From: Bacteroidales bacterium
GTDB taxonomy: Bacteria > Bacteroidota > Bacteroidia > Bacteroidales > UBA7960
DNA: 37,965 bases
Assembly (NCBI GenBank): GCA_003559475.1
Contig: PWLF01000223.1
Span: 1 to 37,965 of the forward strand
Direction of reading: 5' to 3'
Shown here: positions 1 through 37,965 of the stretch, piece by piece
How positions within the stretch are numbered: position 1 is the first letter of the stretch
Layout: each line of letters begins with the position of its first letter
Translations under genes and position numbers: made by a program
The notes under the pieces: generated by a model
Database searches by the model: none
Told to the model about the DNA's origin: nothing
Seen by the model: only the letters and a program-made list of their open reading frames with translations

Positions 1-944
1 CGGCTATCACAACCTAAGCTTATAGTTCTAATTTTTCCTGCTTCAACGGCGGTTTGATAATTACCAACTTTTGCGCCTTTTTCTGACACCATTACTCTGG
101 AGTTATTAACCATTGCCATGTCAGTAGTTGTGCTTCCAATATCAACCACTAAAGCATTTCCTCTTCCGGAGAGAAATCTTCCACCAATAGCACTGGCAGC
201 CGGACCTGACATTATAGTTTCGACAGGTTTTTTAACTGCTTCGGGTGATGGCATTAAAGTTCCATCACCCCTAACTATCATTAGCGGAGCAATAATATCT
301 AATTCTTTTAAAGAAAATCTTACAGCTTCGATAAAATCCTGCATTACCGGCACTAAAGAAGCATTAATGGACGCAGTAGCAGCTCTTTTGATAGAATCAA
401 GCTTAGTAGATAGCTGACTTGCTAAGACAACAGGTAAAGAAGTAAGTTTATTTATAATCTTGAAAGCCTCCTCTTCATGTTCCGGGTTTAACGGACTGAA
501 ATAACTTGATACGGCAATTGCTTCAATCTCATTATGGTTATCAGAAACCCACTTTTTTATACTTTCTTTGTCTAACTGCTCTAATTCATCCCCTTGAGCA
601 TTATGCCCGCCTTTTATAAAAGCGATATTATCAGAATGCAGTTTCCCTGACAAATCATAATTATCAATTAACTTTTTATCGTAACCAATTAATATTAAGC
701 CAACTTTTCTAGCTTTACCTTCAGCCACAGTGTTTGTAGCTAAAGTACTGGATATTCCGACAAGTTTAATATTATGCTCGGGTTCAATATTTAGTTTTTT
801 TAAAACTTTAATAACTCCAATTTTTAAGTCATTTCTTGTAGTAAGAGACTTTGCAGCTGAGATTACTTTACGAGATACATAATCCAACAACACACCATCA
901 GTGTATGTTCCTCCCGTATTTACGCCTATCATATAACGTCTCAT
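1..944 (-). CDS. Hydantoinase/oxoprolinase (HyuA)-family protein, partial (3' end beyond window)
   Basis: The frame is open from an ATG at 944 down to the left edge (314 codons), so the C-terminus is missing; an alternative ATG lies at 932. The N-terminus has the HyuA phosphate-binding motif GVNTGGTYTDG (residues 7-17). Further along come an MSGPAAS motif and a second ASKHA-type phosphate loop, VVDIGSTTTD. Together these mark the actin/hexokinase-fold ATPase of the hydantoinase A/5-oxoprolinase family. It begins 39 bases after the upstream MttB-like gene stops and is very probably in the same operon. Known relatives hydrolyse cyclic amides with ATP, but no HyuB partner is visible. Corrinoid reactivases of the RamA type also have an ASKHA fold, so a role in reactivating the corrinoid protein, or in opening a cyclic substrate, are both open. 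Family assignment is solid; the substrate is unknown. Confidence 0.85.
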   Translation of the reverse strand, partial: MRRYMIGVNTGGTYTDGVLLDYVSRKVISAAKSLTTRNDLKIGVIKVLKKLNIEPEHNIKLVGISSTLATNTVAEGKARKVGLILIGYDKKLIDNYDLSGKLHSDNIAFIKGGHNAQGDELEQLDKESIKKWVSDNHNEIEAIAVSSYFSPLNPEHEEEAFKIINKLTSLPVVLASQLSTKLDSIKRAATASINASLVPVMQDFIEAVRFSLKELDIIAPLMIVRGDGTLMPSPEAVKKPVETIMSGPAASAIGGRFLSGRGNALVVDIGSTTTDMAMVNNSRVMVSEKGAKVGNYQTAVEAGKIRTISLGCDS

Positions 945-983
945 TGCAAGTTATTAAAATTTCAAAAACAATAATTTAAGGTA

Positions 984-2459
984 TTATTTTTTTTCTTTTT
1001 TTTGTCTTTCTTCAGCTTCCTGAAGTATCTTTTCTATTTCATTGTCGGCTTTTTCAGGGACTTTATTACGAGGACCTTCATAATTTTCAATCAAATCTCT
1101 TGTTTTTTCTATTATTCTGTCTTTCATCGTTTTACTTCCCTGCTCTACCCAGTCTTCATAACTATTTCTATCCATAAGAGAAGGCATCCAATTATCTTTA
1201 AAATGATTCATTGTATGTTCTTCATAAAGGTAATGCCCACCGGGACCAACGTTATTAATTTGATCAATTGCCAACGTCTTTTCATTAACCTCAACACCTT
1301 TTTCAATAATTCTTGCCATTCCAATTATTTCATCATCCATAACAGTTTGAAAAATATCACCTGTTAAACCTGATTCTGTATAACCACAGTCATGAACAAA
1401 ATTTGCTCCACTCATCATGGCTGCATTAATTGATAAACTTGCTTCCATAGCAGACTGCATGTCCATTTTCTTAGTATCTGTACATCCTGCTGTAGAATAC
1501 ATTGGCAGATTACAATAATGAACCATTTCTGTTAGTGCTGCACTTAACAAGCTTAATTCCGGTGCTCCATAAGAATAAACAGAGTATCTCATATCCAAAA
1601 TTGATTGCACTCCGCCAATAATGACGCATGTACCGGGATTTATTAACTGTGAAGCAATTACACCTACCATAGATTCAGACAAAGCAACTACAAGCTGCCC
1701 TGCATGAGATGCAGGGACTGTTCCTCCTCCAATAGCACAAGGACTATATACCTGAGGTATTCTATGTTCAGCACAATATATACATTTATCTATAGCGTGA
1801 AAATCACTAACTAAAGGAGAAATTGGCTCACCATAAAATACATAGTTCGGTCTTTGCTTAAATTCTTCTTCTCCTCCTGCCATGGCAATTCCCATTCTAT
1901 GAATATCATGACACCCTTCTCTTGTAAATGACCAACTCATAATAGGAGTTGTAGTATTTCTAACCATGTCAGCAAATTCATATACATCAGCAAGACCATT
2001 AGTTACATCACTTATAGAACCCAATGACTGAACATATCCAATATTTGGCAGTGCATCACAGACCCTTGCTACTAAAGAAGCATCTTTTCTAAGATATTTT
2101 CTGCGTTCAAGAGTTTCCGTATCAATAAAATTGGGCGGTGTAGGTCCGGGACCAAAATAACTTCTTTTCTTTTCTATAATTATTCTTTTGGAATCATCTC
2201 CATCCCAGGGAAATATTTCTGTAACAGCCGGCACAGTTGATAAAGCATTTAAAATAACTTGAGGAGGAAAATAAACAGTAACTCCATCAACTTTACAACC
2301 TGCCTTTTTAAACAATTCTCTTGCTTTTTCATGGTGTACATGAGCACCTGTATATTGAAGAGTACGCATCATTCCGTTAAAAATCCTCTCTTTCTGATTT
2401 TCAGATAATATTTCAAAATGAGGACTTTGCTGTACCGTATAGTTTGTTCTATTTATCAT
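984..2459 (-). CDS. Trimethylamine methyltransferase (MttB)-family protein, non-pyrrolysine, paralog 1
   Basis: A 491-residue protein of the MttB superfamily (COG5598), full length for the family (about 480-500). These TIM-barrel enzymes move a methyl group from a methylated or quaternary amine to the Co(I) of a partner corrinoid protein. Shared family signatures include YSYGAPELSL, a GCTDTKKMD segment, SGANFVHDCGY and a C-terminal SKTMKDRI stretch. The frame has no in-frame TAG, so it is not a pyrrolysine-dependent trimethylamine enzyme and belongs with the MtgB-like (betaine-type) homologs. It differs from its neighbour where that protein reads FGTGSDLPF: here the text is FGPGPTPPNF, suggesting another substrate. 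The C-terminus is lysine- and glutamate-rich. It starts 58 bases after paralog 2 stops and is followed after 39 bases by the HyuA-like gene. The substrate cannot be read from sequence. Confidence 0.9.
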   Translation of the reverse strand: MINRTNYTVQQSPHFEILSENQKERIFNGMMRTLQYTGAHVHHEKARELFKKAGCKVDGVTVYFPPQVILNALSTVPAVTEIFPWDGDDSKRIIIEKKRSYFGPGPTPPNFIDTETLERRKYLRKDASLVARVCDALPNIGYVQSLGSISDVTNGLADVYEFADMVRNTTTPIMSWSFTREGCHDIHRMGIAMAGGEEEFKQRPNYVFYGEPISPLVSDFHAIDKCIYCAEHRIPQVYSPCAIGGGTVPASHAGQLVVALSESMVGVIASQLINPGTCVIIGGVQSILDMRYSVYSYGAPELSLLSAALTEMVHYCNLPMYSTAGCTDTKKMDMQSAMEASLSINAAMMSGANFVHDCGYTESGLTGDIFQTVMDDEIIGMARIIEKGVEVNEKTLAIDQINNVGPGGHYLYEEHTMNHFKDNWMPSLMDRNSYEDWVEQGSKTMKDRIIEKTRDLIENYEGPRNKVPEKADNEIEKILQEAEERQKKEKK

Positions 2460-2517
2460 GTTCTTATATTTTTTCCTTTTATTAATAAACTCATTTCATT
2501 TAAATAATTAATAAGAC

Positions 2518-3966
2518 CTACGAATGTCTTTCATCAGCGCTTTTTATTACATCTTTCAATTCTTTTTGAAGTTTTTCATCCATAGGTTCAGTTTCATAGT
2601 TATCTAAAAGGTCTTGCGTTTTTTCTTTAACTCTGTCAAGCATAGTTTTAGACCCATTATTTTTCCATGTTTCATAATCACTTCTATCCTGTAATTCAGG
2701 TAAGAACCATTCTTTCCAATGCTCAAATGTATGCTCTGTAGTTACATACTCTCCACTAGGCCCGACTTTTTCAATTAAATCAAGTGCAAGATAATCATCG
2801 TCGGTATTAATTCCTTTACCAAATTGCTTAACCATTCCCATCATTTCCTGGTTTAAGACTAAGCTTTCGAGAGAAGCATTAGTTCCATGGTCTATATATC
2901 CTACATCATGAATAAGGTTAGCCCCTGATAAATAGGAATAAAACAAATTCATCATTTGTTCTGCAGCGGCTTGTTCATCAAGTATTTTAGAATCTGTACA
3001 ACCTCCAGTTGAAAACATTGGTAAATTCAGCCATTTGGATATATCAGTATTAGCTGCTGAAGCTAATGAAAGTTCGGGAGCGCCATAAGAATATGTTGAT
3101 TTTTTCATATCTAGGACTGTTGTAACTCCACCCATAATAAGGGGTGTCCCCGGGTTTTTAAGATGGCATAAAACTATAGCCAATAATGTTTCAGATAATG
3201 ACTGTACAAGCATTCCTGCTATTGTTGCCGGAGCAGTTGCTCCTGCGCTTGGGCAAGGAGTGTACATTGCAGGCAGTTTTTTTTCAGCAGCAAAAAGTAA
3301 TTTTTCAACTGCTGTACGATCATTTTTTAAAGGAGATATGGGTTCAATATAAGCAACAAAAAGAGGATTAAGCTTGAACTCTTCTTCTCCACCTTGAATA
3401 AGACATCCCATTTTCCAAAGATCTTCCAGCCCCTCCCCATCAACACTTGTTAAAACCATTGGCTTAGTACATTGTTCAAGCATAGCCATAAACTGGTGTC
3501 TGTCGTATGTTTGCGGATTAGGAGCATCACTAACAATTCCATGAGACATTAAAAAATCATAATTTGATAATGCATCCACTAATTTAGCAGCATTATTTAC
3601 ATCTTTATAAGTTGTCCTCCTTCTTTCTCCGGTTTTTCTATCATAGGTAAAAGGTAAATCAGAGCCTGTTCCAAAAGCAACTGTATCTTTTTGAATATGA
3701 AGTGAACGTTTTTTATTTCTTCCTGCAAGTGTAATTTTGCTTGGATAATAATTAAGCGCCTCCTCAACCATAAAAGAAGGAATACGAACATTATTTCCTC
3801 TAACTACAGCCTGACTATTTTTAAAAAGTTCTATAGCTCCATCGTGATAAACATTACCTCCTGTTCTTTCAAGCACTTCTAACGCTGCATAGTATATCAT
3901 TTCAATTTGATCATCTGACAGAACTTTAAATTTTGTAGATTTATTTATCTTTTGATTTATTTTCAT
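2518..3966 (-). CDS. Trimethylamine methyltransferase (MttB)-family protein, non-pyrrolysine, paralog 2
   Basis: A 482-residue MttB-superfamily protein, the more conventional of the two paralogs. It carries FGTGSDLPF followed by TGERRR (about residues 98-117), YSYGAPELSL, a GCTDSK segment, SGANLIHDVGY, and a C-terminal SKTMLDRVKEKTQDLLDNYE that matches the same region of paralog 1. There is no in-frame TAG, so it is a non-pyrrolysine (MtgB-like) member that should demethylate a quaternary amine such as a betaine onto the corrinoid protein encoded just upstream. It is separated from that gene by 211 bases containing two hairpins, and from paralog 1 by 58 bases. Order of transcription is corrinoid protein, paralog 2, paralog 1, HyuA-like. 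The methylated substrate is not deducible here. Confidence 0.92.
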   Translation of the reverse strand: MKINQKINKSTKFKVLSDDQIEMIYYAALEVLERTGGNVYHDGAIELFKNSQAVVRGNNVRIPSFMVEEALNYYPSKITLAGRNKKRSLHIQKDTVAFGTGSDLPFTYDRKTGERRRTTYKDVNNAAKLVDALSNYDFLMSHGIVSDAPNPQTYDRHQFMAMLEQCTKPMVLTSVDGEGLEDLWKMGCLIQGGEEEFKLNPLFVAYIEPISPLKNDRTAVEKLLFAAEKKLPAMYTPCPSAGATAPATIAGMLVQSLSETLLAIVLCHLKNPGTPLIMGGVTTVLDMKKSTYSYGAPELSLASAANTDISKWLNLPMFSTGGCTDSKILDEQAAAEQMMNLFYSYLSGANLIHDVGYIDHGTNASLESLVLNQEMMGMVKQFGKGINTDDDYLALDLIEKVGPSGEYVTTEHTFEHWKEWFLPELQDRSDYETWKNNGSKTMLDRVKEKTQDLLDNYETEPMDEKLQKELKDVIKSADERHS

Positions 3967-4006
3967 CTGAATAAAAATTTAATTCTTAATATTTATATAT
4001 TTTTTT

Positions 4007-4068
4007 AATATGATGTAATTTTTACTATCATATTGATTATTAATCATATATTCATTTAATGACATATG
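4007..4068 (-). other. Two intercistronic hairpins between the corrinoid gene and MttB paralog 2
   Basis: Bases 4007-4034 form a long stem: AATATGAT pairs with ATCATATT, and the stem continues inward as GTAA with TTAC past one unpaired T, leaving a 3-base loop. Next to it, 4045-4068 pairs CATAT with ATATG and TTCATT with AATGA around a T. Read in the operon's direction the stems are followed by A-rich rather than U-rich sequence, so they do not look like intrinsic terminators. They may instead be mRNA processing or stabilising elements that set different levels of the corrinoid protein and the methyltransferases. Confidence 0.5.
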
Positions 4069-4177
4069 TTTTATATAATTTCTAATTTATTTATTATACA
4101 AACCATAATTGAACTATTTTGCGATAAAAAATATCTCAAAATAATAGAATAAATTTAGTTAGAAATAAAATATATGT

Positions 4178-4813
4178 TTATTTATTTTGCAAGTATTCAT
4201 TTGTGATTTCAACGGCAGTCCCTGCATTAGGAGCATAAAGATCAGCACCAATTTCATCAGCAAATTCTTCAGTAACAGGAGCACCTCCTATTATAACAGT
4301 AACTTGGTCTCGAATACCTGCTTCTTTAAGGGAATTAATAACTTCTCCCATTCTAGGCATTGTAGTAGTAAGAAGAGCAGACATCCCAAGTAAGTTTGGT
4401 TTATGCTCTTTAACAGCATTGACAAAATTTTCATTAGATTGATCAATGCCTATATTAATAACCTTATATCCTGCACCTTCAAACATCATAGCAGCCAAAT
4501 CTTTACCTATATCATGCAAATCACCTGCAACAGTACCTATAATCATTGTTCCGGCATTACCTATATCATCATCTTTCAACATAGGTCTAAGTACATCCAT
4601 AGAGCTACTCATTGCTTTAGCACAACGTAAAACTTCAGGCATAAACATTTCTCCTGCTTTCCATTTTTGACCAACGGCATCCATACCGGTCAATAAACCT
4701 TGATTAAGTATATCTGCAGGTTTTACGTCATTATTAATTGCTTCTTCAACTAATTTTTTCAATTCATCAGATTTTCCTGAAATTAATGTTTCCGTAATCT
4801 TACTTAAATCCAT
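4178..4813 (-). CDS. Methyl-accepting corrinoid protein (MttC/MtgC family)
   Basis: A 211-residue cobalamin-binding protein, the usual size for the MttC/MtbC/MtmC family. Residues about 1-85 are the helical cap domain (with GEMFMPEVL at 54-62). Residues about 88-211 are the Rossmann-type B12 domain with the lower-ligand motif D98-L-H100-D-I-G103, the SALLTTTMP segment near 145-153 and the GGAPV loop at 176-180. In the family, His of DxHxxG ligates cobalt and the protein shuttles a methyl group from an MttB-type enzyme to a second methyltransferase. It is the first gene of the operon leading into two MttB paralogs, so one corrinoid carrier may serve two substrates. Its promoter lies about 420 bases upstream, leaving a long leader. 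Confidence 0.95.
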   Translation of the reverse strand: MDLSKITETLISGKSDELKKLVEEAINNDVKPADILNQGLLTGMDAVGQKWKAGEMFMPEVLRCAKAMSSSMDVLRPMLKDDDIGNAGTMIIGTVAGDLHDIGKDLAAMMFEGAGYKVINIGIDQSNENFVNAVKEHKPNLLGMSALLTTTMPRMGEVINSLKEAGIRDQVTVIIGGAPVTEEFADEIGADLYAPNAGTAVEITNEYLQNK

Positions 4814-5226
4814 ATTATAAAAATTTATTTTAGTTTATAATTAAATATATAAGCGTTTCTAATAGTTTAAGTTTAACTTATTTTATATAATAAATATTAA
4901 AATTTTATCCATTATAATAGTTACATCATAATAAATAAACCTATACTTTAATCCTTCAAAAATTGTTAAATCATTTTAAATTAGCTTCCATTTTTTAATG
5001 TTCTAAAAATATTAATTAAGAACATTTGGGATGCATGAGGTATATTTATGCAGATCTGAATATTCTGCAAGGCTTGACTAAAAGTCCTGTTTTAACATCC
5101 CGGCTAATATTCATATTAACAAAAAGCTGTAAAAAATTAATCCACAAATATTTTATACCCCACTTTAATCAATCAGCTTTTATAATTGCTATGAAAAAAC
5201 TGCCGTTTGTGACAAATCATTTTTTA
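4814..5226 (-). promoter_or_regulatory. Long 5' leader of the corrinoid/MttB operon with a structured segment
   Basis: The gene-free stretch 4814-5354 holds the promoter described next and a predicted leader of about 410 nt. At its centre GGGATG (5028-5033) pairs with CATCCC (5096-5101). The enclosed 62 bases hold two hairpins: TGCAG (5049-5053) with CTGCA (5065-5069), and GACT (5076-5079) with AGTC (5083-5086). Directly beside the closing stem is a perfect 8-bp hairpin, AATGTTCT (4997-5004) with AGAACATT (5019-5026). The layout is a three-way junction plus a coaxial hairpin. I see no B12 box and no match to a riboswitch I know. It could be a regulatory leader, an independent small RNA, or chance pairing. 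Confidence 0.4.
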
Positions 5227-5232
5227 ATTTTA

Positions 5233-5263
5233 CAAATATACATAACTATTAATAAAAGACAAA
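5233..5263 (-). promoter_or_regulatory. Bacteroidetes-type promoter for the corrinoid/MttB operon
   Basis: On the minus strand TTTG (5263-5260) is followed after exactly 19 bases by TATATTTG (5240-5233), a full match to TTTG-N19-TAnnTTTG. Transcription would begin near 5226, in the space after metF, making the corrinoid operon separately controllable from metH-metF. Confidence 0.65.
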
Positions 5264-5354
5264 TTGCTCAACTATACAAGCAAACAAGTTTTTTAACAAT
5301 TTTTAACAATATGAGTCTTGTTAATGCCTTAATTATAAGCAATTACAAAAATAT

Positions 5355-6278
5355 TTAAGGTGATGGTATATGGGGACTTAGACTTTTTTCATAAAGTTTT
5401 TTAACATCTTTAAAGTCTTGAGATAATGATTCATAAAGTTTAATTGCAGCCATACACCTGTTTAATGTATAAAAATGAATTCCCGGGGCATCATTTTCTA
5501 ATAAATCAGTAGCTTGCTCAAGTGCTAATTCTAATCCAATTTTAGCAACTTCTTTTGGTTTATCTTTATGTGGCTCAAACCTCTTGAGATAGCTAAAAGG
5601 AAAAGTTGCGCCGGTCATTTCTGCAAATCTTTTAATTTGTTTATAGTTTGTTATAGGTATTATGCCGGGTATTACGCGACACTTTATACCCTCTTGCTCA
5701 ACTTTGTTTACAAACTCCCAATAATATTTATTATTAAAAAACATTTGAGTAATAAGAAATTCTGCTCCTGCATCTACTTTAATTTTAAGATTTTCAATAT
5801 CTTTTTCCATTGAAGGAGCTTCTATATGTTTTTCAGGATATGCTCCTGCACCAATACAAAAGTCATATTGTTCTTTGACAAATTTAATAAGGTCGCTGGC
5901 ATAATTAAATCCGTCAGGATTAGGAGAAAGCAATGGTTCGTTTTTAGGCTTATCGCCTCTTAAAAGCATTAAGTTTTCAATTCCCATATCCTGAAGGACT
6001 CTCATATCGTATGCGATTTTCTCTTTTGTAGCATTAACACAAGTATAATGAGCCATGCAAGTAAAACCCAGGTCATTGTGAAATAAATCAACCAAGTCAA
6101 ATGTATTTGTTTGAGTGCAACCTCCTGCACCATATGTAATTGAAACAAATGAAGGAGAAAGTTTCATTAACTGACCTGCATTAATACCAAATTTTACAGC
6201 TGTTAAATAATCACTAGGTGGAAAAAATTCAAATGAATATGTTCTTTTTTGTTTTTTAAAAATTTCTGAAATCTTCAT
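5355..6278 (-). CDS. metF: 5,10-methylenetetrahydrofolate reductase
   Basis: A 307-residue FAD-dependent TIM-barrel enzyme that interconverts methylene-THF and methyl-THF. Family signatures are present: SFEFFPP near the N-terminus with the catalytic Glu at 17, SITYGAGG (46-53), LLRGD with the flavin-contacting Asp at 109, and the C-terminal GIHFYTLN segment. Length agrees with E. coli MetF (about 296). It starts 48 bases after metH ends, so the two form one transcription unit making methyl-THF and then methionine. Because the next operon releases methyl groups through a corrinoid protein, the enzyme could also run toward methylene-THF; that direction is inference. No U-run terminator follows. 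Confidence 0.97.
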   Translation of the reverse strand: MKISEIFKKQKRTYSFEFFPPSDYLTAVKFGINAGQLMKLSPSFVSITYGAGGCTQTNTFDLVDLFHNDLGFTCMAHYTCVNATKEKIAYDMRVLQDMGIENLMLLRGDKPKNEPLLSPNPDGFNYASDLIKFVKEQYDFCIGAGAYPEKHIEAPSMEKDIENLKIKVDAGAEFLITQMFFNNKYYWEFVNKVEQEGIKCRVIPGIIPITNYKQIKRFAEMTGATFPFSYLKRFEPHKDKPKEVAKIGLELALEQATDLLENDAPGIHFYTLNRCMAAIKLYESLSQDFKDVKKLYEKSLSPHIPSP

Positions 6279-6326
6279 AAATACTTTATTTTTTTAATTA
6301 ATTATATTTTTTATTAATACTAATTT

Positions 6327-9300
6327 TTATTTATCATCCATTGCAAAATACAACCATTTTTCTGCTTTTTCTAAATCTTCACCTATACGTTTTGCATAGT
6401 CGTTTACTTGGTCTTTTCCAATTTTACCAACACCGAAATATTTTGAAGCATCATTGGCAAAATAAAATCCTGACACTGAGCTTGCAGGCTTCATGGCATA
6501 TATATCTGTTAATGAAATTCCAATTTTATGTTCTACATCCATCAAATCAAAAAGATGTTTTTTTAAGCTATGATCGGGGCATGACGGATAACCAACAGCC
6601 GGTCTTATACCTTTGAATTTACCTTTAATAACTTCCTCAGGGCTCAGGTTTTCTTTAGGGTCATAACCCCAATATTTTTTTCTAACCTTTTCATGCATAA
6701 TTTCTGCGGTAGCTTCAACAAGTCTGTCAGTAATCAAACGAAACATTATACTCTTATAACTATCTCCATTTTCTTTATAATAGCTCAAATGGTCATCTAT
6801 ACCTATGCCTGCAGTAGCTGCAAATCCACCTAAATAATCTTTCATACCTGAATCAAAAGGGGCTATAAAATCAGCTAAAGACAGTGAATAACCGGAATTA
6901 TCTTTTACGTATTGTTGTCGTAACATAGGTATTTTAGCTATCACATCTTTTCTGTTATCATTTTTGAATATTAAAACATCATCATCTTTAGAATTTGCAG
7001 GAAAAATGCCAATTATACCTTTTGGTTTTATAATTTTGCTTACTTTTATTTCTTCAAGCATTTCATGAGCCTCTTTAAATAATCTCTCAGCTTCACTTCC
7101 AACACGTTCTTTTTCAAAAATTTCAGGATATTTTCCTTTAAGCCCCCATCCATTGAAAAAAGGCGTCCAATCTATATAATTCTCAAGCTCTTTTATCTCA
7201 AATCTATCAAACATCTTTGTTCCCAAAAGCTTTGGTTTTACAGTCTTGGATTTTTTATATTTGTATCTTCTCTTACGCGCTTCTTCGATTGACAGAAACT
7301 TTATTCCACGCCTCTTTAAACTATATTCTTTGCGTAATTTTTCTTGTTTATTTTTAATATTTAAAACAGTATTTTCACAATCATCTTCCATTAGTTTATT
7401 AGTTATTGTAATGCCACTCATAGCATCTATCGAATGTACCACTACACCACTATAATGAGGTGCTATTTTTACTGCCGTATGTAATTCAGATGTTGCAGCA
7501 CCACCAACCAACACAGGAATTTTAATTTTTTTATTTTCCAATCTCTTTACTACTTCTAACATCTTATCAAGTGAAGGAGATATTAAGCCACTTAAGCCTA
7601 TTATATCAGGTTTTTCTTTTTCAACAATATCAACAATCTTTTTGTTTGATACCATTACACCCAAATCAATAACTTCATAGTTATTACACCTAAGAATAAG
7701 AGAAACAATATTTTTTCCAATATCATGAACATCACCCTCCACTGTAGCAAGCAAAACCTTTGTTTTGTTTTTTTTGATATTGGATTTTAATTCTTTACTT
7801 TCTTTTTCAATATCAGGCATTAATATTTTTACTGCCTTATTCATAATTCTTGCACTTTTAATAACCTGCGGCAAGAACATTTTACCGGAACTAAAAAGTT
7901 TCCCAACCTCATCCATTCCTTCCATTAAAGGACCTTGAATAATATCTATAGAATCACATTTATTTTCCTTCTTGTATTCCATTATATCTTTTTCAAGATA
8001 TTTACTTTTACCATTACATAAAGCATAAACAATTTTTTCTCGAGAAGAACTTGTTCTCCATTCTTCTAGCTGAATATCTTTTTTCGTATGTTTTGCTGAT
8101 TTATTTGATAAATCTATAACTTTTTCAGTGGCGTCTCTTCGTCTATTAAGTATTAAGTCTTCAACAGGTCTCCTATATTCCTTAGGAATTTTTTCGTATT
8201 CAATAATTTTTGATGGGTCAACAATAGCAAAATCAAGACCTTGTTTTTCACAGTAATGTAAAAAAACAGAGTTTATTATATTTCTCAAATACTCATTACC
8301 TCTAAAAGCAAAAGAGATATTGCTTACTCCTGCATTAACTTTTGCATGAGGCAAATTATTCTTTATCCATTTAACCGAGTTTATAAAATCAACTGCATAA
8401 CTATTATGCTTTTCTATTCCTGTTCCGATAGTTAGCACATTAGTATCAAAAATAATATCCTCAGGGTCAAATTTAATCTCGTTTGTTAATATATTATAAG
8501 CTCGCTTACAAATTTCAATTTTTCTTTCAAAAGTATCTGCCTGACCTTTTTCATCAAATGCCATTACCATAACCGCAGCACCAAGTTCTTTAATTTCTCT
8601 GGCTTTTTGTTTAAATGATTCTTCTCCATCTTTCAAACTAATATAATTAACTACGCTACGTCCTTGCAGGCATTTAAGTCCACTCCTAATAACTTCAAAA
8701 TCTGAAGAATCAATCATTACAGGAACATTTGCTATATCAGGTTCGGCAGCAATATAATTCAAAAAGATTTGCATATTTTTTTTGGCATCAATCAAGCTAT
8801 CATCAAGATTGACATTTATCATGTATGCTCCTTCCTGAATTTGATTTCTTGCTATTTCAAGAGCATCAGCAAAGTTTTTATTTTTAATCAGGTCAGCAAA
8901 TTTTTTCGAGCCGTTTACATTAGTTTTTTCAGATATTTTTATTAATCCGGTTTTATTTTTAATTCCAAGCGACTGCAGACCGCTTAATCTCATTGTTTGA
9001 GGATTTTTAACAATCCTGCGAGGTGAATATTTTTTAGATATCTCAGCTATCTCATTTATATGTTCGGGTTTGCTACCACAACATCCTCCTACAATATTAA
9101 CAAGCCCATTTTTGCAAAAAACTTCAATCATCTCTGCCATTTCGGCGGGCTTTTGATCATATTCTCCCATTTCATTTGGGAATCCGGCATTAGGATGCGC
9201 TGTAACATTAATATTTGCTTTGACAGATAATCTTTCAAGGTATGGCAACATCTTATCAGCACCAAAAGAACAATTTAAACCAATTGAAAACAAAGAAAAC

Positions 9301-9989
9301 GGAAGCATTGAATTATAAAAAGCCTCTACGGTTTGTCCTGACAAATTTCTACCGCTTTCATCAATAGTAGCAGAAACCATGACAGGAATTTCTCTATCTG
9401 ATCCTTTTAAAATTCTATTAATAGCATATAAAGCTGCTTTAGCATTCAATGTATCAAAAACAGTCTCAACCAATAAAATATCAACCCCTGCTTTAACCAT
9501 TGCTTTTGCCTGGCAATAATATACTTCTACTAATTCATCAAAAGAAACATCTCTATATTCAGGATTCTCAATATCAGGAGATATAGAGGCTGTTTTTGCA
9601 GTAGGACCGATAGTACCTGCAACAAAACGAGGTTTATCATCATTTTGATTATAAAGAAAAGTTACATCCTTAGCTATTTTAACAGCCTGATAATTAATAT
9701 CATGTACTATTGAATGTAATTTATAATCTTTTAAACTATAATAATTAGCATTAAAGGTATTAGTTGTAATAATATCAGCACCTGCATCAAGATATTGAGA
9801 GTGAATATTTTTAATGATATCAGGTTGAGTAATTACCAGTAAATCATTTAATCCTTTTAACGGTACATTATGTTCTTTAAAATGGCTACCTCTAAAATCC
9901 TCTTCATTGAGGTTTTCCTTTTGTATCATAGTACCCATTGCACCATCTAGGACTAAAATTCTTTTATTTATTATATCATTCAAATTCAT
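6327..9989 (-). CDS. metH: Cobalamin-dependent methionine synthase
   Basis: A full-length, single-chain MetH (1220 residues; E. coli 1227) with all four modules. Residues about 1-320 are the homocysteine domain, with zinc cysteines C240, C303 and C304. Residues about 345-620 are the methyl-THF (pterin) domain. Residues about 645-870 are the cobalamin cap and Rossmann domains with D753-V-H755-D-I-G758. Residues about 890-1220 are the AdoMet-binding reactivation domain with the RPAVGYPSCPDH signature (1129-1140). Nothing is missing, so it should be self-reactivating given an electron donor. It transfers methyl from methyl-THF to homocysteine. It heads the unit metH-metF. A promoter match 300 bases upstream gives it an unusually long leader. 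Confidence 0.98.
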   Translation of the reverse strand: MNLNDIINKRILVLDGAMGTMIQKENLNEEDFRGSHFKEHNVPLKGLNDLLVITQPDIIKNIHSQYLDAGADIITTNTFNANYYSLKDYKLHSIVHDINYQAVKIAKDVTFLYNQNDDKPRFVAGTIGPTAKTASISPDIENPEYRDVSFDELVEVYYCQAKAMVKAGVDILLVETVFDTLNAKAALYAINRILKGSDREIPVMVSATIDESGRNLSGQTVEAFYNSMLPFSLFSIGLNCSFGADKMLPYLERLSVKANINVTAHPNAGFPNEMGEYDQKPAEMAEMIEVFCKNGLVNIVGGCCGSKPEHINEIAEISKKYSPRRIVKNPQTMRLSGLQSLGIKNKTGLIKISEKTNVNGSKKFADLIKNKNFADALEIARNQIQEGAYMINVNLDDSLIDAKKNMQIFLNYIAAEPDIANVPVMIDSSDFEVIRSGLKCLQGRSVVNYISLKDGEESFKQKAREIKELGAAVMVMAFDEKGQADTFERKIEICKRAYNILTNEIKFDPEDIIFDTNVLTIGTGIEKHNSYAVDFINSVKWIKNNLPHAKVNAGVSNISFAFRGNEYLRNIINSVFLHYCEKQGLDFAIVDPSKIIEYEKIPKEYRRPVEDLILNRRRDATEKVIDLSNKSAKHTKKDIQLEEWRTSSSREKIVYALCNGKSKYLEKDIMEYKKENKCDSIDIIQGPLMEGMDEVGKLFSSGKMFLPQVIKSARIMNKAVKILMPDIEKESKELKSNIKKNKTKVLLATVEGDVHDIGKNIVSLILRCNNYEVIDLGVMVSNKKIVDIVEKEKPDIIGLSGLISPSLDKMLEVVKRLENKKIKIPVLVGGAATSELHTAVKIAPHYSGVVVHSIDAMSGITITNKLMEDDCENTVLNIKNKQEKLRKEYSLKRRGIKFLSIEEARKRRYKYKKSKTVKPKLLGTKMFDRFEIKELENYIDWTPFFNGWGLKGKYPEIFEKERVGSEAERLFKEAHEMLEEIKVSKIIKPKGIIGIFPANSKDDDVLIFKNDNRKDVIAKIPMLRQQYVKDNSGYSLSLADFIAPFDSGMKDYLGGFAATAGIGIDDHLSYYKENGDSYKSIMFRLITDRLVEATAEIMHEKVRKKYWGYDPKENLSPEEVIKGKFKGIRPAVGYPSCPDHSLKKHLFDLMDVEHKIGISLTDIYAMKPASSVSGFYFANDASKYFGVGKIGKDQVNDYAKRIGEDLEKAEKWLYFAMDDK

Positions 9990-10278
9990 TATATACTTTC
10001 CTTACCAAAATATTAAATAAATATAAAAATCTATTTCACTTGTCAGCGAATTATGCCCAAATTATTTATATAAATGAAAAAACATGTAATGACGGGCGAC
10101 AAAGCAAGCAAAACAGAATTTAATGATTTATTTGCATTTAGTATAAAACTACAGTAAATATTGATTTGTTTAATGCAAACACAAATCTTCTCTTATTAAT
10201 AAAAATACTGACTAAACTGATTATTAATAAAAAGCTTGCAATCTTCAGCATGTTAACAGAATAATTTTTGTTTGAAAC
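9990..10278 (-). promoter_or_regulatory. metH: Long metH leader with pairing segments
   Basis: The gene-free stretch 9990-10516 lies between divergent metH and purE. If transcription starts near 10278, the metH leader is about 290 nt. Within it GGGCGACAA (10094-10102) can pair in two parts: GACAA with TTGTC (10040-10044) and GGGC with GCCC (10055-10058), with a 10-base bulge on one side. The loop contains the palindrome ATTTATATAAAT. These are the only GC-rich bases in the region, which suggests structure. There is no B12-box or SAM-riboswitch match that I recognise, and metabolite control is only a guess. Confidence 0.35.
10138..10251 (-). CDS. Possible 37-residue leader peptide upstream of metH
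   Basis: The first ATG of the predicted metH leader (10251, about 27 bases after the predicted start of transcription) opens a 37-codon frame ending in TAA at 10138. It begins MLKIASFLLIISLVSIFI, a hydrophobic stretch long enough for one membrane helix, followed by NKRR and a second hydrophobic part. There is no clear Shine-Dalgarno and no run of methionine or another regulatory codon. In DNA this AT-rich such frames arise by chance, so this is a weak call: a leader peptide, a tiny membrane protein, or nothing. Confidence 0.2.
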   Translation of the reverse strand: MLKIASFLLIISLVSIFINKRRFVFALNKSIFTVVLY

Positions 10279-10284
10279 AAAACA

Positions 10285-10315
10285 CAAAATTAATAAATTG
10301 TAGTATAACTGCAAA
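10285..10315 (-). promoter_or_regulatory. Bacteroidetes-type promoter for metH-metF
   Basis: On the minus strand TTTG (10315-10312), 19 bases, then TAATTTTG (10292-10285), an exact fit to TTTG-N19-TAnnTTTG. It is the only complete match in the metH/purE intergenic region. Confidence 0.55.
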
Positions 10316-10440
10316 ATTTAATTCCGTAAACTTTAGAATTGACCTATAATTGAGAATCTAACAAACTAATTAATATAATATTTTAACAAAATTTTAATTA
10401 AATAATTACACCAATATATTTAATATATCACTTAAATTAT

Positions 10441-10448
10441 TATTTTTG
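10441..10448 (+). promoter_or_regulatory. Possible -7 box for purE
   Basis: TATTTTTG fits TAnnTTTG and lies 68 bases before the purE start. No TTTG is present at the proper distance upstream, so only half of the consensus is met. Confidence 0.3.
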
Positions 10449-10516
10449 CTCAAAATTGAAATAATATGTAACATTGACTTATAATAATTCAAAATAATTA
10501 ATTTAATAAAATAAAT

Positions 10517-11026
10517 ATGGAGCCGAAAGTTAGTATCATTATGGGTAGCACTTCCGACTGGAAAGTGATGGAAGAAGCTGCGAAATTATTTGAAGAGTTA
10601 GAAATTGCTTTTGAGATAAATGCATTATCAGCACATCGCACACCTGAGAAGGTCATGGATTTCACTGAAAATGCTCATAAGCGAGGGGTAAAAGTAATAA
10701 TTGCCGGAGCAGGAGCAGCTGCACATTTACCCGGAGTAGTTGCTGCCGGGACACATCTTCCGGTAATTGGAGTCCCTGTTAAATCCTCCAACTCTATTGA
10801 TGGTTGGGATTCAATTTTATCTATTTTGCAAATGCCAGCAGGAATACCAGTTGCAACTGTTGCACTTGATAATTCGCGTAACGCAGCGATATTAGCAATA
10901 CAAATACTTGCTTTATCAGATAAATCAATTAATGATAAACTTTTAGAATTTAAGAAAAATCTAAAAAGCAAAGTTGTAAAAGCTAATGAGGATCTTAAAG
11001 ATATTAAATTTAAGTTTAGAGTATAA
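10517..11026 (+). CDS. purE: N5-carboxyaminoimidazole ribonucleotide mutase (class I PurE)
   Basis: A 169-residue protein with the class I PurE pattern: GSTSDW at residues 10-15 binding the phosphate, SAHRTPE at 38-44 with the catalytic His40, and GAGAAAHLPGVVA near 66-78. It rearranges N5-CAIR to CAIR in purine synthesis and normally forms an octamer in the cytosol. The size is typical. No purK is adjacent; that gene must lie elsewhere if the two-step route is used. It stands alone, divergent from metH and 152 bases ahead of the carbamate kinase gene. No terminator is evident after it. Confidence 0.96.
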   Translation: MEPKVSIIMGSTSDWKVMEEAAKLFEELEIAFEINALSAHRTPEKVMDFTENAHKRGVKVIIAGAGAAAHLPGVVAAGTHLPVIGVPVKSSNSIDGWDSILSILQMPAGIPVATVALDNSRNAAILAIQILALSDKSINDKLLEFKKNLKSKVVKANEDLKDIKFKFRV

Positions 11027-11178
11027 AATTAAACAATATCAAAAAAGGTTCCCTGATTTAAATTATATATCTTAACATTTATTTTCGATTTTTATTTCGA
11101 AATTTAATATTAGTTTATTTAAGTTTTTATAAAACTTAATATTAAATAGTATTGATTAAATTAAAAACATAAAACAAA

Positions 11179-12117
11179 ATGAACAAATTATTAGTTATAG
11201 CTTTTGGAGGCAATGCATTGCTAAGAGGAGATCAAGCAGGAACAATACATGAGCAAGAAAAAAACATATATGATACTTGCAATAAAGTTGTAAATTTAAT
11301 AAAAAAGGGATACGATGTTGTAATTGGTCATGGAAATGGTCCGCAAGTTGGAACTGTTTTAATGCAGCATGAAGCAGGGATGCGTTTGTATGGCCTTCCA
11401 AAACAACCTATAGATTTTTGCGTTGCGGAAACGCAAGGTTCAATTGGATATATGATAGAACAGCAGTTACAAAATGTTTTATCCGAACATGGAATAGAAA
11501 AAAATATTGTAACTTTAGTTACACAAGTATTAGTAGATAAAAATGATGAAGCTTTTAAAAATCCAACTAAACCGGTAGGTCCTTTTTATTCAAAAGAAGA
11601 ATCTGACAAGTTAAATAAGGATAACGGCTGGATATTTAAGGAAGATCCAAGAGATCGAGGCTGGAGACGTGTAGTTCCATCCCCTAAGCCTTCTGATATT
11701 CCAAGCTGGCATGCAGTTGAAAAATTGGCTCGTGATGGAAACATTGTAATTACCGTTGGTGGCGGTGGGATACCTGCATATATTGAAAGTGATGGAAAGT
11801 TTTCAGGTATCGATGCTGTTATTGATAAAGATTTAGCATCATCTTTACTAGCCTCTAAGATTAAAGCTGATGAGTTTATTATACTCACTGATGTACCAAA
11901 TGTATGTATTAATTTTAACACACCTGAGGAGAAAAAACTTAAAGAAATAAAATTATCTGAAGCTAAAAAATATCTTGAGGAAGGTCATTTTGCTGAAGGT
12001 AGCATGGCTCCAAAAATAAAAGCATGCATACAGTTTGTTGAAAACAGCAAAAATAAAGCTGAAATTACTGATGCATCACAAATAGGTAAAAATAAAAAAG
12101 GAACAATAATATTTTAA
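11179..12117 (+). CDS. arcC: Carbamate kinase
   Basis: A 312-residue amino-acid-kinase-fold enzyme, the usual length. It shows AFGGNALL at 8-15, HGNGPQVG at 51-58, and VGGGGIP with the following SDGKFSGIDAVIDKDLAS segment, all typical of carbamate kinases. It makes ATP from carbamoyl phosphate and ADP in the cytosol. It sits 52 bases ahead of an ornithine carbamoyltransferase, giving the last two steps of the arginine deiminase pathway, and both probably share the terminator at 13187-13220. Arginine deiminase and the arginine/ornithine antiporter are absent from this window. Confidence 0.96.
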   Translation: MNKLLVIAFGGNALLRGDQAGTIHEQEKNIYDTCNKVVNLIKKGYDVVIGHGNGPQVGTVLMQHEAGMRLYGLPKQPIDFCVAETQGSIGYMIEQQLQNVLSEHGIEKNIVTLVTQVLVDKNDEAFKNPTKPVGPFYSKEESDKLNKDNGWIFKEDPRDRGWRRVVPSPKPSDIPSWHAVEKLARDGNIVITVGGGGIPAYIESDGKFSGIDAVIDKDLASSLLASKIKADEFIILTDVPNVCINFNTPEEKKLKEIKLSEAKKYLEEGHFAEGSMAPKIKACIQFVENSKNKAEITDASQIGKNKKGTIIF

Positions 12118-12154
12118 ATTTTATAATCTTAATTAATTTTTTTAACTTATAATA

Positions 12155-12162
12155 AAAGGAGA
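12155..12162 (+). promoter_or_regulatory. Strong ribosome binding site of the ornithine carbamoyltransferase gene
   Basis: AAAGGAGA ends 7 bases before the ATG at 12170. This near-ideal Shine-Dalgarno stands out because most genes here, as usual in Bacteroidota, have only A-rich leaders. It suggests the second gene of the pair is translated strongly on its own. Confidence 0.6.
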
Positions 12163-12169
12163 AATCATT

Positions 12170-13171
12170 ATGGCTTTCAATTTAAGAAACAGAAGTTTTT
12201 TAAAGTTATTAGACTTTACCCAAAATGAGATAAAATTTTTGCTTGACCTATCATTAGATCTTAAAAAAGCAAAATATTCCGGAACGGAACAGCAAAAACT
12301 AAAAGGCAAAAACATTGCTCTGATTTTTGAAAAATCATCAACACGTACTCGCTGTGCTTTTGAAACAGCAGCATTTGATCAAGGGGCTCAAGTTTCATAT
12401 CTTGGACCTTCAGGTAGCCAAATAGGTCATAAAGAATCTATGAAAGACACTGCAAGAGTTTTAGGACGCATGTATGATGGTATTGAATACAGAGGGTTTG
12501 GTCAATCTGTAGTGGAAGAATTGGCAGAGTACTCAAATGTACCTGTTTGGAATGGCTTAACCGATGAATATCACCCAACTCAAATATTAGCAGATTTTTT
12601 GACAATGATGGAACATTCTGATAAACCATTAAACAAAATGTCTTTTTGCTATATGGGTGATGCTCGCAACAACGTTGGAAATTCACTTATGGTAGGAGCT
12701 GCAAAAATGGGAATAGATTTTAGAGCAGCAGCACCAAAATCTGTACAACCAAATGAAAAGCTTGTTGCTGAATGCAAAGAAATAGCTAAACAAACCGGCG
12801 CTAAAATCACTATCACTGACAATGTTGATGAAGCAGTAAAAGGCGTTGACTTTATATATACTGATGTTTGGGTCTCAATGGGAGAGCCCGATGAAGTATG
12901 GGAAGAAAGAATAAAATTGCTAAAACCATATCAGGTAAATATGGACGTTATCAAAAAAACCGGCAATTCAAAAGTTAAATTTTTGCACTGCTTACCGGCA
13001 TTTCATAATCGTGAAACTACTGTAGGCGAAGAGATATTCCAAAAATTCGGACTTGATGGTATGGAGGTTACTGAAGATGTTTTCGAGTCAGAGCATTCAA
13101 TTGTTTTTGATCAGGCAGAAAACCGACTTCATACAATTAAAGCTATTATGGTAGCAACATTAGGAAGTTAA
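12170..13171 (+). CDS. arcB: Ornithine carbamoyltransferase, probably catabolic
   Basis: A 333-residue aspartate/ornithine carbamoyltransferase-family protein. Carbamoyl-phosphate binding is by S57-T-R-T-R61 and H135-P-T-Q138. The ornithine loop DVWVSMG is at 232-238 and H273-C-L-P276 carries the catalytic Cys. The SMG loop argues for ornithine rather than putrescine or N-acetylornithine as the amine. Length and flow of motifs match ArcB/ArgI. Standing after carbamate kinase, it most likely runs phosphorolysis of citrulline to ornithine and carbamoyl phosphate, though a biosynthetic role cannot be excluded from sequence. It is followed by a strong intrinsic terminator. Confidence 0.93.
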
Positions 13172-13186
13172 TAAGTAAAATCATAA

Positions 13187-13220
13187 ACAAAAACACCCGG
13201 GTTTAATCGGGTGTTTTTGT
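13187..13220 (+). terminator. Intrinsic terminator after arcC-arcB
   Basis: A perfect 13-bp stem, ACAAAAACACCCG (13187-13199) with CGGGTGTTTTTGT (13208-13220), has an 8-base loop and ends in a T-rich tail. The stem base is A/T so it can act from either side, but only the plus strand has a gene ending here. It is the clearest terminator in the window. Confidence 0.92.
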
Positions 13221-13247
13221 CTTTAATTAAAAAATAGCATATCAATC

Positions 13248-13676
13248 ATGACTGAAAAATTCATTACAAACATTTCCAGATTTATGTTGGGTGGTGTTTT
13301 TTTATTATTTGGATTAAATGGTCTTTTTGATTTTATGGGGCCACTCCAAACTTTAGAAGGCGAAGCTGCTCAAAAATTTATGAAAGGGTTAAATAATGCA
13401 GTATATTTTTTGCCTTTTTTAAGAATTGTTGAAGCTTCTATGGGCTTTTTCCTTGTATTTAGTATTTATGTACCTTTTGCTTTGGTTGTTTTAATGCCTG
13501 TAAACCTGAATATTTTTCTTTTCAATATTTTTCTAAATCCTGGGAGTGCACCATTAAGCATTGTAATGATGGTTGCTCACATATACTTATTATGGAAGTA
13601 TAAAGAACATTATAAGTATCTTTTTAAATCAAAAATTAAGGATACTAAAAAGAAAAAACAAGATCCTTTCTTTTAA
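13248..13676 (+). CDS. DoxX-like small membrane protein
   Basis: A 142-residue inner-membrane protein with four predicted helices at roughly residues 8-28, 50-72, 74-95 and 100-116, and a lysine-rich cytoplasmic tail (KSKIKDTKKKKQ). The N-terminal pattern ISRFMLGGVFLLFGLNG resembles the first helix of the DoxX/DoxD superfamily, whose members are poorly defined and sometimes tied to redox or thiol stress. It lies just after the arcB terminator and ends 25 bases from the convergent rpe gene, so it is probably monocistronic. No active-site motif is visible, and the call is by topology and N-terminal resemblance. Confidence 0.65.
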   Translation: MTEKFITNISRFMLGGVFLLFGLNGLFDFMGPLQTLEGEAAQKFMKGLNNAVYFLPFLRIVEASMGFFLVFSIYVPFALVVLMPVNLNIFLFNIFLNPGSAPLSIVMMVAHIYLLWKYKEHYKYLFKSKIKDTKKKKQDPFF

Positions 13677-13701
13677 TAATAAATTTAATCTTTATAAAAA
13701 A

Positions 13702-14349
13702 TTATTTTATTATCTCTTTGAGTTTAGAAATAGTATCTAATGGATTATCAGACCCGAAAATGCTGTTACCAGCAACCAAAATATCGGCTCCTGCATCGGC
13801 AAGTTGAGAAGCATTATTTAAACCAACACCACCATCAACTTCAATAAGAGCTTTTGAATTATTTTGTTCTATCTTGTTTCGTAATTTACTAATTTTTTCT
13901 ATTGTACGAGGGATGAATTTTTGTCCTCCGAAACCCGGGTTTACACTCATTAACAAAAAAAAGTCAACATCATCAACAATCTCATACAATAACTCAACGG
14001 GATTATGAGGGTTCAAAACTACCCCTGCTTTCATTCCTAATTCTTTAATTGCAAAAATTGTTCTATGAAGATGACTGCAGGTTTCATAATGAACAGAAAG
14101 ATAGTCAGCGCCTGCTTCTTTAAATTCGCTCAAATATCTATCTGGTTCATCTATCATTAAATGAACATCTAACGGTTTATTTGCTACCTTTTTTATTTGT
14201 TTGATTATTCCAAAGCCGAAAGTTATGTTGGGTACAAACTTTCCATCCATTATATCAAGGTGAAAAAGATCAGCCTTGCTTTTATTTATCATATTTATCT
14301 CATCCTCAAGCTTGAGAAAATTAGCTGAAAGAAGCGATGGTGCAATCAT
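13702..14349 (-). CDS. rpe: Ribulose-phosphate 3-epimerase
   Basis: A TIM-barrel enzyme interconverting ribulose 5-phosphate and xylulose 5-phosphate. Signatures are IAPSLLSANF at the N-terminus, HLDIMDGKFVPNITFG with the metal/catalytic His and Asp, DVHLMI, a SVNPGFGGQKFI loop, and EVDGGVG with the second catalytic Asp. The open frame extends to a TTG at 14364, but the family begins right at IAPS, so the ATG at 14349 (215 residues) is the better start. It follows pnp on the same strand after 74 bases and is likely co-transcribed with it. It ends 25 bases from the convergent DoxX-like gene. Confidence 0.95.
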   Translation of the reverse strand: MIAPSLLSANFLKLEDEINMINKSKADLFHLDIMDGKFVPNITFGFGIIKQIKKVANKPLDVHLMIDEPDRYLSEFKEAGADYLSVHYETCSHLHRTIFAIKELGMKAGVVLNPHNPVELLYEIVDDVDFFLLMSVNPGFGGQKFIPRTIEKISKLRNKIEQNNSKALIEVDGGVGLNNASQLADAGADILVAGNSIFGSDNPLDTISKLKEIIK

Positions 14350-14423
14350 TATTTTCACGGTCAACGTAATTGATAACTAATCTATACTAAAAAAAATTAA
14401 CTAAAAATATTCGCCAAAAAACC

Positions 14424-16571
14424 TTATCTATTTTTTGATTGATCAGGCTTTGGAAGAAGAGCTTTTCTTGAAAGCTTCAATTTTCCTGTTTTGTCATCAA
14501 TATTCAACAACTTAACTTCAATTTCATCACCTACTTTTAAGCCACTATCTTCAACTTTTTCAAGTCTTCTCCACTCTATTTCAGAAATATGAACCAGCCC
14601 TTCTTTTCCCGGCAGTATTTCAACAAACATACCAAATGCAACAATGCTTTTAATAATTCCTTTGTAAACCTCCCCTATTTCAGGTACTGTAGTAATTCCT
14701 TTAATCTTGTTTACAACCCAATCTATTGATTCTTTATTCTCAGAGACTATATCAACTACACCATATTCTCCTACTTCTTCAACAACAATAGTGCTACCAC
14801 TTTCTTTTTGCATTTCTTGAATTACTTTTCCGCCAGGTCCGATAATTGCTCCGATAAATTCCTTAGGTATAGTTAGTTTAACTATTCTAGGTACAAATGG
14901 TTTAAGATCTTCTCTAGGTTTAGATAAAGGCTTAACCATTTCTTTTAAGATATGTAATCTTCCTTCTTTAGCTTGTTCAAGAGCTTTTTGCATAAGATCA
15001 TAACTTAACCCGTCAACTTTTATATCCATTTGACAAGCCGTTATACCATCTTCTGTACCTGTAACTTTAAAATCCATATCTCCAAGAGCATCTTCATCAC
15101 CTAGTATATCAGAAAGTATTGCATAATTATTTGATTCTTCGCCTGCAATAAGTCCCATAGCAATACCTGAAACGGGTTTAGATATTTTAACTCCTGCATC
15201 CATAAGAGCCATAGTTCCTGCACAAACAGTAGCCATTGATGAAGAGCCGTTAGATTCAAGTACATCAGATACAACTCTTATTGTGTAAGGATTATCTTCC
15301 TCTTCAGGCATAACAGGTTTTAATGCGCGTAAAGCAAGATTTCCGTGTCCTATTTCTCTTCTACTTGTTCCTCGCATCATTTTAACTTCTCCTGTACAGT
15401 ATGGAGGAAAATTATAGTGCAACAAAAACTTGCTCTTTCCTTCTACAACAGCTCCATCAACAACTTGCTCATCAAGTTTTGTTCCAAGAGTGACAGTTGT
15501 TAAAGATTGCGTTTCTCCTCTTGTAAAAATTGCAGAACCATGAGCAGCAGGTAAATAATTTACTTCAGTCCATACTGGTCTAATCTCATCCGGTTTACGT
15601 CCATCCAAACGCTTATTCTCTTTTAAAACAAAGGAGCGGATAGCTGTTTTTTGCAAATCATCAAAATATTTATCAATAAACTTTTGCTTTTCTTCCAGTT
15701 CTTCTTCATTAAAAGAATCAACAAAAACTTCTTTTACTTCTTTATATGCATTTTTTCTTTCAGATTTATTCTTTATTCCCTTTTTTGTAACATCATAAAG
15801 TTTATCATAAAGTTCACTTTTCATTTTTTCAAAAAGCTCTTTATCTTGTTCAATCTGGGGATATTCTCTTTTCACTTTAGATTTTTCAACCATTTCAGCT
15901 AATTCAAGCTGAACCTGGCATTGCTTTTTAATTGTATCGTGTCCAAAATTTATTGCTTCGATAAGGTCTTTTTCCTGAACTTCGCTCATCTCTCCTTCAA
16001 CCATAACTATATTATCAAGAGTTCCTGCAATAATAATATCCATGTCAGCCTCTTCAAGTTGAGAAATAGTCGGATTGACAACAAACTCATTGTTGATTCG
16101 TGCAACTCGTGCTTCTGAGATAGGTCCGTTAAAAGGGATATCAGAGACAGCGATAGCAGCAGAAGCAGCTAAGCCGGCATAAGCATCAGGTAAAGTATTT
16201 TTATCTGCTGATATCAAAGATATTAATACTTGAGTTTCAGCATAATAATTATCAGGGAACATAGGTCTTAATGCTCTGTCAACAAGTCTGGATATTAAAA
16301 TTTCATTTTCAGTAGGTCTTGCTTCCCTTTTAAAAAAACCTCCGGGAAAACGACCCGTAGAAGCATATTTTTCCTGATAATCTACTGATAATGGCAAAAA
16401 ACTTGTGTTTTCAGAATTCTCTTTTTTAGCAACAACCGTAGCTAAAAGCATAGTATTTCCCACTGTCAATACAACAGAGCCATCAGCCTGTTTAGCTAAT
16501 TTTCCGGTTGATAAAGTTATTGAATTTCCATCTCCTATATCAACTGTTTTTTTTACTTCTTTATAATTCAT
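14424..16571 (-). CDS. pnp: Polyribonucleotide nucleotidyltransferase (PNPase)
   Basis: A 715-residue PNPase of normal size with the standard order: first RNase PH domain (about 1-230, containing [16 protein letters not shown]), an all-helical linker, a second RNase PH domain (about 310-550, with FTRGETQSL and the DxxD metal site near [11 protein letters not shown]), a KH domain with [12 protein letters not shown] near 565-577, and a C-terminal S1 domain (about 635-705). It degrades RNA 3' to 5' by phosphorolysis and usually works in the degradosome. It lies downstream of rpsO, the widespread rpsO-pnp order, but with a terminator-like hairpin and a possible own promoter in the 229-base gap. 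Confidence 0.98.
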
Positions 16572-16631
16572 ATATATATTGGTATTATTAATTAAATATT
16601 TTTATTTTATATTAAAATTTCGTATAATTGC

Positions 16632-16708
16632 TAAGTTACTATTTAAGAAAAGGATTGTCCGGGAGAGGCGATAACTTAAAAAAGTATATTTTATCATATT
16701 ACTTTTTT
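16632..16708 (-). other. Structured pnp leader with GC-rich core
   Basis: TAAGTTA (16632-16638) pairs with TAACTTA (16672-16678), enclosing 33 bases that include a GC-rich patch at 16652-16671 unlike the surrounding DNA. Immediately beside it AAAAAAGTA (16678-16686) pairs with TACTTTTTT (16700-16708), a hairpin ending in a U-run on the minus strand. In other bacteria the pnp leader is a folded target of autoregulation through RNase III and PNPase. A comparable role here is only suggested by position. Confidence 0.4.
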
Positions 16709-16735
16709 TATTAGTAAAACAAAAAGCATACTTAT

Positions 16736-16788
16736 AAAAAAAGCATTATAAGTAACTATTATAATTCAAAAATAATTACTTATAATGC
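16736..16788 (-). terminator. Terminator of rpsO
   Basis: GCATTATAAGTAA (16743-16755) and TTACTTATAATGC (16776-16788) form a perfect 13-bp stem. On the minus strand it is followed by seven U (16742-16736). It begins 13 bases after the rpsO stop. The 20-base loop contains a possible -7 box for pnp. Confidence 0.75.
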
Positions 16789-16799
16789 CTTATATACAA
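16767..16799 (-). promoter_or_regulatory. Possible pnp promoter overlapping the rpsO terminator
   Basis: On the minus strand TTG (16799-16797), 22 bases, then TATTTTTG (16774-16767). The -7 box lies in the terminator loop, so a transcript starting near 16760 would contain only the 3' arm and could not fold the terminator. The -33 part is only a partial match (ATTG). Confidence 0.35.
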
Positions 16800-16800
16800 T

Positions 16801-17070
16801 TTATTTTCTAATGTTTAATTCTTTAATTATTGCTCTATACCTTTCAATATCTTTTTTCTTAAGATAATCAAGCAATCTTCTTCTTTTACCAACTAAAAGC
16901 ACTAAAGATCTACGAGTCGCATTATCTTTTTTATTTTCTTTTAAATGATCTGTAAGATGTTTAATTCTTAATGTAAACAATGCGATTTGACTTTCCGGAG
17001 AACCGTTATCATGCTCAGATTTTCCATGCTTTTCAAAAATGCCTTTTTTTACTTCTGCTGTTAGATACAT
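16801..17070 (-). CDS. rpsO: 30S ribosomal protein S15
   Basis: An 89-residue protein, the exact usual length of S15. It has the recognisable core HDNGSPESQIALFTLRI and KDNATRRSLVLLVGKRRRLL, which bind 16S rRNA in the central domain during 30S assembly. In E. coli the normal neighbour is pnp and S15 represses its own translation through a leader pseudoknot; the short leader here (about 50 nt) shows no obvious copy of that fold. A clear promoter is upstream and a strong terminator follows. Confidence 0.98.
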   Translation of the reverse strand: MYLTAEVKKGIFEKHGKSEHDNGSPESQIALFTLRIKHLTDHLKENKKDNATRRSLVLLVGKRRRLLDYLKKKDIERYRAIIKELNIRK

Positions 17071-17126
17071 AACTTATCCTAAAAATTATTTATTTATTAT
17101 TAATTATACTTTTTTAAAATGAATTG

Positions 17127-17158
17127 CAAAAATACTCTAAAAAAATATCAATAGCAAA
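17127..17158 (-). promoter_or_regulatory. Bacteroidetes-type promoter for rpsO
   Basis: On the minus strand TTTG (17158-17155), 20 bases, then TATTTTTG (17134-17127), an exact match to the consensus. The start of transcription would be near 17120, giving rpsO a leader of about 50 nt. Confidence 0.7.
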
Positions 17159-17279
17159 TTTTTTTAAAAACGCTTGGTTATTTTTTGAAGTATTTTGTTT
17201 TTTTATAAATAAATTAAAGTAAAAATTCACATATGGAGTTGAAAACTCATCAATTAAGAGAAAAATTAAACTTCAATTA

Positions 17280-18407
17280 TCATAACACCTTTATGCCATT
17301 TTTTGATAAATAAGGGTTAATAATTTCATTTTTTATAAAATGTTCAATTAAATTACAAAATAAATCTTTATTCATTCCAACCTTTTTATGTTTACTAAGA
17401 CTTTTATCCGTATTATTTGTTGACCATGCCGGATCATCATTCAAACAATAATCATCAAATGCAGAAGTAAGTCTGTGGGCTTTCAACTCTACTCTTGAAG
17501 GGCTATCTATTTCTTTTCCGACATATTTTATGCCTTTTACTCTAAATCCTTTATTAAAAGCATAACAAATATCTTCTCCATTTATAGAATCACTAGTCAA
17601 ATTATATATTTTATTTATACAATCTGTTTGCATAATATCATTTATCATACCTACAACATCGTCAATGCAAATAAAATTCTTTTTTGTTTTATAATAACCT
17701 TTCATTCTTAAATTAACTTCAGAAAAAGTTTGGTTTTCCCAATTACTAACAAATTTCTCCTCGCTTTTAAAATGATGTAAAAGAGCATTATAAACACCCA
17801 AAACATAACCATATATCATTCTCATTTCACCTTGAGATGATAATGTTTTGGAATTTCCAACAACAATTGAAGGTCTGTATATCGTCCAGGGAAGGTTTGT
17901 TTCTTTTAGGATTATTTCAGAGTCATATTTAGATTCTTCATAGCTGTTTTTAAAACCAACTTTTTGAGGCATTTTGTCTTCATAGATTACACCCTTGTTA
18001 TTACCTGCAATATATGCTGTACTGACAAAATGAAGATGCTTAAGATCTTTACTCTCTAAAGCTAACTTTATTATATTTTTGGTTCCGCAAATATTTGTTT
18101 CAACAATAGATTTTTGTTTTCTATCATCAAAGCTTGTTGCTGCAGCAAAATGCCAATAGTTTTTACAAGAAACCACCTTGTTCACATCCCGATCATCCAT
18201 TCCAAAAAAAGGCATTTTTAAATCACCATGAACAAAATTAATTCTTTCAGGAATTGCCCATTTGAACCTCTCCATAATAGAATTTCTTGAAGCTTCCGAC
18301 CTTATCAACAAATAAAAATTGTCATCAGTATTCCTCAACAACAATTCAAGCATATTACGACCTAAAAATCCATTCGCTCCTGTTATAAATGTATTATTTT
18401 TTGACAT
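17280..18407 (-). CDS. Extended SDR-family NAD(P)-dependent oxidoreductase (thioester-reductase/epimerase-like)
   Basis: A 375-residue Rossmann-fold protein. ITGANGFLG at 8-16 is the dinucleotide-binding loop, VST at 128-130 supplies the catalytic Ser, and Y156-EES-K160 is the YxxxK pair, so the catalytic set is complete. YRPSIVVGNS follows, as in the NAD_binding_4 group that includes fatty acyl and thioester reductases and sugar epimerases. There is no carrier-protein or adenylation domain, so it is a free-standing enzyme. It is alone on the minus strand, divergent from mnmD, with a promoter match about 30 bases upstream. The substrate is unknown. Confidence 0.8.
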   Translation of the reverse strand: MSKNNTFITGANGFLGRNMLELLLRNTDDNFYLLIRSEASRNSIMERFKWAIPERINFVHGDLKMPFFGMDDRDVNKVVSCKNYWHFAAATSFDDRKQKSIVETNICGTKNIIKLALESKDLKHLHFVSTAYIAGNNKGVIYEDKMPQKVGFKNSYEESKYDSEIILKETNLPWTIYRPSIVVGNSKTLSSQGEMRMIYGYVLGVYNALLHHFKSEEKFVSNWENQTFSEVNLRMKGYYKTKKNFICIDDVVGMINDIMQTDCINKIYNLTSDSINGEDICYAFNKGFRVKGIKYVGKEIDSPSRVELKAHRLTSAFDDYCLNDDPAWSTNNTDKSLSKHKKVGMNKDLFCNLIEHFIKNEIINPYLSKNGIKVL

Positions 18408-18443
18408 TTTAATTATTTACTTATATAGAATTAAAAATCCCGC

Positions 18444-18475
18444 CAAAGATAATATTTAAATTTTTATATTTCCAA
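18444..18475 (-). promoter_or_regulatory. Promoter for the SDR gene
   Basis: TATCTTTG (18451-18444 on the minus strand) fits TAnnTTTG, with a TTG (18475-18473) 21 bases upstream. The 309-base gap 18408-18716 holds this and, on the plus strand, a lone TATATTTG at 18524-18531 that could serve mnmD. I see nothing else in the gap. Confidence 0.5.
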
Positions 18476-18716
18476 TCAAATAAAAATCTATAATTATTAG
18501 AAACTATTTAAATTATAATATTTTATATTTGCAATAAACAGAAGAGTATAAAAATTTAAAGCGTATAAAGCAAAAAGTGTAATATGCTGATATTAAACCT
18601 ATTAATAAAAGGCAATATTTTCACAAGTATCTATTAATGAATAAACTAACTTTATGAACTTTTAAATTTATACCTTTTTAGACTAAACTCAATAATATTA
18701 AACAAAGACATCTCAG

Positions 18717-19388
18717 GTGAAGAACAAAATATACACAACTAATGATGGTTCGCATACGATTTATGTGCCGGAATTAAATGAATTTTATCACTCTTGTAAA
18801 GGAGCTTTGACAGAATCAATACATGTTTTTATTGAAAATGGATTTAAACCGGTTTCCTGTAAAAAAGAAATGGTTAATATATTAGAAGTAGGACTCGGAA
18901 CGGGTCTAAATTGTTTGCTTACGATTATTGAAAGTCAAAAACATAAAGTAAAAGTTTGTTATCATTCATTAGAACCAACCCCTCTTGATATAAAAACTAT
19001 TAAAAAGTTAAACTATCACTCTTTAATCAATTTCGCTGAAGCCAATGAATTAATGGATTTAATACATAAAAGCAAAAGCGGTAATCTATTAAACCTTAAA
19101 GAGAAATTCTATTTGCTAAAACAGAAACAAAAAATTCAGGATGCTGCTTTAGATGACTTTACCTATGATGTTGTTTACTATGATGCTTTTGGACCTAAAG
19201 TACAACCTGATATGTGGACACTATCTATATTTGAAAAAATATATTCATCAATGAAGATAGATGGTATATTTGTAACCTACTGCGCAAAAGGCCAAGTCAG
19301 AAGAGATTTAAAAGAGGTAGGATTTCATATTGAGCGGCTTTCCGGACCGCCGGGAAAAAGGGAAATGCTTAGAGCAATAAAAAAATAA
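18717..19388 (+). CDS. mnmD: tRNA 5-methylaminomethyl-2-thiouridine methyltransferase, stand-alone MnmD
   Basis: A 223-residue DUF752/MnmD methyltransferase. It has the AdoMet loop EVGLGTGLNCL at 57-67, the acidic YDAFGPKVQPDMWT motif near 160-173, and the C-terminal TYCAKGQVRRDLKEVGF and RLSGPPGKREMLRA typical of MnmD. It adds the last methyl of mnm5s2U34 in tRNAs. In E. coli this is fused to the FAD-dependent MnmC oxidase; here the oxidase half is absent, the common stand-alone form. The start is GTG at 18717; no ATG gives the family N-terminus. It is a single gene between the SDR gene and the phosphate transporter, with no evident terminator. Confidence 0.9.
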   Translation: MKNKIYTTNDGSHTIYVPELNEFYHSCKGALTESIHVFIENGFKPVSCKKEMVNILEVGLGTGLNCLLTIIESQKHKVKVCYHSLEPTPLDIKTIKKLNYHSLINFAEANELMDLIHKSKSGNLLNLKEKFYLLKQKQKIQDAALDDFTYDVVYYDAFGPKVQPDMWTLSIFEKIYSSMKIDGIFVTYCAKGQVRRDLKEVGFHIERLSGPPGKREMLRAIKK

Positions 19389-19552
19389 ATTATTGTTACA
19401 AAACTATTAACAATTTAATAAAAAAAAGTTAATAAAATATTTCAAGCAAAAAAACAATCTTTTTCAGACAATATCTTTTTTAACAATTTAAATATCAACA
19501 ACTTAGTCGTTTTTAAGTATAAAAATATTTAATTATTTTTTTTTATTTTTTT

Positions 19553-19585
19553 TTTGCTTTTCATAAAAAAATGTTTGTAGATTTG
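19553..19585 (+). promoter_or_regulatory. Bacteroidetes-type promoter for the phosphate transporter
   Basis: TTTG (19553-19556), 21 bases, then TAGATTTG (19578-19585), a full consensus match preceded by a long T-tract. The start of transcription would be near 19592, about 55 bases before the ATG. Confidence 0.7.
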
Positions 19586-19647
19586 CAATCGAAATTTTAA
19601 AAATTATTTATTTTTTATAATATTCAATTATAAACTAAATAAAATAA

Positions 19648-21936
19648 ATGGAGAGCATTTATCTATTTTTTGTTATAGCACTTTTCATTTTAGCCATATC
19701 TGATTTAGTTGTTGGGGTTGGTAATGATGCTGTTAATTTTTTAAATTCTGCTATAGGTTCTAAAGTTGCTCCATTTTATGTTATACTATCAATTGCTGCT
19801 GTTGGAGTTTTATTTGGTGCAACATTTTCCAGTGGAATGATGGAAATTGCCCGCAGAGGTGTATTTCATCCTGACCAGTTTTATTTTAATGAAATAATGA
19901 TATTATTTTTGGCAGTAATGATAACTGACATTATACTGTTAGATACATTTAATACATTTGGACTTCCAACATCAACAACGGTTTCTATAGTATTTGAGCT
20001 TTTAGGAGCAGCAGTTGCAGTATCTTTGTTCAAGATTTATTTTACTGACATACCTGCTGAAGCTCAAGATTTAAGTCTTTATATAAATTCCGCTCGTGCA
20101 CTGGGAATTATATCCGGGATTCTATTATCAGTAATAATTGCTTTTACTGTTGGGTCTATAGTTATGTTTATTACAAGAGTATTGTTTACGTTTAATTATG
20201 AGAGAAAGCTACCTTTTTTTGGAGCTATTTGGACGGGAATAGCTGTTTCCGCAATTATATATTTTATCATAGTTAAAGGAGCAGACGGAGCATCATTTAT
20301 GACACCTGAAACAGTAGAGTGGATAGAAAATAACACTTTTAGAATCTTACTGTATTGTTTTATAACAGTAGCAATAATTTCACAATTACTAATATCTTTA
20401 TTTAAGTTTAATATATTCAGATTGATAGTTCTAATAGGAACATTTTCTCTTGCAATGGCTTTTGCAGGCAACGATTTAGTTAACTTTATAGGAGTTCCTA
20501 TTGCCGGTTATGAATCATTTTTAGCATTTGCCAGTGATTCTTCTCTATCACCAAACACCATGACTATGGAGTCTTTGCTTGAGCCAATTCAGACTCCCAC
20601 CGGCTATTTGTTAGGAGCTGGAGCAATAATGGTATTAGCTCTATTCTTTTCAAAAAAATCAAGAACAGTATCTAAAACAGAAGTAAACCTTGCCAGACAG
20701 TCAGAAGGGTATGAAAGATTTTCATCCTCTTTATTTGCACGTACAATTGTTAGAAAAGCTATATATTTAAATAAAACAATAAAAAAAATATTACCTGCAA
20801 AAGCTGTCAGTTTAATTAATAAAAGATTTGACCAATCATTATATAATAGACGTAAAAAGATTAAAAAAGATACGTCCTCTTTTGATATACTAAGGGCTTC
20901 TGTAAATATGTTTATTGCAAGTATTTTAATAGCCTTTGCAACATCTCTTAGACTTCCTTTATCAACAACATACGTAACATTCATGGTTGCAATGGGAACA
21001 TCTTTATCAGACAGAGCTTGGGGCAGAGAAAGTGCTGTATATCGAATTACTGGCGTTATAACAGTTATCGGAGGATGGTTTTTTACTGCTTTTAGTGCTT
21101 TTACTGTAGCATTTATTTTTGCTTTTTTCTTAAGTTTAGGAGGTATAACCGCTGCGGTTATTGCTGTATGTATAGCTTTTGGGTTTGTTATAAGAACACA
21201 TTATTTACATAAAAAATTATCTGCAAAAAAGGAAAAAGAAGAAGAAAAGCAAAGTGAAGCTAATAAAATAACTGTTGATGACCAAAATGTGATGGACGAA
21301 TGTAAATCTACCATAATTGAAACAGTAGTATCTGTATCTAAACTTTATAACTCTGTAATAAGTTCATTCTTGCTGGAAGATAGAAAAAAGTTAAAGGAAT
21401 CAAGAAAGGGAATCAAAAACTTTAACAAACATACTAAATCACTAAAGAAGGATGTTTATTATGTTTTAAGAAAACTTGAAGAAGATTCTATTGAAACAGG
21501 GCATTACTATGTGCAAATAATTGACTATTTAAGGGAGATTGCACACTGTTTAACTTTTATCGTTGAGCCACTTTATGAACATATTGAAAACAACCATACT
21601 CCTGCAATACCGGATCAAGAGAAAGAATTATTACAATTAAATGAGAATGTATCATTACTATACGGGAAAATACTGGAAGTAATAAAGACTGACGATTTTG
21701 AAAGAATTGAAAATGCTATTCAACATCAAACAGATTTATTAGAGGAACTTGATCGCCTGAAAAGAATGCAAGTAAAACTAATTAAAAAAGAAAAAGTAAA
21801 AACACGTAACAGCATACTTTTCTTCAATTTACTTGCTGAAACAAAAAATCTTTTGCTCCATACTATTAATATGTTAAAATCACATCGCGATTTTAGAATA
21901 CATCATGACAGCAATAACAAAAAAACGGAGATTTAA
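19648..21936 (+). CDS. PiT-family inorganic phosphate transporter with C-terminal PhoU-like domain
   Basis: A 762-residue inner-membrane protein. The two inverted PiT signature repeats are present: GVGNDAVNFLNSAIGSK near 23-39 and AGNDLVNFIGVPIAG near 272-286, within about 11-12 hydrophobic helices reaching to residue 525. A charged linker follows, then a helical soluble region (about 545-755) resembling PhoU/DUF47 regulators. In many bacteria that regulator is a separate pit-accessory protein; here it is fused. The family exchanges metal-phosphate or phosphate with protons or sodium. A strong promoter lies just upstream. The 3' end overlaps the convergent polyprenyl synthase gene by 4 bases. 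Confidence 0.92.
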   Translation: MESIYLFFVIALFILAISDLVVGVGNDAVNFLNSAIGSKVAPFYVILSIAAVGVLFGATFSSGMMEIARRGVFHPDQFYFNEIMILFLAVMITDIILLDTFNTFGLPTSTTVSIVFELLGAAVAVSLFKIYFTDIPAEAQDLSLYINSARALGIISGILLSVIIAFTVGSIVMFITRVLFTFNYERKLPFFGAIWTGIAVSAIIYFIIVKGADGASFMTPETVEWIENNTFRILLYCFITVAIISQLLISLFKFNIFRLIVLIGTFSLAMAFAGNDLVNFIGVPIAGYESFLAFASDSSLSPNTMTMESLLEPIQTPTGYLLGAGAIMVLALFFSKKSRTVSKTEVNLARQSEGYERFSSSLFARTIVRKAIYLNKTIKKILPAKAVSLINKRFDQSLYNRRKKIKKDTSSFDILRASVNMFIASILIAFATSLRLPLSTTYVTFMVAMGTSLSDRAWGRESAVYRITGVITVIGGWFFTAFSAFTVAFIFAFFLSLGGITAAVIAVCIAFGFVIRTHYLHKKLSAKKEKEEEKQSEANKITVDDQNVMDECKSTIIETVVSVSKLYNSVISSFLLEDRKKLKESRKGIKNFNKHTKSLKKDVYYVLRKLEEDSIETGHYYVQIIDYLREIAHCLTFIVEPLYEHIENNHTPAIPDQEKELLQLNENVSLLYGKILEVIKTDDFERIENAIQHQTDLLEELDRLKRMQVKLIKKEKVKTRNSILFFNLLAETKNLLLHTINMLKSHRDFRIHHDSNNKKTEI

Positions 21937-22910
21937 GATTTTCTTTCAACAAGTTTATTTAGCAAATCAAACAAATTAGATTTTGAATCATCCGGAATCT
22001 TAATCTTGTTAACATAATCTATTGCTCTTTTATGATATTTATCTATTTGCTCAATAGCTAACTCATTTAGTTTGAGGTTATCATAAATATTTTTCACTAC
22101 TTCAATTTTATCCTTTTGGTTTTGAATATTTCCCGAAAAAGCTTGTTTAAGTTCATTTTTTTGGTTATCATCAGCTTTTTCAAAAGCTTTTATATATAAC
22201 CATGTTTTCTTATTAGCAACAATATCACCTCCTGTTTTCTTTCCAAAAACATCCTCTTCGCCATAAACATCAAGCCAGTCATCTTTTAGTTGAAATGCTA
22301 ATCCAAAAAGTTCTCCAAAAAGATATAGATTTTGAATTTCATTTTCAGGGGCACGGGCAATAATTGCTCCAATTTTTAAACAAGCAGCGGGCAAAACTGC
22401 TGTTTTTAATCGAATCATATTGAGATATTCTGCCTCTGTCACATTTTCCGAAATCTCAAAATTCATATCATATTGTTGTCCTTCACAAACTTGTATTACA
22501 GTGTCATTAAACACATTCAAAACTCGACTTAAATACTTTTCCGGAGAATTTAGCAAATATTGGTATGCTAATGCGAACATAACATCCCCCGATAAAATGG
22601 CTGTATTTGTATCCCACTTTTTGTAAACAGTTGGCTTCCCCCTGCGTATAGGAGCCTGATCCATGATATCATCATGCACCAAAGTGAAATTATGGAAAAT
22701 TTCTAAACCAATTGCAGAAGACATTACCTGATCTGTATTTCCCCCAAACATATCACAAGCTATAAGAGTCATAAGAGGTCTAATCCTCTTACCTCCATTT
22801 TGCAAACTAAACTCTATCGGCTCATATAATTCTTTAGGATCGCCCGAAATATCAAGCTTTACAATCTCCTCATTTATTTTATTTATTAATTCATTTATAT
22901 TCTGCTTCAT
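21933..22910 (-). CDS. Short-chain trans-polyprenyl diphosphate synthase
   Basis: An isoprenoid synthase of 325 residues from the ATG at 22910; the longer TTG start at 22916 adds only two residues and is less likely. GGKRIRP at about 39-45 binds diphosphate. The first aspartate-rich motif is DDIMD (80-84) and the second DDWLD (210-214), with CEGQ between them, all intact. It should condense isopentenyl diphosphate onto allylic diphosphates to give farnesyl or geranylgeranyl diphosphate; exact chain length cannot be read safely. It is a single gene on the minus strand, convergent with the phosphate transporter and divergent from rtcB. Confidence 0.93.
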   Translation of the reverse strand: MKQNINELINKINEEIVKLDISGDPKELYEPIEFSLQNGGKRIRPLMTLIACDMFGGNTDQVMSSAIGLEIFHNFTLVHDDIMDQAPIRRGKPTVYKKWDTNTAILSGDVMFALAYQYLLNSPEKYLSRVLNVFNDTVIQVCEGQQYDMNFEISENVTEAEYLNMIRLKTAVLPAACLKIGAIIARAPENEIQNLYLFGELFGLAFQLKDDWLDVYGEEDVFGKKTGGDIVANKKTWLYIKAFEKADDNQKNELKQAFSGNIQNQKDKIEVVKNIYDNLKLNELAIEQIDKYHKRAIDYVNKIKIPDDSKSNLFDLLNKLVERKS

Positions 22911-23181
22911 AAACAATTATACGTATTTATAGATTTTTATTTCTTTATCAAAAAAAGCAAATATCAATATGTTTTTAAACTATTATTTAACTTTTTAATA
23001 TACCTTTGGTAAACGATGATTTTATTTGAATTTTAATAATACAAATATAATATAATAACAAAGAAATAATATTTAATTTTTAATAATAAAAAATCTTTAT
23101 GTTATTTTTTTGTTATTTTTAAAAAAACAATTTTTAAATATTATTGACAGATAAAATAAAATTTTAATATATTTTAAAATT

Positions 23182-24351
23182 ATGATAAAAGAGATAAAAA
23201 CAGAGCGTATTCCGATAAAAATGTGGGTTGATAATATTGAAGAGGGGGCTTTACAGCAAGCAAAAAATTTAGCTAATTTACCATTTGCTTTTAAGCACAT
23301 AGCATTAATGCCTGATTGCCATCAAGGTTTTGGAATGCCTATTGGTGCAGTGCTTGCAACCCGCAATGTTGTTATACCCAATGCTGTGGGCGTAGATATT
23401 GGATGTGGAATGTGTGCAGTACAAACTTCTTTGGAAAGTATTAATAAAAAAGACTTATTACTGATATTAAATAATATTCGTAATAAAATCCCGCTCGGCT
23501 TTAAACATCACAAAAAATCACAGGGTAATGACAAAATGCCTGCAAATTACGATATAGATAAGTTAAAAATCATAAAACGAGAATACTATAAAGCAACACA
23601 TCAGGTTGGCACTTTAGGAGGAGGAAATCATTTCATTGAAATACAAAAGGGTTCTGACAATATGATATGGATAATGGTGCATTCAGGGAGTAGGAATATT
23701 GGAAAACAAGTAGCCGATTATTATAATAGAAGAGCTATTGAACTTAACAAAAAATTTAAAATTCAGATACCAAATAATTTTCAATTAGCTTATTTGGAAA
23801 CAGAAAGTGATGAAGGGCAAGATTACCTCAAAGAAATGAATTATTGTGTTGACTTTGCTTTTGCTAACAGAAAGCTTATGATGAAAAATATTCTTGAAGT
23901 TTTTGATGATTTTTTCAAAAATAATTTTCGTTCTGCTCCTATGATAAACATAGCACACAATTACGCCTCTATTGAAGAACATTTTAACACTAAAGTGGTT
24001 GTTCATAGAAAAGGAGCTACCCATGCAGGCAAGGATACAACAGGCATTATCCCCGGAAGCCAAGGAGCAAACAGCTATATTGTAAAAGGCAGGGGGAATA
24101 AAGATAGTTTTGAAAGTTGTTCTCACGGTGCAGGCAGAGTCATGGGTAGAAAAGAAGCTATTAGAAGACTGAATCTAAAAACTGAAATTAATAAATTAAA
24201 TAAAAAAAATATTATTCATTCAATAAAATCAGAAAAAGATTTGGACGAAGCTGCCAGTGCATATAAAAATATTAATAGAGTAATGAAACAACAAGAGGAC
24301 CTTGTAGAGATATTAGTAGAATTAGAACCTTTAGCAGTAATAAAAGGATAA
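23182..24351 (+). CDS. rtcB: RNA-splicing ligase RtcB
   Basis: A 389-residue RtcB, of the shorter bacterial type. All key motifs are present: PDCHQGFGMPIGA at 44-56, GVDIGCGM with the metal-binding Cys75, GTLGGGNHFIE with His150, HSGSRNIG with His167, AHNYASIE with His259, and ESCSHGAGR with His315, the residue that becomes guanylylated. It joins 2',3'-cyclic phosphate or 3'-phosphate ends to 5'-OH ends using GTP and manganese. No archease or RtcA gene is next to it. It stands alone 98 bases before hisS. Its upstream region is very AT-rich with no clear promoter match. Confidence 0.96.
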   Translation: MIKEIKTERIPIKMWVDNIEEGALQQAKNLANLPFAFKHIALMPDCHQGFGMPIGAVLATRNVVIPNAVGVDIGCGMCAVQTSLESINKKDLLLILNNIRNKIPLGFKHHKKSQGNDKMPANYDIDKLKIIKREYYKATHQVGTLGGGNHFIEIQKGSDNMIWIMVHSGSRNIGKQVADYYNRRAIELNKKFKIQIPNNFQLAYLETESDEGQDYLKEMNYCVDFAFANRKLMMKNILEVFDDFFKNNFRSAPMINIAHNYASIEEHFNTKVVVHRKGATHAGKDTTGIIPGSQGANSYIVKGRGNKDSFESCSHGAGRVMGRKEAIRRLNLKTEINKLNKKNIIHSIKSEKDLDEAASAYKNINRVMKQQEDLVEILVELEPLAVIKG

Positions 24352-24449
24352 TTTTTTTAATTTTTGTCAAAAAGACTTGTATTTTTGTGCTATAAATTAT
24401 TTTTATATAACCGTTTTAATATTTGAATATAAAACCGTAAAAGTTTATC

Positions 24450-25820
24450 ATGTCTAAGACCAAACCATCAATACCAAAAGGAACACGCGATTTTTTACCA
24501 GTTGAAATATCAAGAAGAAACTATATATTTGATATAATAAGAGAAACATATCAGCTTCATGGTTTTAAACCTATAGAAACTCCTGCAATGGAAAACCTTA
24601 CAACTCTTATGGGCAAGTATGGAGAAGAAGGTGACCGGCTAATATTCAAAATACTAAACTCAGGGGATTTCTTATCCGGTTTATCTGAAGATACTTTAAA
24701 ATCAAAAGAGTCATCGAAAATCGGTAATGAAATTTGCGAGAAAGCTTTAAGATATGACTTGACAGTACCCTTTGCCAGATATATTGTTCAACATCAAAAT
24801 GATATAACTTTTCCTTTCAAACGTTATCAAATACAACCTGTATGGCGTGCCGACAGACCACAAAAAGGAAGATATAGAGAGTTCTTTCAATGTGATGCCG
24901 ACATAATCGGTAGTAATTCGATGATTAATGAAGTTGAACTAATAAACATAATTGACCAGGTATTTAAAAAATTAAATATTAATGCTATTATTAAGCTGAA
25001 TAACCGCAAGATACTTGCCGGGATAATTGAAGTGCTGGGTTATTCAAATATGTTTACCGAGTTTACAACAACTATAGATAAGCTCGAAAAAATAGGATTG
25101 GAAAAAGTAAATGAGGAGCTTATTAAAAAAGGAATAAATGAAAAAGCTGTTAATGATTTGCAACCGTTGCTAAAATTAAAGTCAAGCAATAAAGAAAAGA
25201 TTGAATATTTGGAAACTATGTTAAAGAATTCAGAAACAGGGTTGAAGGGAATTGAAGAGGTGAAAGAAATTTTTAACATGCTCGAAAAATTTGAGATTTT
25301 TAATTGCGTTGAGTTAGATAATACATTAGCAAGGGGTTTGAATTATTACACAGGAACTATTATTGAGGTCAAATCAAAAGATGTAAAAATTGGCAGTATT
25401 TGCGGAGGAGGAAGATATGATGACCTTGCTTCAATTTTTGGAATGGACGGAATGTCAGGCGTAGGCATATCTTTTGGAGCTGATAGAATATATGATGTAA
25501 TGAAATCAAAAGAACTTTTCCCTGATAATATTGAAACTTTCTCTGAAGTTCTTTTTATTAATTTTGGAAAAAAAGAAGAATTGTTTTGTCTATCCTTTGA
25601 AAAGGAGCTAAGAGACAAAGGAATCAAATGTGAAATATACCCGGATAAAGTTAAAATTAAAAAACAAATGCAGTATGCAGATAAAAATAATATACCATTT
25701 GTTGTTATGGCTGGAGAAGAAGAAATAAACAGCGGAAAATTAACTTTAAAAAACATGGAAACCGGGGAGCAAATAAATGTTACAAAAACTGAACTTATTA
25801 ATCATATTTCTTTCAAATGA
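24450..25820 (+). CDS. hisS: Histidyl-tRNA synthetase
   Basis: A 456-residue class II synthetase. KGTRDFLP opens the catalytic core at 10-17. Motif 2 is QPVWRADRPQKGRYREFFQCD near 129-149. The histidine-specific loop ARGLNYYTG and motif 3 GVGISFGADRI lie toward the end of the core, followed by the anticodon-binding domain (about 365-456). An insertion with a LSEDTLKSKE segment (about 79-88) is typical of the HisRS type in Bacteroidota. It charges tRNA-His. The stop overlaps the start of hutH (ATGA at 25817-25820), implying translational coupling. A TATTTTTG box at 24380-24387 is a candidate -7 element. Confidence 0.97.
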   Translation: MSKTKPSIPKGTRDFLPVEISRRNYIFDIIRETYQLHGFKPIETPAMENLTTLMGKYGEEGDRLIFKILNSGDFLSGLSEDTLKSKESSKIGNEICEKALRYDLTVPFARYIVQHQNDITFPFKRYQIQPVWRADRPQKGRYREFFQCDADIIGSNSMINEVELINIIDQVFKKLNINAIIKLNNRKILAGIIEVLGYSNMFTEFTTTIDKLEKIGLEKVNEELIKKGINEKAVNDLQPLLKLKSSNKEKIEYLETMLKNSETGLKGIEEVKEIFNMLEKFEIFNCVELDNTLARGLNYYTGTIIEVKSKDVKIGSICGGGRYDDLASIFGMDGMSGVGISFGADRIYDVMKSKELFPDNIETFSEVLFINFGKKEELFCLSFEKELRDKGIKCEIYPDKVKIKKQMQYADKNNIPFVVMAGEEEINSGKLTLKNMETGEQINVTKTELINHISFK

Positions 25821-27316
25821 AAACACATAAAATATCTCCAAAAGAATTAACATTTGAAATATTAGAAAAGATTTTAGATAATAACTATAATATTGAATTA
25901 TCAAAAGAATCCTTAGAAAAAATCGAGAATTGCCGTAGTTATCTTGACCGGAAAATATCTTCATCAAAAGAGCCAATTTATGGAGTTACAACCGGATTTG
26001 GTTCTTTATGCAATCATAGTATTTCTCCAAGTGATTTAGCAACATTACAAAAAAACTTAGTAATGTCACATGCTTGTGGAGTTGGAGAACCTATAGATCA
26101 AAAAATAGTAAAGTTAATGATGCTTTTGAAGGTTCATTCACTTTCTTATGGAAATTCAGGAGTTAAAGTTTCCACTATTGAAAGGTTAGTTAATATGTAT
26201 AACCATAATATAATACCTGTGATATATTCTCAAGGTTCATTAGGAGCATCAGGAGATTTATCACCATTAGCTCATATAAGTTTACCTTTACTTGGCATGG
26301 GAGAGGTTTGGTATAATAGCAAAAAATGTAAATCAAAAGAGGTTTTAGCTGAAAAAAAATGGGAGCCAATAGAGTTATCATCAAAAGAAGGACTAGCACT
26401 TTTGAATGGGACTCAGTTTATGAGTGGAATTGGTTCTTATTGCATTATAAAATCCCAAAAACTATCCAAATGGGCTGATCTAATAAGCGCTTTATCTCTT
26501 GAAGCTTTTGATGGCAGAATTGAGCCTTTTTTAGAGCAAGTTCACAATATAAGAAGGCATAAAGGGCAAATAGAAACGGCAAAAAATATAAGAACTTTAC
26601 TTAAAGGAAGCGAGATAATTAACAGAAAAAAGAATCATGTTCAGGACCCTTATTCTTTTAGATGTATCCCTCAGGTGCATGGGGCTTCTAAAGATGCGAT
26701 AGATTATGCAGAAAAAACTTTTTTAAATGAAATAAATGGTGTTACTGATAATCCAACAATTTTTCCTGATGATAATCTAATAATATCAGCCGGAAATTTT
26801 CATGGACAACCATTAGCTTTGTCTCTTGATTTTCTTTCAATAGCTTTATCGGAGCTGGGGAGTATTTCTGAGCGAAGAATATATAGATTAATATCGGGAG
26901 AGAGGCAACTCCCCTCTTTTTTAATTGCAAATCCCGGGCTTAATAGTGGATTCATGATCCCTCAATATACTGCTGCATCTATAGCCAGTTATAATAAGCA
27001 ATTATGTACACCATCATCGGTTGATTCTATTGAGTCATCACAAGGACAAGAAGATCATGTTAGTATGGGAGCTAATTCAGCAATAAAAACATTACAAATT
27101 GTAAAAAATATTGAACAAATACTTGCTATTGAATTACTTAATGCTTGCCAAGCGATGGAATTCAGGCGCCCGGCTAAGACATCACCAATTTTAGAAAAAA
27201 TAATACATAAAGTTCGTGATACCATACCTTTTGTAGAAAATGATACAGTATTATTTGAACTAATTAACGAATCAAATAATTTTATTACAAAGAATTCTCC
27301 GGATAACTGGCTTTAA
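25817..27316 (+). CDS. hutH: Histidine ammonia-lyase
   Basis: A 499-residue aromatic amino acid ammonia-lyase. A144-S-G146 within GSLGASGDLSPLAH is the tripeptide that cyclises to the MIO cofactor. Tyr55 in PIYGVTTGFGSL is the catalytic base, and MSHACGVG around residues 83-90 has the Ser-His pair typical of histidine rather than tyrosine or phenylalanine specificity. FHGQPLALSLDF is also conserved. It deaminates histidine to urocanate in the cytosol. It overlaps hisS by 4 bases. No hutU, hutI or formiminoglutamate gene is nearby, so downstream degradation must be encoded elsewhere. It ends 11 bases from a convergent gene with no terminator seen. Confidence 0.94.
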   Translation: MKTHKISPKELTFEILEKILDNNYNIELSKESLEKIENCRSYLDRKISSSKEPIYGVTTGFGSLCNHSISPSDLATLQKNLVMSHACGVGEPIDQKIVKLMMLLKVHSLSYGNSGVKVSTIERLVNMYNHNIIPVIYSQGSLGASGDLSPLAHISLPLLGMGEVWYNSKKCKSKEVLAEKKWEPIELSSKEGLALLNGTQFMSGIGSYCIIKSQKLSKWADLISALSLEAFDGRIEPFLEQVHNIRRHKGQIETAKNIRTLLKGSEIINRKKNHVQDPYSFRCIPQVHGASKDAIDYAEKTFLNEINGVTDNPTIFPDDNLIISAGNFHGQPLALSLDFLSIALSELGSISERRIYRLISGERQLPSFLIANPGLNSGFMIPQYTAASIASYNKQLCTPSSVDSIESSQGQEDHVSMGANSAIKTLQIVKNIEQILAIELLNACQAMEFRRPAKTSPILEKIIHKVRDTIPFVENDTVLFELINESNNFITKNSPDNWL

Positions 27317-27327
27317 AAAAACTAATA

Positions 27328-28314
27328 CTATTCAATTCCAGCAAGGTGCTTCATAAACTGCACCCTATAAAAAACTGCAGGATTATCTGATTTTTTATAG
27401 CTCATTTTACCTCTAAAGTCTTCTATTTTAGAGAAGTTTTTCTTTTGCATCCAATCATTAAGCTCATCAAGAATTTTTTCAATTTCATCAAATCCTTTCT
27501 TGTAAAGTACAGAGCATATTTGACCGGCTTTTGCACCAACAAGCAATTGCTTAATTAATCCTGTCCCATCATGAATACCGGTTGACGCACAAAGATCACA
27601 TTCTATCCTGTCGGACAATATAGCAATCCAACGTAGAGTATTTGTAATCTCTTCGGGAGAGCTAAATAAATTCCCCGGTTTAATTTTAAAATTTTCAATA
27701 TCAACATCAGGGTTAAAAAATCTATTAAACAATACAATTCCTTTAACTCCTGTCCATGACAACTTTTTAACTGTTTCAGCCAGACCGGAAAAATGATATG
27801 ATAATTTAACGGATACCGGGATATCTATAGTTGATTTAATTTTATCAATAATATCAAAGTATACTTGTTCGTATTCTTTTCCTTCGGTAGTAATATCAGA
27901 AGGTAAAATAAAAATATTCAATTCTAAAGCATCCGCTCCTGCTTCTTCAATTTTTTTAGCAAAAGAAGTCCATTCTGTAGATGATATACAATTAACACTA
28001 GCTATAATCGGCATTGAAACCGATTTTTTAGCTTCATGAATAAGATCCGTATACTCAGTTAAGGTATGAGTTCTGGCATAATTTCTTAAATAATCTTCTG
28101 CCTCTGTATTAACTCCCTGAACGTCATCATAAGAAAAAACTTTTCTAACTTCCGCTTTAATATGCTCTTCAAATAATGATTTCAAAACTACTGCACCGGC
28201 ACCCTTTTTATCTATCTCCTGAATATTTTTAAGAGAGTTTGTCAGTCCTGAGCTTGCAACAATTAAAGGGTTACGCAATTTTATTCCCATGTACGAGGTT
28301 GATAAATCAGCCAT
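27328..28314 (-). CDS. Dihydroorotate dehydrogenase-like FMN protein
   Basis: A 328-residue TIM-barrel flavoprotein of the class 1 dihydroorotate dehydrogenase superfamily. Matching features are the N-terminal YMGIKLRNPLIVASSGLTN, ELNIFILPSD, VSVKLSYHF, GIVLFNRF and the phosphate-binding CASTGIHDGTG. The active-site region has SVNCISSTEW in place of the canonical orotate-binding sequence, and no PyrK partner is present. It therefore belongs to the widespread 'PyrD-like' group whose substrate is not settled, and I would not call it PyrD. It is a single gene, convergent with hutH and divergent from the kinase gene at 28604. Confidence 0.8.
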   Translation of the reverse strand: MADLSTSYMGIKLRNPLIVASSGLTNSLKNIQEIDKKGAGAVVLKSLFEEHIKAEVRKVFSYDDVQGVNTEAEDYLRNYARTHTLTEYTDLIHEAKKSVSMPIIASVNCISSTEWTSFAKKIEEAGADALELNIFILPSDITTEGKEYEQVYFDIIDKIKSTIDIPVSVKLSYHFSGLAETVKKLSWTGVKGIVLFNRFFNPDVDIENFKIKPGNLFSSPEEITNTLRWIAILSDRIECDLCASTGIHDGTGLIKQLLVGAKAGQICSVLYKKGFDEIEKILDELNDWMQKKNFSKIEDFRGKMSYKKSDNPAVFYRVQFMKHLAGIE

Positions 28315-28545
28315 TTTTTTTATTAATTTAATAATTAAAAATTTATTTTACACAACAAAATTAAATATACATTTTAAAATTCCTAATAGAAAAGCATTAA
28401 AACTACAAAAAAAGAAATCTTAAACCATATAAGTAATTACCTAATATTAATTTACAAATATATATATTTTTAATAAAATTTTTACAAAAATCACTTATTC
28501 TTGTTAAGTTTTTTAAATTATTATCAAAAAGTAGTAATTGAATAT

Positions 28546-28553
28546 TATCTTTG
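28546..28553 (+). promoter_or_regulatory. Candidate -7 box for the PRK/uridine kinase-like gene
   Basis: TATCTTTG fits TAnnTTTG and lies 50 bases before the ATG at 28604. No TTTG is found 17-23 bases upstream, so the match is half complete. Confidence 0.4.
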
Positions 28554-28603
28554 CTTTCAACAATTATTATATTAAATAAACTACTTATATAATTTTTCAA
28601 TAA

Positions 28604-30115
28604 ATGAGCAATTCGTTAGAAACAAATTACAGCTCCGATAGTAGTTTCAGGAGTTTAATGGAACCTTTGATAGTACTTTTTAACAAAGCTGTATCTGAAA
28701 CTTTTCCTGAAAAATCATATACTTTGGAATTTAGTATACCGGGCGGGATGTATGGTTATTTTGATGATTTTTCGCCAAGCACAAAGCAAGTTGAGTTGAT
28801 TAAGAAAAAAATTAAAAAGCTAATAAAAGAGTTAGTTCCGATTGAAAATAATATAATTAATTATAATGAAGCTATTGATTATTTTAAAAATAATAACCGA
28901 GAGGATATTTTAGAACTTTTATACTCAAAAAAAGACTCAAAAAGCATAAATAATAAAGTTTTGGTTAGCCACATAAATAATAACGGAGAGCTATTACTAA
29001 ACAAGGTTATAGATAATTATGATATTTTAAAGGATTTCAAGCTTTTTAAACATGAATCCGGTTTTTTTCTTATAGCAGATTCAACTTTTTTTGATAGAGT
29101 TATGCCGGAGAGGCTTGAATTGAGCAAATATCTTAAGAGGTTTAAGGAGTCCGGCAATACTATGCAACATTTTGGAATATCATCTATAGCACAACTAAAC
29201 AGAATAATAAAAGAAGGTCATTTATCAGATTTTATAAAAATATCTGAGGCTTATCAATCCAGGATGATATCTCGAATTGCTGATAATATTTTAAGTCACG
29301 CAGCTAAACCCCGGGTAGTATTTATTGCCGGACCGACATCATCAGGAAAAACTACTACTGCTAATCGTTTAGCCGTTGAGCTAAAAGTGTTAAAAAAGAA
29401 AGTTTTGATTTTATCAATGGATAATTATTATTTGCCACATTCTGAAATTCCTACGGACCCCAAGACAGGTTTGCAAAACTTTGAACTTATAACGGCGTTA
29501 GACCTTCAATTACTAAAGGATACTCTTGATAAACTTTTAAATAATGAAGCTGTAAACCTTCCCAAATATCATTTTGATGGTAAAGGGGCAAAACCATCAG
29601 AAAAATCAACAAAAATTGATGAAGAAACTTATGTTATTGTTGAAGGGATACATGGCTTGAATCCTCAGTTATGGCAAGAAATAATGAATTTCGAATCATA
29701 TCGCTTATACATAAGCGCTCTAACAACTATAAATATTCATAATCATTTACCTGTATCTACTTCAGATCACAGATTAATAAGAAGAATTGTGAGAGACCAG
29801 CTCTTTAGAGGCTATGACTTTAACGAAACTATCAAAAGGTGGAATGATGTAATGAAGAATGAATATCAAAGCATTTTTCCTTATCAGGAAAGTGCTCATG
29901 CAATATTTAACTCAGCTCTTATTTATGAAATGGGAGTTTTTGCACATTATGCACCTGCAATCTTAAATAAAGAAAAAGCTGAATCTGAATATATTTCTTA
30001 TAAAGTTGAAAAATTAAACAGGCTTCTTTCATTATTCATTCCTGTTAACCCAAAAGATATTCCTTTTACTTCAATTTTAAGAGAATTTATTGGTGGCAGT
30101 AGTTTTAAATATTAA
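28604..30115 (+). CDS. Nucleoside (uridine) kinase-like protein with ThrRS-like N-terminal domain
   Basis: A 503-residue two-part protein. Residues about 1-200 resemble the second additional (SAD-like) domain of threonyl-tRNA synthetase, with FSIPGGMYGYFDDFSPS near 43-59. Residues about 235-450 are a phosphoribulokinase/uridine-kinase P-loop domain: Walker A G243-PTSSGK-T250, the SMDNYYLP segment, and VEGIHGLNP. Relatives in Bacteroidota and Firmicutes usually also have an N-terminal TGS domain and run to about 550 residues; that part is lacking here. The phosphorylated substrate is not established for this architecture. It stands alone, with 79 bases to the convergent DUF3857 gene. Confidence 0.78.
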   Translation: MSNSLETNYSSDSSFRSLMEPLIVLFNKAVSETFPEKSYTLEFSIPGGMYGYFDDFSPSTKQVELIKKKIKKLIKELVPIENNIINYNEAIDYFKNNNREDILELLYSKKDSKSINNKVLVSHINNNGELLLNKVIDNYDILKDFKLFKHESGFFLIADSTFFDRVMPERLELSKYLKRFKESGNTMQHFGISSIAQLNRIIKEGHLSDFIKISEAYQSRMISRIADNILSHAAKPRVVFIAGPTSSGKTTTANRLAVELKVLKKKVLILSMDNYYLPHSEIPTDPKTGLQNFELITALDLQLLKDTLDKLLNNEAVNLPKYHFDGKGAKPSEKSTKIDEETYVIVEGIHGLNPQLWQEIMNFESYRLYISALTTINIHNHLPVSTSDHRLIRRIVRDQLFRGYDFNETIKRWNDVMKNEYQSIFPYQESAHAIFNSALIYEMGVFAHYAPAILNKEKAESEYISYKVEKLNRLLSLFIPVNPKDIPFTSILREFIGGSSFKY

Positions 30116-30194
30116 ACTCTTTCGGAGTTAATTCCATAAAGACGTTTATTTTGACTTATAAAACTATGTTAAACAAGGAAACTAGAAATAAATT

Positions 30195-32123
30195 CTACTC
30201 AGGTATCAACATTATTCTATTACTGTCATTTGTTCTAACAGCTCTTGTAAAATCAACAAAATTTTCAAAGTCTTCTTTATCAAACCTGCCTGATTTCATG
30301 TAAAATATTCTATTGACATAAAGCAAATTTTCATTACTGTCATGTTTATATTTTAAACTATAAAAACCCCAGTCTTCGTCTCTTTCCACATTTTCCGGCA
30401 AATGAGTCAACTCATAATTTTCAGGAAGTTCCCACTTAATGTTATTGGTGTAAATATAACTTGGTCTCACAAATAACTCATGAACTCTTTCATCTGAATT
30501 AGAAGGGACTCTAATTTCAGTGTTAAACAAAACCGGCTCAAATATAAGCCTCTCCCCTGCTCTAGTAAAACGATCATTTAAAACAAACTCTGCATTTTTT
30601 ATAATTCTAATACTATCCGGCAGGTTGTTTATCTTAGAATACTCTACTTTTTTAATATTACTTTCATTAACGTTATAGGCATCAGAGAAAGATCTTTTTC
30701 TAGTAAAGCTATCAGATTTATATGACGTAAATTCCCTTTCTGTAGTATAACCGGAGTAATTTTTATCAAGCGATATATTTACTTGCTGACTATCAATAAC
30801 TTTAGCTGAAATATTTTGCTCATAAACATTATTTTTTTGTTTATAGTAAGGCGTTCTAACTAGTTTTCCTCCATCATCAGTTATTAATAAAACATATCTT
30901 CCTGAATTACTTCTTCCAATATATCCTGCAGGAAATGTATTACTTGTAGCCTCAATCCATATAGTATCATTCTCAAGAGGAACAGATACTATAGCATGAT
31001 TAAAATAGTTCATAGGAAATTCAGGATTAAATCTAATACTCTGACTTCCATTCCTAATCAATGTATAATAAGATTTTATACCAACAGCATCCAGTAGTGC
31101 TTGCAAATAATTAGAAAGGGCTTTGCAATCTCCATGACCATTATTTTCAACACTTCTTGCATCAAAAGGTTGGAGTCCGCCAATTCCGAGCTGAATACTA
31201 ACATATCTTGTACTTGACTGAACATATTCGTAAACAGTTTTTATGATTTCCAGCGTATCTTCAATATTTTCTGTTAATTCTCTAATTTCATTAATAGTTG
31301 AACGAGATAGATTTTGCCTTCCTCTGTTAAGCTCGTTAATCCAAAGTCCGAAATCTTCCCATGTAGACATATTGCCATAATATTCCGAATAATGAAAATT
31401 ATTAGCGCCTATATTAACATAAGGGACAAATTGATAAAAAGGAGGCATATAAGGTTCTTCAACAATCGCATTAATATTTGTCAACTCCCACTCATATTTA
31501 TACCTACCTCTCCTTAATTGTTCAACATTTGGGTTTAAACTATCATGATTATATGAAATATGTCTAAAGAAGTCCTTATCAGGAACAATAATGTTAAGTT
31601 TTGCATATTCAAGCGAGGTTTTTGTTCTTCTTACCGGCTTCCAAATTTCATTAAAAAATATATAATCTTTATTTTTTACATATTCATACTCTACTGTGTA
31701 TGGCAATTGTCTTGAATGAACACTTGTTGTAAATAAACGAATATCCTGATATAGAGAAAAAGAAGTATAGCTAACATCCGCAAATTCTTGTCTGGTAATT
31801 TCCCTGATTTTATTCCCATTCTTATCATACAAAACTGCCTTGATTAAATCAATACTCTCATAAGAATCATAATGATCAATTAAATTACCTTGACGTCTTC
31901 CGTTCTCATTAAGAACTGTTACTGCAAGATGTCTTGATTTTCTTGAACGATTAAAGGATCTGGATTCAATAGTAGTTACATCTTTTCTTATAACCGCATC
32001 GGCATTTTCAGTTAAATCAGAACTGATTTTCTCAATACAATATTTTCCTTCTTCAATTTTTTGATAATAAAATGAAGTTATTAAGAATGCTATCAAATAA
32101 TAAATTAAATTTTTATACGACAT
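30195..32123 (-). CDS. Exported DUF3857/transglutaminase-like protein (Cys-His type)
   Basis: A 642-residue protein with an N-terminal hydrophobic segment (about 5-20) suggesting export or membrane anchoring. An N-terminal DUF3857 beta domain (about 55-220) precedes a transglutaminase-like fold. There, NGHGDCKALSNYLQALL holds the candidate nucleophile Cys333 and NYFNHAIVSV the His376. The third position reads IWIEATSN, so Glu391 stands where Asp is usual. A beta-rich C-terminal domain (about 440-640) follows. Proteins of this type are common in Bacteroidota, often in pairs, and their substrates are unknown; peptide or cell-envelope processing in the periplasm is a guess. It is followed in the window by a related gene whose catalytic residues are changed. 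Confidence 0.85.
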   Translation of the reverse strand: MSYKNLIYYLIAFLITSFYYQKIEEGKYCIEKISSDLTENADAVIRKDVTTIESRSFNRSRKSRHLAVTVLNENGRRQGNLIDHYDSYESIDLIKAVLYDKNGNKIREITRQEFADVSYTSFSLYQDIRLFTTSVHSRQLPYTVEYEYVKNKDYIFFNEIWKPVRRTKTSLEYAKLNIIVPDKDFFRHISYNHDSLNPNVEQLRRGRYKYEWELTNINAIVEEPYMPPFYQFVPYVNIGANNFHYSEYYGNMSTWEDFGLWINELNRGRQNLSRSTINEIRELTENIEDTLEIIKTVYEYVQSSTRYVSIQLGIGGLQPFDARSVENNGHGDCKALSNYLQALLDAVGIKSYYTLIRNGSQSIRFNPEFPMNYFNHAIVSVPLENDTIWIEATSNTFPAGYIGRSNSGRYVLLITDDGGKLVRTPYYKQKNNVYEQNISAKVIDSQQVNISLDKNYSGYTTEREFTSYKSDSFTRKRSFSDAYNVNESNIKKVEYSKINNLPDSIRIIKNAEFVLNDRFTRAGERLIFEPVLFNTEIRVPSNSDERVHELFVRPSYIYTNNIKWELPENYELTHLPENVERDEDWGFYSLKYKHDSNENLLYVNRIFYMKSGRFDKEDFENFVDFTRAVRTNDSNRIMLIPE

Positions 32124-32304
32124 CAGTTATAAGGTTTAATTAAATACTTAATTTAGAAAAACATATTTTTATTAAAAGAAAATATCTATTTAATTACTGA
32201 ATATATTTGATTTAAAATATCTTTTATTCTAAACAGAAATAATTAGGACAGTTCAAAAATGCAATAATTTTAATACTTCTGCTAAAAACAAAAAATAAAA
32301 CTAT

Positions 32305-34290
32305 TTAGTTAATTTTTAATAATATATTATCAGAATTGCTTTCAGCAACATTTTTATAAAATTTTCTTAAATTCTCATAATGTTCAGCACTAACCGTTCT
32401 AGTATTTCTCACACTAGTATCATTGACTGTAAAGCCATTATCATTATTTTCGAAAACAATTTCATTTGAGAATCTTGTCCATCTATGACTGCTATTTTCA
32501 GGCAAATAGCTAACTTTAAGGTTATCATCTAACATAACATTGTATACAACATTAGAGTTAAGAGTATTGTTAAAGACAACAGGGAATTTACGTTCCGGAT
32601 TATCAAATATCATATCAGTATCTGTATCAAAAAGCAAAGCCGGTAATATAAGCTCATCTCCTATTCTTTGAGCAAAAGAATTCACACTTACATCAGCAGT
32701 AAAGACTAAGGGCAAGTCATTTTCTGCATCCCACTCAAAATTTTCATTTTTTATATCTAAATCTTTATCCTCCTTTATTATGTCAACTAATGCTTCTTTC
32801 CCGTGATTTTCAATAACCTGCATAATAAAATATTTACCAAAGTCGGAATACTCATATCTTAGACTTCCTGTCAAATCGCCATTGGAGTTCAACTTTAAAT
32901 CATAAATTCTTTTCTCATTAATAAGTATATTATTTTCAAGATCAACCCATTTGTTAACATCTTCATCAACAGATCTTCCTCTTTCATTAATTGCTCTAAA
33001 CGGCAAATAACCTGGCACAGGTACAGGTTCTGTGGCATCCATCAAAATTTCATTAGAGTCTTCATCTATTACCATAGCAACTACATAATTCCACTGTGTT
33101 ATAGTAGGAGAACTTGTAAACAACATCCCTCCGTCTACAGTACTTAGAACTACCGGATATGCATCAAGATTAAGGTTGCGTAGCAATGCTACTAAAAGTA
33201 AGTTTATTTCAGCAGAGTTTCCGCTACCTCTTTCCCAAACTGTCTCAGGGTAATTATAAGCCAGATATGTAGAAGCTGCATTCCACCTAACCTTATCATT
33301 TATTTTATTTATAGCCCACCAAAGTTTATCTTCTGTTGAATCAAAATCTTTATCCTTAACAAACTGTTTAGTAAACTCTTCGCAGTTATCTATATATCCA
33401 CCAAAACTATATCTTTTAATTATATGATCAACTGCGTGTTCCCATGTGCTAGTAAAATGTACGAAAGGATTATTAGGCATCTCAACTCTAACAAGCTCAA
33501 AAAATAATCTTCCGGCATAATTAAATATATTATCAGTATATGGCTCAGAAGTAAGCGCAGGAATATCTTTTGCTTTCCAGCTATATTTTGTTGTATTTAA
33601 AGCTACATAACCTTGGGGTATTCTAATCAAATCTTCTTTGTTTTCAACGCTTTCTATTATTTCAACGCCTTCAATCCCTTGCATTCTTTGTCTATAAATA
33701 TAAAAATTAGGTATTGAAACACTATATTCACTATGCATTTTTGGAATTTCATACTGAAGTTGCCAATGCCTCAAATTCCTAAAAGATGACGAAACAATTT
33801 GATATTTATACTCAATTACACTTCCTACTTTAACGTCAGGCAGAGGAACTCTTAGCTCTTTCCAGTTATTACCGATATCTCTAACATACCCATGCCTTTC
33901 TCTTGCACTGCTCCTTTCGTAATTCCTAAGCCATCCATCTTTTTCATTATAAACGTTTGCTCTAAAACCACGGATATCTTCACTCCTCCCCGCACCATAA
34001 AAAGGTATTATAATATTCCCGTAATCTAATCCTGATTCATCCAAAATAATCAATCTTTTTTTTCTGTTAAATACAAAATGAAAGCCACCTGCATTATAGT
34101 CATAATTAAAATGAGAATCTGCAATATCTCCTATAATAACAGCAGGCTTACCGGGAAATTTTTCCTTATAATATTCTATATCTAAATCGTTTTCTGAAAT
34201 TTTCCTAAACTCGAAAGGTGGTTCTGAGTGTAAATTAGAAGTTATAAAAAATAATAAAAACAAACTGATTAAAAAAAACGCCCTTTTCAT
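32305..34290 (-). CDS. Exported DUF3857/transglutaminase-like protein lacking catalytic Cys and His
   Basis: From the ATG at 34290 this is a 661-residue protein with a good signal peptide (MKRAFFLISLFLLFFITSN, then LHSEPP); the open frame reaches a TTG at 34329, but that would bury the signal. DUF3857 covers about 55-235. In the transglutaminase-like fold the motif reads GSGNSAEINLLLVALL, placing Ser359 where Cys is expected. QWNYVVAM places Tyr402 at the His position, while MDATEP keeps Asp418. It is therefore probably a non-catalytic member, perhaps a binding partner of the protein encoded at 30195-32123, 181 bases downstream on the same strand. Function is unknown. Confidence 0.85.
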   Translation of the reverse strand: MKRAFFLISLFLLFFITSNLHSEPPFEFRKISENDLDIEYYKEKFPGKPAVIIGDIADSHFNYDYNAGGFHFVFNRKKRLIILDESGLDYGNIIIPFYGAGRSEDIRGFRANVYNEKDGWLRNYERSSARERHGYVRDIGNNWKELRVPLPDVKVGSVIEYKYQIVSSSFRNLRHWQLQYEIPKMHSEYSVSIPNFYIYRQRMQGIEGVEIIESVENKEDLIRIPQGYVALNTTKYSWKAKDIPALTSEPYTDNIFNYAGRLFFELVRVEMPNNPFVHFTSTWEHAVDHIIKRYSFGGYIDNCEEFTKQFVKDKDFDSTEDKLWWAINKINDKVRWNAASTYLAYNYPETVWERGSGNSAEINLLLVALLRNLNLDAYPVVLSTVDGGMLFTSSPTITQWNYVVAMVIDEDSNEILMDATEPVPVPGYLPFRAINERGRSVDEDVNKWVDLENNILINEKRIYDLKLNSNGDLTGSLRYEYSDFGKYFIMQVIENHGKEALVDIIKEDKDLDIKNENFEWDAENDLPLVFTADVSVNSFAQRIGDELILPALLFDTDTDMIFDNPERKFPVVFNNTLNSNVVYNVMLDDNLKVSYLPENSSHRWTRFSNEIVFENNDNGFTVNDTSVRNTRTVSAEHYENLRKFYKNVAESNSDNILLKIN

Positions 34291-34361
34291 ATATTTTAAG
34301 ATTTTTGGGTTTAAAAAAACAAACAACAATTATACTTACTAAATAACACTATTAGCTAAAA

Positions 34362-34385
34362 CAAGCTTTATTAAAATAAAGCTTG
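34362..34385. promoter_or_regulatory. Perfect inverted repeat in a divergent promoter region
   Basis: CAAGCTTTAT (34362-34371) and ATAAAGCTTG (34376-34385) form a perfect 10-bp inverted repeat around TAAA. It lies between the starts of the divergent DUF3857 gene (34290) and the EamA gene (34487), 45 bases before the EamA -33 box. It is placed as an operator would be. It is not a terminator of either gene, since both read away from it. On the minus strand a TATATTTG (34394-34387) overlaps its edge. Confidence 0.45.
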
Positions 34386-34430
34386 GCAAATATATAAAAT
34401 TTTTAACACTTTTTTAATTTTAATTGAAAT

Positions 34431-34463
34431 TTTGTATTGCATATAATAAACTAACTATATTTG
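34431..34463 (+). promoter_or_regulatory. Bacteroidetes-type promoter that fixes the EamA gene start
   Basis: TTTG (34431-34434), 21 bases, then TATATTTG (34456-34463), a full consensus match. Transcription would begin near 34470, after the first possible start codon of the open frame at 34424, so the ATG at 34487 is the likely start. Confidence 0.7.
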
Positions 34464-34486
34464 TTGTCGTTTTTATAAATTATAAT

Positions 34487-35374
34487 ATGGAAAGAAAGGT
34501 ATCTAAAACGCATATACATCTTCATTTTGTTATAATTCTACTTGGATTTACAGCAGTACTCGGAAATTTAATAACTCTTGAGGCAATTCATATTGTATGG
34601 TACAGAATGTTTTTTGCATTTTTGGGTTTATGGCTTTTCTTTTTAATAAAAAAAATAAATTATTTCTTAAGTTTTAAAGATATAATAAAGTTGCTTGGCA
34701 TAGGAGTTATTATTGCATTTCACTGGATAGCTTTTTTTCATGCGATTAAAGTATCAAATGTTTCTGTTACTCTTGGAGTAATGGCATCAACTACCTTATT
34801 TACCAGTTTGATGGAGCCATTATTAAATCGCCGAAAAATTTTATTATTTGAAGTATTTATAGGCATTGTTGTAATAGCAGGATTATATATAATTTTCCAA
34901 TTTGAGATTCAGTATTATAAAGGAATACTCTTTGCTTTAATAGCTGCGATTTTAAGTGGTCTTTTTGCAGTTCTAAACAAACAGGTAAGTTTAAAATACG
35001 ATCCTTCGGTTATAAGTTTTTATGAGATGATAGGCGGTTTTGGAATAATCACAATATTTTATATTTCAACAGGTAATTTTGATGTCAGTTTATTAAAAAT
35101 ATCCATACAGGATTTGATTTATATTTCAATTTTAGGATTTTTATGCACATCCTATGCCTTTGCAGCTATAGTTAAAATAATGCAAGTTCTTTCGGCTTAT
35201 AATGTTGTTTTATCCATAAACATGGAACCTGTTTATGGGATTATTTTAGCATTAATAATATTTGGTGAATCCGAGCAAATGTCTCCGGGTTTTTATATTG
35301 GAGCGTTTATAATAATCTTAGCAGTATTTCTATATCCCGTTCTAAAGAAGAAATTTTTCTCTAACGATTTTTAA
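34487..35374 (+). CDS. EamA/DMT-superfamily transporter
   Basis: A 295-residue membrane protein (MERKVSKTHIH start) with about ten hydrophobic helices in two halves, each an EamA repeat. The first half has the ALEAIHIVWYRMFFAF-like region after helix 1 (residues near 25-41), and the second half carries NMEPVYGIILALIIFGE, the usual end of EamA proteins. Members export or import small metabolites, amino acids or nucleotides, and the cargo is unknown. The longer frame from 34424 would put the start upstream of the predicted promoter. Its last 33 bases overlap the 3' end of cysQ on the opposite strand. Confidence 0.88.
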   Translation: MERKVSKTHIHLHFVIILLGFTAVLGNLITLEAIHIVWYRMFFAFLGLWLFFLIKKINYFLSFKDIIKLLGIGVIIAFHWIAFFHAIKVSNVSVTLGVMASTTLFTSLMEPLLNRRKILLFEVFIGIVVIAGLYIIFQFEIQYYKGILFALIAAILSGLFAVLNKQVSLKYDPSVISFYEMIGGFGIITIFYISTGNFDVSLLKISIQDLIYISILGFLCTSYAFAAIVKIMQVLSAYNVVLSINMEPVYGIILALIIFGESEQMSPGFYIGAFIIILAVFLYPVLKKKFFSNDF

Positions 35375-36205
35375 AAGAGAATCGGATGTTGTTGCAATAA
35401 ATCCCGGATTCTTTAAATCAGGTTTGTTATACATTAAAGGTTGTCCACTTGATAAAGAAAGCAGCTTCCCTCCTATAGCATTTATTATAGCATCTCCCGC
35501 TGCAATGTCCCACTCATAAGAATATGTACTTCTAAGATAAATATTTGCTGAACCCTCAGCCATTATACCGAATTTTAAAGCACTACCTATTTTTAATACT
35601 CTTACTTGATAATTTTCTTTTTCAAGTAATTCAACTAGTTTATTTGTATTATCATCAAAATGCGATCTACTGACAACCAAAGATATTTCATTATTTTTTA
35701 AGGAATCCGGGGAGTTAAGTTGTTTAAAATATCTTTTCTTAATACCCTCAAAATCCATTATTTTCAAAGAATCATAAAATTCATCAGTAATATCTATTTC
35801 ATACGCACCTTTTCCAACCCATCCGAAATATATTTTTCTTTGAACAGGAACAGATATAATCCCAATAACAGGCACTTTATTTTTAATCAAACTAATATTT
35901 ACAGTAAACTCCCCGTTTCTTTTAACAAACTCCTTTGTTCCATCCAGCGGATCAACAAGCCACAGGAGTTCTGAATCTTTTCTTATATCATAATCCAACA
36001 ATTTAGATTCTTCGCTAATTACAGGAATATTAGTTTCAGATAATGTTTTTGATATTATGTTATGAGATTTAGTGTCAGCAATTGTTAAAGGGCTTCCATC
36101 TTTCTTGCTAACTACATCAAATTCTTCATCATAAACTAACATTATCTCTTTACTTGCATCACAAGCAATTTTTAGAGCTTTTAGAATCAAATCCGGATAA
36201 CACAT
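35342..36205 (-). CDS. cysQ: 3'(2'),5'-bisphosphate nucleotidase
   Basis: A 287-residue inositol-monophosphatase-fold enzyme from the ATG at 36205 (a TTG at 36223 would overlap the upstream gene). Metal-binding motifs are SEES near residues 64-67, DPLDGTKEF starting at Asp85, and a C-terminal WDIAAGDAI. The DGTKEF form is characteristic of CysQ/PAP phosphatases rather than inositol phosphatases. It removes the 3'-phosphate from PAP(S) and so supports sulfur metabolism. It starts 10 bases after the barrel-protein gene on the same strand, suggesting co-transcription, and overlaps the convergent EamA gene by 33 bases. Confidence 0.92.
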   Translation of the reverse strand: MCYPDLILKALKIACDASKEIMLVYDEEFDVVSKKDGSPLTIADTKSHNIISKTLSETNIPVISEESKLLDYDIRKDSELLWLVDPLDGTKEFVKRNGEFTVNISLIKNKVPVIGIISVPVQRKIYFGWVGKGAYEIDITDEFYDSLKIMDFEGIKKRYFKQLNSPDSLKNNEISLVVSRSHFDDNTNKLVELLEKENYQVRVLKIGSALKFGIMAEGSANIYLRSTYSYEWDIAAGDAIINAIGGKLLSLSSGQPLMYNKPDLKNPGFIATTSDSLLKIVREKFLL

Positions 36206-36215
36206 TACAATTAAT

Positions 36216-36971
36216 TTATTCAAAAAGAAAAGACAGTTGAATTATATTTGAATTTAAGTTTTGAATAGAGTTGGTATAAAGCGTATTTTCATCTTTTAAT
36301 ATATTTCTTAAACCAAAAGATGCTTTTATTTCGGTTGATAATTTAAAATAAAAAAAGTAATAATCAAAGCCAACACCTAACTCATAATATAAATCATTTT
36401 TCAATAATCTCGCTAAAACATCTGAATCGGGGTCATCTTGATCTTCAATTGATGCTAAATCATAAGAGTATTTAAGTCCTCCTAAAACATAAACTCGTGT
36501 ATTTGTCATTCTGGCAGATTTATACTTTACATGCAAAGGAAAATCAAGAAAAGTAGATTCAATACTTTGCGAACGCCTGATCCAATCACCGTTTTCTCTA
36601 ACACCCTCATACACGATGCTTCTTTCTCCAAATGAAAGCGTCGGAATAAACCTTAAGTCAAAATATTCTCCAAGCTTCAAATTTGATATAATACCAATAT
36701 TAAAGCCATATTCAGGATAACACAAAACAGATTTAAGTGTATCAAATCTATGCAATCCTATACTCATATCCAAATCATGTAGATTTTCTTTTGGTTGAAG
36801 AGCAAAATCCATTTTATTTAATCCAAGCAAAAATCCAAAATGATAATCTCTGTTATCATAATCCAAAAGATTTGGAATACGTCCATCTCTGGAATAAAGT
36901 GAATTAAAGAAACTTGAACTAATAATAAAAACCCCGGCTAAAAACAAAATATGTTTACATAATCTAAACAT
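36216..36971 (-). CDS. Outer-membrane beta-barrel protein, PorT-like
   Basis: A 251-residue protein with an N-terminal signal peptide (hydrophobic about 8-26). It then shows alternating aromatic/hydrophobic strands such as YHFGFLLGLNKMDF, YGFNIGIISNLKLG, YFDLRFIPTLSFGERS and TFLDFPLHVKYKS. It ends in IIQLSFLFE, fitting a terminal strand of a small barrel. The FGFLLGLNKMDF opening and the later DFPLHVKYKS recall the PorT family of Bacteroidota, needed in some species for type IX secretion or gliding. The resemblance is by pattern only. It is the first gene of a probable pair with cysQ and is divergent from fhs. No promoter match was found in the 215-base upstream gap. Confidence 0.75.
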   Translation of the reverse strand: MFRLCKHILFLAGVFIISSSFFNSLYSRDGRIPNLLDYDNRDYHFGFLLGLNKMDFALQPKENLHDLDMSIGLHRFDTLKSVLCYPEYGFNIGIISNLKLGEYFDLRFIPTLSFGERSIVYEGVRENGDWIRRSQSIESTFLDFPLHVKYKSARMTNTRVYVLGGLKYSYDLASIEDQDDPDSDVLARLLKNDLYYELGVGFDYYFFYFKLSTEIKASFGLRNILKDENTLYTNSIQNLNSNIIQLSFLFE

Positions 36972-37092
36972 AATCCATCTATTAATATTAACATATTTTT
37001 AATTTAATAATATTTAAACGAAAGCGTTATAGAGATATTACATTTAAAAAATATAAAGTTTATTATTTATCTGGATATTTAAGTAAAACAAT

Positions 37093-37100
37093 TATCTTTG
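37093..37100 (+). promoter_or_regulatory. Candidate -7 box for fhs
   Basis: TATCTTTG fits TAnnTTTG; a CTGG at 37071-37074 is the only, weak, -33 candidate (18-base spacer). It lies 86 bases before the fhs start. Confidence 0.35.
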
Positions 37101-37186
37101 TTTAGTTAGTGATTTATATTATTTGCGAACAACTAAAGAATTAATGTTTTAATTTTAAATTTTCAGAATTTAATATACCAAATATT

Positions 37187-37965
37187 ATGATAAAAAGAGA
37201 TATTGACATTGCGAAAGCAACAAGAATTAAAGATATAAAAGAGATAGCAGCAAATATTGGATTAAAAGAGAGTGATATTAATCTTTTTGGAAATTATATT
37301 GCAAAACTCCCTTTACGATTAATAAATGATAAAGTAATAAACCAGAAGAAGTTAATCTTAGTTACAGCTATGACACCAACTCCAACCGGAGAGGGAAAAA
37401 CAACAACCAGTATTGGATTAACTGATGGTTTAAACAAGATTGGAGCAAAAACAACTGTTGTATTACGAGAACCATCTTTAGGTCCTGTTTTTGGTATTAA
37501 AGGAGGCGCTGCAGGTGGAGGATATTCACAAGTACTGCCAATGGAAGACATAAATCTTCATTTTACAAACGACATATCAGCCGTAGAAAAAACACATAAT
37601 TTACTCGCAGCACTTATTGATAATGAAATTTATCACAATAAAAAATCTTTAAATATTGATCCTAGAAAAATTTTATGGAATCGTGTTATAGATATGAATG
37701 AAAGGGCTTTAAGAAATATTGTAATAGGATTAGGAGGTTCAACGCAAGGTATTCCAAGAGAGTCGGGCTTCGATATTACTGCAGCATCAGAGATTATGGC
37801 AATTTTATGCTTGGCAAAAGACTTAGATGACCTTAAAGAAAAGTTTGGCAACATTCTTATTGGATTTACTTTTGACAAACAGCCTGTTTATGCTCATCAG
37901 TTAAATTCTCAAGGAGCTATGGCTGCATTAATGAAGTATGCAATTATGCCTAATTTAGTTCAAAC
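37187..37965 (+). CDS. fhs: Formate-tetrahydrofolate ligase, partial (3' end beyond window)
   Basis: The first 259 codons of a protein normally about 555 residues long. After an N-terminal helical part, the P-loop TPTPTGEGKTTT lies near residues 65-76. Next are REPSLGPVFGIKGGAAGGG (about 98-116), the MEDINLHFTND segment and a conserved RESGFDITAASE, all diagnostic of Fhs. The enzyme makes 10-formyl-THF from formate, THF and ATP, and in methylotrophic or acetogenic settings can run in reverse to gain ATP. It fits the folate C1 theme of metH-metF and the corrinoid methyltransferase operon at the other end of the window. The start is ATG with an AT-rich leader. Confidence 0.96.
   Translation, partial: MIKRDIDIAKATRIKDIKEIAANIGLKESDINLFGNYIAKLPLRLINDKVINQKKLILVTAMTPTPTGEGKTTTSIGLTDGLNKIGAKTTVVLREPSLGPVFGIKGGAAGGGYSQVLPMEDINLHFTNDISAVEKTHNLLAALIDNEIYHNKKSLNIDPRKILWNRVIDMNERALRNIVIGLGGSTQGIPRESGFDITAASEIMAILCLAKDLDDLKEKFGNILIGFTFDKQPVYAHQLNSQGAMAALMKYAIMPNLVQ

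What the first reader, a model, noticed from the sequence alone, without database searches (positions are those of the whole stretch)
1..5263. A corrinoid demethylation operon with two MttB paralogs in a Bacteroidota-type genome
One corrinoid protein (DLHDIG motif) is followed by two full-length MttB-superfamily enzymes without amber codons and a HyuA-like protein, under one promoter of Bacteroidetes type. Such systems are best known from archaea, Firmicutes and Deltaproteobacteria. Next door is metH-metF, and fhs lies at the other end, so the genes for feeding methyl groups into folate C1 metabolism are close. Two MttBs with one carrier suggests two substrates or a two-step demethylation. Seen: gene order and motifs. 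Inferred: pathway and substrates.
Basis: partly seen in the sequence, partly recalled or inferred. Interest (0 to 1): 0.75.

Follow-up and report, generated by a model that had tools for sequence, protein, structure and literature searches.

The report
B12-dependent betaine-building operon
Salt-lake bacteria appear to run a vitamin-B12 methyl-transfer system, known so far for stripping methyl groups off betaine-like compounds, in the opposite direction, to put methyl groups onto glycine and make the salt-protectant glycine betaine.

Summary
The genes are as described: metH, metF, a corrinoid protein (CorP), two non-pyrrolysine MttB homologues and a HyuA-like gene. The operon is cut at window base 1, a contig end. 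In relatives it continues HyuA–DUF1638–MeTr–SDMT–AhcY–MetK–PfkB; the window's own genome has SDMT C-terminus–AhcY–MetK–PfkB on another contig. SDMT (sarcosine/dimethylglycine N-methyltransferase) is a betaine-synthesis enzyme, so "demethylation operon" is probably the wrong direction. In three genome samples, all 16 SDMT-bearing genomes have GSMT (the SAM-dependent glycine methyltransferase) or this MttB module: 6 GSMT (3 of them not searched for MttB), 7 module without GSMT, 3 both. Canonical clusters read MetK–AhcY–GSMT–SDMT; here the corrinoid module takes GSMT's place. Proposed route: CH3-THF → MeTr → corrinoid → MttB1/MttB2 → glycine → sarcosine → dimethylglycine; SDMT adds the last methyl from SAM. 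Both MttBs carry Cys, Cys, His where pyrrolysine-MttB has Met249, Pyl334, Tyr364: a possible zinc site for an amine with a free lone pair. Direction and substrates are inferred, not shown; more distant relatives beside transporters look catabolic. My ten literature searches listed no description of this arrangement.

The parts
6327..9989 (-). metH, cobalamin-dependent methionine synthase, full length with activation domain
   Evidence: PRK09490 1701 bits, cutoff 1497; a second metH-like gene, cut by a contig end, lies elsewhere in the genome (L067)
5355..6278 (-). metF, methylenetetrahydrofolate reductase (makes CH3-THF)
   Evidence: TIGR00676 301 bits, cutoff 293.7
4814..5354 (.). 541-base gap; Bacteroidetes-type promoter-like site (TTTG-N19-TATATTTG) starting 450 bases before corP on the minus strand; stretch alike in L003 and L006
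   Evidence: no Rfam match
4178..4813 (-). corP, corrinoid carrier protein (MtgC/MtbC-like), DLHDIG motif
2518..3966 (-). mttB1, non-Pyl MttB-superfamily methyltransferase; C238/C323/H353 at MttB positions Met249/Pyl334/Tyr364
2901..3000 (-). Rfam PYLIS_3 match; Cys TGT where the family has UAG; read as conserved mttB coding sequence
984..2459 (-). mttB2, paralogue (41% identical to MttB1); C241/C326/H356 at the same positions
3..944 (-). hyuA-like ASKHA-fold protein, truncated by the contig end (about 660-700 aa in relatives)

Best explanation
A glycine-betaine biosynthesis operon in which a cobalamin module stands in for the SAM-dependent glycine methyltransferase GSMT. MetF makes CH3-THF. 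MeTr (downstream in relatives; expected in the assembly gap here) moves the methyl to Co(I) of CorP. MttB1 and MttB2 pass it from methyl-Co(III) to the amine of glycine and then sarcosine, possibly with the amine held on a Cys-Cys-His zinc site. SDMT adds the last methyl, making the quaternary amine from SAM, which MetH, MetK, AhcY and PfkB recycle. HyuA-like and DUF1638 proteins (plus RamA in Desulfobacterota) are proposed to reactivate the corrinoid. Shown: gene content, order, co-occurrence, GSMT absence from most of these genomes, pocket residues by alignment. Inferred: direction, substrates, which MttB does which step, zinc, reactivation.
For: Operon continuation in relatives: HyuA, DUF1638, MeTr (PRK07535, 337 bits, cutoff 259), SDMT (NF041675, 381 bits, cutoff 550), AhcY, MetK, PfkB. 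Own contig C201 = SDMT C-terminus-AhcY-MetK-PfkB-BtuF-like. Own order: SDMT in 8 of 198 genomes (two weak hits at 83-87 bits not counted), and all 8 have MttB1 or, in G013 and G118, a fragment of it at a contig end; GSMT in 3 of the 8 and in no other of the 198. 36 relatives: SDMT in 31, GSMT in 5 of those 31. All 16 SDMT genomes of three samples have GSMT or the module (MttB not searched in three of them). One operon (L072) has the module plus SDMT-GSMT-SDMT-AhcY-MetK. SerA follows MeTr in L017 and L026. SDMT substrate residues Asp, His, Pro, Met named in PMC3176816 are conserved in every row that covers them: Asp/His 41 of 41, Pro/Met 42 of 42, GSMT-paired SDMTs included. That paper's kinetic table gives no glycine values for SDMTs. 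Cys-Cys-His in 33 of 33 MttB1 and 29 of 29 MttB2 rows. The genome has no third MttB, so no MtgB. Energetics (recalled standard values, my estimate): CH3-THF to an amine is about -25 kJ/mol.
Against: No assay or expression data. MttB enzymes I know of act as demethylases. More distant module members sit beside transporters without SDMT: L035 (MFS, an MtgB homologue) and L032 (TRAP), genomes G230 and G227 without SDMT at 1e-30; they share the Cys-Cys-His residues, so the pocket does not mark direction. L159 (G510) has MttB1-like-HyuA-MeTr in a genome without an SDMT match at 1e-60. Three of 33 genomes with close MttB1 (69% or more) lack SDMT (assemblies of 1.3-2.1 Mb). Three genomes of the order have GSMT as well as the module. 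SDMT scores are under NF041675's curated cutoff of 550 bits, as are those of SDMTs paired with GSMT. Own MeTr, DUF1638 and most of SDMT fall in an assembly gap and were not seen. Betaine importers and betaine- or sarcosine-degrading genes were not searched for in the genome. A trifunctional SDMT is not excluded.
Confidence: 0.64

Rival explanations
1. First-reader model: MttB1 and MttB2 demethylate quaternary or tertiary amines (betaine, then dimethylglycine) and feed methyl groups via CorP and MeTr into THF for energy or methionine. SDMT is a neighbour used at other times.
For: All characterised family members I know of are demethylases. L035 and L032 relatives are beside transporters. MetH/MetF adjacency also fits methyl use. 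MtgBCD, with DUF1638 and RamA raised on betaine, is reported to demethylate betaine in marine bacteria (PMC12478193, passages).
Against: Among the proteins of SDMT-linked operons that I scanned the only transporter genes are of the B12/iron-chelate importer type (not every neighbour was scanned); no MtgB in the genome; a co-operonic betaine synthase would make a futile cycle; leaves SDMT without a source of sarcosine in the 26 of 36 genomes with SDMT and no GSMT.
Confidence: 0.13
2. Methyl-salvage model: the MttBs take methyl groups from environmental methylated amines to charge THF and SAM, and an unusual SDMT performs all three methylations of glycine. The operon makes betaine, but the module works in the demethylating direction.
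For: Explains SDMT, MetK, AhcY and MetH together; trifunctional GSDMT-type enzymes exist (PMC3176816 passages); MeTr-type enzymes are reversible (recalled).
Against: SDMT substrate residues match ordinary SDMTs, for which that paper's table gives no glycine values; GSMT and the module largely alternate among SDMT genomes (3 of 16 have both), as expected of functional substitutes; no amine transporter recognised among the operon proteins scanned.
Confidence: 0.14
3. Reversible betaine buffer: the same genes make betaine under salt stress and demethylate it on dilution, with MttB1/MttB2 working both ways on the dimethylglycine/sarcosine/glycine series.
For: L035 couples MttB1-MttB2-HyuA with an MtgB homologue and an MFS transporter, as if for complete demethylation; the chemistry is in principle reversible.
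Against: No enzyme of MtgB type to remove the first methyl of betaine in the window genome (only two MttBs); demethylation of tertiary or secondary amines to THF is estimated uphill.
Confidence: 0.07

Closest known systems
MtgB-MtgC-MtgA glycine betaine methyltransferase system of Desulfitobacterium hafniense, and MtgBCD of marine roseobacters
   Same: MttB-superfamily enzyme without Pyl, MtgC-like corrinoid protein, folate methyltransferase, DUF1638/RamA reactivation genes
   Different: MttB1 and MttB2 form clades apart from MtgB (quick tree with long branches); the pocket has Cys-Cys-His, not Leu-Leu-His; folate enzyme is MeTr/AcsE-type (PF00809), where the D. hafniense MtgA is reported to lack sequence identity with known structures; operon joined to betaine synthesis genes; proposed direction opposite
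Canonical SAM-dependent betaine synthesis cluster (MetK-AhcY-GSMT-SDMT, e.g. Methanohalophilus portucalensis)
   Same: SDMT, AhcY and MetK (PfkB added) in one operon, in salt-lake organisms
   Different: GSMT replaced by CorP-MttB1-MttB2-HyuA-DUF1638-MeTr; first methylation(s) predicted from CH3-THF through B12
Pyrrolysine MttB-MttC trimethylamine system
   Same: Same fold family (PF06253) and kind of corrinoid partner; PYLIS_3 Rfam model still matches mttB1
   Different: Cys at the Pyl position; 417 and 363 bits against a TIGR02369 cutoff of 525
MeTr (AcsE) of the Wood-Ljungdahl pathway
   Same: PRK07535 family over cutoff, moves methyl from CH3-THF to a corrinoid protein
   Different: Proposed to serve CorP in a betaine operon, not CoFeSP/ACS; far below the CODH/ACS subunit model NF040758 (154 bits, cutoff 370)
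Acetone carboxylase / hydantoinase A / caprolactamase alpha subunits
   Same: Predicted ASKHA fold of HyuA-like protein
   Different: No HyuB-type partner among the operon proteins scanned; associated with corrinoid methyltransferases

Membership tests
MttB superfamily (PF06253) | Profile match over curated cutoff | tested here: met
   341 and 290 bits, cutoff 25
Pyrrolysine trimethylamine methyltransferase (TIGR02369) | In-frame amber/Pyl at position 334 and score over 525 | tested here: not met
   Cys codon TGT in mttB1, Cys326 in MttB2; 417 and 363 bits
Glycine betaine methyltransferase MtgB | Groups with MtgB in a tree; same pocket | tested here: not met
   Separate clades, SH-aLRT 100, quick tree with long branches; Leu248/Leu333 of 2QNE are Cys/Cys
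Glycine betaine methyltransferase MtgB | Demethylates glycine betaine | not testable with these tools
   needs enzyme assay
SAM-dependent betaine synthesis from glycine | SDMT with conserved substrate residues | tested here: met
   own 124-aa C-terminal fragment at 162 bits; 30 of 36 relatives at 359-434 bits, G229 at 195, five without; Asp/His/Pro/Met conserved, Pro/Met also in the own fragment; all below NF041675's 550-bit cutoff
SAM-dependent betaine synthesis from glycine | GSMT (NF051855) | tested here: not met
   no match in G000 (93.8% complete); present in 5 of 36 relatives
Corrinoid methyltransferase three-component system | Corrinoid carrier with D-x-H-x-x-G | tested here: met
   DLHDIG at residue 98
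Corrinoid methyltransferase three-component system | Methyl-corrinoid:THF methyltransferase | tested here: inconclusive
   MeTr in the operon of relatives; own copy would lie in the assembly gap; only two PF00809 matches in G000, in metH and a metH-like gene; MtrH/MtgA type not searched
Corrinoid methyltransferase three-component system | RamA-type reductive activase | tested here: not met
   PF14574 absent from G000; present in the Desulfobacterota operons L017, L026, L028, L036
Zinc-dependent methyltransferase | Zn bound by Cys/His at the substrate site | not testable with these tools
   Cys-Cys-His invariant in 33 of 33 and 29 of 29 rows at pocket positions; no structure of these proteins

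The most novel reading that the evidence does not exclude
A SAM-sparing, B12-dependent route to glycine betaine: MttB-superfamily enzymes, thought of as demethylases, methylate glycine and sarcosine with CH3-THF-derived methyl groups on a Cys2His zinc site, and have replaced GSMT in anaerobic salt-lake Bacteroidales and Desulfobacterota.
Probability: 0.55. Interest if true: 0.88.

Novelty: new variant of a known kind. Interest (0 to 1): 0.76.

Why it matters
Betaine is a major compatible solute in saline habitats, and making it from glycine costs three SAM. A route that takes one or two methyls straight from CH3-THF through B12 would be cheaper for anaerobes. It would be, to my knowledge, the first anabolic use of the MttB superfamily, and would tie salt tolerance to vitamin B12 supply (importer genes of B12/iron-chelate type adjoin the operon in several relatives). 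It would also caution against reading every mttB in a metagenome as methylamine or betaine degradation.

Tried and rejected
Pyrrolysine: rejected; no amber, Cys codon at the site. The window's own DUF1638/MeTr: MeTr not found, contig break; their place is inferred from relatives and from contig C201, and the contigs were not joined. A known riboswitch before corP: no Rfam match to E 5; the leader is alike only in window, L003 and L006, and L031/L043 have a TTG-N19-TACCTTTG variant. DUF1638 fold: confident model (pLDDT 89), no PDB match at E 0.001. HyuA as substrate enzyme: kept open; the fold resembles ATP-dependent carboxylase/hydantoinase alpha subunits, and the corrinoid activator RACo appears only as a weak ASKHA match. 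MttB-linked SDMTs as one clade: rejected as labelled (AU p 0.003), apparently because a second SDMT copy (L070) sits inside; I had also mislabelled G013's SDMT (L068) as linked. L110's SDMT was re-read from tblastn coordinates because the long ORF overran GSMT. AlphaFold jobs went to HyuA and DUF1638, so the pocket of MttB1/2 rests on alignment to the published MttB structure (PMC9842639 passages). Weak NF041675 hits in G089 and G098 (87, 83 bits) and the distant MttBs of G052 and G131 (about 28% identical) were left out of counts. Loci L039-L043 were not in the 36-genome counts. Five of the 36 repeat genomes of the order sample (G204=G051, G205=G130, G206=G150, G208=G160, G228=G118, judged by identical hit coordinates), so those two counts overlap. 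A naive chance of 2e-14 for the 8-of-8 overlap ignores relatedness and shared operons and is not used. No paper recognised as describing B12-dependent glycine methylation or MttB in betaine synthesis (searches; listings, partly capped); most subscription journals and bioRxiv are not held.
Full report
What is there. The six genes named or implied by the finding are present on the minus strand: metH, metF, a corrinoid protein (CorP), mttB1, mttB2 and a HyuA-like gene. The last is cut because window base 1 is a contig end (window = G000:C30:1-37965). Neither mttB has an in-frame amber. Rfam's PYLIS_3 model matches inside mttB1, but the UAG of the family is UGU here, so I read the match as conserved mttB coding sequence.

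The rest of the operon. A scan of named genomes gave 41 loci. In 34 of them the best segment is 69-89% identical to MttB1; their titles say Bacteroidales/Bacteroidetes (one Balneolales), Desulfobacterales/Desulfobacteraceae or Desulfonatronospira. The other seven (47-58%) are from other groups or unplaced. The sample prefixes B1Sed10, CSSed10, T1Sed and T3Sed10 are soda-lake sediment samples in PMC6146748 (passages); other habitats are recalled from isolate names. In Bacteroidales the order is [MetH-MetF]-CorP-MttB1-MttB2-HyuA-DUF1638-MeTr-SDMT-AhcY-MetK-PfkB, with variants. In Desulfobacterales SDMT precedes CorP, and HyuA is followed by an ACT-domain protein, RamA, DUF1638, MeTr and SerA in the two loci that reach that far, L017 and L026; in Desulfonatronospira L028 SDMT comes last. 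Importer genes of the B12/iron-chelate type adjoin the operon in L004, L007, L008 and L012 and in the own contig C201; the B12 models are among their best NCBIfam matches, but all under curated cutoffs. SDMT lies in the fetched stretch of 25 of 41 loci. The window's genome has on contig C201 the SDMT C-terminus at the contig end followed by AhcY, MetK, PfkB and a BtuF-like gene, so its operon is very probably the same, split by an assembly gap.

Co-occurrence. In 198 genomes of the order, SDMT (NF041675; two weak hits not counted) is in 8, and all 8 have MttB1. Two of those are fragments: in G013 a contig ends MetH-MetF-CorP-first 51 residues of MttB1, and in G118 a contig starts inside MttB1. 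GSMT (NF051855) is in 3 of the 198, all among these 8. In 36 genomes behind loci L003-L038, SDMT is in 31 (one weak, G229) and GSMT in 5 of those 31. Five lack SDMT: G222, G226 and G231 (assemblies of 1.3-2.1 Mb), and G227 and G230, whose MttB1 is 58% and 53% identical. In 297 Desulfobacterota genomes SDMT is in 5: G212 and G213 have MttB1 at 73% and 72% and no GSMT; G285, G403 and G427 have GSMT next to SDMT and no MttB1 at 1e-100. In 395 Bacteroidota genomes SDMT passes 1e-60 in 3, all with GSMT adjacent. MttB was not searched through those three genomes, and G000's fragment falls under this threshold. So 16 of 16 SDMT genomes from these samples have GSMT or the module: 6 GSMT, 7 module, 3 both. 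Genomes are not independent, so I give no probability for this pattern. In L072 the module, SDMT, GSMT, a second SDMT, AhcY and MetK stand in one row.

Why synthesis. The canonical cluster is MetK-AhcY-GSMT-SDMT (PMC3176816 passages; L110), and here the corrinoid module takes the GSMT place. The SDMT substrate residues named in that paper are conserved in all 41 (Asp, His) or 42 (Pro, Met) rows that cover them, and its table gives no glycine values for SDMTs. The 26 of 36 genomes with SDMT but no GSMT match would therefore lack the glycine-to-sarcosine step unless MttB1/2 supply it. MeTr carries the motifs I recall for MeTHF binding (positions; the assignment is recalled). My estimate from recalled standard free energies is about -25 kJ/mol for CH3-THF to an amine, against an uphill demethylation of secondary and tertiary amines; quaternisation is left to SAM.

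Pocket. The published MttB structure places Met249, Pyl334 and Tyr364 around the substrate site (PMC9842639 passages). By alignment these positions are Cys, Cys, His in 33 of 33 MttB1 and 29 of 29 MttB2 rows; MtgB has Leu, Leu, His. Zinc would suit an amine with a free lone pair, not a quaternary amine. This is inference; no structure of these proteins was made.

Against. L035 has CorP-MttB1-MttB2-HyuA beside an MFS transporter, an RpiR-type regulator gene and an MtgB homologue (52% to 2QNE) in a genome without SDMT; L032 has CorP-MttB1 beside a TRAP transporter. Their MttB1s carry the same Cys and His residues. They look catabolic. I read L035 as MtgB doing betaine to dimethylglycine and MttB1/2 the next two removals, which supports the substrate series but shows that the enzymes may run either way. 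L159 (G510) has MttB1-like-HyuA-MeTr in a genome without an SDMT match. Betaine importers, MtgA/MtrH and betaine or sarcosine catabolism were not searched for in the own genome.

Reactivation. G000 has no RACo_C_ter match. DUF1638 and RamA are predicted corrinoid-recharging proteins in PMC12478193 (passages). HyuA-like is predicted (pLDDT 82) to have the fold of ATP-dependent hydantoinase/acetone carboxylase subunits. I propose HyuA plus DUF1638 as the Bacteroidales reactivation pair; untested.

Literature. Searches listed no paper that I could recognise as describing B12-dependent glycine methylation or an MttB-SDMT operon. Papers were seen as listings, except PMC12478193, PMC9842639, PMC3176816, PMC6146748 and PMC7857596 (passages) and PMC7154762 (first of two parts of the text).

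Noticed in passing
window 2901-3000 (-): Rfam PYLIS_3 rings over its gathering score in an mttB without amber codon (TGT at the Pyl site); the model may respond to coding conservation rather than to Pyl insertion.
   Followed up: partly
L035 9217-19257: CorP-MttB1-MttB2-HyuA-MFS transporter-MttB3 with a convergent MtgB homologue (52% to 2QNE) on the other strand and an RpiR-type regulator upstream: candidate for complete demethylation of betaine to glycine.
   Followed up: partly
window 4836-5345 (-): Leader between metF and corP alike in L003 and L006 (nhmmer) with no Rfam match; possible unknown regulatory RNA or conserved 5' UTR.
   Followed up: partly
L067 (own genome, contig C4): Second metH-like gene, cut at a contig end, so the metH of the window may be a dedicated copy.
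   Followed up: partly
window 11179-13171 (+): Carbamate kinase and ornithine carbamoyltransferase side by side, as in citrulline/arginine fermentation.
   Followed up: no
L147 (G229, Syntrophomonadaceae): SDMT-like (195 bits)-PfkB-AhcY cluster with SerA nearby in a Bacillota genome that also has MttB1/MttB2-like genes and no GSMT match: possible third phylum with the system.
   Followed up: partly
L011 17601-20699, L029 17618-20672: DMSO-reductase-type molybdoenzyme and iron-sulfur subunit (scanned in L011; homologues in L029) follow SDMT where AhcY/MetK stand in other Bacteroidales.
   Followed up: no
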